From positions 62,001-126,000 of the forward strand of contig JABLXB010000008.1 in the NCBI GenBank assembly GCA_013178305.1: DNA of 64,000 bases, written 5' to 3'. A program made the position numbers and the translations under genes. Below, one piece after another: positions 1 through 64,000 of this stretch; position 1 is the stretch's first letter, and each line of letters starts with the position of its first letter. The notes below the pieces were generated by a model. The model did no database searches and was not told where the DNA came from. It worked only from the letters and a program-made list of their open reading frames with translations. The DNA comes from Bacillota bacterium (GTDB taxonomy: Bacteria > Bacillota > Sulfobacillia > JABLXB01).

Positions 1-69
1 GCGCTGGAGACCATGAGGCAGATCGAGGCACAGATGCTGCTGCGGCACTACCAGGGATTTATCAAGTAG
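1..69 (+). CDS. secY: SecY C-terminus (partial, 5' end outside window)
   Basis: The first 22 codons read ...RQIEAQMLLRHYQGFIK and then TAG. This is the usual cytoplasmic tail of SecY, the channel subunit of the Sec translocase. The gene lies directly upstream of adk, as in most Bacillota spc operons, with only 8 bases between the two. The transmembrane part is outside the window, so the call rests on the tail motif plus synteny. Confidence 0.85.
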   Translation, partial: ALETMRQIEAQMLLRHYQGFIK

Positions 70-77
70 GAGGGACC

Positions 78-743
78 GTGTTGCGGTTGGTTTTCCTGGG
101 TCCTCCGGGCGCTGGGAAGGGCACGCAGGCCGACATATTGAGCGAGAAAACGGGCCTGCCCCACATATCACCCGGGGACATGTTTCGCAAGGCCGTGAGG
201 GACGGCACCCCGCTCGGCCGCAAGGCCAAGGAATACATGGACGCAGGGCAGCTCGTTCCCGACGACGTTACGGTGGGGATCATCAGGGAGAAGATCACGT
301 CACAGGACTGCGCGAATGGTTTCATTCTCGACGGTTTTCCGAGGAACCTGAGACAGGCCGAGGCGCTTGACGAAATGATGGCGGGCGCAGGACTCGCGCT
401 GGACGCGGCGATCGATTTCCACGTCCCGGCTGAGGTGCTGATCGACAGGTCGGTGGGCAGGCGCGTGTGCAAGTCGTGCGGCGCCACCTACCACGTGGCG
501 CACAACCCGAGCAGGGCCGGTTCCAGGTGTGGGGCCTGCGGCGGCCCGCTCATCCAGCGGGACGACGACAGGGAGGAGACCGTCAGGCGGAGGCTCGAGG
601 TTTACGAGGAGCAGACGGCGCCGCTGGTCGAGTTCTATCGCGCGAAGGGATTGCTGAGGCGAGTGAACGGGAACCAGCCGTTTGCCGCGGTCACCTCGGA
701 GGTCGAGGCCGTCCTGTCCGGCGTCATGGGGGCGGCGCGATGA
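78..743 (+). CDS. adk: Adenylate kinase
   Basis: This enzyme interconverts ATP + AMP and 2 ADP in the cytoplasm. The 221-residue product has the P-loop GPPGAGKGT near residues 8-16, the NMP-binding segment with DGFPR near residue 84, and a long LID with a four-Cys zinc site (CKSCG near 130, CGACGG near 150), the zinc form common in Gram-positives. The start is GTG at 78 with AGGAGGGA just upstream. The stop overlaps the map start as ATGA (740-743), so translational coupling is likely. Confidence 0.97.
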   Translation: MLRLVFLGPPGAGKGTQADILSEKTGLPHISPGDMFRKAVRDGTPLGRKAKEYMDAGQLVPDDVTVGIIREKITSQDCANGFILDGFPRNLRQAEALDEMMAGAGLALDAAIDFHVPAEVLIDRSVGRRVCKSCGATYHVAHNPSRAGSRCGACGGPLIQRDDDREETVRRRLEVYEEQTAPLVEFYRAKGLLRRVNGNQPFAAVTSEVEAVLSGVMGAAR

Positions 744-1489
744 TAATCATCAAGTCTCCGGCGGAGATCCGCAAGATGAAAGCCGCGGGGGCTGTTGTGG
801 CCGGGGCTCTAAGACAGGTTAGGAGCCTGATCGCTCCAGGCGTACGGACCGCGGACATTGACATGGTCGTCAAGGAGTTCATAGTGAAAAGCGGCGCGGT
901 TCCGGCGTTCAAGGGGTTCAAGGGTTTCCCCGCCTCGGCGTGCGTTTCGGTCAACGAGGAGGTCGTACATGGGATTCCCGGCCCGCGCCGGTTGAAAGAC
1001 GGCGACATCGTCTCGGTTGACGTGGGGGCCGTGCTGGATGGTTTCGTGGGAGACTCGTCGGTGACTTTCACGGTCGGGGAGGTCGACGACGTTACTCGCC
1101 GGCTGATCGACGTCACGAGGGAGTGCCTCGAGAAGGCGATCGCGGCGTGCGTTCCCGGCGGCAGGCTCAGCGACATCGGTCATGCGGTTCAGTCCCACGC
1201 GGAGGCCAACGGGTTTTCCGTGGTGCGCGAGTATGTAGGCCATGGCGTGGGGCGCAGTATGCACGAGGACCCGCAGGTCCCGAACTTCGGACCACCCGGG
1301 TTGGGCCCGCTCCTCCGGACCGGGATGACCCTGGCGCTGGAGCCGATGGTCAACGTGGGCGGCCACGGGGTCAGGCTGCTGCAGAACAGGTGGACGGTGG
1401 TGACGCAGGACGGCTCGCTGTCGGCGCATTTCGAGCACACCGTGGCGATCACGGATTCGGGGCCGGTGGTCCTGACCGTGGAGGAATGA
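740..1489 (+). CDS. map: Methionine aminopeptidase type I
   Basis: This metalloenzyme removes the N-terminal Met from new proteins. The 249-residue product starts MIIIKSPAEIRKMK and carries the expected metal-ligand segments: VSVDVGA (Asp), GDSSVTF (Asp), YVGHGVGRSMHEDP (His), LEPMV (Glu) and HFEHTVAI (Glu). The frame is open further upstream to about 467, but that part is a shadow of adk. ATG 740 overlaps the adk stop by 4 bases and matches family length. Confidence 0.97.
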   Translation: MIIIKSPAEIRKMKAAGAVVAGALRQVRSLIAPGVRTADIDMVVKEFIVKSGAVPAFKGFKGFPASACVSVNEEVVHGIPGPRRLKDGDIVSVDVGAVLDGFVGDSSVTFTVGEVDDVTRRLIDVTRECLEKAIAACVPGGRLSDIGHAVQSHAEANGFSVVREYVGHGVGRSMHEDPQVPNFGPPGLGPLLRTGMTLALEPMVNVGGHGVRLLQNRWTVVTQDGSLSAHFEHTVAITDSGPVVLTVEE

Positions 1490-1519
1490 TATGGAATTCC
1501 TGGAGGGAACATATCACTT

Positions 1520-1804
1520 ATGCCGGGTTTCAGGATCGGCCAGGTGGTAACCTCGAAGGCTGGAAGAGACGCCGGCAGGAGTTTTGTTGTGCTGAAGATC
1601 GAGGAAACCCGTGTGGTCCTGGCCGATGGGGATGTCAGGAAGGTAGAAAACGCGAAGAGGAAGAACGTCAGGCACCTCATCCCCCACGAATTCGTATCGG
1701 AGTCGATCCAATCGAGGATCGGCCGGGGGGACCGCGTGACGAACGCGGAACTGAGGAGGACCATAGAGACCTGGCGGAGAGAGACGGCGGGAGAGGAGCG
1801 TTAG
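1520..1804 (+). CDS. KOW-domain RNA-binding protein (L14e/YlxQ-like)
   Basis: The 94-residue basic protein begins with a KOW-like segment (FRIGQVVTSKAGRDAGRSFVV) followed by a VVLADGDVRKVENAKRKN strand-rich core. In many Clostridia a KOW protein of this type sits between map and infA, which is its place here, with infA only 3 bases downstream. It probably binds rRNA or ribosomes, but the exact role is not known. ATG 1520 follows a GGAGGG motif at about 1503. Confidence 0.85.
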   Translation: MPGFRIGQVVTSKAGRDAGRSFVVLKIEETRVVLADGDVRKVENAKRKNVRHLIPHEFVSESIQSRIGRGDRVTNAELRRTIETWRRETAGEER

Positions 1805-1807
1805 AGC

Positions 1808-2026
1808 ATGGCCAAAGAAGACGTTATCGAGGTTGAGGGCACGGTCGTGGAGCCGCTTCCGAACGCCATGTTCCGCGTGGAGCTCGACAACGGGCACAAG
1901 GTGTTGGCACACGCGTCTGGCAAAATCCGTATGAACTTTATCCGGATCCTTTCGGGTGACCGCGTCCTGGTGGAACTGTCTCCGTACGACCTGTCGCGTG
2001 GACGGATAGTCAGAAGGTACAAGTAG
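1808..2026 (+). CDS. infA: Translation initiation factor IF-1
   Basis: The 72-residue OB-fold protein occupies the 30S A site during initiation. The sequence [19 protein letters not shown], the [13 protein letters not shown] core and the C-terminal [14 protein letters not shown] are diagnostic, and the length is normal. It lies in the alpha operon between the KOW gene and rpmJ. Confidence 0.98.
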
Positions 2027-2062
2027 ATCGCGGGCTCGTGCCGCTCGGAGGAGGTTTCAGCC

Positions 2063-2179
2063 GTGAAAGTGAGGCCGTCTGTGAGGCGGATTTGCGAGAA
2101 GTGCAAGGTCGTCAAGAGAAAAGGAAACGTGATGGTTATATGTAAGAACCCCAAGCACAAACAGCGCCAGGGGAACTAG
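2063..2179 (+). CDS. rpmJ: 50S ribosomal protein L36
   Basis: The 38-residue protein is read from GTG 2063 to TAG 2177-2179 and begins [20 protein letters not shown]. It keeps the zinc ligands C11, C14, C27 and H32, so it is the zinc-binding form. GGAGGAGG ends about 8 bases before the GTG. It is the small gene expected between infA and rpsM. Confidence 0.97.
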
Positions 2180-2194
2180 GGGGAGGCGTAAGGA

Positions 2195-2566
2195 ATGGCG
2201 AGAATCGCCGGAGTAGACCTGCCGAGGGATAAGAGGGTCGAGGCCGCCCTGCCGTACATTTTCGGCGTTGGACCGGCCAGGTCCAGGGAGATATTGAAGG
2301 TCACCGGAGTAAATCCGGATACCCGCGTCAGGGACCTCACGGAGGAAGAGATAAGCCGGCTGAGGGAGTACATCGACAAGAACTACAAAGTCGAGGGCGA
2401 CCTCAGGACCGAGGTCCAGATGAACATAAAGCGATTGATCGACATCGGTTGCTACAGGGGACTGCGGCACCGCCGTGGGCTTCCGGTCAGGGGGCAGAGG
2501 ACCCAGACCAACGCGAGGACCAGGAAAGGTCCCCGGAGGACCGTGGGTGTGAGGAGGAAGAAGTAG
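2195..2566 (+). CDS. rpsM: 30S ribosomal protein S13
   Basis: The 123-residue product starts [16 protein letters not shown], has the helix-two-turn-helix [11 protein letters not shown] segment and ends with the [19 protein letters not shown] tail that contacts tRNA and S19. The ribosome binding site is GGGGGAGG. It belongs to the alpha operon, with rpsK 18 bases downstream. Confidence 0.98.
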
Positions 2567-2584
2567 TAACGGGAGGGATAGGCG

Positions 2585-2971
2585 TTGGTGAGGAAGGCTC
2601 GCCCCAAGAAAAGGGAAAAGAGGGTCGTGGAGCGAGGTATCGCCCACATCAAGTCATCTTTCAATAATACGATAGTGAGCATCACAGACCCCCAGGGTAA
2701 CGCCGTGGCGTGGGCGACGGCGGGGAAGATGGGGTTCAAGGGCTCTCGCAAGAGTACGCCCTTCGCCGCGCAGATGGCCGCGGAGTCCTGCGCGAGGCAG
2801 GCGATGGAGCAGGGCATGAAGGAAGTCGAGGTCTACGTCAAGGGGCCGGGTTCAGGCAGAGAAGCCGCGATCCGGTCGCTGCAGGCGGCGGGGCTCGAGG
2901 TCAGCCTGATCAAGGACGTAACCCCCATCCCCCACAACGGGTGCAGGCCGCCAAAGCGGCGCAGGGTCTAG
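2585..2971 (+). CDS. rpsK: 30S ribosomal protein S11
   Basis: The 128-residue protein has the conserved [15 protein letters not shown] strand, [14 protein letters not shown] and the C-terminal [18 protein letters not shown]. The start is TTG 2585, preceded by GGGAGGGAT and giving [17 protein letters not shown] at 2588 is the only near alternative and differs by one residue. Confidence 0.98.
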
Positions 2972-2984
2972 GAGGTGCTGTGAT

Positions 2985-3611
2985 TTGGCAAGGTATTCGG
3001 CTTCTGTCTGCAGGCTGTGCCGCAGGGAGGCGCAGAAGCTGTACTTGAAGAGCGAGCGGTGCTTTACTCCCAAGTGCCCGGTGGAGCGCAGGAATTACGC
3101 CCCCGGCGAGCACGGGCAGTCAAAGCGGAAGATGTCGGAGTACGGCGTGCAGCTACGCGAAAAGCAGAAGGCGCGCCGCATTTACGGGGTGCTTGAGGCG
3201 CAGTTCAGGCGCTACTTCAGGCAAGCCGCAAAGAGGAAGGGTGTAACCGGCGAAACGCTCCTGCAGCTGCTGGAGCGCAGGCTGGATAACGTGGTATACA
3301 GGCTGAGCCTTGCCGGCTCGAGGCCTGAGGCCCGGCAGCTCGTGAGGCACGGGCACTTCCAGGTCAACGGGCGCAAGGTCAACATCCCGTCGTACCTGGT
3401 CAAAGAGAACGATACCATCGCGGTGGCGCCGGGCTCGCGCGAGCTCCCCAAGATGAAGGGGCTCGTAGAGGCCGCGAAGAGCCGGGCCGTACCCGAGTGG
3501 CTCGAGCTCGATGCCGATAATATGCGGGCCAAAGTGGCGCGGCTGCCGAGGCGCGACGAGATCGATGTTCCCGTCCAGGAGCACCTCATCGTCGAGCTTT
3601 ACTCGAAGTAA
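2985..3611 (+). CDS. rpsD: 30S ribosomal protein S4
   Basis: The 208-residue 16S rRNA-binding protein starts at TTG 2985 behind GGAGGTG. It has four Cys (about residues 9, 12, 26 and 31) in the N-terminal zinc-type motif, and an S4 RNA-binding domain near residues 95-160 ([28 protein letters not shown]). It sits between rpsK and rpoA as in other Bacillota alpha operons. Confidence 0.98.
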
Positions 3612-3659
3612 GCCGGCACGGAACCCTCGCACACATGGCGCTTCTGGGGAGGGTACTGG

Positions 3660-4601
3660 ATGATCGAAATTGAGAGGCCCAGGATCGAATGCGTTGAACT
3701 GACCGACAGCTACGGGAGGTTCGTTGTCGAACCCCTCGAGCGGGGATACGGCACCACCCTCGGGAACTCTCTCAGGCGTGTGTTGCTGTCGTCCTTGCCG
3801 GGCGCCGCAGTTACGACCGTCAGGATCGAAGGGGTACTGCACGAGTTCTCGACGATCCCGGGCGTGGTTGAGGATACGACCGACATCATCCTCAACATAA
3901 AGGAGCTCGCGCTGCGGCTGCACTGGGACGGCACGAAGACCATCAGGATAGACGTCGAAGGTGAGAGGCAGGTTGTAGCCGGGGACATCACCAGTGACGC
4001 CGACGTGGAGGTGCTCAACCCGGAGCATCACATCGCGACGGTCGACCGGAACGCGCGGCTCACCATGGAGATGACGGTGGAGCGCGGCCGCGGGTACGTG
4101 CCCGCCGACAGGAATAAGCGCCCCGACCAGCCCATCGGGGTTATACCCGTGGATTCCATCTTCACCCCGGTGAAACGGGTGAATTACACGGTGGAGGACA
4201 CCCGCGTGGGCCACGTCACCAACTTCGACAGGCTCACGCTCGAAGTGTGGACCAACGCGACGATAAGACCGGAGGATGCCGTCAGCATGGCGGCGCGGGT
4301 ACTCATCGAGCATCTCGACCTGTTCGCCGGGCTGACTCAGGAAAGCGCCGGCGTCGAGATGGTGGTCGAAAGGGAACAGGACGAGCGCAACCACTACCTG
4401 GATATGCCCATCGAGGAACTGGACCTCTCGGTCAGGTCGTTCAACTGCCTCAAGAGGGCGGGCATCAACACCGTCGGCCAGCTCATCGAGAAGACGGACG
4501 AAGAGATGATCAAGGTAAGGAACCTCGGCAAGAAATCGCTCGAGGAAGTGAAGCAGAAGCTCGCGGCCCTGGGGCTGTCTCTGAGGCCGCCGGAGGAGTA
4601 A
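3660..4601 (+). CDS. rpoA: RNA polymerase alpha subunit
   Basis: The 313-residue subunit has the N-terminal dimerisation domain ([22 protein letters not shown] near residues 29-50), a short linker, and the C-terminal helix-hairpin-helix domain ([20 protein letters not shown] ... [11 protein letters not shown]) that binds UP elements and activators. ATG 3660 is preceded by GGGGAGGG. rplQ follows within about 12 bases. Confidence 0.99.
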
Positions 4602-4613
4602 GGGGTGACACGA

Positions 4614-4952
4614 ATGTCTTACGGAAAGCTCGGCAGGACTACCGCGGAACGGCGCGCCCTGCTCAGGAGCCTCGTGACTGCGCTCCTCGACAAGGAGAGG
4701 ATCGTGACCACCGATGCCAAGGCGCGCGAGGTCAAGCGCCTGGCCGATAAAATGATAACCCTGTCCAAAGAGGGCACCCTTCACGCGAGGCGCCAGACGC
4801 TCGCTTACTTGCTCGACGAGGACGTCGTGAAAAAGCTGTTCGACACGGTATCGGCCAGGTACACCCACAGGACGGGTGGATACACCCGCGTCGTGAAGAT
4901 CGGGCCGAGGCGCGGAGACGCCGCCCCCATGGTGATGGTCGAGCTCGTCTAA
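4614..4952 (+). CDS. rplQ: 50S ribosomal protein L17
   Basis: The 112-residue form starts [20 protein letters not shown], which matches the family N-terminus, and ends [11 protein letters not shown] 4614 has AGGGG 8 bases upstream. An in-frame GTG at 4605 with GGAGGA upstream would add MTR and cannot be excluded. This is the last ribosomal gene of the alpha operon. Confidence 0.96.
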
Positions 4953-4967
4953 CGGCACCACACGGGG

Positions 4968-5804
4968 GTGCAGCAGGTGATCCGCACTGTTGAGCTCCAC
5001 CACCGGTATAGCGGAACCGCGGGTGAGGTCGAGGCCCTCGAGAGCATCGACCTCACGGTTCGCCGGGGGGAGTTTCTGGTTATCATTGGCCCGAACGGTT
5101 CGGGAAAATCGACGCTGGCGAAGCACATGAACGCCCTCATCCTGCCCACGGAGGGCGAGGTATACGTCAACGGGATGGACACCCGCGACCCGCAAAACCT
5201 GTGGCGGGTAAGGCAGGCGGCGGGGATGGTGTTCCAGAACCCCGACAACCAGATCGTCGCCACTCTCGTGGAGGAAGACATCGCATTCGGGCCCGAAAAC
5301 CTGGGCGTGGAGCCGGCGGAAATAAGGCGGCGTGTCGAAGAGGCGCTTCGCACGGTCGACATGACCGGCTACGAGAAGCACGCTCCGCACACATTGTCAG
5401 GCGGGCAGAAGCAGCGCGTCGCCATCGCCGGTATCCTCGCGATGGAACCAGACATCATCGTCCTGGACGAACCCACCGCAATGCTCGACCCCCAGGGCAG
5501 GGTCGAGGTGCTGCGCACGGCCAGGCGGCTCAACCGCGAGAAAGGAATCACCATCGTACTCATCACCCACTTCATGAGCGAGGCGGTCGGGGCCGACCGT
5601 GTCGTTGTCATGCATGGCGGCAGGATAGTGCTCGAGGGCACCCCGAGAGAGGTGTTCGCAGACCCGGACAGGCTGCGGGAGTGGGGACTCGACGTCCCGC
5701 AGGTCGCTGAGCTCGCAGCCGCGCTTCGCGCGGACGGGGTGGACGTGCCCTCTGGAATTCTCACGATAGACGAGATGGTGGATTGGATATGCCCATCGAA
5801 TTGA
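4968..5804 (+). CDS. ecfA1: Energy-coupling factor transporter ATPase 1
   Basis: The 278-residue ABC ATPase belongs to the shared ECF vitamin/metal uptake module. It has Walker [10 protein letters not shown] (about 43-51), the Q-loop VFQNPDNQ, signature [13 protein letters not shown], Walker [14 protein letters not shown] and an H-loop ITH. GTG 4968 follows GGGGGTGCAG. Its 3' end overlaps ecfA2 by 22 bases. The order after rplQ (ecfA1, ecfA2, ecfT, truA) is standard in Bacillota. No substrate-binding S component lies in the window. Confidence 0.96.
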
Positions 5805-6646
5805 GGGGCCTTTGCCACGTCTACTCACCCGGGACCCCGGTTGAGGTCGTGGCGCTGGAAGACGTTCACCTGCGAATAGATGACGGGGAATTCGTCGCCG
5901 TTATCGGGCCGACCGGTTCGGGCAAGTCGACGCTGGTCCAGCATTTCAACGGGCTCCTCAGACCCACCCGCGGGACCGTGCTCGTGGACGGAAAGGACCT
6001 CTGGTCGAGGGGCGTGAACCTCAAGGACATCCGGCGCAGGGTAGGACTCATATTTCAGTACCCGGAGCACCAGCTTTTCGAGGAAACGGTGTTTGAAGAC
6101 GTGGCGTTCGGCCCGAAGAGCATGGGTCTTCCGGACACCGAAGTCACGGAGCGCGTCCGCGAAGCCCTGGGGCTGGTGGGGCTCGACGAATCGATCCTGC
6201 AGCGTTCGCCGTTCGAATTGAGCGGTGGGCAGATGCGGAGGGTCGCTATAGCGGGGGTCCTGGCGATGCGCCAGGGCACGATCATCCTCGACGAGCCGAC
6301 CGCGGGGCTGGACCCCGGCGGCCGCGACGAGATACTCGGCCACATCAAGCGGCTCCACGAGGAGCGCGGCACGACCGTCGTGCTGGTCTCGCATAACATG
6401 GAAGACGTGGCGAGGCTCGCCGGGCGCATCGTCGTAATGAACAGGGGCAGGGTCGTACTCGACGGGACTCCGCGCGAGGTGTTCAGCCGGGCCGACACGC
6501 TTCACGGCATCGGGCTCGCGCCACCCGAGATGAGCGACCTGGTCCGCAAGCTGAAGCGGCGGGGGCTGGACGTCCGGCCCGACGTTCTGACGGTCGAAGA
6601 GGCGAAGGCGGAGATCCTCAGGATCATCAGGGAGAGACGCGGTTAA
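5783..6646 (+). CDS. ecfA2: Energy-coupling factor transporter ATPase 2
   Basis: This is the second ECF ATPase, 287 residues from TTG 5783. An in-frame ATG at 5789, giving MPIELRG, is also plausible. It shows Walker [11 protein letters not shown]-loop [13 protein letters not shown], signature [13 protein letters not shown] and Walker [13 protein letters not shown]. The FQYPEHQLF segment is typical of EcfA2 as opposed to EcfA1. It pairs with EcfA1 and the EcfT scaffold, whose start abuts its stop. Confidence 0.96.
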
Positions 6647-7462
6647 ATGTTCAGGGGCGTGGTTATAGGACAGTACTATCCGGCCGAGTCCGTCGTCCAC
6701 GGCCTCGACCCCAGGTTCAAGATCGCCGTCACCACGGCGTTCATCGTCGTGCTATTCCTCGCGTCGAGCGCATACGCGTACGCGCTTCTGGCCCTGTTCG
6801 CGCTGATGGCGATGTATTTCTCCAGGGTCCCGTTCAAGTTGCTCCTGAGGGGGCTCCGGCCGATTCTCTTCATACTCTGTTTCACGCTGGTGCTGCACCT
6901 GTTCTTCACCAAAGGTGACCCGCTCTTCGCCATCGGGCCGTTTAAGGCCTCCCGCGAGGGAGCGATACAGGGCGGACTCGTGGCTGCACGGCTGGTCATC
7001 CTGATCGCCTTCACGTCACTCTTGACGCTCACTACCTCGCCCATATCCCTGACGGACGGCCTCGAGAGCATCCTGAAGCCGCTCCAGCGGGTGGGTGTCC
7101 CGGCTCACGAACTCGCGATGATGATGACTATCGCGCTGCGCTTCATACCAACCCTGCTCGAGGAGGCCGACAAGATAATGAAGGCGCAGATGGCGCGAGG
7201 TGCGGACTTCGAGACGGGAAACCTCCTGCAGCGGGCGAAAAGCCTCGTGCCTCTCCTCGTGCCGCTGTTCGTCGGCGCGTTCAGGCGGGCCGACGACCTG
7301 GCTATGGCCATGGAGGCGCGGTGCTACAGGGGCGGGCAGAACAGGACCAGGATGGTCGAGCTCAGGGCGACCTGGAAGGACTACATGGCGACGGCCGTGT
7401 TCCTTGGATTCGCTGCGGGTGTGGTCGTCCTCAACAGGGCGTACCCGCTGCCGAGGTTCTGA
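6647..7462 (+). CDS. ecfT: Energy-coupling factor transmembrane protein EcfT
   Basis: The 271-residue membrane scaffold links the two ATPases to S components. About five or six hydrophobic segments are visible (for example FKIAVTTAFIVVLFLASSA and ILFILCFTLVLHLFF). The two coupling-helix motifs appear as MARGAD (near 184) and EARCYRGG (near 223). ATG 6647 is directly adjacent to the ecfA2 stop, so the genes are co-translated. Confidence 0.95.
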   Translation: MFRGVVIGQYYPAESVVHGLDPRFKIAVTTAFIVVLFLASSAYAYALLALFALMAMYFSRVPFKLLLRGLRPILFILCFTLVLHLFFTKGDPLFAIGPFKASREGAIQGGLVAARLVILIAFTSLLTLTTSPISLTDGLESILKPLQRVGVPAHELAMMMTIALRFIPTLLEEADKIMKAQMARGADFETGNLLQRAKSLVPLLVPLFVGAFRRADDLAMAMEARCYRGGQNRTRMVELRATWKDYMATAVFLGFAAGVVVLNRAYPLPRF

Positions 7463-7488
7463 GGCGCCCGCGTGGAGGCTTCCCCGCC

Positions 7489-8361
7489 ATGAGGAACATC
7501 CGGATAACTATACAGTACGACGGATCCTCCTACCAGGGTTTCCAGGTCCAGGGCGAAGCCCCCACCATCCAGCGCGCCATACAGGATGCGCTGGAGGTAA
7601 TCGTGGGGGAGCGCGTTCCCGTGACGGGGGCCGGCAGGACGGACGCCGGCGTACACGCGCTCGGGCAGGTAATCAACTTCAGGACGGCGTCGAGCATCCC
7701 CGTTGATAGGTTCCCACACGCCCTGAACAGCGTGCTTCCGGACGACATAGTCGTAGTGGCCGCCGCCGAGGTCCCCGCCGGTTTCCACGCCCGCTACAGC
7801 GCCACCTCCAAGGTCTACACCTACACGTTCTGGAACGGGCCGTTCCCGTCGCCGTTTTACCGTAGGTACTCCCTGTGGGTACCGCAGTCGATCGACGTGG
7901 AGGCCATGAAGGCCGTCGCGGCGGAGTTCGTAGGGACGCACGATTTCGTCGCGTTCAGGTCGACGGGGAGTTCGGCCGTCACGACGCGCCGCACGGTGCT
8001 CCGGTCCACGGTGGACGAGCACCCCGCGCTCGAACCGGCGCGCGGCGGTGGCGCGAACGGCGGCCCCGGTGAAGACGGCGGCGTGGCCCCCGGGTCCGGC
8101 GGCACCCACGTATCGCACCGGATAGTCGTGTTCACGGTCGAAGCGGACGGCTTTCTCTACAACATGGTTCGCGTGATGGCAGGGACGCTTCTGGAAGCGG
8201 GGCTGGGGAAGCGCAGCGCGGAAGACGTCCGGCGCGCGCTGTTCTCCGGCGAGCGGCGGCTCGCTGGACCGACGCTCCCGCCTCAGGGGCTGTGCCTCGA
8301 GGATGTCAGGTACGGGCCGCTGGAAGGGCGGAGGCGGACTCGAGCAGGCGCCGCGCGGTGA
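7489..8361 (+). CDS. truA: tRNA pseudouridine(38-40) synthase
   Basis: TruA modifies uridines 38-40 of tRNA anticodon arms. The catalytic Asp is D52 in GAGRTDAGVHA. The C-terminal FLYNMVRVMAGTLLEAG is typical. The frame is open upstream to 7321, but ATG 7489 with GGAGG at about 7475 gives MRNIRITIQYDG, the family start. At 290 residues it is longer than most TruA proteins because of a Gly/Pro-rich insert at about residues 180-205. The last 56 bases overlap the convergent SorC-family gene. Confidence 0.95.
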   Translation: MRNIRITIQYDGSSYQGFQVQGEAPTIQRAIQDALEVIVGERVPVTGAGRTDAGVHALGQVINFRTASSIPVDRFPHALNSVLPDDIVVVAAAEVPAGFHARYSATSKVYTYTFWNGPFPSPFYRRYSLWVPQSIDVEAMKAVAAEFVGTHDFVAFRSTGSSAVTTRRTVLRSTVDEHPALEPARGGGANGGPGEDGGVAPGSGGTHVSHRIVVFTVEADGFLYNMVRVMAGTLLEAGLGKRSAEDVRRALFSGERRLAGPTLPPQGLCLEDVRYGPLEGRRRTRAGAAR

Positions 8362-9301
8362 CCTCGCCCGTTATCAGGCCGTCGAGCCATCCCCCGGAGA
8401 TCGCGCTCATGATCGCGTTAACCTTGTGGCCGCCGGCTGCCACGGCGATTATCCTCTTCGCTATCCTCCGGACCCGTTCAACCGGCAGCGCCACCAGCCG
8501 CTCGTTCACCACTCCCGGGAGTATCCCGCCGCGTTCGTCGAGGAACCACGGGCCCACGTTTCCCACGGAGCCCGCCGATCTGAGGGTCTCGAGGTCGTTA
8601 TTCTCGATGTAACCCATCTCGAAGACGGTGGACCCCGAGAGCGCGCCGATGCCCACCAGCACGAGATCGAGGGAGTCCAGCCCCCCCCATATCTGCGAGA
8701 TCGCCGGCATGTTCAGGAACATGTCTCGCTCCTCACGGCTCGATGCGTAAGCGGGCGCGTGCACGCAGTACGCGTCGCCACCGAACCTTTCCGCCAGCGT
8801 TATGGCCACGTAGTTCCCCTGTATCTCGGGGTGGTGGGGGCCGAGGCCTCCCATCACCGGTATTACGGATACCCCCAGGTGCCTCGGCGAGCGGATGCTG
8901 CGCACGGTCTGGTACAACGTCTTGCCCCACGCCACGCCGATCCTTGCGGACGGCTCGACCGTCGAGATGATGTAGTCGGCCGCGACCCCCGCCACGAGGG
9001 CCGTGTCGTCCTCGCCGCCTGAGCCATGGTGCCTCGCGACGACAGCCTCCTTGATTCCGAGCGCCGCTTTCAACCTCTCCGACAATTCCACGGATCGCAC
9101 GAACGCCGGCGAGAGCTCGATCCGGACGATCCCCAGATCCCTGGCCCTCCGCAGGAGACGCGAAACCCACGGGCGCGATATCCTCAAGCGGGTGGCGATC
9201 TCCTGTTGGGTACGCCCCTCGGAGTAATACAGATAGGCCGCTTCCACCAGGCGCTCGAGTCCGGCCTCACCGTCAGGGTTGAGCGCGTCTTGCTTCAGCA
9301 T
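8306..9301 (-). CDS. SorC-family sugar-responsive transcriptional regulator
   Basis: The 331-residue protein has an N-terminal helix-turn-helix (YYSEGRTQQEIATRLRISRPWVSRLLRRA, about 20-50) followed by a sugar-phosphate-binding/isomerase-like domain (GVAWGKTLYQ, GGLGPHHPEIQGN, DLVLVGIGAL). Known SorC regulators repress or activate adjacent sugar operons in response to sugar phosphates. It is divergent from the PTS genes starting at 9420, so it is their likely regulator. ATG 9301 has a GGTGAGG site. The longer open frame upstream runs across the promoter and is not used. Its 3' end overlaps truA. Confidence 0.9.
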   Translation of the reverse strand: MLKQDALNPDGEAGLERLVEAAYLYYSEGRTQQEIATRLRISRPWVSRLLRRARDLGIVRIELSPAFVRSVELSERLKAALGIKEAVVARHHGSGGEDDTALVAGVAADYIISTVEPSARIGVAWGKTLYQTVRSIRSPRHLGVSVIPVMGGLGPHHPEIQGNYVAITLAERFGGDAYCVHAPAYASSREERDMFLNMPAISQIWGGLDSLDLVLVGIGALSGSTVFEMGYIENNDLETLRSAGSVGNVGPWFLDERGGILPGVVNERLVALPVERVRRIAKRIIAVAAGGHKVNAIMSAISGGWLDGLITGEVTARRLLESASALPAART

Positions 9302-9328
9302 CTTCCTCACCGTAGCCCGCGGGCGTAA

Positions 9329-9358
9329 TTGACGCTCATCACGAGCCTGCGGTATAAT
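9329..9358 (+). promoter_or_regulatory. Sigma-A type promoter of the PTS operon
   Basis: TTGACG (9329-9334) and a perfect TATAAT (9353-9358) are separated by 18 bases. Transcription would start near 9365, about 55 bases before the IIB gene. The regulator gene reads away on the other strand from 9301, so this 118-base gap is the probable SorC operator region. Confidence 0.75.
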
Positions 9359-9419
9359 TCTATCAGTAACATATGGCAACTGGCAAGCACAAATGTGCGT
9401 AATCTGGTAAAGAAGGGGG

Positions 9420-9728
9420 GTGGACAAACTGAAGAGCCTAAACGTCATCGCGGTGTGCGGGCACGGCCTCGGTAGCAGCATGCTCTTGAAGATCAACCTG
9501 GAAGAGATATTCGGCGACCTCGGAATCAATGCCAACGTCGAGACGTGCAACGCCGGAGAGGCGTCGGGCTTCATGAGCGGCGTGGACATGGTCATCACCA
9601 CACCCGAGCTCTCGAAGATCATCGAGCTCAGGGAAGGCATCCCGGTCCTCACGGTCGAGAACTTTCTCGACAAAGGGGAAGTCGGGGCGAAACTGAGGGA
9701 GTTCCTCAAGAAAGCCGGCTGGATGTAG
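9420..9728 (+). CDS. PTS system IIB component, ascorbate/lactose-IIB fold
   Basis: The 102-residue cytoplasmic protein contains VIAVCGHGLGSSMLLKINLEE; the Cys in CGHGLGSS is the expected phosphorylation site of UlaB/SgaB-type IIB proteins. GTG 9420 sits right behind AAGAAGGGGGG. It is the first gene of the operon, 43 bases before the IIC gene. Similarity to the ascorbate family identifies the transporter class but not the substrate. Confidence 0.92.
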   Translation: MDKLKSLNVIAVCGHGLGSSMLLKINLEEIFGDLGINANVETCNAGEASGFMSGVDMVITTPELSKIIELREGIPVLTVENFLDKGEVGAKLREFLKKAGWM

Positions 9729-9771
9729 GCAGGTCCCACCCAGAGATAAGGTAATTAAGGAGGGGAGATCC

Positions 9772-11079
9772 GTGGAATGGGTAAAACCCGTCCTGGACGT
9801 AATCCTTAACCAGTTCCTCACCAAGTTCGAAGTCATGCTCACGCTCGTCGTCACGCTCGGCTACGTTCTGCTCCGGCGTCCTGCAGCCCGAGTCATCAGC
9901 GGCGCGATCAAGACCGCCGTCGGCATCATGATCCTTCAGGCCGGCTCAGCGTACCTGACGACAAACTTCCGGCCTGTACTCGACATCCTGCAGAAATCCT
10001 TCAACATGAAGGGTGTCATTATAGACCCGTACGCCGGTCTTCCGGCCGCGACGGCAGCGCTGAAGGACTACGCGGGTTACGTGGGATACACGATCATCAT
10101 CGCGTTCGCCCTGAACATCCTGTACGTCCGGTTTACCAAGGCCAGGGCCGTGTTCCTCACCGGCCACGTGATGTTCATCCAGTCCGCGATCGCGACCTGG
10201 TGCGTGAAGTACACCACCGGGTTGGACATATGGCCCTCCGTGCTTATCGCCGCGTTCCTCCTGTCACTGTACTGGACGGTATTCCCGCACCTCCTGATAA
10301 AGCCGACGTCCGTCGTCATCGGCGGCAGGGAGGCGCCTCGCGAGGAGTTCACACTCGGCCACCAGCAGATGCTCGCCGATGTCCTGGCCTTCAGGTTCGG
10401 CTCGCTGTTCGGTAAGCCCGAGGAGAGCGTGGAGAAGGTAACCCTTCCGGGATGGCTCGCGATAATCCAGGACAACGTCGTCGCGACCTCCGTCATAATG
10501 ACCCTGTTCGTGTCGGCCTTCATGCTCGCCGCCGGGCCGGCGGCCGTACAGGCGCAGGCCGGCGCACAGCACTGGTTCATCTACATGCTGTTCATGGGAC
10601 TCCGCTTCGCGGTCGCCATCGCCATAATCCTGTCGGGCGTCCGAATGTTCGTCTCCGAGCTCGTCTCATCGTTCAAGGGTGTTTCGGAGAAGCTGCTGCC
10701 TGGCGCAGTAGCGGCGATCGACTGCCCCGCGGTGTTCCCCTTCGCCCCGAAGGCGGTCACCCTCGGGTTCATTTGCACCGTCATTGGCCAGGTCATCGGC
10801 ATAGCGACCCTCATTCTCTCGGGTTCGCCCATCATGATCATCCCCGGCTTCGTGCCGCTGTTCTTTGACGGCGGCCCCGTCGGCGTGTACGCGAACGCTT
10901 CGGGCGGCTGGCGGGCGACCGTGGTGTGCTGCATGCTCCTCGGGTTCGTGCACATCTGGGGCGCAAGGCTGGTCATACCCGTCACCGGCATGGTGGGTGG
11001 CTGGATCGGGAATTTCGACTGGAGCACGATGTGGTCGGCCGTGTTCTGGGGTTTGAAGGCGATATTCGGCGGTATCTGA
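9772..11079 (+). CDS. PTS system IIC component, ascorbate (UlaA/SgaT) family
   Basis: The 435-residue integral membrane permease has about ten or eleven hydrophobic helices. UlaA-like features include TLGYVLLRRPAARVISGAIKT, GHVMFIQSA and the GVRMFVSELV loop. GTG 9772 follows AGGAGGGGAG. It would translocate a sugar acid or related sugar, phosphorylated by the IIA and IIB proteins of the same operon. The substrate is not determinable from sequence. Confidence 0.92.
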   Translation: MEWVKPVLDVILNQFLTKFEVMLTLVVTLGYVLLRRPAARVISGAIKTAVGIMILQAGSAYLTTNFRPVLDILQKSFNMKGVIIDPYAGLPAATAALKDYAGYVGYTIIIAFALNILYVRFTKARAVFLTGHVMFIQSAIATWCVKYTTGLDIWPSVLIAAFLLSLYWTVFPHLLIKPTSVVIGGREAPREEFTLGHQQMLADVLAFRFGSLFGKPEESVEKVTLPGWLAIIQDNVVATSVIMTLFVSAFMLAAGPAAVQAQAGAQHWFIYMLFMGLRFAVAIAIILSGVRMFVSELVSSFKGVSEKLLPGAVAAIDCPAVFPFAPKAVTLGFICTVIGQVIGIATLILSGSPIMIIPGFVPLFFDGGPVGVYANASGGWRATVVCCMLLGFVHIWGARLVIPVTGMVGGWIGNFDWSTMWSAVFWGLKAIFGGI

Positions 11080-11135
11080 GCCGGAGTCGCGTAGTTCGAC
11101 TGGCCGGTGCGGCCTCCGGCTGCGCCCCCATTCAC

Positions 11136-11163
11136 AAGGGGGAGGAGAAACCTCCTCCCCCTT
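11136..11163 (+). terminator. Perfect 12-bp hairpin between the IIC and BtpA genes
   Basis: AAGGGGGAGGAG (11136-11147) and its exact complement (11152-11163) are separated by an AAAC loop. Only a short T-run follows, so it may be a leaky terminator or an mRNA-stabilising element that lowers expression of the downstream genes relative to IIB/IIC. Confidence 0.7.
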
Positions 11164-11175
11164 TAGGATAGGCTG

Positions 11176-11976
11176 GTGGATGCTGTGAGCTGGCTCAAGG
11201 AGAAGTTCGGGACCGATAAGGTGATACTCGCGTCCGTTTATCTCCCGCCCCTCCCGGGCTCGCCGGGTTTCAAGCCCGGCACGAGCATGGACCAGATGGT
11301 GGAGCAGGTGGTGGAGCAACTCGAACCCCTCAGAGAAGGGGGGGTCGACGGCGCGCTCCTGGGCAATCAGGGCGACAGGCCTTTCCTGGCAGGCGTGGGC
11401 CATGAAACCGTGGCCGCGGCCACCCGCGTCATCTCCGACGCGGTCAGGGCGGCCCCCATCCAATTCGGCGTCACCGTGTTCTGGGACACCGCCGCGGCAA
11501 TCGCAATCGCCCGCGCAACCGGCGCGTGCGTCGTGCGCGGGGTATTCGGGGGCGCCTACGCCGGCGAGATGGGCCTCGTGCAGGTGAGTTCGGGCGAGAT
11601 CCAGCGTTACAGGAACTCCGTGGACGCATCCGGCATCCGCACCATGTTCATGCTCAAGCCGATATGGAGCTACACCCTCGACCCGAGACCTGTGGAGGTC
11701 ATGGCAAGAGAGGCCGTCACCGTTTCCGGGGCGGACTCGATAGCGCTGTGCGGCCCCGAAGTGGGGGACGCGCCGGACCTCGGCGACCTCGAGAAGGCCA
11801 GGCAGGCGGCCGGCGGCGTGCCCGTCCTGTTGAACAACGGCGCGAACACCTCCAACGTGGGGTCAATACTGAAGGTGTGTGACGGCGTGGTCGTCGCCAC
11901 AAGCCTCAAGAAATCGGGGAAATTCGACCGCGACGCGGTCATGAGGTTCATGGACCTTGTCCGGAGCGTCCGTTGA
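11176..11976 (+). CDS. BtpA/SgcQ-family TIM-barrel protein
   Basis: The 266-residue protein resembles BtpA/SgcQ: an early VYLPPLPGSPGF segment, DGALLGNQGDRPF, FGVTVFWDTAAAIAIA, ADSIALCGPEVG and VPVLLNNGANTSNV, with the periodicity of a beta/alpha barrel. SgcQ-type genes are found in PTS sugar operons such as E. coli sgc, but their reaction is not established. GTG 11176 lies a few bases behind a weak purine-rich site. It is flanked by PTS genes on both sides, so a role in metabolism of the imported sugar phosphate is likely. Confidence 0.88.
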   Translation: MDAVSWLKEKFGTDKVILASVYLPPLPGSPGFKPGTSMDQMVEQVVEQLEPLREGGVDGALLGNQGDRPFLAGVGHETVAAATRVISDAVRAAPIQFGVTVFWDTAAAIAIARATGACVVRGVFGGAYAGEMGLVQVSSGEIQRYRNSVDASGIRTMFMLKPIWSYTLDPRPVEVMAREAVTVSGADSIALCGPEVGDAPDLGDLEKARQAAGGVPVLLNNGANTSNVGSILKVCDGVVVATSLKKSGKFDRDAVMRFMDLVRSVR

Positions 11977-12009
11977 CGTCCACCGCGGATGCCACCGGGA
12001 GAGGAGAGA

Positions 12010-12492
12010 GTGGGAACCGTGCTGAGCGAAGTCCTGAATGGGAAGACGATATCCCTGGGTGTGGAGGCGACCGATTGGAGGGACGCGGTTCGCAAGGGCG
12101 GCAGGTTGCTGGTCGCCAACGGGTACGCCGAGGAGCGATACATCGAGGCGATGGTCAAGACCGTCGAGGACATGGGCGCGTATATCCTGGTGGCGCCCGG
12201 CCTGGCGCTCCCGCACGCGCGCCCTGAAGACGGCGCGCTGAAGCCCGGGCTGAGCCTGATGACTCTGAAAAAGCCCGTGTTGTTCAGCGCGGAGCGCCCC
12301 CCGGCCGACATCATCCTGAGTTTCGTGGCGGTCGACAACACGAGCCACATTGGGCTGTTACGAGAGGTAGCCGCGATGTGCTCGGAGCCCTCGAACCTTC
12401 AACTCATCAGGCAGGCCAAGACGGTCTCAGAAATCGCGGAATTGATCAGGACGAGCGGTGGGCCGGCGCGCAGCGGACCCACCGGCGCTTGA
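12010..12492 (+). CDS. PTS system IIA component, mannitol/fructose/ascorbate type
   Basis: The 160-residue protein contains LVAPGLALPHARPEDGAL; the His in PHARP is the phosphorylated residue in this IIA family. The C-terminal half (DIILSFVAVDNTSHIGLLREVA) also fits. GTG 12010 follows GGGAGAGGAG with good spacing; an ATG at 11989 lies upstream of that site and is less likely. It completes the phosphorelay to the IIB at 9420. Confidence 0.92.
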   Translation: MGTVLSEVLNGKTISLGVEATDWRDAVRKGGRLLVANGYAEERYIEAMVKTVEDMGAYILVAPGLALPHARPEDGALKPGLSLMTLKKPVLFSAERPPADIILSFVAVDNTSHIGLLREVAAMCSEPSNLQLIRQAKTVSEIAELIRTSGGPARSGPTGA

Positions 12493-12517
12493 TCGCAACA
12501 CGGGGAGGGTGCGGGGC

Positions 12518-13252
12518 TTGGAGCGTTCTTCGCTGACGATGCAGGTTAAGGAATTCGCCGGGTCGCTCGGCGCCGGGCTCGTTGGGGTGGCGGACGCAAA
12601 CCGCGTGGCGGAAGTGGAACCGGTCCCGGAGCGCAGGCCTGAGTTCTTTTTGCCCGGAGCGCGGTGCGTCGTGGTGATCGGCCTCAAGATGGTCGACGCC
12701 ATCATGGACCGGCTTCGCGGCCTGAAGGACCAGTATGACGAGACCCTGATCGGGTATCTCCGGCACTACAACTACGCGACCCTCGACCTGATCGCGTGCA
12801 GGACCGCTCGTTTTCTGGAGGACCAGGGGTGGGACGCTTACCCCATCCAGGCGAGAATGACCGACAAGGACGAGTACAGCGCGGTGTTTTCGCACAAACC
12901 GGCCGCGGTCGTGGCTGGGCTCGGGGTCAGGGGGAAGCACGGCCTCGTGGTAACCCCGGAGTTCGGGCCGAGGGTGCGGTTTGTTTCGGTCATAACCGAC
13001 GCTCCACTGGAGTGCGCCGGACCGGGGGTGGAGAAGCCGTCGTCGGTGTGCGGCTCCTGCCACGTGTGTATCGACCTCTGCCCAGGGAAGGCGATAGAGG
13101 AACCCGGCCCGGATGGAACGCCCAGGCACGACAGGGATCGTTGCCTTGCGATATACAAGCAGTACAGGTGCGCCCTTTGCCAGGGCGCGTGCCCGAAGGG
13201 GAAAGCGGCGGCCGCGGCGCGGCGCCGCCGCAAGGGTGCCCCCGCGGTCTAG
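12518..13252 (+). CDS. 4Fe-4S ferredoxin-domain protein, QueG-like
   Basis: The roughly 244-residue protein has an N-terminal domain like that of epoxyqueuosine-reductase relatives (GARCVVVIGLKM near 48, YATLDLIACRTARFLEDQGW). Its C-terminal cluster site is CGSCHVCIDLCPGKAI ... CALCQGACPKG, which gives two CxxCxxC-type motifs. It lacks the extra C-terminal HEAT-like part of full QueG, so a tRNA role is doubtful. The start is uncertain (TTG 12518 or ATG 12539). Its place between the IIA and lactonase-like genes suggests a redox step in the same pathway. Confidence 0.75.
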   Translation: MERSSLTMQVKEFAGSLGAGLVGVADANRVAEVEPVPERRPEFFLPGARCVVVIGLKMVDAIMDRLRGLKDQYDETLIGYLRHYNYATLDLIACRTARFLEDQGWDAYPIQARMTDKDEYSAVFSHKPAAVVAGLGVRGKHGLVVTPEFGPRVRFVSVITDAPLECAGPGVEKPSSVCGSCHVCIDLCPGKAIEEPGPDGTPRHDRDRCLAIYKQYRCALCQGACPKGKAAAAARRRRKGAPAV

Positions 13253-13272
13253 ATATAGGGAGGGAACGGATT

Positions 13273-14226
13273 TTGGCTAAAAAGGTACAGACGGTACTCG
13301 GGCCCATCGACCCCGAGCAGCTCGGGATTACCGACATGCACGACCACCTGATCAGGACCGGCGGCCAGGAAGTGCGCGAGGACAAGGACTTCCTGCTCAA
13401 CGACGTTGAGAAAGCCGTGAAGGAGATGGAGGACTATTACGCCTGCGGCGGAAGGTCGCTGGTCGAGGCGATGCCGCTCGGCTGCGGGCGCGACGCGCTC
13501 AAGGTGCTCGAGGTCGCGCGCAGGTCGAAGGTAAACATCGTCATGATCACCGGGTTTTTGAAGAATCGTTTCTACGACGTCATGCACTGGCTGCTGCACT
13601 ACTCGGCGGAGCAGGTCGCGGGCCTCCTGATCAAAGAGATCACCGAGGGTATGGACCGGTACAACTACGTGGGACCGATCGTCGAGCGCATCCCGTCCAG
13701 GGCGGGAATGCTCAAGGCTGCCACGAGTTACCACTGTATAACGCCCGCTGAGGCGAAGGCGCTGCACGCGGTGGCGATCGCCCACAACGAGACCGGTGCG
13801 CCTATACTCACCCACACCGAGTACGGCACGATGGGGATGGAGCAGATTGAGACGTTCAAGAAATACGGTGTGGACCCCGCCAGGGTCACTATATGCCACA
13901 TTGACCGCAACCCCGATTTCGACTACCACAGGATGGTGGCCGACACAGGCTGCTTCCTGGTATACGACGGTCCCGGCCGGACGAAGTACTACCCGGACGA
14001 GGTCATAATCAACCTGATCAAGCGGATGGTGGACGCCGGCTACCAGAAGCAGATAATGCTTGGTCTCGACCTCGGCCGCGCGTCGTACTGGAAGACCAAC
14101 AACGGAGGCCCCGGATTCTGCTACATCATCGAGAAGTTCGTCCCGCGCCTGAAGATGGCGGGCATCAGCGACGCGGCCATCCAGGACTTCCTCGTCAACA
14201 ACCCCATGAGGGCTCTGGCTTTCTAG
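13273..14226 (+). CDS. Phosphotriesterase-family (PTE-like) hydrolase, lactonase candidate
   Basis: The 317-residue metal-dependent TIM-barrel hydrolase has metal ligands visible in TDMHDHLI (HxH, near 22), HTEYG (His), ICHIDRNPD (His) and GLDLGRASYW (Asp). TTG 13273 is preceded by GGGAGGGAAC; the longer frame upstream is a shadow. Members of this family found beside ascorbate-type PTS genes hydrolyse sugar-lactone phosphates, so lactone ring opening of the imported sugar acid phosphate is a reasonable inference. It is the last gene of the island, followed by a strong terminator. Confidence 0.85.
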   Translation: MAKKVQTVLGPIDPEQLGITDMHDHLIRTGGQEVREDKDFLLNDVEKAVKEMEDYYACGGRSLVEAMPLGCGRDALKVLEVARRSKVNIVMITGFLKNRFYDVMHWLLHYSAEQVAGLLIKEITEGMDRYNYVGPIVERIPSRAGMLKAATSYHCITPAEAKALHAVAIAHNETGAPILTHTEYGTMGMEQIETFKKYGVDPARVTICHIDRNPDFDYHRMVADTGCFLVYDGPGRTKYYPDEVIINLIKRMVDAGYQKQIMLGLDLGRASYWKTNNGGPGFCYIIEKFVPRLKMAGISDAAIQDFLVNNPMRALAF

Positions 14227-14260
14227 AGCCGCTCGCTGGATTACCCCTGACTGCGGGCGG

Positions 14261-14291
14261 AAACCCGGGGGCTCGGAAGCCCCCGGGTTTT
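14261..14291 (+). terminator. Rho-independent terminator of the PTS island
   Basis: A perfect 12-bp stem AAACCCGGGGGC / GCCCCCGGGTTT (14261-14272 and 14279-14290) closes a TCGGAA loop and ends in TTTT. It separates the sugar island from the rplM promoter, whose -35 box starts 3 bases later. Confidence 0.85.
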
Positions 14292-14293
14292 CC

Positions 14294-14322
14294 TTGACAC
14301 ACCAGGGGTCGTTGTATAGAAT
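14294..14322 (+). promoter_or_regulatory. Sigma-A type promoter of rplM-rpsI
   Basis: TTGACA (14294-14299) and TAGAAT (14317-14322) are 17 bases apart. The start site would be near 14329, about 48 bases upstream of rplM. The promoter lies directly behind the terminator of the sugar island, so rplM-rpsI is transcribed independently of the alpha operon here. Confidence 0.75.
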
Positions 14323-14376
14323 GATCAATGTGACTTTTTGGGCCTGACCAGCCGCAGCATTCGAGGGGGATCCAGC

Positions 14377-14811
14377 ATGAAAACCACCTACCTGGCGAAA
14401 CCGGGTGAGGTTGCCCGAAAGTGGTACGTTGTGGACGCATCCGGCAAGGTACTCGGGCGCCTGGCAAGCCAGATAGCGAAGATACTCCGGGGCAAGACTA
14501 AGCCCGAGTTTACCCCGTACGTCGATACAGGGGACTTCGTCGTAGTCGTCAACGCGTCGAAGATCGTACTGACCGGCAAGAAAGCGGAGAGGGATTTCTG
14601 GTACAGGCACAGCGGTTACCCGGGAGGACTCAAGGTGACCTCTCTGGGTGAACTCAGGGCCAAGAAGCCCGAGAAGTTGATCGAGCTCGCGGTCAAGGGC
14701 ATGCTGCCCCACAACTCACTGGGCAGGCAGCTTGCGAGGAAGCTCAAGGTATACACCGGAGCCGAGCATCCGCACAAGGCCCAGCAGCCCGAGCCGCTCG
14801 ACATAGCGTAA
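14377..14811 (+). CDS. rplM: 50S ribosomal protein L13
   Basis: The 144-residue protein starts [20 protein letters not shown] and carries [24 protein letters not shown] and [17 protein letters not shown] 14377 has GAGGGGG 7 bases upstream; the frame continues upstream to 14338 without a better site. It is co-transcribed with rpsI. Confidence 0.98.
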
Positions 14812-14867
14812 TCCCCGGCGGGTTCACTGAGCATACCGCTGTTTCAAATGTTGAAAGGAGACCGGCA

Positions 14868-15263
14868 ATGGCCCCAGAAATTCGTATGTACGCCACAGGG
14901 CGCAGGAAGGAAGCCGTAGCCAGGGTGTGGGTGACCCCTGGAACAGGCAAGATAGTCGTAAACAAGGAAGCGCTCGAGGAGTATTTCCCGCTGCAAACCT
15001 TGCAGACGCTCGTCACCCAGCCGCTACGGATCATCGACGCTACGGGGAAGTACGACGTCGAGGCCACGGTGCAGGGCGGTGGCGTTTCGGGGCAGGCCGG
15101 GGCCGTCAGGCATGGCATCGCGCGGGCGCTTTCGAGGGCGGACGCCGAGATGAGGGCGCCTCTCAAGAAGGCGGGGCTTCTCACGAGGGACCCGCGGATG
15201 AAGGAAAGGCGAAAGTACGGCCTGAAGAAGGCCCGCAAGGCGCCTCAGTTCTCCAAGAGGTAG
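14868..15263 (+). CDS. rpsI: 30S ribosomal protein S9
   Basis: The 131-residue protein has the conserved [16 protein letters not shown]-terminus, [19 protein letters not shown] core and the [24 protein letters not shown] tail whose terminal Arg reaches the P site. The ribosome binding site is AAAGGAG. It is in the standard pair with rplM. Confidence 0.98.
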
Positions 15264-15288
15264 TCCACGCGTAAACGGGGAATTCAAT

Positions 15289-15312
15289 TGCCGGGCTTCG
15301 TGCCCGGCATTT
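15289..15312 (+). terminator. Possible terminator after rpsI
   Basis: TGCCGGGC and GCCCGGCA (15289-15296 and 15302-15309) form an 8-bp stem with a TTCGT loop followed by only three T. It could weakly end the rplM-rpsI transcript before the methyltransferase gene. Confidence 0.45.
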
Positions 15313-15351
15313 GTGTTGTCTGCGGGGCCACACCACGGCGGGGGGATCGAT

Positions 15352-16236
15352 TTGGGAAGGCTGTTCGTCGGGACTTGCACATCGATGACGCAGATCGCGG
15401 ACGGTGGCATATCGCTGGTGGTCACGAGCCCGCCTTACTGGAACGCCATAGATTACGACGCGCATACGCACGACCCCGGCGCATGGTACCGCACACGGCG
15501 CGAGGACGTCACTTATGCCCAGTACCTGGCGTGGCTCGAGGCGTGCTTCGCTGAATGCTGGAGAACCCTCCACCCGGGAGGGTTCTGCGCGATCGTCGTC
15601 GGGACGGTGCTTCACAATGGACTGCACTACCCCCTGCCGTTCCACCTGGTCGGCATAATTGAGAAGATCGGGTACCGGTTCCACGAGGACATAATCTGGA
15701 ACAAGGTGACGGGCGGGGTGAAGCGCGCCGGCGTCACCATCCAGCACCCCTACCCCGGCTACTATTACCCGAACATGATGAACGAGCACATCCTCATCTT
15801 CAGGAAGCCGGGTCCGAAGCTGTATGAGGGGAAGTCACCGGCCGATCTCGAGCGCGCGAGGATCCCGGTGGACGAGGTGTTCAAGCTCGATATCGCCAAT
15901 TCAGTCTGGCACATAGCCCCCGTTCCCCCCAACAAGCACTTCAACCATCCGTGCCCGTTCCCCGAGGAGATCCCCTACCGGCTGATCAGCCTGTTCAGTT
16001 TTCCGGGGGACGCCGTGCTCGACCCGTTCCTCGGCACCGGCACGACGACCAAGGTGGCCAGGCACCTGGGGCGGGAGTGGTACGGGTACGACATCAGGGA
16101 AGAATACGTCCGCTTCGCGGAGTCGAGGCTCAGTGAACCCCTGGACCTGCGGGACCAGCTGGTCCCCCGCTACGAGAATGTCCCCGGGTCGGGGACCCGG
16201 CGTTCATACGGTTGCCGCCGGCCCCATAGGTTGTAG
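15352..16236 (+). CDS. Solitary DNA methyltransferase (amino-MTase, SPPY class)
   Basis: The 294-residue protein carries catalytic motif TSPPYWN near residues 25-31 and the SAM-binding motif DPFLGTGTTT near 224-233, followed by REWYGYDI. Catalytic motif before SAM motif is the beta-class order, and SPPY is usual for N4-cytosine enzymes, though some N6-adenine enzymes share it. TTG 15352 follows GGCGGGGGGAT; the open frame begins at GTG 15313. No restriction endonuclease gene is nearby, so it appears to be an orphan enzyme. Confidence 0.85.
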   Translation: MGRLFVGTCTSMTQIADGGISLVVTSPPYWNAIDYDAHTHDPGAWYRTRREDVTYAQYLAWLEACFAECWRTLHPGGFCAIVVGTVLHNGLHYPLPFHLVGIIEKIGYRFHEDIIWNKVTGGVKRAGVTIQHPYPGYYYPNMMNEHILIFRKPGPKLYEGKSPADLERARIPVDEVFKLDIANSVWHIAPVPPNKHFNHPCPFPEEIPYRLISLFSFPGDAVLDPFLGTGTTTKVARHLGREWYGYDIREEYVRFAESRLSEPLDLRDQLVPRYENVPGSGTRRSYGCRRPHRL

Positions 16237-16303
16237 CAAAGCCGCCCCCGGGACGCCTCCCGCCCGCGGCGGCACAACGAACCTGGAAGGGTCGGCTTCA
16301 TCC

Positions 16304-17017
16304 GTGTTCATCGTCATCCGGTTGCCCGCGGGGCGCATCGCGGGTCTTCTCGTCATCGCGCTCCTCGTCGCGGTACTCGCTCTTTCGCTCTGGCCCGGGT
16401 CACTCCCGGCGAGTCGGGTCGTCGCCCGCCGCACGATATGCATAGATGCGGGGCACGGCGGGATAGACCCGGGGGCCGTCGGGCCGGCCGGTGTGCTCGA
16501 GAAACACGTCAACCTTGCGATATCCAGGGTGCTCCGCGATTATCTGGAGGCATCCGGAGCGAGGGTCGTGCTCACCAGGGAGGGCGACGAGGACCCCGCC
16601 CAGGCCGAGGACCCCCTGAACTGGGGGAAAAAGGACGACCTCGTCATGCGTGTGGAGAAGGCCAGGGCCTCCGGCGCCGATGTCTTCGTGTGCATCCATT
16701 GCAACAAGTACCCAGCGCCGGACCTCGACGGCGCGCAGACATTCTACTACTCAAAGGGGCACCCCGACTCAAGGAGGCTCGCCGAAACGATTCAGGCCGA
16801 ACTCGAGCGTATGACCGGCACCTGGCGCCAGGCGTTGGGCAACTCGCGTCAATTCGTGCTCCGGGAGACGAACATCCCAGCGTGCACTGTCGAGGTGGGG
16901 TTCCTCTCCAACCCCCACGAGGAACGACTGCTGTCTACCCCCGGCTACCAGGCCAAAGTGGCCTGGGCCATCTACCTCGGCATAGTGAGGTTCTTCGCGG
17001 AAGGCCTGTCCGCCTGA
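16304..17017 (+). CDS. cwlD: N-acetylmuramoyl-L-alanine amidase, CwlD-like
   Basis: The 237-residue protein has one N-terminal signal-anchor helix (about residues 8-30), then an Amidase_3 zinc domain: DAGHGGIDPGA (His), EKHVNLA (Glu), VFVCIHCN (His) and catalytic Glu in CTVEVGFLSN. Length and position downstream of rplM-rpsI match CwlD of Bacillus, which prepares the muramic-delta-lactam of the spore cortex. GTG 16304 is chosen because it places the hydrophobic helix at the N-terminus; the frame opens at 16133 inside the methyltransferase gene. Confidence 0.85.
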   Translation: MFIVIRLPAGRIAGLLVIALLVAVLALSLWPGSLPASRVVARRTICIDAGHGGIDPGAVGPAGVLEKHVNLAISRVLRDYLEASGARVVLTREGDEDPAQAEDPLNWGKKDDLVMRVEKARASGADVFVCIHCNKYPAPDLDGAQTFYYSKGHPDSRRLAETIQAELERMTGTWRQALGNSRQFVLRETNIPACTVEVGFLSNPHEERLLSTPGYQAKVAWAIYLGIVRFFAEGLSA

Positions 17018-17095
17018 GAAGCCGCCGGCGTTTACTGTAACGGCCGCAGTTATGTCGACATAGTATGGGATTAGACTTGGCTTGGAGGTGAGCCT

Positions 17096-17443
17096 ATGGA
17101 CGGTTGTGGTTGCCGCCGTATGCGACCGGGCTACCCTGTGGCGGGCTATCCGGGAATGGGTTATCCGGGTATGGGCTACCCTGGGATGGTTGCGCCGTGG
17201 ATGATGCCCGGATACCCTGGGACGGGGGTCGCCGGTATCGCGAATCTCTGGACCGCGGTCGGCCCGATCGTTGAGCACGGTATCCGCGAATTCGCCGCCG
17301 GCGTTTCCCTCGACCACACCCTCAGGGAGACGGCGGTCGCGGGCGTCCTCATCGGAATGGGGTGCGACCCCATGCAGGCGATCGCCGCCGTGGAGCAATT
17401 CGAGAGAATGTGCCCCGGCGTGTACGCGCTCCCCCCGATCTGA
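17096..17443 (+). CDS. GYPGM-repeat protein of unknown function
   Basis: The 115-residue protein begins MDGCGCRRMRPGYP and then carries repeated GYPGM units (about residues 12-45), followed by a folded-looking C-terminal part (GIREFAAGVSLDHTLRETAVAGVLIGMG). Start ATG 17096 has an excellent GGAGGTG site. Gly/Tyr/Pro/Met repeats behind a Cys pair recall small spore-coat or surface proteins, and the gene follows cwlD, but no family was recognised with certainty. Confidence 0.65.
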   Translation: MDGCGCRRMRPGYPVAGYPGMGYPGMGYPGMVAPWMMPGYPGTGVAGIANLWTAVGPIVEHGIREFAAGVSLDHTLRETAVAGVLIGMGCDPMQAIAAVEQFERMCPGVYALPPI

Positions 17444-17470
17444 AGCCTGCGATTGACGTACCCCCTCGGA

Positions 17471-17505
17471 CTGCGCCTTGCATAACGGAGGCGCAGCCCG
17501 CTTTT
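17471..17505 (+). terminator. Probable terminator after the GYPGM-repeat gene
   Basis: CTGCGCC (17471-17477) and GGCGCAG (17490-17496) form a 7-bp stem with a 12-base loop, followed by CCCGCTTTT. The intergenic space up to 17622 holds no other clear signal. Confidence 0.5.
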
Positions 17506-17622
17506 CCGGCGCTTTTGCCTTCCAATGGTCCTGGGCAGAATACCTGACCGGAGGATTTCCATCCGGCGGGGCGAATGGGACAACCCGGAACCCCCCAACC
17601 ATACTTTGGAGTGTGATGCCCG

Positions 17623-19002
17623 ATGGGCCCAGGTATCGTCATCGCAGCCCTCTCCCCGCATCCCCCGATAATCGTCCCCGAGGTGGGCGGAACCGGACTT
17701 GAGGACGCCCGGGCGACAGTCCGCGGAATGGAGGAGCTCTCGCGGCGGATAGTCGCGGCGAAACCGGACGCCCTCATCCTGGTCACGCCGCACGGCCCGG
17801 TGCTCCGCGACGCCCTCGTGGTATCGATGGCTCCATCCTTCAGGGGGGATCTTTCGCGTTTCGAGGCTCCCGGGGTCAAAGTCGAACTCGATAACGACGT
17901 GGCCCTGGCGCGGGAGATTGTGAACGAGTGTTCGAAGCGGGGGATTCCTGCCGTCGACCTGGACAGTTCAGGCTCGCTGGACCACGGCTCGGTCGTCCCG
18001 CTGTACTTCATTAATGGTGCGGGGCTCCGGTGCCCCATCGTCTCGATCACCATGGCGATGCTCGATCGGGGCGACCTGTTCGAATTCGGCCGGTGTGTAG
18101 GCGCGGCGGCGAGGAACCTCGGCAGGCGCGCGGCCCTGGTTGCCAGCGGGGACCTGTCTCACCGGCTGGTACCGGGTGCTCCCGCTGGTTACTCGCCGTC
18201 CGGGAAGAAGTTCGATGAACTCGTCGTGAAGGCGCTCGAGGAAGGCGACACGCGCGCGATCCTGGATCTTGACGAGGACCTGGCCGGCGATGCCGGTGAG
18301 TGCGGCCTGCGGCCGGTTGTCATAATGCTGGGCGCGCTCGACGGCCTCGAATACAGGCCCGAGGTCATCTCGTATGAGGGCCCGTTCGGGGTGGGATACG
18401 CGACGGCGGTGTTCGAGATGGGCCACGCCGGAGACGGCTTGCCTGCGAGAGGACGTCCGGATGCACGGCCGGAGGACGTCGAGGGAGACCCCTACGTGCG
18501 CCTCGCGCGCACGAGCCTCGAGGCGTACGTCCGTGAGGGGCGGTTGATCGAGAGGCCTATCGGCCTGCCCGCCGACATGAACAGGAAAGCGGGGGTGTTC
18601 GTATCCCTGAGACAATTCGGTATGCTCAGAGGCTGTATCGGCACGATCATGCCCCGCGAGTCGGACGTCGCACGGGAGATAATCCGGAACGCGGTGAGCG
18701 CCGGCGCCGAGGACCCCCGGTTCGAACCTGTGACGCCGGCCGAGCTGGACACACTGCAATACTCGGTGGACGTCCTCAGCCTGCCGGAGGAGGTTGCCGG
18801 CGAGTCCGCCCTCGATCCTCGCAAGTACGGGGTAATAGTTGAGAAGGGTTACAGGAGGGGGCTGCTCCTGCCCGATCTGGAAGGGGTCGAGGCGGTTGAG
18901 CAGCAGGTGTCGATAGCCTGCCAGAAGGCCGGGATCGTTTACGGGGAAAAGGGAGTCAAACTCTACCGTTTTACTGTCGAGCGACACGGCCGGAAGGACT
19001 GA
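17623..19002 (+). CDS. AmmeMemoRadiSam proteins B and A fused: MEMO/LigB-like plus AMMECR1 domains
   Basis: The 459-residue two-domain protein has, at residues 1-270, a class III extradiol-dioxygenase/MEMO-like domain (ALSPHPPIIVPEVGG, LVTPHGPV, SSGSLDHGSVVPLYF, LVASGDLSHR with metal-type His). Residues about 285-455 are an AMMECR1 domain (VFVSLRQFGMLRGCIGT, GAEDPRFEPVTPAEL). Together with the radical-SAM gene at 19145 this is the AmmeMemoRadiSam triad, here with A and B fused. The chemistry of the system is unknown. ATG 17623 is the first credible start. Confidence 0.93.
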   Translation: MGPGIVIAALSPHPPIIVPEVGGTGLEDARATVRGMEELSRRIVAAKPDALILVTPHGPVLRDALVVSMAPSFRGDLSRFEAPGVKVELDNDVALAREIVNECSKRGIPAVDLDSSGSLDHGSVVPLYFINGAGLRCPIVSITMAMLDRGDLFEFGRCVGAAARNLGRRAALVASGDLSHRLVPGAPAGYSPSGKKFDELVVKALEEGDTRAILDLDEDLAGDAGECGLRPVVIMLGALDGLEYRPEVISYEGPFGVGYATAVFEMGHAGDGLPARGRPDARPEDVEGDPYVRLARTSLEAYVREGRLIERPIGLPADMNRKAGVFVSLRQFGMLRGCIGTIMPRESDVAREIIRNAVSAGAEDPRFEPVTPAELDTLQYSVDVLSLPEEVAGESALDPRKYGVIVEKGYRRGLLLPDLEGVEAVEQQVSIACQKAGIVYGEKGVKLYRFTVERHGRKD

Positions 19003-19010
19003 GGCTGGCG

Positions 19011-19066
19011 GCCCACCCCCGGCCGCCGCGCTCCTGAGATACCGCGGCCGGCGGGGGCATTTTTTT
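19011..19066 (+). terminator. Strong terminator between the MEMO/AMMECR1 and radical-SAM genes
   Basis: A G+C-rich stem pairs CCCCC and GGCCGC (about 19016-19026) with GCGGCC and GGGGG (about 19044-19057), with a small bulge. Seven T follow at 19060-19066. The radical-SAM gene therefore probably has its own promoter or is expressed by readthrough. Confidence 0.8.
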
Positions 19067-19103
19067 CGGGAGGATGTCCAGGAACTAGAAGGAGATCCCC
19101 TTT

Positions 19104-19119
19104 TATGCAAGAATGCATA
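19104..19119. promoter_or_regulatory. Perfect palindrome in front of the radical-SAM gene
   Basis: TATGCA-AGAA-TGCATA is an exact inverted repeat 25 bases before the chosen start codon. A TACAAT that could serve as a -10 box overlaps its 3' arm. It lies between the terminator and the gene, so it could be an operator, but no regulator was identified. Confidence 0.45.
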
Positions 19120-19144
19120 CAATGGTGTGGAGGGGAGTGTAGCG

Positions 19145-20173
19145 GTGGCGATAGCGTCCAGGGAGGCGGCGTTTTACGAGGCCATCGGCGGCGGCCCCGA
19201 CGTGCGGTGCCTCCTGTGCCCGCATTACTGCATCATCAAGGAGGGCCGCGCAGGCTTCTGCCGCGTCAGGCGCAACGTGGGCGGGACGCTGATGGCGACG
19301 GGCTACGCCAGGTGCAGCTCCTGCGCTGTGGATCCGATCGAGAAGAAGCCCCTGTATCACTTCTACCCGGGCTCGTACATATTGTCCGTCGGTACGGTAG
19401 GATGTAACCTGGGCTGCAGGTTCTGTCAGAACTGGCAGATCGCGCACACTGACGCGCCGACGCAGGATCTGCCGCCTGTCGACCTGGTCAGGATGGCCGT
19501 CGAGGAGCGGGCCGTCGAACCACGAGTGATCGGGATAGCCTATACGTATTCCGAGCCGCTGGTGTGGTACGAATACGTCGCGGAATGCGCCCGCGCCAAT
19601 AGGGGGTACGGGCTGAAGACTGTCCTGGTTACCAACGGGTTCGTCAACCCTGAGCCGCTTCGAGAGCTCCTGCCCGCGATCGACGCGGTGAACGTGGACG
19701 TCAAGTCGTACACGAACGAGTACTACCAGCGGGTATGTTCGGGCGCGCTGGAACCGGTGCTGAAGACGGTGGAAGAGGCGTATCGCGCCGGTTGTCACGT
19801 CGAGGTCACCACGCTTATCGTGCCCGGGTTGAATGATTCGGACGAGGAGATGACCCGCCTGTCAGCGTGGCTGGCGTCGGTCGGCAAGGAGATACCCCTC
19901 CACCTGTCGAGGTATTTCCCTAACTACCGGATGACGCTACTACCCACCCCGGTCGAGACGCTGAGGCGGTTGCGCGACATCGCCATCAAAAACCTTCACT
20001 ACGTCTACACCGGGAACGTGACAGGTGAGGATGGGCAGAACACGTACTGCCCGGCTTGTGGAATGATGTTGCTGGAGCGCACGGGCATGACCCTTCGCTT
20101 TTCCGGCATCAAGGACCACGCGTGCCCCGGTTGCGGCAGGCCCGCCGACATCAGGGGCGACGTGTTCTCCTGA
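19145..20173 (+). CDS. AmmeMemoRadiSam system radical SAM enzyme
   Basis: The roughly 342-residue protein carries the radical-SAM cluster motif CNLGCRFCQNW (4Fe-4S, CxxxCxxC) and extra Cys pairs at the N-terminus (CLLCPHYC, GFCRVRR) and C-terminus (CPACGM, CPGCGRP) that suggest a bound metal. This family (PflA-like, COG1180) co-occurs with MEMO and AMMECR1 domains, here encoded just upstream. GTG 19145 has GGAGGGGAG 7 bases away; GTG 19127 is the longest start. Confidence 0.93.
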   Translation: MAIASREAAFYEAIGGGPDVRCLLCPHYCIIKEGRAGFCRVRRNVGGTLMATGYARCSSCAVDPIEKKPLYHFYPGSYILSVGTVGCNLGCRFCQNWQIAHTDAPTQDLPPVDLVRMAVEERAVEPRVIGIAYTYSEPLVWYEYVAECARANRGYGLKTVLVTNGFVNPEPLRELLPAIDAVNVDVKSYTNEYYQRVCSGALEPVLKTVEEAYRAGCHVEVTTLIVPGLNDSDEEMTRLSAWLASVGKEIPLHLSRYFPNYRMTLLPTPVETLRRLRDIAIKNLHYVYTGNVTGEDGQNTYCPACGMMLLERTGMTLRFSGIKDHACPGCGRPADIRGDVFS

Positions 20174-20208
20174 GGCCGGTTGACAATTCGTAAAAGGGGG
20201 AGTCGAAT

Positions 20209-21141
20209 GTGGCGGTAACGCTGAAGGGAAGGGACTTCATTTCGGTCCACGATTTCACTGTTGAAGAAGTGGAACAGGTTTTCGAGACGACCAGGTTCCT
20301 CAAGATGTTGAGCAAGACGGGCCAGCCGTATCACCCGCTCGAGGGCAAGACCCTCGGGATGATATTCACCAAGCCGTCGACTCGCACCCGGGTCTCGTTC
20401 GAAGTGGCGATGTACCAGCTCGGCGGGCACCCGCTGTTCCTGAGCTCGCAGGAGTTGCAACTCCGCCGTGGCGAGACGATAGCCGACACCGCGCGGGTTC
20501 TATCCAGATACCTCGACGGGATCATGATCCGCACGTTCTCACACGATGACGTGGTCGACCTCGCGGAGTACGCTTCGATACCGGTGATAAACGGCCTGAC
20601 AGACCTGTTGCACCCCTGCCAGGCCATGGCCGACGTATTCACTATCATCGAAAAGAAGGGGACGGCCAAAGGCGTGAAGATGGTGTTCCTCGGCGACGGC
20701 AACAACGTCGCAAACTCGCTGATGTACGCCGGCGCCAAGACAGGGATGCACGTGGTCATCTGCTCGCCGAAGGGATTCGAGCCCGCCGCCGGAATCGTTG
20801 CGAAGGCAAGCGAAGACGCCCGCGAAACGGGGGCGAAGATCGAGGTGATGAACGACCCGAGGGAGGCCGTGCGCGGCGCCGACGTCATATACACCGACGT
20901 CTGGGCGAGCATGGGCCAGGAGGCCGAGCACGACAGGAAGGCGACGGCAATGAAGCCGTACCAGGTCAACTCGGAGATCCTCAATCTTGCGAAACCCGAC
21001 GTGATGTTCGAGCACTGCTTGCCCGCGCACCGTGGCGAGGAAGTGACGGACGAGGTCATGGACGGGCCGCATTCGATCGTGTTCGACGAGGCGGAGAACA
21101 GGTTGCACGTGCAGAAAGCGATCCTTGCGCTGGTAATGTAG
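20209..21141 (+). CDS. argF: Ornithine carbamoyltransferase
   Basis: This enzyme makes citrulline from ornithine and carbamoyl phosphate. The 310-residue product has the carbamoyl-phosphate site KPSTRTRVSFE (near 52), LHPCQAMAD (near 141) and EHCLPAHRGEEVT (near 267), which distinguish it from aspartate carbamoyltransferase. GTG 20209 follows AAAAGGGGG. It is about 14 kb away from argG-argH in this window, so the arginine genes are split. Confidence 0.95.
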   Translation: MAVTLKGRDFISVHDFTVEEVEQVFETTRFLKMLSKTGQPYHPLEGKTLGMIFTKPSTRTRVSFEVAMYQLGGHPLFLSSQELQLRRGETIADTARVLSRYLDGIMIRTFSHDDVVDLAEYASIPVINGLTDLLHPCQAMADVFTIIEKKGTAKGVKMVFLGDGNNVANSLMYAGAKTGMHVVICSPKGFEPAAGIVAKASEDARETGAKIEVMNDPREAVRGADVIYTDVWASMGQEAEHDRKATAMKPYQVNSEILNLAKPDVMFEHCLPAHRGEEVTDEVMDGPHSIVFDEAENRLHVQKAILALVM

Positions 21142-21216
21142 GACGCTCCTTCTTTAGAAAGGCGCGGGGGCCCGCCGGGCCACCCACGCTCAAACTGAGT
21201 ACGGGACAGGTGGAAC

Positions 21217-22557
21217 ATGGAGGAGACCAGGGTCATAATAATGGGCGCCGCGGGCCGCGATTTCCACAACTTCAACGTGTTCTTCCGTGGGAATTCCGCG
21301 TACAGGGTTGTGGCCTTCACGGCCACCCAGATTCCCGACATTGAGGGGAGGACCTATCCCCCCGAGCTCGCCGGTGACGGCTACCCCGGAGGGATCCCGA
21401 TCCACCCCGAGGAGGACTTGCCGCGACTCATCCACGACCTCGATGCCGACGAGGTGGTTTTCTCCTACAGCGACGTCTCCCACGAACACGTCATGCACAC
21501 CGCGTCGGTGTGCCTTGCAAACGGTGCTGACTACCGGCTCCTGGGGCCGGACCACACGATGTTGCGGTCGCGCAAGCCGGTCGTCGCAATCGGCGCGGTC
21601 AGGACGGGCGTGGGCAAGAGCCAGACGACCCGCAGGGTCTGCGAAATACTCAAGGACATGGGGATAAAAGCCGTTGTCGTCAGGCATCCGATGCCGTACG
21701 GCGACTTAAGGGAACAGGTATGCCAGCGGTTCGCGACTTACGAGGACCTCGACAGGCACAATTGCACCATCGAAGAGCGCGAGGAGTACGAACCGCACAT
21801 CGACAGGGGTAACGTCGTCTACGCCGGCGTGGACTACGAGGTTATCCTCAGGCGCGCGGAGGCCGAGGCGGACGTGGTGGTGTGGGACGGCGGGAACAAC
21901 GACTTCCCGTTCTTCAGGCCCGACGTATTCATCGTACTGGTCGACCCGCATCGCCCGGGCCACGAGACGAGGTATCACCCCGGGGAGACGAACCTCAGGA
22001 TGGGTGGGGTCATCGTCATCAATAAGGTCGACACCGCGGGGGCCGAGGGCGTTTCCCGCGTGCGCGAGAGCATACGGTCGTGCAACCCGGGCGCGATGGT
22101 GATCGAGGCGGCGTCGCCCATATTCGTCAGCGACCCGTCCGCCATCAGTGGCAAGAGGGTACTCGTGGTAGAGGACGGACCCACGTTGACGCACGGCGGC
22201 ATGAGTTACGGCGCGGGCGTCGTAGCCGCGAGGAAGTTCGGGGCCGCCGAGCTCCTGGACCCGAGGTGTTTCGCCGTCGGCAGCATACTGGAGACGCTTG
22301 AGAAGTATCCCCACATGGGGCCGCTCCTCCCGGCGATGGGATACGGGACCGAACAGGTGAGGGAACTCGAGGCCACGATCAACGCGTCTGGCGCCGGCAC
22401 CCTGCTCATGGCCACGCCCATCGACCTCCGGAGGATAATGAGCATTGACATACCGACCACACGCGTCAGGTACGAGATCCAGGAGATAGGTACTCCCACC
22501 CTCAAGGATGCGCTCGCGCCCATCACCCGCGGCACGCGCGGGGAAGCGGCGGAATAG
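21217..22557 (+). CDS. Cyclic 2,3-diphosphoglycerate synthetase-like P-loop NTPase (copy 1)
   Basis: The 446-residue protein has an N-terminal Rossmann-like part (IIMGAAGRDFHNFNVFFRG), a central P-loop AVRTGVGKSQTTR near residue 130, and DGGNNDFPFFRPD, VDPHRPGHETRYHPGE and NKVDTA segments. This matches the COG2403 family, annotated from the archaeal cyclic 2,3-diphosphoglycerate synthetase. In bacteria the substrate is not established. ATG 21217 follows GGACAGGTGG. A very similar paralogue lies at 26272-27672. Confidence 0.85.
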   Translation: MEETRVIIMGAAGRDFHNFNVFFRGNSAYRVVAFTATQIPDIEGRTYPPELAGDGYPGGIPIHPEEDLPRLIHDLDADEVVFSYSDVSHEHVMHTASVCLANGADYRLLGPDHTMLRSRKPVVAIGAVRTGVGKSQTTRRVCEILKDMGIKAVVVRHPMPYGDLREQVCQRFATYEDLDRHNCTIEEREEYEPHIDRGNVVYAGVDYEVILRRAEAEADVVVWDGGNNDFPFFRPDVFIVLVDPHRPGHETRYHPGETNLRMGGVIVINKVDTAGAEGVSRVRESIRSCNPGAMVIEAASPIFVSDPSAISGKRVLVVEDGPTLTHGGMSYGAGVVAARKFGAAELLDPRCFAVGSILETLEKYPHMGPLLPAMGYGTEQVRELEATINASGAGTLLMATPIDLRRIMSIDIPTTRVRYEIQEIGTPTLKDALAPITRGTRGEAAE

Positions 22558-22622
22558 GCTTGGCCGGCTGCCGGTCGAGCCGCGGGTCGGGCCGTTGTTC
22601 AACGGGATAACCTTACGTTCAT

Positions 22623-22648
22623 GGCGGCGGGTTGGGTGCCCCGCCGCC
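22623..22648. terminator. Hairpin between convergent genes
   Basis: GGCGGCGGG (22623-22631) and CCCGCCGCC (22640-22648) form a perfect 9-bp stem with an 8-base loop. It sits between the copy-1 P-loop gene and the convergent permease gene. There is no T-run on either side, so termination activity is only plausible. Confidence 0.4.
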
Positions 22649-22683
22649 CCCGATCTTCAAGGCTCGCGATGGCCACGCGGGCC

Positions 22684-23658
22684 TCATACCAGTGAATACA
22701 TCAGACCGGCCAGCACGGCCCCGCCCAGTATCGTCGAGAGGTAGAGCCACCAGATGGGGCGGGGCGTTACCACAGCCACCGCCGCCAGCGCGCCGAAGTG
22801 TGTGCCGGGCCCCGAGATCAGGAAGGACAGCGCCGCTCCCCTGCTCATGCCCATCCCAACCAGCGAGCCTGTCAGCGGGATCGACGCGGCGCCCGACATG
22901 TAGAGGGGTATTCCGAGGACGGCCGCGGTGACGACGGACAGAGGCCGTCCCGCGCCGAAGACAGCATTCACCCATTGAGGCGGGACGAGCGCCTGGGCGA
23001 GTGCGCCGGCCAATGAGTAGAGCACGAAGTACCTGAGGATAAACGCCGCCTGGTTGCGCAGCGCCACGAGGAACTTCGCCATCACCGCGCCCGCCGGGAC
23101 AGGTGTGCGAGCGGCGCATCCGCAGGCCGGCGGCGTGGATGGATCCTGATCGCAATCTCCAGATGGGGTTCCGGCCGCTTCCGCCTTCGTGGAGCAGCAT
23201 CCCGCGGTGGCCGCCCTCGCCCCGGTCGTTTCAGCCGCAATACTGACGATGCCCTTCTGCTGCATCAGTATCGCCACCCCACCTGATACGAGACCAAGCG
23301 CGACTGCGGAGATCAACTTGGCGTTCGCCATCTCGACGCCGAGCACCCCGGCTGTGAGCGCGTACGTGGAAGGGCTCATCAGTGGCGAAGATACGAGGAA
23401 CGCCACGACCGGCGGCCAGGGCACACCCGCCGCCACCAGGCCAAGCATGACCGCAGTGGTACCGCACGAGCACAGCGGCGTGAAAGCCCCAACGGCGGTG
23501 CCCATGATGACTCCGGCCCAGCCAGACCTCGCCAGCGCGGAAACAACCTTCCGCCGGTCGAGCACGGCCTCGATAATCGCCGCGACCAGGACACCCGCCG
23601 CGAGGTACCAGACGTTGTGGACCAGGGTGGTCAAGAAAACCTCCATCACCTTCTGCAT
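22684..23658 (-). CDS. Permease of the ArsP/COG0701 family with Cys-rich loop
   Basis: The roughly 324-residue membrane protein has about eight helices. It holds AFTPLCSCGTTAVMLGL (near 65), the CSC/T motif of ArsP-type permeases, and a second half with LYMSGAASIPLTGSL. The central cytoplasmic loop is unusually rich in Cys (GCCS, GDCD, ACGCA), suggesting soft-metal or metalloid binding. ATG 23658 has AGGGGGG upstream; ATG 23679 is an alternative. The ArsR-type gene just upstream on the same strand probably controls it. Confidence 0.85.
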   Translation of the reverse strand: MQKVMEVFLTTLVHNVWYLAAGVLVAAIIEAVLDRRKVVSALARSGWAGVIMGTAVGAFTPLCSCGTTAVMLGLVAAGVPWPPVVAFLVSSPLMSPSTYALTAGVLGVEMANAKLISAVALGLVSGGVAILMQQKGIVSIAAETTGARAATAGCCSTKAEAAGTPSGDCDQDPSTPPACGCAARTPVPAGAVMAKFLVALRNQAAFILRYFVLYSLAGALAQALVPPQWVNAVFGAGRPLSVVTAAVLGIPLYMSGAASIPLTGSLVGMGMSRGAALSFLISGPGTHFGALAAVAVVTPRPIWWLYLSTILGGAVLAGLMYSLV

Positions 23659-23686
23659 CACCTTGCCGCCCCCCTGCATCGAATAT

Positions 23687-23694
23687 TATCGATA
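23687..23694. promoter_or_regulatory. ArsR-type half-site palindrome upstream of the permease gene
   Basis: TATCGATA combines the same TATCGA and TCGATA arms found in the operator at 24096-24113. It lies about 29 bases before the permease start, in the gap behind arsR. It may be a second binding site for the same repressor. Confidence 0.4.
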
Positions 23695-23743
23695 TAAATG
23701 GCTATCAAAAAGGTGCGGCGCCGCTGCCGCCGTGCCGCACGTT

Positions 23744-24076
23744 TCACCCTCCCGGCGGCCCGCAATTCCCGCGCAGCGCCTCACGCGCCGCGTCCAGGAC
23801 CTCGCGGTTCGGGAAGAAGCAGGTCCACAGGCCGCGCTTCTCCGAGCGGATTAGCCCTGCCTCCTCGAGTACCTTGAGATGGTATGACACTGTGGATTGC
23901 GCCAACCCGAACTTCTTCACGACGTCGGTGACGCACACCCCGTTCTCGCGGAGGCAGATCCTGTCGCAGCAGGTCGCTATCTCTCCCCTGGTGAGCCAGG
24001 TAAAGAGCTCGTATCGAGTCTCGTCGCCGAGCGCCCTGAATACCTGTACGGGATTGAACGTCGTTTCCTGTTCCAT
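23744..24076 (-). CDS. ArsR-family metal-responsive repressor
   Basis: The 110-residue winged-helix protein has VQVFRALGDETRYELFTWL and the recognition helix DVVKKFGLAQSTVSYHLKVLEEAGLI. Four Cys cluster in the segment EIATCCDRICLRENGVC (about 36-47), a likely sensor site for arsenite or a similar soft metal. ATG 24076 gives the normal family length; the long upstream frame is not supported. It is encoded just ahead of the Cys-rich permease. Confidence 0.9.
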   Translation of the reverse strand: MEQETTFNPVQVFRALGDETRYELFTWLTRGEIATCCDRICLRENGVCVTDVVKKFGLAQSTVSYHLKVLEEAGLIRSEKRGLWTCFFPNREVLDAAREALRGNCGPPGG

Positions 24077-24095
24077 CACTACCCACACCCACTTG

Positions 24096-24113
24096 TATCG
24101 AGGAAGTTCGATA
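24096..24113. promoter_or_regulatory. Operator-like inverted repeat upstream of arsR
   Basis: TATCGA-GGAAGT-TCGATA is a perfect 6-6-6 inverted repeat lying 20 bases before the arsR start. Its arms match the palindrome in front of the permease gene. Together these two copies suggest autoregulation and co-regulation by the ArsR protein. Confidence 0.6.
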
Positions 24114-24266
24114 TAAGGATAGCACGACGGCGAGGATGGATCAAGACCCCGCGCGCTACAGCCGGTTGACGCCGGGGATGGCTGCCGGTCAAATCTCACA
24201 ATCGTATGAAAGCCCCTGCACCGACGAACAATAAAAGATGGTTTAGCCCGCCGAGGAGTGTGAACG

Positions 24267-26234
24267 ATGACCACGCCGCAAGCCGTCTACATAGGTGCAG
24301 TGACGCTTTACGTGGTCTTCTTCATCCTCTTCACCAGGTTCTTCTTCTGGAAATGTTACGCCGACGCGAACTACTGGAAAAAGAAGCCTTCGCTGAACGT
24401 CGGTTCCCTGATCTCCATTGCCGAGAAGATGCGGCGGACCCTGCCGTTTTTCTCCATTATGATTCCCGCGCGGAACGAGGCCGATGTCATAGAGAAGACG
24501 ATAGACCACATGAGCCGGTTGAACTATCCGAAGGAGCGCTACGAGCTGATCGTGATCACGGACGAGAAGGAGGCTATGGCCAGGGACGAGGAGGCCGCGC
24601 CGGTCATAAACGGCGCGGTGGACGTGGTAGCCGGCCGGACCCCGTCCAGGATAAAACCCCAATCCAGGACATTGTTGATCGGTCTCATCACGCGGATGTG
24701 CTTCAGGGAGTTCTACCGATCGGACTGGCTCAAGGACGAGGTCCTGTCGTCGCGGCCCCTGGCGCAACTCGCGCCCGCCACGCAGCAGGCCATCGTACGC
24801 GAGCTGGCCACCGAGATCGTCGCGGGCCTCGGTAGCCCGTCGGCTGAGAGGATGGAGTCCATCGTGCACCGCGCCTTGCCGTCCGTCGGGGACGAGGAGG
24901 TTTTGCGCGTATACCCCCTGTGCTTGAGCCTCGCGATGCCGGTCGTGGCCACGTTCTGCAGGTTACGGGGGGACCGGAACGGCCGCGTGGTTGACAGGAT
25001 GATACGCTGCGCGGCGCGGGCGAGCCACAATGTCACGAGAGAGATACTCCGGACTCTGACCGAGAGCATCTCGGGCGTCATCGTCCAGCAGATAACCTCA
25101 CTTTGCAGGGCGCGCAAGGTCAGGCGCCTCCTTTACGAGATGTACAACGTCTGTCTCCCCACGACGCAGGACATCGTGCAGGCCAAGATCGTGGAGTACC
25201 GGCAGTCGGGTAGCGAAGCGCCCGCGCTCAAGCACGTCACCGTTCCATACGACTTCGACGGGCGCTACAACGGCTCGAGAACCGGGCGCCTCGTTCCCTC
25301 GACCAAGGGGCGGGCATTGAACTACGGCCTCGCATTTCTCGACCCCCGGAGCGAGATGTGCGGGTTCTATGACGCCGAGAGCCGGCCCGACCTCGACGTG
25401 CTGCTGTACGTGGCGTACAGGAGGCTCCAATCGGGGGACATGGTCAAAATCCTCCAGGGACCGGTGTTCCAGGTCCGCAACTTCTACCAGATGGGGCCGT
25501 TCTGCAAGATAGCCTGCCTCTATCAGGCCATAGCCCACGACTGGTACCTCCCCGCGCTGTTCAGGAGGCTGCCGTTCGTGGGGGGCACGAATCTGTTCCT
25601 GGACGGCGAGCTCATCGCGCGGGTCGGCGGGTACGACCACACTGCGCTCACCGAGGACCTCGAGATCGGGACCAGGGTGTACCTCGAGTGCGGCGCCTGG
25701 CCGGAGTACCTGCCGTATTATTCGAGCGAGCAGACCCCCCCGAGCCTGCCGGCGTTCTTCAGGCAGAGGCTCAGGTGGGGCACGGGCCACCTCCAGGTCA
25801 TGGAGAAGATACGGAGGGACGAACGGTACCCCGAGTTCAAGAAGCGCCCGCTCCTGAAGCAGCTTCTTGTCAAGGGTCAGGTAGAATGGGTGCTTTACCA
25901 GGGGGCGACCGTTGTTCCGCCAATCGTGATGACGCTCTGGTGGAACGGAATGGTGGACCCGTACATCCTGCCGGACTGGACCAGGCTGATGCTGAACGGC
26001 TTCTCCCTGATCTACTTCGGCTTCACGGTGTACGCCTACTATCGTTACATGCCTTACCTTGACTCGGTGGCCAGGCCGAGGGGGCTCCTCCGCCGCGCGC
26101 TGGTTGTCGCGCAGCTGTGCTTCCTGCCCCTGGCGGCATTCTTCTTTCCGGTACCTTACTCCAGCGCACTTGTACTGAAGATGCTCAACAAGCACCCGCG
26201 GACGTGGGCGAAAACCCCGCGTACCAGGGAATAA
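24267..26234 (+). CDS. Membrane glycosyltransferase family 2 with a large insert
   Basis: The 655-residue protein has an N-terminal helix (about 8-28), a GT2 start (FFSIMIPARNEADVIEKTI, about 62-80, and IVITDEKEAMA), then about 200 extra, mostly helical residues. The GT2 core resumes with DAESRPDLD (near 369), TEDLEIG (near 462) and QRLRWGTGH (near 500), the hallmarks of processive synthases. Three C-terminal helices follow (about 540-640). It would build or export a polysaccharide or glycolipid. ATG 24267 has GGAG upstream. The insert is unlike typical family members. Confidence 0.85.
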   Translation: MTTPQAVYIGAVTLYVVFFILFTRFFFWKCYADANYWKKKPSLNVGSLISIAEKMRRTLPFFSIMIPARNEADVIEKTIDHMSRLNYPKERYELIVITDEKEAMARDEEAAPVINGAVDVVAGRTPSRIKPQSRTLLIGLITRMCFREFYRSDWLKDEVLSSRPLAQLAPATQQAIVRELATEIVAGLGSPSAERMESIVHRALPSVGDEEVLRVYPLCLSLAMPVVATFCRLRGDRNGRVVDRMIRCAARASHNVTREILRTLTESISGVIVQQITSLCRARKVRRLLYEMYNVCLPTTQDIVQAKIVEYRQSGSEAPALKHVTVPYDFDGRYNGSRTGRLVPSTKGRALNYGLAFLDPRSEMCGFYDAESRPDLDVLLYVAYRRLQSGDMVKILQGPVFQVRNFYQMGPFCKIACLYQAIAHDWYLPALFRRLPFVGGTNLFLDGELIARVGGYDHTALTEDLEIGTRVYLECGAWPEYLPYYSSEQTPPSLPAFFRQRLRWGTGHLQVMEKIRRDERYPEFKKRPLLKQLLVKGQVEWVLYQGATVVPPIVMTLWWNGMVDPYILPDWTRLMLNGFSLIYFGFTVYAYYRYMPYLDSVARPRGLLRRALVVAQLCFLPLAAFFFPVPYSSALVLKMLNKHPRTWAKTPRTRE

Positions 26235-26271
26235 GACTATCGACGTCACGTGATACAAGGGGGTTTTGAAC

Positions 26272-27672
26272 TTGCCAAAGGGTGTAGTCATAATGGGCGC
26301 GGCGGGACGGGACTTCCACAACTTCAACACGTACTTCAGGGGAAACGCCGGCTACCACGTGGTCGCGTTCACGGCCACGCAGATCCCCGACATTGAAGGG
26401 AGGATCTACCCCGCCGAATTTGCGGGCCCGGGTTATCCCGACGGGATACCCATTCGCCCCGAGGTCGAATTGCCGGCTCTGCTCGATGCGGGCGGGGTGG
26501 ATGAGGTCGTGTTCTCGTACAGCGACATCCCGCACGAGTACGTCATGCACAAGGCCTCGCTGGTATTGTCCAGGGGTCCGGACTTCAGGATGCTGGGCCC
26601 CGAGGCGACCATGCTCAAGTCCACAAGGCCGGTCGTGTCAGTCACCGCGGTGCGTACCGGCGTGGGGAAGAGTCAGACCACCCGCAAGGTCAGGGAGATC
26701 CTGACGGGGATGGGGTACCGCGTCGTGGTCGTACGCCACCCAATGCCGTACGGAGACCTCATGAAACAGGCGTGCCAGCGGTTCGCCACGTTCGAGGACA
26801 TGGACAGGTTCGAGTGCACCGTGGAGGAAAGGGAAGAATACGAGCCGCACATCGAGAACGGGACTGTTGTCTACGCCGGTGTCGATTACGAGCGGATACT
26901 TCGAGCTGCCGAGGACGAGGCCGACGTGGTGCTGTGGGACGGCGGCAACAACGATTTCCCGTTCTACAGGCCCGACCTGAGCATAGTGCTCGTCGACCCG
27001 CACCGCCCCGGCCACGAGACCCGGTACCACCCGGGCGAGACAAATTTACGAATGGCGGACGTGGTCATCATAGCGAAGATCGAGACCGCCACTCCAGAGG
27101 GCATCGAGTCGGTCAGGGAGAGCGTGCGGCGACTGAACCCCGACGCAACGGTGATCGAGGCCGCGTCGCCGATATTCGTGGACGACCCGCGCTCCATTCG
27201 TGGGAAGCGGGTGCTGGTGATAGAGGACGGTCCGACACTCACGCACGGAGAGATGAGCTACGGCGCCGGTGTCGTGGCCGCCAGGAAATTCGGCGCCGCG
27301 TCGCTGGTCGACCCCAGGCCGTTTGCCGTCGGAAGTATCCGGAAGGCATACGAGACATATCCTCACCTGGGTACGCTCTTGCCTGCGATGGGTTACGGAG
27401 AGCGCCAGATCAAGGAACTCGAGGCCACCATCAACGCGGCGGACGCCGACCTGGTGCTAATCGCCACGCCCATCGACCTCGCGAGGGTGGCGGGAATTCA
27501 AAAACCCGCGTTGCGGGTCAAGTACGAACTGCAGGAGATCGGGCTCCCGACGCTGAGACAGGTGCTGGAGGAGTTCGACAGGGGTGTCGTCAGGACGAGG
27601 CTGGGATTCACGGGACCGGCCGTCGGGGCCGGCCGGGAGGCGGGACCGCGGCCCGAGGCGAGACCTCACTGA
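26272..27672 (+). CDS. Cyclic 2,3-diphosphoglycerate synthetase-like P-loop NTPase (copy 2)
   Basis: The 466-residue paralogue of the gene at 21217 is near-identical in long stretches (GAAGRDFHNFN, TATQIPDIEGR, AVRTGVGKSQTTR, VVVRHPMPYGDL, GETNLRM); overall identity looks like 65-75% by eye. TTG 26272 has AAGGGGG 8 bases upstream; TTG 26266 is too close to that site. It follows the glycosyltransferase by 37 bases and may be co-transcribed with it. Confidence 0.83.
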   Translation: MPKGVVIMGAAGRDFHNFNTYFRGNAGYHVVAFTATQIPDIEGRIYPAEFAGPGYPDGIPIRPEVELPALLDAGGVDEVVFSYSDIPHEYVMHKASLVLSRGPDFRMLGPEATMLKSTRPVVSVTAVRTGVGKSQTTRKVREILTGMGYRVVVVRHPMPYGDLMKQACQRFATFEDMDRFECTVEEREEYEPHIENGTVVYAGVDYERILRAAEDEADVVLWDGGNNDFPFYRPDLSIVLVDPHRPGHETRYHPGETNLRMADVVIIAKIETATPEGIESVRESVRRLNPDATVIEAASPIFVDDPRSIRGKRVLVIEDGPTLTHGEMSYGAGVVAARKFGAASLVDPRPFAVGSIRKAYETYPHLGTLLPAMGYGERQIKELEATINAADADLVLIATPIDLARVAGIQKPALRVKYELQEIGLPTLRQVLEEFDRGVVRTRLGFTGPAVGAGREAGPRPEARPH

Positions 27673-27723
27673 GGCTGCCAATGCGGGCACGGTAAGGGCG
27701 GCGGCGGGCCGGGCGCGAGCGCT

Positions 27724-27753
27724 TTGACAAGCGTCGGGGGCGGGGTCCATAAT
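27724..27753 (+). promoter_or_regulatory. Sigma-A type promoter of the GDT1-like gene
   Basis: TTGACA (27724-27729) and CATAAT (27748-27753) are 18 bases apart. The start would be near 27760. This places the longest open frame's start inside the promoter and supports the downstream GTG at 27799. Confidence 0.65.
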
Positions 27754-27798
27754 AGGGATGCGCTGCCGTCGATCGGCATTCTGTTATGGGGTGGTCCG

Positions 27799-28071
27799 GT
27801 GGACTGGAAACTTCTCGCCAGTACGTTTACGCTCGTGTTTTTCGCGGAACTGGGCGACAAGACACAGCTAGCGACCATGATGCTCGCCGCCCAGTCGGGC
27901 TCGCCGTCGTCGGTCTTCATCGGGGCGTCGCTCGCCCTCGTGCTCACGTCGTTCCTGGGGGTCTTATTCGGCGAGGCCGTCGTTCACTTGCTGCCGCAGA
28001 GGTACATAACGACGGGGTCGGGCGTGGCGTTCATCGTACTGGGGTTGTTGCTGGTGCTCGGCAAGTTCTGA
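27799..28071 (+). CDS. Half-size TMEM165/GDT1 (UPF0016) family membrane protein
   Basis: The 90-residue protein carries one copy of the family motif (FFAELGDKTQLATMMLAAQ) and three hydrophobic helices. Full-length members have two such repeats and transport Mn2+ or Ca2+, so this small form would need to dimerise. GTG 27799 has GGGGTGG close upstream. It is monocistronic between its own promoter and tRNA-Arg, and no second half-size gene was seen nearby. Confidence 0.85.
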   Translation: MDWKLLASTFTLVFFAELGDKTQLATMMLAAQSGSPSSVFIGASLALVLTSFLGVLFGEAVVHLLPQRYITTGSGVAFIVLGLLLVLGKF

Positions 28072-28077
28072 TATAAT
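28048..28077 (+). promoter_or_regulatory. Promoter of tRNA-Arg with extended -10
   Basis: TTGCTG (28048-28053), an 18-base spacer and the extended -10 TGATATAAT (TATAAT at 28072-28077) lie across the end of the GDT1-like gene. Initiation near 28084 would leave a leader of about six bases before the tRNA. Confidence 0.75.
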
Positions 28078-28089
28078 AAAACGTACAGT

Positions 28090-28164
28090 GCGCCTATAGC
28101 TCAGCGGATAGAGCACCGGCCTCCGGAGCCGGGAGCGCAGGTTCGATTCCTGCTAGGCGCACCA
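28090..28164 (+). tRNA. tRNA-Arg (anticodon CCG)
   Basis: The full cloverleaf can be folded: acceptor GCGCCTA/TAGGCGC, D-arm GCTC/GAGC, anticodon stem CCGGC/GCCGG around loop CTCCGGA (anticodon CCG), and T-arm GCAGG-TTCGATT-CCTGC. The discriminator is A and CCA is encoded. It reads the CGG codon, useful in this G+C-rich genome. Confidence 0.95.
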
Positions 28165-28187
28165 TTTCATTTGTCCCGATTCTATCT

Positions 28188-29165
28188 TCATGCGGAGCCG
28201 CAGGATGGACAGTGAGGCGCATTCACCGGCCTCGGATTCCCGCAGTTCGGGCACGCTCCCTCGATAATTCCCCCACATGAAACGCAGTATTTGCCCGCCG
28301 TCCTGGGGAAACCGCAATGCGGGCACTGACCCCTTTTCAAGCGAGACCGCGCGAGCCTTTCGGGGTTGAGCACGTAGCGCCTCAACGCAACCAGCCCGAA
28401 CGCGGTCAGCACCGTGCCCGCCAGCGAAACGGCGAGCTGCATGTACCCTCTCAGCAAGTGATATGAGTACTGTGCGGCCACGACGACGGCCTGTATGGTG
28501 GCGAAGGCGAGGAACGCCGTGGCCAGGATGAGGTGCCGGCTGCCCGTCCTTCGCATCCGCTGCCACAGTGTAAGAGCCAGGATGAAGACGGGGAGAGTAT
28601 AGGCGCACCTGAGGAGGAACAGCTTCAGCTCGCGGAGTCTGACGGCCGATTCGTATTCATTGAATACAAGGCGTCTCTTTTCGTTCTCGGCCCGCTCTTC
28701 GTCCGCAAGCGCCCCGCGCGCGCGATCTCGTACGGTGACCGCCACGTCACGGCGAGTGAGCGCGGCTTCGTAATCTTCTCTCGCCAGTTCCCACGCACTC
28801 TTCGCCGCGTCATTAGCCTTGCCCGACTCGAGGAGCACACGATATTCTTCCCGGCGGAACTCGTACGCGGCCTGGGACTTGGCGAGCCGGTCGGCCTCCT
28901 CGGCGTATAGCCTGTCGGCCTCCTGCAACTCCAGCCGGAGGCGGTTCAGCGTGTCGTTGTGCTTCGCCGTCCCGTGTTTTGCCTCGATGGCCGGCATGTC
29001 GGGGTGCGGCACGAGCGACGACATCCTGTTGAGAGTCCAGACACCGCCGATGAGCAGGAAGACCACCATACCCACCGCGAGGATGCGCTCGACCCGCCCG
29101 GTTTCAACCTGCTCGATTTCCTCGAATTCGGCATCGCGCCTCAACGCCACGTACTTCGCCTCCAC
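28188..29165 (-). CDS. Membrane protein with coiled coil and double zinc ribbon, unknown
   Basis: The roughly 325-residue protein has one helix near residues 29-50 (ILAVGMVVFLLIGGVWTL), a long charged coiled coil (about 70-185), three or four more helices, and a C-terminal tail with paired zinc ribbons: CPHCGFPRTAGKYCVSCGG and CPNCGNPRPVNAPHCPSCG. I do not recognise the family. GTG 29165 starts just after a TATAGT on the same strand. It is encoded convergently with the tRNA, ending 24 bases away. Confidence 0.65.
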   Translation of the reverse strand: MEAKYVALRRDAEFEEIEQVETGRVERILAVGMVVFLLIGGVWTLNRMSSLVPHPDMPAIEAKHGTAKHNDTLNRLRLELQEADRLYAEEADRLAKSQAAYEFRREEYRVLLESGKANDAAKSAWELAREDYEAALTRRDVAVTVRDRARGALADEERAENEKRRLVFNEYESAVRLRELKLFLLRCAYTLPVFILALTLWQRMRRTGSRHLILATAFLAFATIQAVVVAAQYSYHLLRGYMQLAVSLAGTVLTAFGLVALRRYVLNPERLARSRLKRGQCPHCGFPRTAGKYCVSCGGIIEGACPNCGNPRPVNAPHCPSCGSA

Positions 29166-29349
29166 ACCCTGCGTTCTCGTCGCCCCACTATAGGACGGTG
29201 CTTGAGTAGCGGTTGTTCCGGCAATTCTCTGCCAGCGCCGCACTATCCTTGCGGCCACCGGGCTGGAGCCCGCTGGGAGCCCACGGAGAGGATATGGGGG
29301 CAAAGGCGGAGAATGAACTGCATGCTCACCCCGGGGACGAAAGGAATGG

Positions 29350-30039
29350 ATGCATCAGATGCAGGCAGCCCTTTTCGGCGCAGTGGAAGCCGTATTATTC
29401 GACATCGATGGGACGCTTACCGACACCGTGACGGCGATCGAGGAATCCATGAGAATGGCGCTGGATGAATTCGGCTGGGGGGACCTCATGCCTTGCGACC
29501 TTCGTAGACTGATAGGGAAGCCGTGGCAGGAATTCATCCCCAGGATGCACCCGCAGGATCCCGAGGGATTCCGCCGGCGGTTCATGGAAATAGCCAAGGA
29601 CGTGCAGGGAGCCAGGGCGCCGTTTCCCGGGATACCAGAGGCGCTCGCGGAACTCAAGGCCGCCGGCTACAGGATGGCCATAGTCACGACCAAGTCGCGC
29701 ACAATCACCGATTACATGCTCGAGAAATTCGCCCTGGGGGACTATTTTGAGGTGTCGATCAGCGCCGACGAGGTGCGGTCACACAAACCTGAACCCGAAC
29801 CGGTACTCAAGGCGGTCGAAGCGCTCGGCGTGGCGCCCCGCCGGTCCGTCATGATCGGGGACACACCCATGGACGTCCTGGCGGGCAGGCGCGCCGGGAC
29901 GTGGACCACCGCGGTTACGTGGGGTATGGGCTCCCGGGAGGAGCTGGCCGCGGCGGGGCCGGACTTCGTGCTTGAGAGCGTTTTGGATATAACCGGCTTG
30001 CTCGTGCCGCGCGGGGGGAATGATTTTGCCAGCCGGTGA
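29350..30039 (+). CDS. HAD-superfamily phosphatase, phosphoglycolate-phosphatase-like
   Basis: The 229-residue protein has HAD motif I FDIDGTLTDT (near 17), motif II VTTKS (near 116), motif III SHKPEPEPVLKA (near 145) and motif IV IGDTPMDVLAGRRAG, with a helical cap between motifs I and II. ATG 29350 follows AAAGGA. It overlaps the flippase gene by 20 bases and opens a four-gene cluster that ends with a PSD-like enzyme, so a phosphorylated lipid head-group precursor is a possible substrate. Confidence 0.88.
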   Translation: MHQMQAALFGAVEAVLFDIDGTLTDTVTAIEESMRMALDEFGWGDLMPCDLRRLIGKPWQEFIPRMHPQDPEGFRRRFMEIAKDVQGARAPFPGIPEALAELKAAGYRMAIVTTKSRTITDYMLEKFALGDYFEVSISADEVRSHKPEPEPVLKAVEALGVAPRRSVMIGDTPMDVLAGRRAGTWTTAVTWGMGSREELAAAGPDFVLESVLDITGLLVPRGGNDFASR

Positions 30040-31090
30040 CCGGGACGACATCAAGCGGCTGAAGGGCGGGGGCACTCGAAGGAGCCTCGTCATATCCATA
30101 CTTTTCAGCATCGCGGTCCTGCTGCTGGTATTCGTTTTCGTTCCGGACCGCGCCAGGGCGTTGCAGTCTTTACGATCGTTCAGCCGGCAGAGGCTCGTCG
30201 TATGCGCCGCGCTCCTGGTCGCGGCGTGGCTGGCCGACACACTCAGGCTCCAGATCCTCACGAAAGGGATCGGGAAACCGAGCGCGTTTTCGCTTGCGTT
30301 CCGCGCAATACTGGCGGGCAACTTCATGACTCTGATCACACCGTTTCTGTTCGGCGGAGCCCCGGTGGTCGTATACGGGCTGAAGAAAACGGGGATGAAC
30401 TGGGGAGAAGCCACCGCCGTCGTGGTGGGGGGCGGGATCGTTTCGCAGTGCGCCCTGCTCACAATGGCTGTATGGTCGATGGTGCGGCTCAACCAGCACG
30501 GCGCCGTTATCGCGTGGGGAAGGCTCTACGACTTCATCGTGCCGGCCTACGCGGTGGGGCTGATAGGTTTCTCGGTCCTGGCGCTGCGGGCCGACGTCGT
30601 GGAGGGCTGGATGAAATCCTGGCTCTCGCGGACGAAGGTGGCGACCTCGAGGGGCAGGAATTTCAGGTTGAGGCTGGTATCGGTGGGCCGGAAGCTCATC
30701 AGGAACCTGAAGGAGTTCCGCAAGAGCCTCCGGCTTCTGGCCCGCGAGAACATCGTCTACGTCGCGGCTGCCTACGTGTACGCGCTGCTCTATTTCACCA
30801 TGATGTTCGCCATGGGGCCGGTCATCCTGGCCGGGCTCGGCGTCAGGTACTCTCGGGTAACCATATTTGCGTTGCAGGTACTGGTATACGTGGTGGCGGG
30901 GTTCACCCCGACCCCCGGGGGTAGCGGCGCGGCCGAGCTCGGCTCGTTCGTCCTCCTCGCCCCGGTTGCCCCCGTCCACGTCATCGGCGCGTTCCTCGTG
31001 GTCTGGCGCCTGTTCACGTTCTACCTCAACCTGCTGGCGGGCGGGATAGCATTCACGTTCATCCTCCGCGAGATCCTCGCGGAAGAATAA
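30020..31090 (+). CDS. Flippase-like membrane protein (UPF0104, MprF transmembrane-domain family)
   Basis: The 356-residue protein has about eight helices, with the family features FMTLITPFLFGGAPVVVYGLKK and AGFTPTPGGSGAAELG. Related domains flip aminoacylated lipids in MprF or help glycolipid transport. There is no attached synthase domain. It overlaps the HAD gene by 20 bases and is followed 13 bases later by the GCS2-like ligase gene. Confidence 0.88.
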   Translation: MILPAGDRDDIKRLKGGGTRRSLVISILFSIAVLLLVFVFVPDRARALQSLRSFSRQRLVVCAALLVAAWLADTLRLQILTKGIGKPSAFSLAFRAILAGNFMTLITPFLFGGAPVVVYGLKKTGMNWGEATAVVVGGGIVSQCALLTMAVWSMVRLNQHGAVIAWGRLYDFIVPAYAVGLIGFSVLALRADVVEGWMKSWLSRTKVATSRGRNFRLRLVSVGRKLIRNLKEFRKSLRLLARENIVYVAAAYVYALLYFTMMFAMGPVILAGLGVRYSRVTIFALQVLVYVVAGFTPTPGGSGAAELGSFVLLAPVAPVHVIGAFLVVWRLFTFYLNLLAGGIAFTFILREILAEE

Positions 31091-31103
31091 GCCCACAAGG
31101 GGG

Positions 31104-32132
31104 ATGGCTCCACTGAAACGGCGCATTCCGCGTAACCCGGGGCACCAGGAGCCCCTGCTGGGGATAGAAGAAGAGATATTCGTAACCCACCCCGAGAGGA
31201 CGTCGCTCGAATCCCTTTACTACCTGGCGAAGCTCCTCTGGAAGAACCCGAGATATTATTACTCGCACAGCGACTCGAATTTCGCCAGGGGCAACGATGT
31301 CAAGCAAGGGATCATGGGGGGCGTGGAGCTCTCCACGGGGTGCCACTCGGACGTCGCAACACTCGTCGATGACCTTGCGGCAAGGCGCGCCGAGTTCTCG
31401 GCGACCTGCAGCGATGCTCTTCTCGTGCCCGTCGGGCACCTCATAGACCTGAGCGCCCCCACCCTCACGTGCGGCATGCACATCCATATCGGGAACCTCC
31501 CCGACAGCAAGCGAGCGTACGCGGCGCTCGTTCACTACCTGCCGCTCCTCGCGCTGATAGCGGCCAACGCGCCGTTCGTTGCAGGCCAGTATTTCGGCCA
31601 ATCGTACCGGATGGCGCACTCATACGCCATCGGGGCGCTGCGGTCGGACCCGTGGTACAGGTTCCAGGACATAATCTTTGCGCGGAGACTCGGGACTATA
31701 GAGATACGGGTGTTCGACCCGGTCTGGGACCTGGGACGGCTCAGGATGCTCGTGGACTGCATCCTGGCGATAGTCAAGGACGGCCACGAATACGCGCTCG
31801 ACCGCGAAACGTACAATTGTTTACGGCCGAAATTCGTCGTCGAGGGGTACTCCGGCGAACTCAGGCCGCTCTACGAGGAACTCAGGGGTATAATCGACGT
31901 GCCGGAGGAGCTGTTCAAGACCACCCCGTCCGACAAGGTGAAGGCAGTGTACGAGGAACGCGGACTGCTCCCGACCTACTCGGCACTCGATAACGCATAC
32001 AGGAACAACGTGTTCGAGGCCAGGGACGTGCCCGCCATGAAGAAGCAGCCCGCCCGGGCCGCGGTCGGCCTGGCTTCATATTACATCGTGCGACTCCCCT
32101 ACAAGCTGCAGAAAGTGCTGAAGGAGTGGTAG
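31104..32132 (+). CDS. GCS2-type carboxylate-amine ligase
   Basis: The 342-residue protein resembles glutamate-cysteine ligase family 2 (YbdK-like): PLLGIEEEIFV (near 19), GVELSTGCHSD (near 73), TCGMHIHIGN (near 122) and GTIEIRVFDPVWD (near 196). Such enzymes join an amino group to a carboxylate with ATP; the substrates here are unknown. ATG 31104 has AAGGGGG upstream. It sits between a flippase and a PSD-like gene, so amide linkage onto a lipid or its precursor is an attractive but untested idea. Confidence 0.8.
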   Translation: MAPLKRRIPRNPGHQEPLLGIEEEIFVTHPERTSLESLYYLAKLLWKNPRYYYSHSDSNFARGNDVKQGIMGGVELSTGCHSDVATLVDDLAARRAEFSATCSDALLVPVGHLIDLSAPTLTCGMHIHIGNLPDSKRAYAALVHYLPLLALIAANAPFVAGQYFGQSYRMAHSYAIGALRSDPWYRFQDIIFARRLGTIEIRVFDPVWDLGRLRMLVDCILAIVKDGHEYALDRETYNCLRPKFVVEGYSGELRPLYEELRGIIDVPEELFKTTPSDKVKAVYEERGLLPTYSALDNAYRNNVFEARDVPAMKKQPARAAVGLASYYIVRLPYKLQKVLKEW

Positions 32133-32134
32133 GC

Positions 32135-32839
32135 TTGGCCTGGGTACTCGGAATCATCGTCCTGTGGCTGGCCGTTTACCTTTTCCTGCGGAAGGTGTGG
32201 TTCTACCGCGATCCCATCAGGCGGCCGGCGGCCCCGCCGGGGTCGATACTGTCGCCCGCGGACGGGACCGTCGTGTACATGAGGCCATTCAAGCAGGGCA
32301 AGGTGGTCTGTGAGAAGCTCGGCGAACAAGTTGAAGTCGCTGAGATATGCAAGGGCGGGCACGATTACAGCGGCGACGGATGGCTTGTCGGGGTGTACAT
32401 GTCACCGCTCGACGTCCACTTCAACTACGCCCCGGTGAGCGCCACCGTCGAGGGCGTCATAAGCACCCCCGCCGCGGTGAATCTCCCGATGGTCGACCTG
32501 TGGGAGTACGTAAAGCTGACGTACCTCCGACGCGCGGTCGACCTGTTTTCCCACAAGTTCAGGCTGGTCAACGAGCGAAACACCGTGTTCCTGGGCGCCG
32601 CCGGCGGCTCCCCGAGGATCGTCCTTGTCGAGATAGCGGACAAGTTCGTCAACAAGATCAAGTGCTTCGTCAAGCCGGGCGACACCGTGGCGGCCGGCGA
32701 CAAGATATCCTTCATAGACAGGGGTTCCCAGGTCGACATGCTCATCTACGACGAGAACATCGAGTTCAAGGTGAAGCCGGGCCAGCACGTCACCGGCGCT
32801 CTCACCGTCATCGCCACATTCAAACCCCGTAACCCCTGA
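32135..32839 (+). CDS. psd: Phosphatidylserine decarboxylase-related protein (short, archaeal-type)
   Basis: The 234-residue protein has an N-terminal hydrophobic helix, SPADGTVVYM (near 37), VYMSPLDVHFNYAPVSATVEG (near 85) and the self-cleavage site around Gly197-Ser198 in DRGSQVDM, which would generate the pyruvoyl cofactor. TTG 32135 has AAGGAG 8 bases upstream. No phosphatidylserine synthase gene is in the window. It is the last gene of the HAD-flippase-GCS2 cluster. Confidence 0.87.
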   Translation: MAWVLGIIVLWLAVYLFLRKVWFYRDPIRRPAAPPGSILSPADGTVVYMRPFKQGKVVCEKLGEQVEVAEICKGGHDYSGDGWLVGVYMSPLDVHFNYAPVSATVEGVISTPAAVNLPMVDLWEYVKLTYLRRAVDLFSHKFRLVNERNTVFLGAAGGSPRIVLVEIADKFVNKIKCFVKPGDTVAAGDKISFIDRGSQVDMLIYDENIEFKVKPGQHVTGALTVIATFKPRNP

Positions 32840-32860
32840 GGGTGGTTGTCCTCCAGGCGA

Positions 32861-34990
32861 TCACGAGTAGTACTTCTTGAGCCCGGCAAGCAGGGCGCTG
32901 GCCGCGCGCCTGCAGAACTCGTCGCTCTGGAGCAGCGACTCCTCCTCCGCGTTGCTTATGAACACGACCTCTGCCACGACCGAGGGCACGGGGCACGTCC
33001 TCGCCACGTAGAACTCGGCGCGCCTCACGCCGTTGTCTGCGCGGCCCAGCACCCTTACGAGCTCGGACTGCAGCGCATCCGCCACCGTCCGTGAGGCCTC
33101 GGCGTTGAGCGTGCTCGCGGCGTAATACAGGGTCGAACCCGACTTCGAGCGGTCGACGTTCGCATTGTTGTGAATAGACAGGAACAGGTCCGCGCCGGAG
33201 TCGGCCACCCTCGCCACCCTGGCAGAGAGATCGCCCGCGTGCCCATTCTCGCCCTGTTCGCCCTGCGGCGGCTCCGCGCCGGAGTCGTCGGAGCGGGTCA
33301 TCACCACTTTTGCGCCTTCCCGCTCGAGCATAGCCTTGAGGGCCAGAGCGATTTTCAGGTTGGGGACCTTTTCGTAGAGGCCCCTCTGACCTATCGCCCC
33401 GGGGTCGCGCCCGCCGTGGCCCGGGTCGAGGACCAGCGTCTTGCCGGCGAGTCCGGGCTCGAGGAACTCCACGGTGAACAGGTTGGGCGACCGCCTCGCG
33501 ATGTGTCTCTTCCACGATGCCACGTCGAGCGATATCGATACACCGTTATCGTTTCTTCCTGCCCGCACGGCCTTGATGAACTGCCCTCGCGACCCCGCGC
33601 CGGGCTGGCCGGTCAACGCGGCCCCGGGGATTACCAGATCGATTCCTGCCCCACCATCGCGCGGGCGGAGAGATGGGTCGACGTATCCAAGCGTGGACAC
33701 CGATACCACGTCGCGGCCCGCCTTCTTCTCGACAGTCACCCCCGTGACGGTGGTCTCGAGGCTGACCACCACGCGGCCCGGCTTCGACTCGACCACCTTC
33801 AGGCTGGGCTTCTCGGTGAAATCGACCCGCACGCCGTTCTCGTTGAGAGATATCGTCCCGAGCTCGAACGCGTTCAGATCCAGCTTTGACGGGCTTCCGC
33901 CCTTGTTCTGCGCCCATACCGCGAGGGTCTTGCCACCCTCCACCTGTCTCACGAGAGGAGAACCGAACGAACCCTCGATGACGAGGTCTTTCCTGTACGC
34001 CGAGGAAGCGCGGAGTGAGACCCTGCGGATCACCGGCGTGTACGTCACCTGGGCCAGGGACGAACTGATCCAGCCGGTTTGCCCCGTGTCGGTGGTGATC
34101 TGGTACCAGCCGGACTGCGACCCCAGAATCTTGAACACCTGGCCTCCCTTGAGCCTCCCAATTTGTTTGTGGTTCGTGCCCGGGCCGTTCCTCAGGTTCA
34201 CGAACGTCCCCTTCACTTTACCGAACATGCTTGGCCTGATACTCCACTCGTCGTCGGTTATGTCGTAATTCACGGACTTGAGAAACGGGGCGGCATTGTT
34301 CACCCTCACGTCCTTGCCCTCGACCCAGCCGCTCTTGCCACTCCACTGAACCTGCACCCAGCCCGATTCACTGCCGGCGTACTTCGCCGTGGCGCCGGCT
34401 CCCAGCCTTGCTATTACGTTTGCCGTGCTGCCGGGCCAGGACCTGACGGGTGTATTGGCGCGGTTCACGTAGACAGTGCGCTCCACCTTGCCCACCAGGA
34501 GGTCGGCCGGATCGAGCGTCTTGAGCTGGCCAAGCGGGGCATATATCCAGGCGTAGCCGGACTCCCACGCGACCTTGACCCATTTTCCACGCTGGGCCGT
34601 CGCGCGGAGGGTTGCCCCCCTGGAAACCGAACCCAGGAGCGCCTCGGATGTCGCCGGCCCCTTCCGGACGTTCGCCCTGTCGACGGTGACCACGAAGAAC
34701 GTGGTGTCGTCCGCCATTTCACTGTCGACAAGCGGCGACCATACCCAACCGTCCTTTCCGGACGGTAGCCTCACCTTGATCCATTCGTCCCTGGTTTCGA
34801 GCACCTCGAGGCGTTCGTCCGCTTTCGCCTCACCAACCTTCGAGTAGGTGGTACCCGGCCCCGAACGCACGTTAACCTTGGGCTGGTTGACCGTGACGGT
34901 GGCGGCCAGCGCCGCGCCGGCTCCCCACACCGCGGTGAGCAGCAGCGCCAGGCACAGTGTGAAACACGAAAAAACGAGCCTCCTACGCAA
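32861..34990 (-). CDS. Secreted N-acetylmuramoyl-L-alanine amidase with four SH3 domains
   Basis: The roughly 709-residue exported enzyme has a signal peptide ending near AGAALA, four SH3-type wall-binding repeats (each with N-VR-GP or similar, to about residue 330), an AMIN-like beta domain (about 345-500), and a C-terminal Amidase_3 domain with LDPGHGGRDPGA, YEKVPNLK, LSIHNNAN and AEVVFISNAEEE. It cleaves the amide bond between MurNAc and the stem peptide. AAGGAGGT lies upstream; TTG 34990 or GTG 34999 may be used. Confidence 0.92.
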   Translation of the reverse strand: MRRRLVFSCFTLCLALLLTAVWGAGAALAATVTVNQPKVNVRSGPGTTYSKVGEAKADERLEVLETRDEWIKVRLPSGKDGWVWSPLVDSEMADDTTFFVVTVDRANVRKGPATSEALLGSVSRGATLRATAQRGKWVKVAWESGYAWIYAPLGQLKTLDPADLLVGKVERTVYVNRANTPVRSWPGSTANVIARLGAGATAKYAGSESGWVQVQWSGKSGWVEGKDVRVNNAAPFLKSVNYDITDDEWSIRPSMFGKVKGTFVNLRNGPGTNHKQIGRLKGGQVFKILGSQSGWYQITTDTGQTGWISSSLAQVTYTPVIRRVSLRASSAYRKDLVIEGSFGSPLVRQVEGGKTLAVWAQNKGGSPSKLDLNAFELGTISLNENGVRVDFTEKPSLKVVESKPGRVVVSLETTVTGVTVEKKAGRDVVSVSTLGYVDPSLRPRDGGAGIDLVIPGAALTGQPGAGSRGQFIKAVRAGRNDNGVSISLDVASWKRHIARRSPNLFTVEFLEPGLAGKTLVLDPGHGGRDPGAIGQRGLYEKVPNLKIALALKAMLEREGAKVVMTRSDDSGAEPPQGEQGENGHAGDLSARVARVADSGADLFLSIHNNANVDRSKSGSTLYYAASTLNAEASRTVADALQSELVRVLGRADNGVRRAEFYVARTCPVPSVVAEVVFISNAEEESLLQSDEFCRRAASALLAGLKKYYS

Positions 34991-35158
34991 TTCGCACACG
35001 GACCTCCTTGCGACCCCCACAGGTAGAGACGGTAAAACCTGCATGAGGTTCCATTATTACAGCAATTTCTCCAGCATTCGGCGCTATTCCTACAGGTAGC
35101 CTGTTCCGGCAGTAGTTTCCTCAACAAAATTCGGCTCGAAGCTCCTGGTTGTGTCCAG

Positions 35159-35290
35159 TTGCCACTGCTACGGTCTAAGGTCACCAGTAAGGGTCAAATC
35201 ACGATACCATCCAGGGTTCGGGAACGCCTTGACATCGAATATGGTGATGAGGTCGTGTTCGACTTCACGGAGGATAGGGAAGTAGGGTAA
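35159..35290 (+). CDS. AbrB/SpoVT/MazE-like DNA-binding mini-protein
   Basis: Forty-three codons from TTG 35159 encode a swapped-hairpin AbrB core: SKVTSKGQITIPSRVRERLD followed by IEYGDEVVFDF and a stop. This covers nearly one AbrB domain but lacks the C-terminal part of normal antitoxins or regulators, so it may be a remnant. No toxin gene follows. The rest of the 410-base space between the amidase and argG holds only the inverted repeat described next. Confidence 0.6.
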   Translation: MPLLRSKVTSKGQITIPSRVRERLDIEYGDEVVFDFTEDREVG

Positions 35291-35331
35291 TCCGGTTCCG
35301 CCCAAACGGAAAAAGCGCAGCGAGTACTAGC

Positions 35332-35368
35332 ATACACCCCATTGCATAGATAGTCAGTGGGGGTGTAT
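35332..35368 (+). promoter_or_regulatory. Long-loop inverted repeat upstream of argG
   Basis: ATACACCCC (35332-35340) and GGGGTGTAT (35360-35368) are exact complements separated by 19 bases, ending 31 bases before argG. It could be an operator or an RNA hairpin in the leader. It does not resemble an ArgR box. Confidence 0.5.
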
Positions 35369-35399
35369 ACTTATGCCATCCAAATGGGGAGGGGTTCCG

Positions 35400-36665
35400 G
35401 TGAGCAAGGTAGTGCTGGCGTACTCTGGAGGGCTCGATACATCTGTATCAATAAAATGGCTCCAGGAGAAATACGGCGCCGAGGTCATCGCTCTCACGTG
35501 CGATGTAGGTGAGGGCAGGGACCTGGAGTTCATCAGGAAGAAAGCGCTGACGATCGGGGCCTCCAAGGTCTACGTGGTCGACGCCAAGGAAGACTTCGTA
35601 AAGGATTATGCATTCGCCGCGCTCAAGGCGAACGGCCTGTACGAGGGCAAATACCCGTTGACAGCCTCCCTGTCCCGGCCGCTCATTGCAAAGGTCCTGG
35701 TCGAGATAGCCGAGAAGGAGGGCGCCGACGCGGTCGCGCACGGATGCACGGGCAAGGGCAACGACCAGGTCAGGTTCGACGTATCGGTGTCGGCGCTGAA
35801 CCCGGGGATCAAGGTGATCGCGCCGGTCAGGGAATGGCCGATGTCGAGGGAAGAAGAGATCGAGTACGCCCACAAGCACGGCATACCCGTGCCGGTCGAC
35901 AAGAAGAGCCCGTACAGCATCGACCAGAACCTGTGGGGCCGCAGCATAGAGTGCGGCAAGATCGAGGACCCGTGGGAAGAGGCGCCCGCCGACGCGTTCC
36001 AGTGGACGGTCGACCCCGCCAAGGCCCCGGATGAGCCTGAGTACATAGAGATAGGGTTCGAGAAGGGCATTCCCGTGTCCATCAACGGCAAACCGTATGC
36101 GCCGGTTGACCTGGTGATGAAGATGAACGAGCTCGGTGGCAAGCACGGAGTCGGCCGCATCGACATGGTCGAGAACAGGCTCGTCGGGATCAAATCCCGC
36201 GAGATCTACGAGTGCCCCGGCTCGATCATTTTGATAACCGCGCACAGGGACCTTGAGTCGTTCAACCTGCCGCGCGAGGTGTTCCAGTTCAAGCCGCTCA
36301 TCGACAAGCAGTACTCCGAGATGACATATTTCGGCCTGTGGTATTCGCCCTTGAAGGCGGCGCTGGACGCATTCATCGACGAGACGCAGAAGACGATAAC
36401 CGGCGTGGTGAAGGTGAAGCTGCACAAGGGCTCCTGCATGGTGGTCGGCCGCAAGTCCCCGTATACTCTGTATAACTACAAGCTGGCGACCTACGACAAG
36501 CAGGATGCTTTCGACCACGAGGCCTCTAAGGGCTTCATCGACATCTGGGGCCTGCCGACCAAGGTGTACTACACGGTGAACAGAGCGGTGGCTGCGTCGA
36601 AGGACTCCGGCGATGCTCCGGCGAAGAGCGGCAAGAAGGTGTACTGCGGGGCTGCCGACTGCTGA
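35400..36665 (+). CDS. argG: Argininosuccinate synthase
   Basis: This enzyme condenses citrulline and aspartate with ATP. The 421-residue product has the PP-loop AYSGGLDTS near residue 8, [11 protein letters not shown] and [13 protein letters not shown] 35400 has GGGGAGGGG 5 bases upstream and gives [14 protein letters not shown] 35373 is the longest start. argH follows after 43 bases. The C-terminal extension [13 protein letters not shown] is slightly longer than usual. Confidence 0.96.
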
Positions 36666-36708
36666 CGGCGGGACGGCAACGAGAGCGGCGCCTGATGGGG
36701 GGAGTCAG

Positions 36709-38088
36709 TTGAAGGCCTGGGGCGGCCGTTTTACGAAACCGACCGATCAAATGGTGGAGGGGTTTAACTCCTCCATTTCTTTTGATAGGCGACTTTACAG
36801 GGAAGACATCGCGGGGAGCATCGCTCACGCGAGGATGCTCGCATCCCGAGGCATCATACCGGTAGAGGATGCGGACCGAATCGTCCGTGGCCTCGAGGAG
36901 ATCCTCAGGGAGATAGACGAAGGGCGGTTCGAGTTCCGCGTCGAGGACGAGGACATCCACCTCAACATCGAGCGACGCCTCATCGAGAAGATCGGCGAGG
37001 CCGGAGGGAGACTCCACACCGCGCGCAGCAGGAACGACCAGGTGGCGCTCGACTCGCGGCTCTATGTGCTGGGCCAGGTGGAGGCGGTATCGGGCGCCGT
37101 GGTCGCGCTGCAGAAGGCGCTGGTCGCGAAAGCCAGGGCGCATCTCGGCGCCATCATGCCCGGGTACACCCACCTCCAACGCGCGCAGCCTGTGTTGTTC
37201 TCGCACCACCTGATGGCGTACTTCTGGATGCTCGGGCGCGACAGGCAGAGGCTGGCGGGCTGCGCCGGACGTGCCTCGATAAGCCCACTTGGAGCGGGGG
37301 CGCTGGCAGGCACTACCTTCGACATCGATCCCGAGATGAGCGCACGTGAACTGGGGCTCCAAGCCACGTTCAGGAACAGCATGGACGCGGTGGCCGACAG
37401 GGATTTCATTGTCGAGTTCGTCTTCTGCTGCTCGGCGGTGATGATGCACTTGAGCAGGCTTTGTGAGGAACTCGTGTTGTGGTCGTCCACTGAATTCGGA
37501 TACGTCGAGATGGACGACTCATTCTCCACGGGTTCCAGCATCATGCCCCAGAAAAAGAACCCCGACGTCGCCGAGCTCGTACGTGGGAAGACAGGAAGGG
37601 TCTATGGGGACCTGATCGCGCTGTTAACCACGATGAAGGGCCTACCGCTTGCGTACCACTCGGACATGCAGGAGGATAAAGAGCGCCTGTTCGACGCGGC
37701 CGACACTGTGACGTCGTGCCTTGCGGTATGCAGGGGTATGATAGAAACGATGACTGTGAAAGAGGAGCGCATGAGGGCGTTCGTTTCGGCCGATTTCTCA
37801 AACGCGACCGAAGTCGCCGACTACCTGGTGAGGAAGGGAGTGCCGTTCCGCAGGGCGCATGAGATAACGGGTCGCATCGTGCGGCACTGCATCGACCGCG
37901 GGGTGTACTTGAGCGGGCTGACGCTCGAGGAGTTCCGCGGCTTCTTTGACGGGTTCGAGTCCGATGTATTCGAGTCCCTTACCCCGGAGGCGTGCGTGAA
38001 CAGGCGAAACTCGCCGGGCGGAACGTCGCCCGCGAGGGTCAGGAAGCAGATAGAGGAGGCGGAGAGACTCCTGGCGCGGCTGCCATGA
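36709..38088 (+). CDS. argH: Argininosuccinate lyase
   Basis: The 459-residue lyase splits argininosuccinate into arginine and fumarate. It begins LKAWGGRFTKPTDQMVEGFNSS and holds HLQRAQPV and the superfamily signature GSSIMPQKKNPDVAE. TTG 36709 follows GGGGGGAG; the frame opens earlier at 36613 inside argG. It forms an operon with argG. Confidence 0.96.
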   Translation: MKAWGGRFTKPTDQMVEGFNSSISFDRRLYREDIAGSIAHARMLASRGIIPVEDADRIVRGLEEILREIDEGRFEFRVEDEDIHLNIERRLIEKIGEAGGRLHTARSRNDQVALDSRLYVLGQVEAVSGAVVALQKALVAKARAHLGAIMPGYTHLQRAQPVLFSHHLMAYFWMLGRDRQRLAGCAGRASISPLGAGALAGTTFDIDPEMSARELGLQATFRNSMDAVADRDFIVEFVFCCSAVMMHLSRLCEELVLWSSTEFGYVEMDDSFSTGSSIMPQKKNPDVAELVRGKTGRVYGDLIALLTTMKGLPLAYHSDMQEDKERLFDAADTVTSCLAVCRGMIETMTVKEERMRAFVSADFSNATEVADYLVRKGVPFRRAHEITGRIVRHCIDRGVYLSGLTLEEFRGFFDGFESDVFESLTPEACVNRRNSPGGTSPARVRKQIEEAERLLARLP

Positions 38089-38158
38089 ACCCCCACTAAT
38101 AATGCAAGGATTATCACCCAAGACTAAGCTCCGCGGGTAAGAAGCGGAGGTGAATGGC

Positions 38159-38383
38159 ATGCCCGAGAAGTTCCGTAAAGGTCGTTCCGCGTTCGACGTC
38201 AACAGGTACCGGTACGAGACAGGTGAAGATCTCAACCGGGACATCGATGAGCGCAAGCGGGTCTCCCCGTCGCCGGGCGGGGCGACATTCGGCGGTAATG
38301 TTGACGAGAAGCGGACACCCGGCACTCCCGCGACCGGCGGGATGACTGACGAGCGGACCGGCGGCGACAAAGGCAGGAGCTAG
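38159..38383 (+). CDS. Small charged protein, unknown
   Basis: The 74-residue hydrophilic protein (MPEKFRKGRSAFDVNRYRYE...) is rich in Arg, Asp, Gly and Pro and probably disordered in its second half. ATG 38159 has GGAGGTG with ideal spacing, which is the main evidence that it is real. A terminator follows 35 bases downstream. No family was recognised. Confidence 0.55.
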   Translation: MPEKFRKGRSAFDVNRYRYETGEDLNRDIDERKRVSPSPGGATFGGNVDEKRTPGTPATGGMTDERTGGDKGRS

Positions 38384-38418
38384 ATTCGGGGCCAACAGGA
38401 CGCGAACTACTCGCAAGG

Positions 38419-38437
38419 GGCGGCTAAGCCGCCTCTT
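38419..38437 (+). terminator. Terminator of the argG-argH region, target of the group II intron
   Basis: GGCGGC-TAA-GCCGCC (38419-38433) is followed by TCTTT. The group II intron begins seven bases after this T-rich tail, the placement expected for class C introns. Confidence 0.8.
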
Positions 38438-38444
38438 TATCGTT

Positions 38445-40326
<1,882 letters not shown>

Positions 40327-40361
40327 CCAGGAACGGCCCGGCGTCCCGCCCGGGCAGGATA

Positions 40362-40399
40362 ACCCCCGCTCCGGAAGAATAATACTGTTCCGCGGGGGT
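40362..40399 (+). promoter_or_regulatory. Hairpin that buries the ribosome binding site of the P-loop/Asp23 gene
   Basis: ACCCCCGC (40362-40369) and GCGGGGGT (40392-40399) are exact complements with a 22-base loop. The 3' arm contains the GGGGGTG Shine-Dalgarno of the gene starting at 40406. In the mRNA this would limit translation unless opened. Confidence 0.5.
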
Positions 40400-40405
40400 G
40401 AATTG

Positions 40406-41227
40406 ATGGAAGTCCTGGCCCTGATCGGTTCGAGCGGGACGGGGAAGAGCTACAGGGCGTCCCTCGTGGCTCACGACCTCGGCGTGGATCTCATCATTGA
40501 CGACGGCCTGCTCATCAAGGATTCCAAGATACTCGCGGGCCGGTCAGCAAAGCGGGAGGCCACCATGCTCGGCGCCGTCCGGAGGGCCATATTCTCAGAC
40601 CCCGCCGACGCCATCGAGGTATCAACCAGGATCAGGGAACTCAACCCGAAAAGACTCCTCATACTCGGGACGTCCCGTGAGATGGTCGACAAGATCGTCG
40701 AAGCCCTGAACCTTCCGCTGCCCTGCCGGATTATCGACATTAACGAGGTGTCGAGCCAGGAGGACGTGCGGAGGGCGATTCGCATCAGGCGGGAACAAGG
40801 GAAGCACGTGATCCCCGCCCCGACGTTCGAGGTCAAGAAGACATTCTCCGGCTATCTCGTCGATCCTCTCAGATTCTTCCTTCGCAGGAGGGCGGAGCCG
40901 GGCGACCACCCATTCGTCATCGAGAAATCAGTGGTCCGTCCCACCTTCAGTTCCCTCGGCAAGTTCATGATAGCCGACTCGGTCGTCATGGCCATAGCCA
41001 CCAGGGCGGCTCGCGAGGCGCCCGGGGTGGCGCGCGTCATCAAGGTGCAGATCGAGAGCAGCGACGAGGGCGTCGTGCTCACCGTCGACCTGTCGGTATC
41101 CTACGGCCACCAGGTCTACAGGGTTATGGAGGACGTGCAGCGCGCCGTCAGGAAGACCGTCGAGCACATGACCGCCCTCAACGTGCTGGCCGTGAATGCG
41201 CGAGCCCGCAAGCTGAGCACGGACTGA
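40406..41227 (+). CDS. P-loop protein fused to an Asp23/Gls24-like domain
   Basis: The 273-residue protein has a nucleotide-binding loop LIGSSGTGKSYRA at residues 6-18 and a Walker-B-like LIIDDG. Its C-terminal part (about 170-270: GKFMIADSVVMAIATRAAREAPGV ... SVSYGHQVYRVMEDVQRAVRKTVEHMTAL) resembles Asp23/Gls24 envelope-stress proteins. The N-terminal part looks kinase- or ATPase-like. ATG 40406 has a GGGGGTG site. The combination is unusual, and the role is unknown, possibly envelope- or sporulation-linked. Confidence 0.75.
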   Translation: MEVLALIGSSGTGKSYRASLVAHDLGVDLIIDDGLLIKDSKILAGRSAKREATMLGAVRRAIFSDPADAIEVSTRIRELNPKRLLILGTSREMVDKIVEALNLPLPCRIIDINEVSSQEDVRRAIRIRREQGKHVIPAPTFEVKKTFSGYLVDPLRFFLRRRAEPGDHPFVIEKSVVRPTFSSLGKFMIADSVVMAIATRAAREAPGVARVIKVQIESSDEGVVLTVDLSVSYGHQVYRVMEDVQRAVRKTVEHMTALNVLAVNARARKLSTD

Positions 41228-41344
41228 CCCCCATCCACCCACGCAGGTTTTCTCCCGTTCATGTCGAACTACTTATTTTAAGACTCCGGCTTCGTAGCCT
41301 GGTCATCGAATATGTATGTGCCAGAGAGACTGGGAGTGGACCCC

Positions 41345-42718
41345 ATGAGAATGAGCTACGCGCTCAACCTGCAGCAGACGCAAAAACTCATAATGACTCC
41401 CGAGCTCCGCCAGGCCATAACCATTCTTCAGATGGGCGCCATGGACCTGACCGACTACATAGCGGACGAGGTAATGCAGAACCCGCTACTCGAATCGAAA
41501 GAGGAGCCCGCTGAGGAGAGCGCCCAGAACCAGGACACCCCCGAAACCCTCGACTGGCTGGAGTACTTCAACGACTCCAGCGACACCGGGTACATCCCCA
41601 GGTGGCGCGATGAAGACCGGTCGCCGTTCGACTACTTCGTGCCCAGGGGGCCGACGCTGAACGAATACCTCCTCGACCAGCTGTGCCTGAGCGTGTTTAC
41701 CGGCCGCGAGCGGGAGATAGGCGAATTCCTGATAGGCAACATAGACGAGAACGGCTACCTCAGGTGCACGCTTGACGATGTCGTAATACACCTCGGGTAC
41801 AACATGGACGAGGTCACGGGCGTGCTGAATCTGATACAAAGCTTCGACCCCGTCGGGGTAGGCGCGCGGGACCTGAAGGAATGCCTGTTGCTCCAGATGG
41901 AGTACCTGGAGTGCAATAACGCGCCGGCGAGGATTATCATCTCAGACTACCTCGAAGACCTGGCCGCCGGCCGGTACACCAGGATTGCCAACGAGATAGG
42001 GTGCTGCGTTCAGGACGTGCAGAAAGCGGCGGACCTCATCCGGACGCTTGACCCCAAGCCCGGCAGGCGTTTCGCGGGGGCGGATGAGACCAATTACGTG
42101 ATCCCCGACGCGGTCGTGGAGCGAGTCTGCGGAGAGTACGTGGTCATCGTGAACGATTCGATGCTCCCCCGCCTGACGATAAGCCCGTTCTACAGGAGGC
42201 TCCTGATGAACGAGGCGAAGGACGGCGAGACACGCAAGTTCCTCGAGAACCGCTTCAACTCGGCGCTATGGCTGCTGAAGAGCATCGAACAGCGGCGACT
42301 CACCCTGTACCGCGTCATGGAGAGCATCGTGAAGATCCAGAGGGAGTTCTTCGACTACGGCACGAGGCACCTGAAGCCAATGACATTGCGGCAGGTTGCC
42401 GACATGATCGGCGTGCACGAGTCCACGGTCAGCCGCGCGGTGGCCAACAAGTACGCGCAGACGCCGCACGGCGTCTTCTCGATGAGGTCTTTCTTTAACA
42501 GCGGCGTGGCCAGCACTGGCGGCGGGAGCATCTCGTCGAAGGCGATCAAGAAGATGATCGAGGAGATGATCCGCGGGGAGAGTACCTCGAATCCTCTCAG
42601 CGACCAGAAGATCGCCATGATGTTCGCCAAGCGCGGGATATCGATATCGCGGAGGACGGTCACCAAGTACCGCGAGGAACTTGGCATCTCGAGTTCCGCC
42701 AGGCGGAAGAGATACTAG
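41345..42718 (+). CDS. rpoN: RNA polymerase sigma-54 factor
   Basis: The 457-residue protein has the activator-interacting region I at its N-terminus (YALNLQQTQKLIMTPELRQAITILQM), a core-binding domain (SFDPVGVGARDLKECLLLQ), a helix-turn-helix (MTLRQVADMIGVHESTVSRA) and the RpoN box as SRRTVTKYREEL near the C-terminus. ATG 41345 has GGGAG upstream; ATG 41312 is also open. The stop shares the CTAG at 42715-42718 with the convergent permease gene. No sigma-54 activator gene is in the window. Confidence 0.96.
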   Translation: MRMSYALNLQQTQKLIMTPELRQAITILQMGAMDLTDYIADEVMQNPLLESKEEPAEESAQNQDTPETLDWLEYFNDSSDTGYIPRWRDEDRSPFDYFVPRGPTLNEYLLDQLCLSVFTGREREIGEFLIGNIDENGYLRCTLDDVVIHLGYNMDEVTGVLNLIQSFDPVGVGARDLKECLLLQMEYLECNNAPARIIISDYLEDLAAGRYTRIANEIGCCVQDVQKAADLIRTLDPKPGRRFAGADETNYVIPDAVVERVCGEYVVIVNDSMLPRLTISPFYRRLLMNEAKDGETRKFLENRFNSALWLLKSIEQRRLTLYRVMESIVKIQREFFDYGTRHLKPMTLRQVADMIGVHESTVSRAVANKYAQTPHGVFSMRSFFNSGVASTGGGSISSKAIKKMIEEMIRGESTSNPLSDQKIAMMFAKRGISISRRTVTKYREELGISSSARRKRY

Positions 42719-43281
42719 CGACCTCGTCCGGGGCGTCCCGGGCCTTCCTTTTCCATTTCGTACTGTTTTCTCGTGATCGAATCGACTTCCTCCTGGCCGA
42801 GCATCGCGGTTATCAGCCGTGATATCACGAGGATGACCGGGATGTTGGTTGTCCAGCGTGTTACGGAGAACCTCGCCCCCAGCGACGCGGTTTCGAAAAG
42901 GAACATCGGTATCTTGAGCGTCGACCAGGCTCCGAGGAGGACCATAACGTTGTAAAACGAGGCTCCCTTTCTGAGCATCATTGACGCCACGGGAAACGCA
43001 CCGTAGAGAGGCCCCGCGGCAAAGGCGCCTATAAAGACCGCCAGCGCTATCCCAACTATCCCCGACCGGTCGCCCATGTACTTGACGAAAGTCTCCCTCG
43101 GAACCCACACGTCCATCAGGCCGAGAAGAAGGAATATGGGCGGGATAATCGACAGCATCTCCGCGAAGTTGCCGAGGGTGTTCGATAGTATTGCGCCCGC
43201 CTTGTGGGGCATGGCCAGCGAGACGCAGGCGCTCAGCAGCAGCATAAAGATCGGGAACCTGTAACGCGCCAGCCTGCTCAT
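42715..43281 (-). CDS. Half-size permease of the ArsP/COG0701 type (second half)
   Basis: The 188-residue membrane protein has about five helices and the motif FIGAFAAGPLYGAFPVASMMLRKGAS, the same region as the second half of full-length COG0701 permeases. Its start overlaps the stop of the next upstream gene as ATGA (43278-43281), so the two halves are co-translated and probably form one transporter. Confidence 0.82.
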   Translation of the reverse strand: MSRLARYRFPIFMLLLSACVSLAMPHKAGAILSNTLGNFAEMLSIIPPIFLLLGLMDVWVPRETFVKYMGDRSGIVGIALAVFIGAFAAGPLYGAFPVASMMLRKGASFYNVMVLLGAWSTLKIPMFLFETASLGARFSVTRWTTNIPVILVISRLITAMLGQEEVDSITRKQYEMEKEGPGRPGRGR

Positions 43282-43760
43282 CCCGCCACCACCCCGACTA
43301 CGAACGCCGTGATAAACGAGAACGCGTACGCCAGGATATTTCTAATGAGTGTAGCCCTCTTACCGAAGTACTTCATCTCCATCGGAGCCGTGACAACGCC
43401 TACCATCATAAGCGTGGATATGAACACCGCAATCTGCCTGACGCCGGCGCCCAGGTTCATGAGGGATTTCGCGAGCGGGAAAGCAATGAAGCCCGGTATC
43501 AGGGTTATTGCACCCACAATGGACGTGAGGAACATCCCCCAGAAGCCCGTCTGCCCACCTACCAGCGACTTTATCGTCGCGGGAGACAGGAGGGCGAGGG
43601 CCAGACCGATGAGCAGCAGAACGCCGGCGAAATCGGGAAGTATTCCGGCGAATGCCTTCCAGGATTTCATGAGGGCCTGCCGGGTCTTGCCCCGATCCTT
43701 CGCCCAGGACCACGCCAGGAAAACCCCTGTCAGCAGCCAGATTACAGCGGTGAATATCAT
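43278..43760 (-). CDS. Half-size permease of the ArsP/COG0701 type (first half)
   Basis: The 160-residue membrane protein has about five helices with [42 protein letters not shown] 43760 has AAGGG upstream, and the gene begins 4 bases after the padR stop. The longer open frame overlaps padR and is not used. It is translationally coupled to the other half. Confidence 0.82.
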   Translation of the reverse strand: MIFTAVIWLLTGVFLAWSWAKDRGKTRQALMKSWKAFAGILPDFAGVLLLIGLALALLSPATIKSLVGGQTGFWGMFLTSIVGAITLIPGFIAFPLAKSLMNLGAGVRQIAVFISTLMMVGVVTAPMEMKYFGKRATLIRNILAYAFSFITAFVVGVVAG

Positions 43761-43764
43761 AGGT

Positions 43765-44196
43765 TTACCCTTCTTTTTCGCTCCCCCCGCCAGTCGGGGG
43801 GTACGGTATTGACTTGAACCTCTCAAGAAATAAGGTCAGCCTGCGACGCCGTTCCTCGATATCGCGCGCCCGTGAACGCAGCGTTTCGAGTCCCCTCGGG
43901 GTGATCTCGTACCGGCGTCGCGGCGGGCCCCCTCCCTCGGTATCCCACGAGGAAGCCAGGAACCCTTGCTCCTCCAAGCGCCTGAGGTTCCGGTACACAG
44001 TGGCTTCATCCGGGGCGCACGTCGGAAGGAAGAAATCGGAATGGAGCTGCAAGGCCAGTTCGTAGCCGTGCAGCGGCTTCTCCGCCACCAGGAGCAACAG
44101 GTACGCCTCCAGCAGCCGGCCCCCGCTGTGCCGGCCACAACCGCAGTCAGTTTCGTGAGTCACGTTGTCGGCGTTGTCTTCGCGATGGTGGCTCAA
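43765..44196 (-). CDS. PadR-family transcriptional regulator
   Basis: The 143-residue winged-helix protein has LLEAYLLLLVAEKPLHGYELA, PDEATVYRNLRRLEEQGFL and RRRYEITPRGLETL. Its N-terminus contains DCGCGRHSGG, Cys/His residues that could bind metal. TTG 44196 follows GGGAGG. It forms an operon with the split permease downstream and probably represses it. Confidence 0.88.
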   Translation of the reverse strand: MSHHREDNADNVTHETDCGCGRHSGGRLLEAYLLLLVAEKPLHGYELALQLHSDFFLPTCAPDEATVYRNLRRLEEQGFLASSWDTEGGGPPRRRYEITPRGLETLRSRARDIEERRRRLTLFLERFKSIPYPPTGGGSEKEG

Positions 44197-44500
44197 GGGT
44201 GTGCCTCCCGTGCGGATACCTTCCTACAAGCGTGCAGCTGATACATGCATAATGCACCTATCTGTCATAAGTATGTATCGTCCTCAGGCTGGTGTCAAGT
44301 AGTAGGGAAGTCAGGGCCGTGCACGGGGCCACGGGCCTTGACGGTTATATTGCAGTTTGCCAGCCATCCAGGTTCCCAGGAGGAATGACCGTGAGCAAGA
44401 ATTTTTGATTCCTTTATGGCCATATAGTAATATACTCATTGACGGCAGTCAGGGCGATGGTCGGTTCAAGAGGCAGTCGATTATGAAAGGGTTGGGAGAT
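44197..44500. other. Intergenic region between divergent padR and arsR genes
   Basis: This roughly 300-base spacer holds no open frame of note. A plausible promoter for the rightward operon is TTGATT (44405-44410) and TAATAT (44428-44433), 17 bases apart, next to an A/T-rich imperfect repeat (CATATAGTAATATACT) that could be the ArsR operator. Nothing else clear was seen. Confidence 0.4.
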
Positions 44501-44854
44501 ATGGTGAAGGTATCCCTCAGCGACGCCCAGGTAGCGGTGTTTAAGGCGCTCGGGCACCCGACGAGGCTGAAGGTAGTTGAAATACTCGCCACTGAAGGGG
44601 GCAAGTGCGTCTGCGAGCTTGTAGACAGGTTGGGTTTTGACCAGTCTACCGTTTCCAAGCATCTGGGAGTGCTCAAGTCCGTTGGGATAGTCAAGTGCTC
44701 CAAAGAAGGACTCAAGGTGACATACGAGCTCAAAATGAAGTGCGCCTATCGGTTCATGAAGTGTATAGAGCGAATTGAAGCGGGGTCCGGGACGGAGTTC
44801 AGATGCGTCGAGGCATGCGCAGGGGCGGAACCAACCGGCGCTTCGCAAGAGTGA
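44501..44854 (+). CDS. ArsR-family regulator (second copy)
   Basis: The roughly 117-residue winged-helix protein has AVFKALGHPTRLKVVEILATEGGKCVCELVDRLGFDQSTVSKHLGVLKSVGIV. The KCVC pair in the metal-sensing helix and further C-terminal Cys (KCAYRFMKC, RCVEAC) suggest soft-metal sensing. ATG 44501 or ATG 44483 may be the start. It heads the operon arsR - permease - thioredoxin-like. Confidence 0.9.
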   Translation: MVKVSLSDAQVAVFKALGHPTRLKVVEILATEGGKCVCELVDRLGFDQSTVSKHLGVLKSVGIVKCSKEGLKVTYELKMKCAYRFMKCIERIEAGSGTEFRCVEACAGAEPTGASQE

Positions 44855-44880
44855 TTCGCAAGAGTGAGGAGTGATTGGAC

Positions 44881-46053
44881 ATGTCTGAAGTTTACAGGTT
44901 CTCTGTAATCGTCGGCGTTTTCCTTGCTGCGTACTTCGCACCTCTCGGAAGCCCCCGGGTTCAGGCTGCCATACTCGAGGGGTTCCATATGTTGCAGGAG
45001 TATGCCAGGGAACACGTGTTGTTCTGCCTGGTCCCGGCGTTCTTCATAGCCGGCGCCATGCAGAACTTCATATCGCAGCGTTCGGTGATGAGGTACCTGG
45101 GGAAGGGTGCGAAGCAGTGGCTCGCATACGCGGTAGCAGCGGTTTCGGGAGCGATCCTTGCGGTGTGCTCGTGCACCGTGTTGCCCCTCTTCATGGGGAT
45201 CTACAAGCGCGGAGCGGGACTCGGTCCGGCGACGGCCTTTCTCTATTCAGGACCTGCCATTAACGTGCTGGCCATAATACTGACAGCCAGAGTTCTCGGC
45301 TGGCAGATAGGGTTGGCCAGGGCCATCGGGGCGGTGTTGTTCTCGGTGGTCATAGGACTGCTAATGGCCGCCATATTCAGGAACGAAGAGACGGAGCGCC
45401 AGAAGGGCTTCGAGAGCAGCGCGGCTGCTGAGCCCGGGGACAGGACCCTGGGTCAGACAACGGCGTACTTCGCAACGCTCGTGGCGATGCTGGTGTTTGC
45501 TGCGTGGGGAAAGCCGGCCGAGAGGATCGGCTTCTTCTACGACGTATACCTGGTGAAGTGGTATCTCGTTGTTGGTATCCTGGCGTTCCTCGGGTACATC
45601 CTCAAGGCGTGGTTCAGACGCGACGAGCTCGTGGCCTGGAAGGACTCCACGTGGGACTTTGCGAAGAAGATACTCCCCTTGCTGTTCGGCGGCGTCCTGG
45701 TGGCCGGGCTGCTGATGGGTAGGCCTGGCATAGACAACGGGCTGATGCCCTCCAGGTACGTAGCGGCGGTGGTCGGCGGAAACTCGCTGCTGGCGAACTT
45801 CGTCGCCTCGATAATAGGCGCGTTCATGTATTTCGCGACGCTGACCGAGATACCGGTAATCCAGGGCCTCATCGGTTCCGGCATGGGAAAAGGACCGGCG
45901 CTGGCGCTGCTTCTGGCGGGCCCCGCACTGAGCCTTCCGACCATGATAGTGATAAACAGCGTGCTCGGATTCAAGAAGACGTTCGCGTACGTCTCCCTGG
46001 TGGTAGTCATGGCTACGATCAGCGGTATGCTGTTCGGAGCGATCGCAGGGTGA
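44881..46053 (+). CDS. Full-length ArsP/COG0701 permease
   Basis: The 390-residue membrane protein has about ten helices, with LAVCSCTVLPLFMGIYKRGAGLGPATAFLYSGPAINVLAI in the first half and TEIPVIQGLIGSGMGKGPALALLLAGPALSLPT in the second; the CSC/T motif is typical. ATG 44881 has AGGAG 8 bases upstream. With the ArsR gene before it and a thioredoxin-like gene behind it, metalloid or organometal export is likely. Confidence 0.9.
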   Translation: MSEVYRFSVIVGVFLAAYFAPLGSPRVQAAILEGFHMLQEYAREHVLFCLVPAFFIAGAMQNFISQRSVMRYLGKGAKQWLAYAVAAVSGAILAVCSCTVLPLFMGIYKRGAGLGPATAFLYSGPAINVLAIILTARVLGWQIGLARAIGAVLFSVVIGLLMAAIFRNEETERQKGFESSAAAEPGDRTLGQTTAYFATLVAMLVFAAWGKPAERIGFFYDVYLVKWYLVVGILAFLGYILKAWFRRDELVAWKDSTWDFAKKILPLLFGGVLVAGLLMGRPGIDNGLMPSRYVAAVVGGNSLLANFVASIIGAFMYFATLTEIPVIQGLIGSGMGKGPALALLLAGPALSLPTMIVINSVLGFKKTFAYVSLVVVMATISGMLFGAIAG

Positions 46054-46089
46054 CGGTTCGCCGGAGAATGCGCGGGGAGGTGTGGTGGC

Positions 46090-46323
46090 GTGAAGGTGGA
46101 GATCTTTGGGGTAGGGTGCCCGAAGTGCAAGAAGACGGAGGAGCTGATAGCCGAGACGATCAAGAAAATCGGGGTTGACGCCGAGATTATTCACGTGACC
46201 GAACTGGACGAAATAATCGATCGGGGCATAGTGATGACCCCCGCCGTTATGATCGACGGGGTGAAGAAGATGGAGGGTAAAATCCCCACAGAGGCGCAGA
46301 TAAGGCAGTGGTTTGGTAGGTAA
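46090..46323 (+). CDS. Small thioredoxin-like redox protein (CPKC)
   Basis: The 77-residue glutaredoxin/thioredoxin-fold protein has active-site CPKC at residues 10-13 and TPAVMIDG with the cis-Pro. It belongs to the small archaeal-type disulfide protein group that often accompanies COG0701 permeases. GTG 46090 follows GGGGAGGTG. It probably reduces a metalloid or the transporter's Cys. Confidence 0.88.
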   Translation: MKVEIFGVGCPKCKKTEELIAETIKKIGVDAEIIHVTELDEIIDRGIVMTPAVMIDGVKKMEGKIPTEAQIRQWFGR

Positions 46324-46394
46324 CGGCGCTGACTGACCGTCGGTAGTCGAATCTATCGCCAACCGGAGGGAGAGAGAAAATACCGTTCAGCCTT

Positions 46395-46637
46395 TTGCCA
46401 CCGGATATAGCCCGCGAGTGCCTGACCGGAGCGAGGCGAACGCGTGATGAACATTCCTTCCTGCTGGGACGCTACCCCGAAGAGAAACACGGGCAGGCGC
46501 TGGTCAAAGACATACCGGTGGGCCGCATGGGGCAGCCCGAGGACGTCGGTTACATGGTAGCCTTCCTTGCGTCCGAGCTCGCGGGGTATATCTCGGGCCA
46601 GGTGTTCATCCTCGACGGCGGCCGCACATTCAAGTAG
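46395..46637 (+). pseudogene. 3' remnant of a short-chain dehydrogenase gene
   Basis: Only the C-terminal part of an SDR is readable: KDIPVGRMGQPEDVGYMVAFLASELAGYISGQVFILDGG and a stop. The Rossmann N-terminus and catalytic YxxxK are missing, and no start site is convincing. It is followed at once by a second fragment of the same kind. Confidence 0.75.
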
Positions 46638-46751
46638 GTAACCGGGGGTAGGCTCGCCGAAATCGTCGTGTTCCTGGCCTCGCCGGGTTCGGGTTACATC
46701 AACGGCCAGATAATCGTGGTCGACGGTGGCCGGACTCCTGTGATGTGTTGA
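46638..46751 (+). pseudogene. Second SDR 3' remnant
   Basis: Thirty-seven codons read AEIVVFLASPGSGYINGQIIVVDGG near the end, again only the SDR C-terminus. It directly follows the first remnant in the same frame after its stop. The two fragments indicate that two SDR genes decayed here. Confidence 0.7.
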
Positions 46752-46784
46752 AGCGGAGATGAGTACTACCTGGGGGTGAGAGAC

Positions 46785-47063
46785 ATGCCCGCGAAGATAC
46801 TAGTGGCGTCGGGCACGTCCAAGAACCGCATGAACACGGTCGCGGAACTCATCCGGAAGCTCTGCGCCGATCGCGGTGTAGAGGTGGAATGCAAGGCCGA
46901 GAACCTTTGGGAAGTAAACCTTGAGGCGGCGAAACCGGACGTGATAGTCGTCATCGGTCCGGAGAGACTCCAGACGAGTATCCCGGTTGTGAGAGGGATT
47001 CCGTTCCTCACCCGGATGGGGATGGACAAGGCCATCGACGAGATCTTGAAGCACGTGAAATAG
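46785..47063 (+). CDS. PTS IIB-like protein lacking the phosphorylatable Cys
   Basis: The 92-residue protein has the galactitol-type IIB fold (KILVASGTSKNRMNTVAELI, PDVIVVIGPERLQTSIPVVRGIPFL). In active IIB proteins the segment reads CGT; here it is SGT, with Ser10 in place of Cys. ATG 46785 follows GGGGGTGAG. No IIA or IIC partner is adjacent. It may be inactive in phosphotransfer or have another role. Confidence 0.78.
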   Translation: MPAKILVASGTSKNRMNTVAELIRKLCADRGVEVECKAENLWEVNLEAAKPDVIVVIGPERLQTSIPVVRGIPFLTRMGMDKAIDEILKHVK

Positions 47064-47098
47064 GGGGCTGCTGGCGACCACTTACCGGGGGTGTTCAC

Positions 47099-47581
47099 GT
47101 GAGAATCGCGGTCGGTAGTGACGAGGTCGGCTTCGACCTGAAGGAGATGCTCAAGGAATATCTAAAGCAGTCGGGGGTTGAGTGTGAGGACCTGGGGCCC
47201 GCGGACAGGGCGCCCGTGTTATACCCCGAGGTCGCGGCGAGGGTCGCCGAGGCTATACGCGGTGGGGCTTTCGACCGCGGGCTGCTCGTATGCGGCACCG
47301 GCATCGGGATGGCGATCTCTGCGAACAAGGTCCCCGGCATCCGCGCAGCCTGTTGCCACGACACATACTCGGCCGAGCGCGCCCGAAAGAGCAACAACGC
47401 CCAGATCATAACGATGGGCGCGAGGGTCATTGGACCTGATCTCGCGAAGTCGGTACTGGCCGCGTGGCTCGAGTCGGAATTCGCCGGCGGATCATCCGCT
47501 CCGAAGGTTGCCGCCATTGACGAATTGGACCGCAAGTATCGCAAGACCCGCGGTGAAATGTCAATGGCAGAAAATGGGTGA
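47099..47581 (+). CDS. RpiB/LacA-LacB family sugar-phosphate isomerase
   Basis: The 160-residue protein has the family catalytic Cys in LVCGTGIGMAISANKVPGIRAA and the ARKSNNAQIITMGARVIG segment. The usual SDHAGF near residue 10 reads SDEVGF, so the ribose-5-phosphate specificity is doubtful; LacAB or tetrose-phosphate isomerases are alternatives. GTG 47099 has GGGGGTG upstream. It lies with the IIB-like and SDR remnants, so this was probably a polyol or sugar operon. Confidence 0.85.
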   Translation: MRIAVGSDEVGFDLKEMLKEYLKQSGVECEDLGPADRAPVLYPEVAARVAEAIRGGAFDRGLLVCGTGIGMAISANKVPGIRAACCHDTYSAERARKSNNAQIITMGARVIGPDLAKSVLAAWLESEFAGGSSAPKVAAIDELDRKYRKTRGEMSMAENG

Positions 47582-47735
47582 TCATTAGGGATTGCATAAG
47601 CAGTGGTGGGACGATGGGCAATAAGATAGCGTCCCGGAACTGGCAGAAGCTGGTTCCAGGTAGAAGAAGACGATTTGTACCTTGACAACCCCTAAGAGGA
47701 GCGGAGCCTCCTTTCGCGGTAAACTTGGCCTTTGC

Positions 47736-48935
47736 TTAGCAAGGCAAAGACCAGGCGGACCAGTTTTCGCGCTGTAGGACGAGGGCCCGCTTGTGGTGGT
47801 GATGGCTGGCCTCGTTGTACTTGCGCTGGTAGAAGGCAGCGAACTCCGGTTCCTGCACTCTGACGGAGTTAGCGGCTTGGACCAGGTAGTAACGGAGGTA
47901 GAAGTTGCCCGAGCGGGTCAGGGGCAGGTCCTGGGCGGCGAACTTACTGGACTGGTGGTTGCGCCATGTAAGGCCGGCGAACTTGGCAAGGGCATCGTCA
48001 TCTGGAAAGCGGTGGACGTCGCCGACTTCGGCGATCGTGCCCGCGGTGTAGACGGGGCCTATACCTGGGACGGTGTCGAGGGTCTGTGGTATAGCCTGAA
48101 GGTCCCGGGCGATGACGATGTTGAGTTTACACTCCTGGGCTTCGAGGAAGCGAACGGTCTCCAGGGACATGGCCAGGGCGGTATCCACCGCGTCGCGCAT
48201 CTTGGGATGGAGGCGATAGGCTCTCTGGCTGATGTTCTTGAGGATCTGGGCCATATGGTCGACATCCTTGAGGCGGTTGTTGCCGTTTTGGGCGATGAGA
48301 TATACGAGTTCCGGCAAGGGGCGCTGGACGATCTCGTCAGGCGTGAGGTTTTCGAGGACAGCCTGGGAGGCCTTACCGAAGACGTTGGAGAAGGGGCAGC
48401 CCTTGGCATAGGTAGAGAACTTGAGGAAGATGAGGCTGAGGGCGCGGTTCTTCTCGTTGGTCAAGGTGTGGACGAGGTGGTAGCGATAGCGGGTAAGGCG
48501 CTGCAAAGGCGCGAAGCGGAGGTCCGGTGGTGGACTGGGCTTTACGCGCCCGAAACGGAGACAGTCTGCGATTACCCTGGCGTCGATTTTATCGGTTTTG
48601 GCCATGTCGGGATAGAGTCGCTTGAAGCCGTCGATGACCTTGGGGTTTATGACGGTGACGGTTGCTTCGATGGCCTTGAGGCCCGGGTCATCGTAGAGAG
48701 CCTGGTGTAGATGCCACCAGTAGAGGTTCGTGGCCTCCATGCCGATGCTGGCGGTGTCCGAGCCGGTGGCCCGAACGAGGTCGAGGGTTTTCTCGACGAG
48801 GCGTTCGGTTCCCGGGAGGTCGTTGGAGACGGTGAAACGGGCGAGGTCGTCGCCGGCGGGATCCATGACGCAGACGACGTTATCTTCGGAGCCGAGGTCG
48901 ATCCCGACGAAGAGCGTTCTGGACAGGGGGTTCAC
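47736..48935 (-). CDS. IS110-family transposase, C-terminally frameshifted
   Basis: The 399-residue product has an N-terminal DEDD RuvC-like domain (FVGIDLGSEDNVVCVMD, GMEATNLYWW, KTDKIDARVIADCLRFG) and a C-terminal Tnp20 domain (TVPGIGPVYTAGTIAEVG ... LTRSGNFYLRYYLVQ). After HHKRALVL the reading frame ends in a nonsense tail. In the next frame the expected tail TARKLVRLVFALLSKGQVYR continues to 47692, so one base appears to be missing near 47776. The start may be GTG 48935 or a CTG at 48926 behind AAAGGAGGTG. Confidence 0.88.
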   Translation of the reverse strand: MNPLSRTLFVGIDLGSEDNVVCVMDPAGDDLARFTVSNDLPGTERLVEKTLDLVRATGSDTASIGMEATNLYWWHLHQALYDDPGLKAIEATVTVINPKVIDGFKRLYPDMAKTDKIDARVIADCLRFGRVKPSPPPDLRFAPLQRLTRYRYHLVHTLTNEKNRALSLIFLKFSTYAKGCPFSNVFGKASQAVLENLTPDEIVQRPLPELVYLIAQNGNNRLKDVDHMAQILKNISQRAYRLHPKMRDAVDTALAMSLETVRFLEAQECKLNIVIARDLQAIPQTLDTVPGIGPVYTAGTIAEVGDVHRFPDDDALAKFAGLTWRNHQSSKFAAQDLPLTRSGNFYLRYYLVQAANSVRVQEPEFAAFYQRKYNEASHHHHKRALVLQRENWSAWSLPC

Positions 48936-48965
48936 CTCCTTTCGGGGGTTGTGTTGAGAACAGGT

Positions 48966-49201
48966 TTTGGGGTGCCCTCGGGCGCCCGGAGTAACGGCAA
49001 CCTTGCCCATGAGCGCTCATCCTGGTGGGACAGTGCAGGGGCCCCTTGCTAAAGGGGGCGTCCCCGCCGGGAGGCGCAACCCGCGCGTAAGATGCGCGCT
49101 CCGGGCCCGGGGAGCAGTCTCTCGAAAGCCTTCTGGTGGCAGAGTGACTCAGAACTGCCCCACACCGGTTCTACCGGGATTGTCCCAGAGGGCACCCCAA
49201 A
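48966..49201 (-). ncRNA. Candidate bridge RNA region of the IS110 element
   Basis: The 5' flank of the transposase is enclosed by exact complements TTTGGGGTGCCCTC (48966-48979) and GAGGGCACCCCAAA (49188-49201), with further local G+C-rich hairpins inside. IS110-group elements encode a guide (bridge) RNA of roughly 180 bases upstream of the transposase. Position and structure fit, but loop guide sequences were not identified. Confidence 0.3.
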
Positions 49202-49273
49202 TCGCAAACCAGATTCTGCTAATACAGAGCAAGAGAAGAGTCTCATACTCAAAGGATACAAGGAGTGACTCGA

Positions 49274-50344
49274 TTGCCTGTCGACACGACCCACCAGGTA
49301 ACGATCATCGGAGCGGGCGTGATGGGGAGCGCTCTCACCGTGCCGCTGAGCGATAACGGCCGCCGCGTCAATCTGTGGGGGACCGAGCTCGACGGCGAGA
49401 TAATCGACTCTATCAGGGCGGGCGGCGTGCACCCTGTACTCAAGGCGCCCATCCCCGGCGGCGTGCGGACGTTCAAGGTCTGCGAGCTGGCGGAGGCCGT
49501 GTCGGGTAGCGACGTGATACTCATGGCCATATCCTCGTACGCGCTGGGCAAGGTATTCGCGCGCGTGGTTCCGTTCATCCGCCCTGGCATGACGGTCATC
49601 ACCGTCTCAAAGGGCCTGGAACCGCGCGGCGATGGGAAGATCGTCATACTCCCCGAGATCCTCGAGAGCCTGCTCCCAACCGGCTTCAGGGAGGCTGTAC
49701 CCATCGTCGCGGTAGGAGGGCCCTCCAAAGCGGCCGAGGTCGCAAGGAGGTCGCTTACGCCGGTGGTATATGCCTCGAAGAGGCCAGAATCCGCCGAGTT
49801 CTGCGCGGGACTCATCAGGAACCGGTGGTACCTCGTGCAAGTGAGCGATGACCTCGCCGGGGTCGAATTGTGCGCGGCGTTGAAGAACGTATACGCCATA
49901 GGCCTGGGGCTGTGTGAGGGGTTCGATCATGGCCGCGGGACGCCGCACAAGAACGCGAAGGGTGGACTCATGACATACGCTGTTCTGGAGATGGCCAGAA
50001 TCGTTGAGGCCATGGGTGGCGATGCGCGGACCGCGTTCGGCCTCGCCGGGGCGGGGGACCTGGAACTCACGGGGGAGGCCGGGCGCAACAGGGTGCTCGG
50101 CGAGCAGATCGGGTGGGGAGTTGACGTTGTGGTCGCCGTCGAGCAGATGAAGTCCGAGGGCCTCACGGTGGAGGGTTATCCCGCCGCCCGCAATGCTCAT
50201 ACGCTGCTGGCGCAGCTTGAGTCGGACGGCCGGCTTTCGCCCCACGAGGCGCCGGTACTCGACACGCTGTACCGCGTGCTGTATGAAGGGCTGGAGCCGT
50301 ACAGGGCGGTGCGGGGCCTCCTCGAGCGAGTCATGGCAGGCTGA
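49274..50344 (+). CDS. gpsA: NAD(P)-dependent glycerol-3-phosphate dehydrogenase-like protein
   Basis: The roughly 356-residue protein has the Rossmann loop GAGVMGSALTVPLSDNG (near 14), VSKGLEPRGDGK, VGGPSKAAEVA and the catalytic Lys in CAALKNVYAIGLGLCEGFDHG, followed by GLAGAGDLELT. This matches GpsA, which makes or uses glycerol 3-phosphate. TTG 49274 has AAGGAG 8 bases upstream. It lies at the left edge of the glycerol cluster, so it may be a catabolic or regulatory paralogue. Confidence 0.88.
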   Translation: MPVDTTHQVTIIGAGVMGSALTVPLSDNGRRVNLWGTELDGEIIDSIRAGGVHPVLKAPIPGGVRTFKVCELAEAVSGSDVILMAISSYALGKVFARVVPFIRPGMTVITVSKGLEPRGDGKIVILPEILESLLPTGFREAVPIVAVGGPSKAAEVARRSLTPVVYASKRPESAEFCAGLIRNRWYLVQVSDDLAGVELCAALKNVYAIGLGLCEGFDHGRGTPHKNAKGGLMTYAVLEMARIVEAMGGDARTAFGLAGAGDLELTGEAGRNRVLGEQIGWGVDVVVAVEQMKSEGLTVEGYPAARNAHTLLAQLESDGRLSPHEAPVLDTLYRVLYEGLEPYRAVRGLLERVMAG

Positions 50345-50423
50345 ACCAGGAACCTGCGTCATTATGGAAGCAGTCTCTGGGGCCCGGCGCGATGCCGGGC
50401 TGTTCGTTCTGGCGGGTGGGTAA

Positions 50424-50669
50424 TACCTTCCGCGATGGGGTCCGGCCGTACTGTGGTTGACAGGAACCGTTACGGCAAATCCGTTGGCATGGCGGGGTCG
50501 GAGGACGGCCGCCGCCGTTCCGAAGGCCAGAATACCGGATTGTATGGCCGCGATCGACCGGCTGGCCGTCCTGCCCCCGATCTCGGTAGGTGACGTAATC
50601 GCTCCGGACTTGGCCTCCACAGGCGTCGCGCTTATTGCTACCTGGTGCTACCTGGACGTCAGGGATTGA
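50424..50669 (+). pseudogene. C-terminal remnant of a DUF1667 gene
   Basis: The frame encodes LTGTVTANPLAWRGRRTAAAVPKARIPDC and ISVGDVIAPDLASTGVALIATW. This aligns with the C-terminal two-thirds of the DUF1667 protein at 56250-56615 (LTSTVRVTRG..VRTASAIPKRSI and CGDVLVEGLASTGVPLVATW). The Cys-rich N-terminus is absent and there is no ribosome binding site. Confidence 0.7.
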
Positions 50670-50710
50670 CGCGGTTGGCTCGCAAGATTTTTCCACCGGC
50701 GGAAGGAAAA

Positions 50711-50737
50711 TTGACACGGTCGTCGTAGTCGTATAAG
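50711..50737 (+). promoter_or_regulatory. Putative promoter of the glycerol operon
   Basis: TTGACA (50711-50716) and TATAAG (50732-50737) are 15 bases apart, a short but usable spacing. Transcription from near 50744 would place the antiterminator/terminator leader at its 5' end. Confidence 0.5.
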
Positions 50738-50763
50738 AGAATATAGCGACAACCGTATAACTA

Positions 50764-50789
50764 GGGACGGAGAGCAATCGGAGAGTCCC
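50764..50789 (+). promoter_or_regulatory. Antiterminator hairpin 1, candidate GlpP target
   Basis: GGGAC (50764-50768) pairs with GTCCC (50785-50789) around a 16-base loop that contains two GGAGA repeats. The GTCCC arm is also the first arm of the terminator at 50785-50831, so the two structures exclude each other. A very similar loop occurs at 53381-53394. Stabilisation by GlpP with glycerol 3-phosphate is inferred from the adjacent glpP gene. Confidence 0.6.
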
Positions 50790-50831
50790 ATTCATCCTGC
50801 GATAAGCGGGATGGATGGGACATTTTATTTT
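50785..50831 (+). terminator. Leader terminator (attenuator) of the glycerol operon
   Basis: A 16-bp stem (50785-50800 with 50806-50821; two G-U pairs) closes a GATAA loop and is followed by ATTTTATTTT. It lies between the promoter and the first gene, 83 bases before the membrane protein, so it must be read through for expression. Confidence 0.85.
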
Positions 50832-50913
50832 CCCCGGAGGGGGTGGTGAGCCGACACCGAGTCAGTTCCGCGCACTGTGTCCCCGTTCAAGAACAGCGAG
50901 GGTGGTGATTTGA

Positions 50914-53335
<2,422 letters not shown>

Positions 53336-53374
53336 TAGCAGCAACTGGCTGCCGTAGCCAAAAAGCATAGGAAC

Positions 53375-53400
53375 GTGGCCAGGAGACTCGGAGAGGCCGC
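53375..53400 (+). promoter_or_regulatory. Antiterminator hairpin 2, candidate GlpP target
   Basis: GTGGCC (53375-53380) pairs with GGCCGC (53395-53400, one G-U pair) around a 14-base loop containing GGAGA-CTC-GGAGA. The 3' arm overlaps the first arm of the terminator at 53392. The arrangement repeats that of hairpin 1 at 50764-50789, though outside the loop the sequence differs. Confidence 0.55.
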
Positions 53401-53440
53401 TTACCGGGCTAACACTCGGGAGTGGCCTCTTTCTCTCTTG
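53392..53440 (+). terminator. Terminator/attenuator between glpK and glpA
   Basis: AGAGGCCGCT (53392-53401) pairs with AGTGGCCTCT (53421-53430) across a 19-base loop, followed by the T-rich TTCTCTCTTG. It would end glpK transcripts or gate entry into glpA. Confidence 0.75.
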
Positions 53441-53465
53441 TCCCAGCGTTGACGGGGGTTGACTC

Positions 53466-54953
53466 ATGCGACAGGGCAATGCCGGTAACAAGTATGACGT
53501 GGTGGTTGTCGGGGGCGGCATCGTTGGAACGATGATCGCCAGGGAGATGTCGAGGTACCGCCTCAAAGTCGCACTACTCGAGAAGGAGCTCGACGTCGGT
53601 GTTGGGAGCACCAAGGCCAACAGCGCGATAGTACACGCGGGGTTTGACGCCGAGCCGGGCACGCTCAAGGCGTCTCTCAATGTCAAGGGCACTGCCCTGT
53701 TTCCATCTGTGGCTGAAGAGCTGGGGGTGGAGTTTGCCCAAACCGGTTCCCTCGTAGTCGCCGTGGAGCGGGAGGAAATCCCGGCGTTGGAGGAACTGGT
53801 GGAGCGCGGACGGCTCAACGGGGTGAGGGGCCTTGAGGTAATCAATGGGGATAGGCTATTCCTGCTTGAACCCAACCTTAACAGGGCGGCGGTGGCGGCG
53901 CTCCATGCGACGACGGCGGGGATCACCTGCCCGTTCCGGCTTGCCATCGCGGCGGCCGAGAACGCAGTGACCAACGGCGTGGCGCTCTACAGGGGTTGCC
54001 CGGTCACCGGTGTGCTGGTAGACCGGGGAGCGGTTCGCGCGGTAGCAACGCCGTTGGGAGAGTTCGGGTGCGACTACCTCGTGAACGCAGCCGGCCTTCA
54101 CGCCGACGAGGTTGCGAGGCTGGCAGGTGACGATTCTCTCGGCATAAGGCCAAGGCGAGGCGAGTACCACGTGCTGGACAAGTCCGCCCGGGCACTCGTA
54201 CGCACCGTCGTGTTTCCGGTGCCGAGCAAGGTGAGCAAAGGCATAATCGTGGCCCCGACCATCGACGGTAACATCATCGTTGGGCCGAACGCCGAGGATA
54301 TCCGGGACAAGGAGGACACGGCCACCACCGCCGCCGGACTCAGGGAGGTCCTGGCGGGGGCCGCGCGACTCGTACCCGCGGTGGACGGCGCTTTGCCCCC
54401 AATTACCCAGTATAGTGGTCTCCGCGCCGTGGAAAAGGGAGGCGACTTCGTGGTTACCCCCAGCACTACGGTGCGGGGTCTCGTAAACGTGGCCGGGATT
54501 CAGTCGCCCGGGTTGTCGGCCGCACCGGCGATAGCGCCTCTCGTTGTGGAAATCCTCCGCGAAATGGGGTTACGAACGGTCCCTAACCCGGCGTTCAACC
54601 CCGAGAGAAAACCCCCGTGGCGATTCGCCGGGCTTTGCGACGCTGAAAGAAGCGCCGCCGTCGAGCGAGACCGGGACTGCGGACACATAGTCTGCAGGTG
54701 TGAGTCCGTGACTAGGGCCGAAGTCCTGGCGGCGATCAGGGGCCCCGTGGGCGCCCTGACCCTGGACGGTATCAAGAGACGGACTCGTGCCGGCATGGGG
54801 CGTTGCCAGGGCGGTTTCTGCACCCCCAGGATCCTGTCCATCACGGCACAGGAGATGGGCCAGGCCGCCGAAAGCCTTCTCAAGAGCGAACCGGGGTCCC
54901 CGCTCGTTGCCGGTCTCACCAGGCCTGAAGCAGTCGCAGATTGGGGGGACTGA
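53466..54953 (+). CDS. glpA: FAD-dependent glycerol-3-phosphate dehydrogenase, GlpA-like
   Basis: The 495-residue flavoprotein has the FAD motif VVVVGGGIVGTMIAREMSRY (near 12), a DAO-type core (VGVGSTKANSAIVHAGFDAEPGT) and a C-terminal BFD-like [2Fe-2S] region with CRCESV ... GRCQGGFCTP. It oxidises glycerol 3-phosphate to DHAP and passes electrons on through its Fe-S site. ATG 53466 begins 26 bases after the attenuator T-run. It overlaps no gene; the next start is 6 bases after its stop. Confidence 0.92.
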   Translation: MRQGNAGNKYDVVVVGGGIVGTMIAREMSRYRLKVALLEKELDVGVGSTKANSAIVHAGFDAEPGTLKASLNVKGTALFPSVAEELGVEFAQTGSLVVAVEREEIPALEELVERGRLNGVRGLEVINGDRLFLLEPNLNRAAVAALHATTAGITCPFRLAIAAAENAVTNGVALYRGCPVTGVLVDRGAVRAVATPLGEFGCDYLVNAAGLHADEVARLAGDDSLGIRPRRGEYHVLDKSARALVRTVVFPVPSKVSKGIIVAPTIDGNIIVGPNAEDIRDKEDTATTAAGLREVLAGAARLVPAVDGALPPITQYSGLRAVEKGGDFVVTPSTTVRGLVNVAGIQSPGLSAAPAIAPLVVEILREMGLRTVPNPAFNPERKPPWRFAGLCDAERSAAVERDRDCGHIVCRCESVTRAEVLAAIRGPVGALTLDGIKRRTRAGMGRCQGGFCTPRILSITAQEMGQAAESLLKSEPGSPLVAGLTRPEAVADWGD

Positions 54954-54958
54954 CAGGC

Positions 54959-56260
54959 ATGCCGTCTGTCTGTTACGACGTCGTCGTGGTGGGTGGCGGC
55001 CCGGCGGGCCTTGCGGCGGCGTGTTCCGCGATGGAAGCGGGAGCCTCGTCGGTGGTCATCGTGGAGCGGGACGCCGAACTTGGGGGGATTCTTCGGCAGT
55101 GCGTACATACCGGCTTCGGCCTGCGGATCTTCAGAGAGGACCTCACCGGACCGGAGTACGCGGAGCGCTGGATAGAGCGGGTACGTGAGCTTGGCGTGGA
55201 GCAGCGTACCGGCGCGTTTGCCCTGTCTCTCAACGCGGACGGGCGGGTCAAGGTGGTGAGCGCCACGCGCGGGGTCGAGGAAATCCGGGGCAAGGCGATC
55301 GTTCTTGCCATGGGGTGCAGGGAGAAGACTCGTGGCGCCCTGGCGATCCCGGGCACAAGGCCGTCGGGCGTGTGGACTGCCGGAACCGCCCAGCGACTCA
55401 TCAACGTAGAGGGCTATCTCCCCGGGAGGCGGATCGTGATAGCCGGCTCCGGCGACGTCGGGCTGATCATGGCGAGGCGCCTGCACCTTGAGGGTGCGGA
55501 AGTGCAAGGGGTTATAGAAATCGCTCCGTTCCCCGGTGGACTCATGCGTAACGTCGTCCAGTGCCTCGAGGACTACCGGATCCCTCTTCTCCTCTCGCAC
55601 GCCATAACCGAGATCGGGGGCCGCAGGCGAGTTGAATGGGTGAAAGTGGCCGGGGTAGGGCCGGACCTGAGACCAGCTCGTCAACTTGAGCGAGTGATCG
55701 AGTGCGACACCGTGCTCCTTTCAGTTGGGTTGATCCCCGAGAACGAGCTCAGCCGCGAGGCGGGCATAGCGATTGACCCGAAGACGGGGGGGGCCGTTGT
55801 CACACAATACATGGAGACGTCTTTGCCGGGCGTGTTCGCCTGCGGCAACGTCGTCCACGTCAACGACCTGGTGGATAACGTCAGCGACGAGGCGATCGTG
55901 GCCGGGCGCGAGGCCGCCGCGTTTGCGTGCCGGCGCAGCGCGAGAGTTGGCCGCTGGATCGACGTGAAAGGCGGCGACCGCGTCAGGAGTGTCGTCCCCC
56001 AGCGGGTGTCGAGCGCCGGAGTGAACACCGTCACCCTGGACCTGAGGGTCACAGAGGTGATCGACCACGCCGTCGTCGAGGTCGCTACTAATGACAGGGT
56101 ACTGGCCACGCACAAACGCAGGAGGGTTCGCCCCGGCGAGATGGTCAGGATCCCGCTCGCGGCCTCGCACATTGACAGCGTGCCGTTTGAGTGCGGCTCG
56201 ATCAGGGTTTCAGTCGCGCACAGTCGCGCACAGGGAGGGCCTGTAGGCAGTGGAAACTAG
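54959..56260 (+). CDS. NAD(P)/FAD oxidoreductase subunit paired with GlpA
   Basis: The 433-residue protein has the FAD loop VVVVGGGPAGLAAACSA (near 8), REKTRGALAIPGTRPSGV, the NAD loop IVIAGSGDVGLIMARRL (near 158) and VFACGNVVHVNDLVD. This pyridine-nucleotide-disulfide-type protein lacks the redox CxxC. Such genes stand between glpA and DUF1667 in many anaerobes, and the three are thought to form a complex. ATG 54959 has GGGGGGA upstream. Confidence 0.88.
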   Translation: MPSVCYDVVVVGGGPAGLAAACSAMEAGASSVVIVERDAELGGILRQCVHTGFGLRIFREDLTGPEYAERWIERVRELGVEQRTGAFALSLNADGRVKVVSATRGVEEIRGKAIVLAMGCREKTRGALAIPGTRPSGVWTAGTAQRLINVEGYLPGRRIVIAGSGDVGLIMARRLHLEGAEVQGVIEIAPFPGGLMRNVVQCLEDYRIPLLLSHAITEIGGRRRVEWVKVAGVGPDLRPARQLERVIECDTVLLSVGLIPENELSREAGIAIDPKTGGAVVTQYMETSLPGVFACGNVVHVNDLVDNVSDEAIVAGREAAAFACRRSARVGRWIDVKGGDRVRSVVPQRVSSAGVNTVTLDLRVTEVIDHAVVEVATNDRVLATHKRRRVRPGEMVRIPLAASHIDSVPFECGSIRVSVAHSRAQGGPVGSGN

Positions 56261-56615
56261 GGAGTTCAGCTGCATTGTATGCCCGAACGGTTGCCGCATA
56301 ACGGTGCAGTCCATGCCCGAAAGCGCACCGCTTGTAAGTGGAGCCGAGTGTCCCAAAGGGATCACCTATGTCCTTGAAGAATTGGCAAATCCGTTAAGGG
56401 TTCTAACGTCGACTGTGAGAGTGACGAGGGGCCCGGTTAAGGTGCTACCGGTACGCACGGCTTCAGCTATTCCAAAACGCAGTATCGGCGAGTGTATGCG
56501 AGTCATCAGGACGGTTGTGGTGTCGCCCCCAGTGAAGTGCGGGGATGTCCTGGTCGAGGGCCTCGCTTCCACGGGCGTCCCCCTTGTTGCCACGTGGAGT
56601 GTTCCGGAATCTTAA
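56250..56615 (+). CDS. DUF1667 protein, third subunit of the GlpA-type complex
   Basis: The 121-residue protein has an N-terminal Cys set (FSCIVCPNGCR, AECPKG) that looks like a metal or Fe-S site, and a conserved C-terminal KCGDVLVEGLASTGVPLVATW. Its start overlaps the previous gene by 11 bases. This family is found with GlpA-like and flavoprotein genes, implying a joint electron-transfer complex. A truncated relative lies at 50424. Confidence 0.9.
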   Translation: METREFSCIVCPNGCRITVQSMPESAPLVSGAECPKGITYVLEELANPLRVLTSTVRVTRGPVKVLPVRTASAIPKRSIGECMRVIRTVVVSPPVKCGDVLVEGLASTGVPLVATWSVPES

Positions 56616-56664
56616 CGGAGAGCGCGGGATGGAATTCGCTCGGCACGCCGGGGAGGAGACTGGA

Positions 56665-58445
<1,781 letters not shown>

Positions 58446-58483
58446 ACCTGGGCGCGCCGGGACGACGGCAAGGAGGGACCCCC

Positions 58484-59668
58484 GTGAAGAAGAAGACGAT
58501 AAGGGACATTGAAGTCGGCGGCAGGCGAGTATTCGTCAGGGTCGACTTCAACGTGCCCGTTGACTCGCAGGGCAACATAACCGACGATACGAGGATCCGC
58601 GCGGCGATACCGACCATCGAGTACCTGGCGGACCGGCGCGCGCGGGTCATACTGGCTTCCCACTTCGGCAGGCCTAAGGGCAAGCCCGAGGATGCTTACA
58701 GGCTCAACAGGATCGCGGAGAGGCTGTCGGCGTTGCTGGGCAGGCCCGTACGGAAGATGGACGACTGCGTCGGGGACGAGGTGCGGCTGGCCGTCACCTC
58801 GATGAACGACGGAGACGTGGTGCTACTGGAGAACGTCAGGTTCCACCCCGGCGAGGAGAAGAATGACGAGTCGTTTGCGAAGGCACTGGCCTCGCTCGCC
58901 GAGGTGTACGTGAACGACGCGTTCGGAGCGGCGCACAGGGCGCACGCTTCAACGGCGGGCGTGGCGAAGTTCCTGCCGGCGGTGGCCGGTTTCCTGATGG
59001 AGAAGGAAGTCGAGGCGCTTTCCAGGGTGCTTGAGTCGCCCGCGCGGCCGTTCGTGGCCGTGCTCGGCGGCGCCAAGGTATCCGACAAGATCGGTGTGCT
59101 CGAGAACCTCACCGGCAAGGCTGACGCGCTCATCCTGGGCGGCGGCATGGCCAACACCTTCCTCCGGTCCAGGGGCTACTCCATGGGCAAGTCGCTGGTG
59201 GAGGAGGACAAGCTCGGCGTGGCCGCGTCGGTGATCGAGAAGGCGTCGCGAAGCGGCACAGAGGTGATGTTGCCCACCGACTTCATTGTGGCCGAAAAGA
59301 TGGAGGCTGGCGCCGCCACCAGGACGGTTGTGGCGGACGCAGTGCCCGATGGCTGGATGGCGCTCGACATAGGACCCAAATCGGCCGCGGCCTTCGCGGA
59401 GGCCATCAAGGGCGCGCGCACCGTGTTCTGGAACGGTCCGATGGGTGTGTTCGAGATAGAGCAATTCTCCAAGGGCACGGTCGCGGTGGCGAATGCGATA
59501 GCCGGGTCCGGCGCGATGAGCGTCGTCGGCGGCGGCGATTCGGTCGCGGCCGTTGAAAAAGCGGGCGTGGCTGAGAAGATGGGACACATCTCCACGGGCG
59601 GCGGGGCTTCGCTCGAGTTCGTCGAGGGACGGGAGCTACCCGGGGTGGCGTCCTTGATGGATGCGTGA
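58484..59668 (+). CDS. pgk: Phosphoglycerate kinase
   Basis: The 394-residue kinase has VRVDFNVPVDSQGNITDDTRIRAA, SHFGRPKG, FGAAHRAHAS, LGGAKVSDKI and GGGDSVAAVEK. GTG 58484 follows AAGGAGGGA with normal spacing. The open frame continues upstream into gap as a shadow. It lies 38 bases behind gap. Confidence 0.97.
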   Translation: MKKKTIRDIEVGGRRVFVRVDFNVPVDSQGNITDDTRIRAAIPTIEYLADRRARVILASHFGRPKGKPEDAYRLNRIAERLSALLGRPVRKMDDCVGDEVRLAVTSMNDGDVVLLENVRFHPGEEKNDESFAKALASLAEVYVNDAFGAAHRAHASTAGVAKFLPAVAGFLMEKEVEALSRVLESPARPFVAVLGGAKVSDKIGVLENLTGKADALILGGGMANTFLRSRGYSMGKSLVEEDKLGVAASVIEKASRSGTEVMLPTDFIVAEKMEAGAATRTVVADAVPDGWMALDIGPKSAAAFAEAIKGARTVFWNGPMGVFEIEQFSKGTVAVANAIAGSGAMSVVGGGDSVAAVEKAGVAEKMGHISTGGGASLEFVEGRELPGVASLMDA

Positions 59669-59755
59669 GGTGTTGCCGGGACGGGGCGACCCGGCCCGTT
59701 GTTGAGTTGACTGGCCGAGTTCCTATTGGCTGAGTTCTTGGATGGGGGCCTGCGC

Positions 59756-60550
59756 ATGAGGACGCCCATAATGGCTGCAAACTGGAAGATGAACAAGACC
59801 GCGGGCGAGGCCGCCGCGTTTGTACGCGAGTTCCTCGCGAGGGAGGCGGCGCGTCGCGGTATCGAGAGCGGGGTTGAGGTCGTGATTTGCCCGCCGTTCA
59901 CGGCGATCCAAGCGGTGCTGCAGGCTGTAGCCGAGGTCACGGGTGGTGCGGCCAGGCCCCGCGTGGCCCTGGGGGCGCAGGACCTTTACTGGGAGAAGAG
60001 CGGTGCCTTCACCGGCGAGGTCTCGGCGGCCATGCTGCTTGACGCCGGATGCTCCCACGTCATCGCAGGTCACTCCGAACGGCGGCGGCTCTTTGGCGAG
60101 ACGGACGATCATGCCGGACGAAAGGTGGTGGCTGCGGCCGCAGCGGGCCTCATCCCCATCCTGTGCGTCGGGGAGACCGGGGACGAGCGCGACAGCGGGC
60201 TGACCTCCGAAGTCGTCGTGCGGCAGGTACGGTCGGTCCTGGAAGGCCTCGCGCCCATTCACGCATCACGCCTGGTGATCGCGTACGAGCCGGTGTGGGC
60301 GATCGGTACCGGGCGCCCCGCCACTCCGGCCGACGCCCGCGAGGCTGCAGCCCTGATCCGTTCCGTCGTTGCCGGCATTCACGGCGCCTCGGTGGCCGAT
60401 CAGGTCCGCGTGCAGTACGGCGGGTCCGTTTCACCCGACAACATATCCGGATTCATGGCGGAGGACGGCGTGGATGGTGCCCTGGTAGGCGGGGCGAGCC
60501 TCGACCCCGCGTCGTTCGCCGGCATCGTGGACTACAAGTCGCGCTACTAA
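59756..60550 (+). CDS. tpiA: Triose-phosphate isomerase
   Basis: The 264-residue TIM barrel has AANWKMNK (catalytic Lys, near 8-15), AGHSERR (catalytic His), AYEPVWAIGTG (catalytic Glu), QYGGSVSPDN and GALVGGASLD. ATG 59756 has GGGGG upstream; TTG 59726 would add ten residues. It converts DHAP from the glycerol pathway into glyceraldehyde 3-phosphate. Confidence 0.97.
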   Translation: MRTPIMAANWKMNKTAGEAAAFVREFLAREAARRGIESGVEVVICPPFTAIQAVLQAVAEVTGGAARPRVALGAQDLYWEKSGAFTGEVSAAMLLDAGCSHVIAGHSERRRLFGETDDHAGRKVVAAAAAGLIPILCVGETGDERDSGLTSEVVVRQVRSVLEGLAPIHASRLVIAYEPVWAIGTGRPATPADAREAAALIRSVVAGIHGASVADQVRVQYGGSVSPDNISGFMAEDGVDGALVGGASLDPASFAGIVDYKSRY

Positions 60551-60572
60551 GCGAGAGGAAGGTTTGTACCCG

Positions 60573-62108
60573 ATGGATCACGGCACAAAGCGGCCTCGCC
60601 CGCTTTGCCTCACGATAGTCGACGGCTGGGGTCTCTGCGAGGCGGGCCCCGGGAACGCATGCTCCGTGGCACTAACCCCCGTTCTCTCGGGCCTCCTCCG
60701 GGATTACCCGAGCTGCAGGCTGAGGGCTGACGGCGAGGCCGTGGGCCTTGAGTCCGGGCAGATGGGCGATTCCAACGTGGGCCACCTCAACATCGGGGCC
60801 GGCAGGATTGTGTACCAGGACCTGGCGCGGATCAACCGCTCGGTCGCCACGGGGGACATATACCGCAATGAGGCCTTGCTGAAAGCGGTATCCCACGTCA
60901 AGCGGACGGGCGGCCGGCTCCACTTGATGGGGCTTCTTTCCGACGGGGGCGTGCACAGCCACATCAACCACCTGATTGCCGTGCTGAAACTCTCGAAGAG
61001 CGAGGGTGTCGCGGACGTCGCTGTCCACTGCTTCATGGACGGGCGCGACACGTCGCCCACGTCCGGCAAGGGCTTCATCGAACACATCGAGTCCAGCATC
61101 CGCGAGAGCGGTGTGGGTTCCATCGCGACGGTCATGGGCAGGTACTACGCGATGGACCGCGACAAGAGGTGGGACCGCACGAAACAGGCGTTTGACGCCA
61201 TCGTTTCCGGTGAAGGTCACGAAGTCGACTCAGCCTTGAATTGGATTGAGGAATCGTATGCCGGCGGCCAAACCGACGAGTTCATACTTCCGGGGGTGAT
61301 CCGGGGCTACCAGGGCATCCTGCCCGGCGATGCGGTGATATTCTTCAATTTCCGCGCGGACCGCGCGAGGCAGATCTCGCACGCCCTCCTCGACGAGGCG
61401 TTCGAGCCGTTCGACCGCGGGGGCTACATGCCGGTGCCGGTCGTGGGAATGGCCCAGTACGAGGAAGGCCTGGACATGCCCGTGGCATTCCCGCCGCAAT
61501 ACCTCAAGAACACGCTGGGTGAGGTGTTGAGCCGCAAGGGCCTGCGCCAGCTGCGGATAGCCGAGACCGAGAAATACGCTCACGTCACGTTCTTCTTTAA
61601 CGGAATGGAGGAGAAACCGTTCGAGGGCGAGGACAGGATCCTCATCCCGTCGCCCAGGGTCGCCACCTACGACCTGAAGCCCGAGATGAGCGCGCCGGAG
61701 GTCACCGGCACGGTGATCGGAGAGGTGCGGTCCGGCAAGTACGACGTGATAATCCTCAATTTTGCCAATCTCGACATGGTCGGCCACACGGGGATCATGG
61801 AGGCGGCCGTAAAGGCGGTGGAAACCGTCGATCGCTGCGCGGGTATGGTTGTAGACGAAGTGCTGAAGGCCGGCGGGGCCACCTTGATCTGCGCCGACCA
61901 CGGCAACGCCGAAAAGATGCTGGAGTGCGGCGGCGGACCGTGTACCGCGCATACCTCGAACCCCGTGCCGTTCATACTGGTCGACCCGTCGAGGCGGGGC
62001 GCCCGGCTAAGGGATGGCATACTCGCGGACATCGCGCCCACGATGCTGAACATGCTCGGTATCGAGCAACCGGTCGAGATGGACGGGAAATCCCTGATCG
62101 TGAGATGA
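60573..62108 (+). CDS. gpmI: 2,3-bisphosphoglycerate-independent phosphoglycerate mutase
   Basis: The 511-residue enzyme has TIVDGWGLCEAGPGN near its N-terminus, the catalytic Ser67 in GQMGDSNVGHLNIGAGR, HCFMDGRDTSP, FFNFRADRARQ, and metal-site segments NFANLDMVGHTG and CADHGNAEKM. ATG 60573 gives the usual family length; TTG 60564 is also open. Confidence 0.96.
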   Translation: MDHGTKRPRPLCLTIVDGWGLCEAGPGNACSVALTPVLSGLLRDYPSCRLRADGEAVGLESGQMGDSNVGHLNIGAGRIVYQDLARINRSVATGDIYRNEALLKAVSHVKRTGGRLHLMGLLSDGGVHSHINHLIAVLKLSKSEGVADVAVHCFMDGRDTSPTSGKGFIEHIESSIRESGVGSIATVMGRYYAMDRDKRWDRTKQAFDAIVSGEGHEVDSALNWIEESYAGGQTDEFILPGVIRGYQGILPGDAVIFFNFRADRARQISHALLDEAFEPFDRGGYMPVPVVGMAQYEEGLDMPVAFPPQYLKNTLGEVLSRKGLRQLRIAETEKYAHVTFFFNGMEEKPFEGEDRILIPSPRVATYDLKPEMSAPEVTGTVIGEVRSGKYDVIILNFANLDMVGHTGIMEAAVKAVETVDRCAGMVVDEVLKAGGATLICADHGNAEKMLECGGGPCTAHTSNPVPFILVDPSRRGARLRDGILADIAPTMLNMLGIEQPVEMDGKSLIVR

Positions 62109-63449
<1,341 letters not shown>

Positions 63450-63500
63450 AGTTGGGAGCCGCCGGGGCCTCTGTGCAGTGCCCTGTTCGGCCTCGTAGCG

Positions 63501-63529
63501 TTGAGTTTGGCCACCTACTGTGCTAGAAT
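63501..63529 (+). promoter_or_regulatory. Sigma-A type promoter of secG
   Basis: TTGAGT (63501-63506) and TAGAAT (63524-63529) are 17 bases apart; initiation would be near 63536. This lies downstream of a possible TTG 63520 start and so supports GTG 63559 for secG. Confidence 0.6.
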
Positions 63530-63558
63530 TAGTGGCGTTGGACAAAGGGGGTGGTATA

Positions 63559-63786
63559 GTGCTGCGAAGCGCCCTTCTAGTTGTGCACGTGATCATTTCC
63601 CTCGGACTTATAGCGGCTGTGCTGCTCCAGCAGGGCAAGTCGGCGGGCCTTGGCGTGATTGGCGGAGGGGCGGAGGCCTTGTTCGGCAAGAAGAAGGGCC
63701 TCGACGAACTCCTTGGGAAGGTGGCCACGGCGCTTGCCGCACTGTTCATAGTGTCGTCGATCTTGCTCAGCATGGTTCACGCGTAA
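63559..63786 (+). CDS. secG: Preprotein translocase subunit SecG
   Basis: The 75-residue protein has two helices: LLVVHVIISLGLIAAVLLQQGK (about 5-26) and ALAALFIVSSILLSM near the end. Between them is the conserved SAGLGVIGGGAEALFGKKKG loop. GTG 63559 follows AAAGGGGGTGG. SecG helps SecYE/SecA export and is often placed after eno in this phylum. Confidence 0.93.
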   Translation: MLRSALLVVHVIISLGLIAAVLLQQGKSAGLGVIGGGAEALFGKKKGLDELLGKVATALAALFIVSSILLSMVHA

Positions 63787-63866
63787 CAAATGCGTCTCGT
63801 TGAGGCCCCGGCCCCAGCCATCCGGCTTAGGGCCGAGCGGCCTTTTGGCGCAAGGGAGGGTGTTGG

Positions 63867-64000
63867 ATGGGTGACAATCTCACGATTTTCGCCCCTGTAG
63901 GCTCGGTGGTGGCGCTCCTTTTCGCGGGCTACCTGGCGTACTCAGTCCTGCAGTTCAGCGAGGGGACCGACGAAATGAAGAGTATCGCCGCCGCTGTGCG
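63867..64000 (+). CDS. hppA: Membrane-bound ion-translocating pyrophosphatase, N-terminus (partial)
   Basis: The first 44 codons read FAPVGSVVALLFAGYLAYSVL and then FSEGTDEMKSIAAAVR, which matches the start of H+/Na+-translocating membrane pyrophosphatases; the gene runs off the window end. ATG 63867 follows AAGGGAGGG. The short space before it contains a small GGCC hairpin with TTTT that may end secG. Confidence 0.8.
   Translation, partial: MGDNLTIFAPVGSVVALLFAGYLAYSVLQFSEGTDEMKSIAAAV

Follow-up and report, generated by a model that had tools for sequence, protein, structure and literature searches.

What does an operon catabolize that combines an ascorbate-type PTS with a BtpA/SgcQ-family barrel, an Fe/S protein and a PTE-family hydrolase? 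BtpA/SgcQ proteins are widespread and, to our knowledge, no reaction has been established for them. The locus lies in a 64,000-nucleotide stretch of DNA from a Bacillota bacterium, referred to here in its entirety as the window. An earlier note, made from the DNA sequence, saw no textbook ascorbate pathway in this gene set, and indeed none of UlaD, UlaE and UlaF (nor UlaG) is among the genes at 8306-14226. No described pathway with the same genes was found in the limited open-access library that was searched.

Layout of the island

Profile searches confirmed seven genes in this interval, each matching its family (Table 1). A SorC-type regulator is divergent from a row of six genes in the order IIB-IIC-BtpA-IIA-Fe/S-PTE, separated by gaps of 43, about 96-105, 12, 46 and 20 bp. 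The earlier description of all seven as one unit applies to the six closely spaced genes, which lie in one operon, but not to the regulator; as the latter is divergent, the unit consists of a regulator plus a six-gene operon. The island is an insertion that separates truA from rplM; these two genes are directly adjacent in every one of the 12 relatives whose contig covers both. It is probably a self-contained catabolic operon that is induced by its substrate.

The GC-rich hairpin that follows the last gene is likely to be the terminator closing the operon, and was not listed by a terminator scan. The hairpin between IIC and BtpA is a possible processing or attenuation site. A cobalamin riboswitch was looked for near the operon and none was found. 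A 10-bp direct repeat, GCTCGCTGGA, has one copy near either edge of the island (8259 and 14231); as a meaningful signal it was judged weak, with about 0.15 such repeats expected by chance (estimate).

Table 1. Features of the island and its flanks, in window coordinates
Feature	Coordinates	Strand	Evidence or remark
truA, left flank	7489..8361	+	3' end overlaps sorC 3' end by 56 bp
SorC/DeoR-type sugar-responsive regulator, divergent	8306..9301	-	PF04198 1.2e-54
Operon promoter-like site, TTGACG-18-TATAAT	9329..9358	+	11/12 consensus match only
Regulator promoter-like site, TTGCCA-18-TAGAAT	9357..9386	-	10/12 consensus match only
Candidate operator, GCACA-AA-TGTGC, inverted repeat with 5-bp arms	9387..9398	.	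read from sequence
PTS IIB, UlaB-like	9420..9728	+	PF02302, NF007586
PTS IIC, UlaA-like, EIIC-GAT	9772..11079	+	PF03611 3.5e-102; NF006919 398 bits, cut-off 380; E. coli UlaA 4rp8 1.6e-108
12-bp perfect hairpin between IIC and BtpA	11136..11163	+	RNA fold of 11078-11200, z = -6.6
BtpA/SgcQ-family TIM barrel, divergent subtype	11176..11976	+	PF03437 3.3e-52, 177.9 bits; TIGR00259 179.4 over 153.4; homologues suggest start at 11185
PTS IIA, UlaC-like	11989..12492	+	PF00359, NF007694
Predicted short class III cobalamin/[4Fe-4S] reductase core, no HEAT domain	about 12539-13252	+	RDH 2.5e-16, QueG 7.7e-16, both below cut-off
PTE-family hydrolase, probable phospho-sugar lactonase	13273..14226	+	PF02126 1.6e-57; NF045706 4.5e-97; 3msr/3ovg 8.7e-82
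13-bp GC-rich hairpin, AAACCCGGGGGCT-CGGA-AGCCCCCGGGTTT, short T tail	14261..14290	+	read from sequence
rplM, right flank	14380..14811	+	own promoter-like site at 14294-14322

Transporter and hydrolase

The PTS is of the UlaA/B/C type that belongs to the L-ascorbate (Ula) pathway. The IIC pocket retains Y87, H135, H194, Q195, D314, F362, G58, G286 and R288, and its T86P change is the same as that in the characterised P. multocida UlaA. The set of ascorbate-contacting residues is incomplete, with two positions altered (Q139I and M410N; I136 and N414 when numbered on the window protein), and both changes are common to the IIC of the Chloroflexi island L145 described below. Asn at position 410 was found in 6/6 BtpA-linked UlaA proteins versus 0/9 others (E. 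coli has Met), and may reflect mere shared ancestry of these transporters.

The closest subfamily of the PTE-family hydrolase is that of the Mycoplasma phospho-furanose lactonases (MS53_0025, PDB 3msr/3ovg; NF045706). NF045706 is its best family, yet the score of 325 bits is under the cut-off of 630. For the comparison, the metal- and phosphate-site residues of MS53_0025 were presumed to be those reported in a 2014 abstract. On this alignment all the metal ligands (H23, H25, K148, H181, H209 and D266) are retained, and 4/5 phosphate-site positions are identical (K238, Y239, R269 and Y272), with a Lys-to-Arg change at 212. The window protein is probably a phospho-sugar lactonase, and differs from the Mycoplasma enzymes in its lower score and in its BtpA and Fe/S partners. 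The sugar-lactone-phosphate hydrolase that the earlier note had considered likely agrees with these predictions, and its ascorbate-type transporter is upheld by an NF006919 score above cut-off and by the retention of most ascorbate contacts.

Fe/S protein

The Fe/S protein (237 aa, without a Tat signal) matches the folds of QueG, PceA, NpRdhA and MMACHC. It has the class III cobalamin core fold together with a two-cluster ferredoxin domain with eight cluster cysteines, an Asp that lines up with the one in QueG, and an active-site Tyr (Y77) that is present in 23 of 27 homologues. From these features we read it as a minimal core of the class III cobalamin/[4Fe-4S] reductases, with predicted cobalamin binding; the name ferredoxin-like, given to it earlier, is replaced by this assignment, and the alternative name, QueG-like, is right about the QueG/RdhA superfamily core but not about QueG itself. 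Assignment as QueG was rejected because the protein scores 58 versus 200 bits with TIGR00276, has no HEAT repeats and ends after the clusters, and assignment as a TIGR02486 reductive dehalogenase because 60.5 bits is below the cut-off of 160. Thus the core fold, the two-cluster cysteine pattern and the active-site Tyr are held in common with QueG and the reductive dehalogenases, whereas the absence of HEAT repeats and Tat signal, the small size and the location in a PTS operon set the window protein apart. Short QueG-like proteins form a widespread family in many unrelated contexts, commonly without a PTS, and there is no PTS next to the nearest relative of the window protein (G399, about 50%).

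BtpA/SgcQ barrel

The BtpA protein belongs to the BtpA/SgcQ family by both PF03437 and TIGR00259. In a fold search its predicted model (pLDDT 96) resembled phosphate-binding barrels, namely PRAI, ThiE, KDPG aldolase, HPS and RPE, with TM-scores to solved barrels of only 0.5-0.6, which do not fix the chemistry. Assignment of a reaction by this route was given up, as many phosphate-binding barrels score alike. The near-invariant BtpA residues H22, E65, Y70, N159 and E163, which we infer to be catalytic, are replaced in the proteins of the window, of L145 and of a further island in the window's own genome (C7). The divergent BtpA has the motif VRGxFxGxYAGEMG.

The BtpAs of sgc-like clusters retain these residues. 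The E. coli sgcABCEQX operon resembles the island in combining a PTS with the BtpA-family protein SgcQ, and its function is likewise unknown, the substrate still being so in a 2026 paper (PMC13343008). It differs in its Gat-type PTS, its M42 hydrolase SgcX and its RPE-like SgcE, and in having neither PTE nor Fe/S protein; the island, with a UlaA-type IIC and without M42 or RPE genes, is not an operon of the sgc type.

Related islands

BtpA, PTE and UlaA recur together in five other islands, two of which are near-identical records. Four of these (C1 in the same genome, L160, L168 and L169) are without any Fe/S protein, and an Fe/S gene was found alongside the three in just two islands, that of the window and, with a protein of another subfamily, that of a single Chloroflexi MAG. 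Co-conservation, which the earlier note had proposed as a check, is therefore seen for BtpA, PTE and UlaA but not generally for the Fe/S gene.

The Chloroflexi island (L145; MAG-37, JACIWX010000002) comes from another phylum and groups an RDH-family protein with IIC, IIB, IIA, PTE and a divergent BtpA in a single cluster, a comparison that rests on one MAG. Identities with the window proteins are 56% (IIC), 52% (PTE), 49% (IIA), 48% (BtpA) and 38% (IIB). No other island in the comparison exceeds these values, and for the PTE island C3 of the window's own genome equals them. The RDH-family protein, encoded between IIC and IIB, scores 245 bits, over the TIGR02486 cut-off of 160, and is without the Tat-like leader carried by that genome's other RDH, which fits a cytosolic role. 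Since the MAG encodes three RDH/QueG-type proteins, this one included, the chance of such a neighbour within five genes is ~1%. The two Fe/S proteins are of different subfamilies (26-35% identity), the larger RDH standing in L145 where the window has the short protein; L145 also differs in its GntR regulator and in additional RPE, UROD/MtaA-like and C_GCAxxG_C_C proteins. Among 298 genomes of the MAG's class, a search for the divergent BtpA gave, besides the MAG itself, BtpAs of at most 41% identity.

Proposed pathway and alternatives

We hypothesize, with confidence and doubt evenly balanced, that the operon imports an ascorbate-like lactone whose ring the PTE opens, whose product BtpA rearranges and on which the Fe/S protein acts reductively, in an order that we infer. 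The UlaABC-type PTS would import and phosphorylate an ascorbate-like sugar lactone, not ascorbate itself. The PTE would open the phosphorylated lactone, taking the place of UlaG in the ascorbate pathway, and the divergent BtpA may rearrange or cleave the resulting sugar-acid phosphate, standing roughly where UlaD does. With two [4Fe-4S] clusters and cob(I)alamin, the Fe/S protein would carry out a single reduction of the phosphorylated substrate, such as removal of a leaving group, and SorC may sense a sugar phosphate of the pathway. It is possible, though doubtful, that a cobalamin- and iron-sulfur-dependent member of the QueG/dehalogenase superfamily acts reductively on a PTS-imported, phosphorylated ascorbate-like lactone. 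Compared with the L-ascorbate system (UlaABC-UlaG-UlaD-UlaE-UlaF), the island shares Ula-type IIA, IIB and IIC and a mostly retained UlaA pocket, but has two changed pocket residues, a SorC-type regulator, and PTE, BtpA and the Fe/S reductase instead of UlaG, UlaD, UlaE and UlaF.

The recurrence of BtpA, PTE and UlaA without an Fe/S protein in C1, L160, L168 and L169, together with the many unrelated settings of short QueG-like genes, would also suit the same lactone-phosphate pathway with PTS, PTE and BtpA accounting for all of the catabolism, and the Fe/S protein carried along as a passenger or doing housekeeping redox work such as corrinoid handling. We regard this as possible, though doubtful: both islands that combine a divergent BtpA with PTE, in two phyla, include an RDH/QueG-type protein within the cluster, the window Fe/S gene is separated by 46 and 20 bp from the genes on either side, and the leaderless L145 protein is compatible with work in the cytosol.

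A variant L-ascorbate fermentation, with the PTE replacing UlaG and the UlaD, UlaE and UlaF steps supplied from elsewhere in the genome, would account for the UlaABC-like PTS with most of its ascorbate contacts, and UlaE-like and UlaF-like genes are indeed present in island C7. However, these sit with their own PTS and another BtpA, two of the ascorbate contacts are changed (Q139I and M410N), and ascorbate catabolism as we know it requires no cobalamin-type reductase; such a variant is unlikely. The operon might instead serve a nucleoside-derived or pentose-type sugar, with BtpA as a pentose-phosphate isomerase or epimerase and the PTE acting not on a lactone but on a phosphorylated ester, since BtpA is seen with RPE, with FGGY kinases and, at L277, in a cluster that resembles one for nucleoside catabolism, and purine-related conditions induce the E. 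coli sgc operon (PMC13343008). With a UlaA pocket close to the ascorbate type, a PTE phosphate site matching that of phospho-lactonases, and a BtpA of another subtype than those in such clusters, we consider this highly improbable.

Implications

If the Fe/S protein does act reductively on an imported ascorbate-like lactone, the island would give BtpA/SgcQ a defined place beside a phospho-lactonase. The presence of BtpA next to a transporter with a readable pocket and a lactonase of known reaction class narrows the candidate reactions to a small, assayable set. Dehalogenation and tRNA modification are the roles for which class III cobalamin enzymes are known. The Fe/S protein is a lead that they may act in sugar catabolism too and, if this reductive role is true, the enzyme class would enter sugar catabolism.

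Organisation and genomic setting of the island

The island consists of a SorC-type regulator gene divergent from six plus-strand genes, the first four of which encode IIB, IIC, BtpA and IIA and the last two a small Fe/S protein and a phosphotriesterase-family (PTE) hydrolase, with successive intergenic distances of 43, about 96–105, 12, 46 and 20 bp. Two promoter-like sites, matching 11/12 and 10/12 consensus positions, lie between the regulator and IIB genes, compared with an average of 1.0 per shuffle when the full 6.3-kb region is shuffled. The inverted repeat GCACA-AA-TGTGC is a candidate operator, and the gap between the IIC and BtpA genes contains a strong 12-bp hairpin (RNA fold z = -6.6).

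The genes flanking the island, truA on the left and rplM on the right, adjoin each other in 12 of 14 relatives, and in the remaining two the contig as retrieved stops short of truA. Since the truA-rplM site holds the island only in the window genome among these genomes, its presence there is most plausibly explained by insertion within this lineage. The GC3 of the island genes is similar to that of truA, and there is therefore no compositional sign of recent arrival. BtpA was absent from both of the same-family genomes searched (n = 2). The tail-to-tail overlap of sorC and truA, a weak direct repeat at the two island edges and a group II intron elsewhere in the window are listed in the table.

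Coordinates and content of the island, its associated features and other islands
Feature	Coordinates	Description
Island	window 8306-14226	regulator and six-gene series
Inverted repeat	window 9387-9398	candidate operator
sorC/truA overlap	window 8306-8361	56 bp, tail to tail
Direct repeat GCTCGCTGGA	window 8259 and 14231	10 bp, at both island edges; weak
Group II intron	window 38530-40326	Rfam RF02001, RF01998, RF00029
Own-genome C1 island		creatininase, BtpA, PTE
Own-genome C3 island, L040	G000:C3:37616-47765	second SorC/UlaABC island; two PTEs, class II aldolase
Own-genome C7 island		BtpA with UlaE-like and UlaF-like genes
L014, own genome	G000:C1:480139-485241	DeoR-regulated island
L016, own genome	G000:C1:194583-197832	mannose-type PTS, then BtpA
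L145, Chloroflexi MAG-37	L145:3033-4606	C_GCAxxG_C_C redox protein and UROD/MtaA-like protein, clustered with reductive dehalogenase-family and PTS genes
L277	G445:C2:34481-43697	BtpA in a cluster resembling nucleoside catabolism (genes assigned by eye from sequences)

Predicted properties of the encoded proteins

The closest solved structure to the window PTE is the Mycoplasma lactonase MS53_0025 (3msr/3ovg; 8.7e-82), and the window protein retains all six metal ligands. Five residues reported in 2014 to bind phosphate in MS53_0025 align with the window PTE at a constant offset of 2, four being identical and one changed from Lys to Arg.

The model of the window BtpA (pLDDT 96) matched phosphate-binding TIM barrels in structure comparison. 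Among 63 BtpAs compared, H22, E65, Y70, N159 and E163 are replaced in the BtpAs of the window, of L145 (an island in a Chloroflexi MAG) and of the own-genome C7 island, each of these positions being at least 90% conserved among the remaining proteins; N220, G222, D236 and T242 are retained by the three. BtpAs of this type are likely to differ from other BtpAs in substrate or chemistry.

The model of the Fe/S protein (pLDDT 88) matched QueG, PceA, NpRdhA and MMACHC. The protein has the cysteine pattern CxxCxxCxxxCP ... C ... CxxCxxxC and retains the active-site Tyr; one of its Asp residues lines up with the catalytic Asp of QueG. Assignment as an epoxyqueuosine reductase was ruled out because the HEAT domain is absent. 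Further B12-binding domains are encoded by the organism.

The window IIC aligns over its full length with E. coli UlaA (1.6e-108). With reference to the ascorbate-contacting residues of UlaA (PMC6048161), it keeps Y87, H135, H194, Q195, D314 and F362, has the conservative swaps I136V and I358V, and carries T86P, which is also present in the P. multocida transporter. The differing contacts are Q139I and M410N, and the L145 IIC carries both. Across the 16 UlaA proteins compared, Asn410 occurs in 6/6 of those linked to BtpA and in 0/9 of the others from outside E. coli. It is possible that residue 410 is a marker of substrate, and the pocket as a whole reads as that of a transporter for a compound ascorbate-like yet different from ascorbate. 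Alternatively, the pattern at 410 may stem from common ancestry of the BtpA-linked UlaA proteins. Position 410 (E. coli UlaA numbering) corresponds to N414 of the window protein and is Met in E. coli UlaA; it is Asp in UlaA proteins found with creatininase or transketolase, and His in those found with class II aldolase and HAD genes.

Related islands

L145, which lies in another phylum, has the highest identity to the window among the islands compared for IIC, IIA, BtpA and IIB, and is tied for PTE. A reductive dehalogenase (RDH)-family protein (245 bits, cut-off 160) is encoded between its IIC and IIB genes, and the cluster also encodes RPE, UROD/MtaA-like and C_GCAxxG_C_C proteins. This RDH is without a Tat-like leader; the other RDH of the MAG has one. 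As the MAG carries ~3 RDH/QueG-type genes in a 3-Mb genome, we estimate the likelihood of such a neighbour within five genes by chance at ~1%.

The window genome itself encodes 5 BtpAs, 5 PTEs and 6 UlaA-type IICs, distributed over several islands with differing partners. The C3 island additionally encodes a HAD phosphatase of the Cof type together with PDH-like E1a, E1b and E2 proteins, and L248 is a shorter relative of it. In the phylum sample, adjoining PTE and UlaA genes are common at the PTE loci that were read, often together with a creatininase-family gene. BtpA, PTE and UlaA occur together in the own-genome C1 island, L145, L160, L168 and L169, the last two being almost identical.

The DeoR-regulated islands L014, L160, L168 and L169 combine UlaA, IIB and PTE with a gene of the creatininase family and with either one BtpA or two, and this island type occurs in Clostridia too. 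L260 has the same gene order as L016 (ManIIC, ManIID, BtpA). The neighbours of BtpA in L277, by eye, are PsuG-like, nucleoside-hydrolase-like, phosphorylase-like and PfkB-like genes.

Proposed function of the gene set

The earlier note had placed the BtpA, Fe/S protein and hydrolase genes in one unit with the ascorbate-type PTS. Comparison of gene neighbourhoods shows UlaABC, PTE and BtpA to be a recurrent set. The Fe/S reductase is a rarer addition, found with the set in two islands and belonging to a different subfamily in each, and its functional link to the set is putative. As a prediction from sequence, the role of the recurrent set is best explained as the catabolism of phosphorylated lactones.
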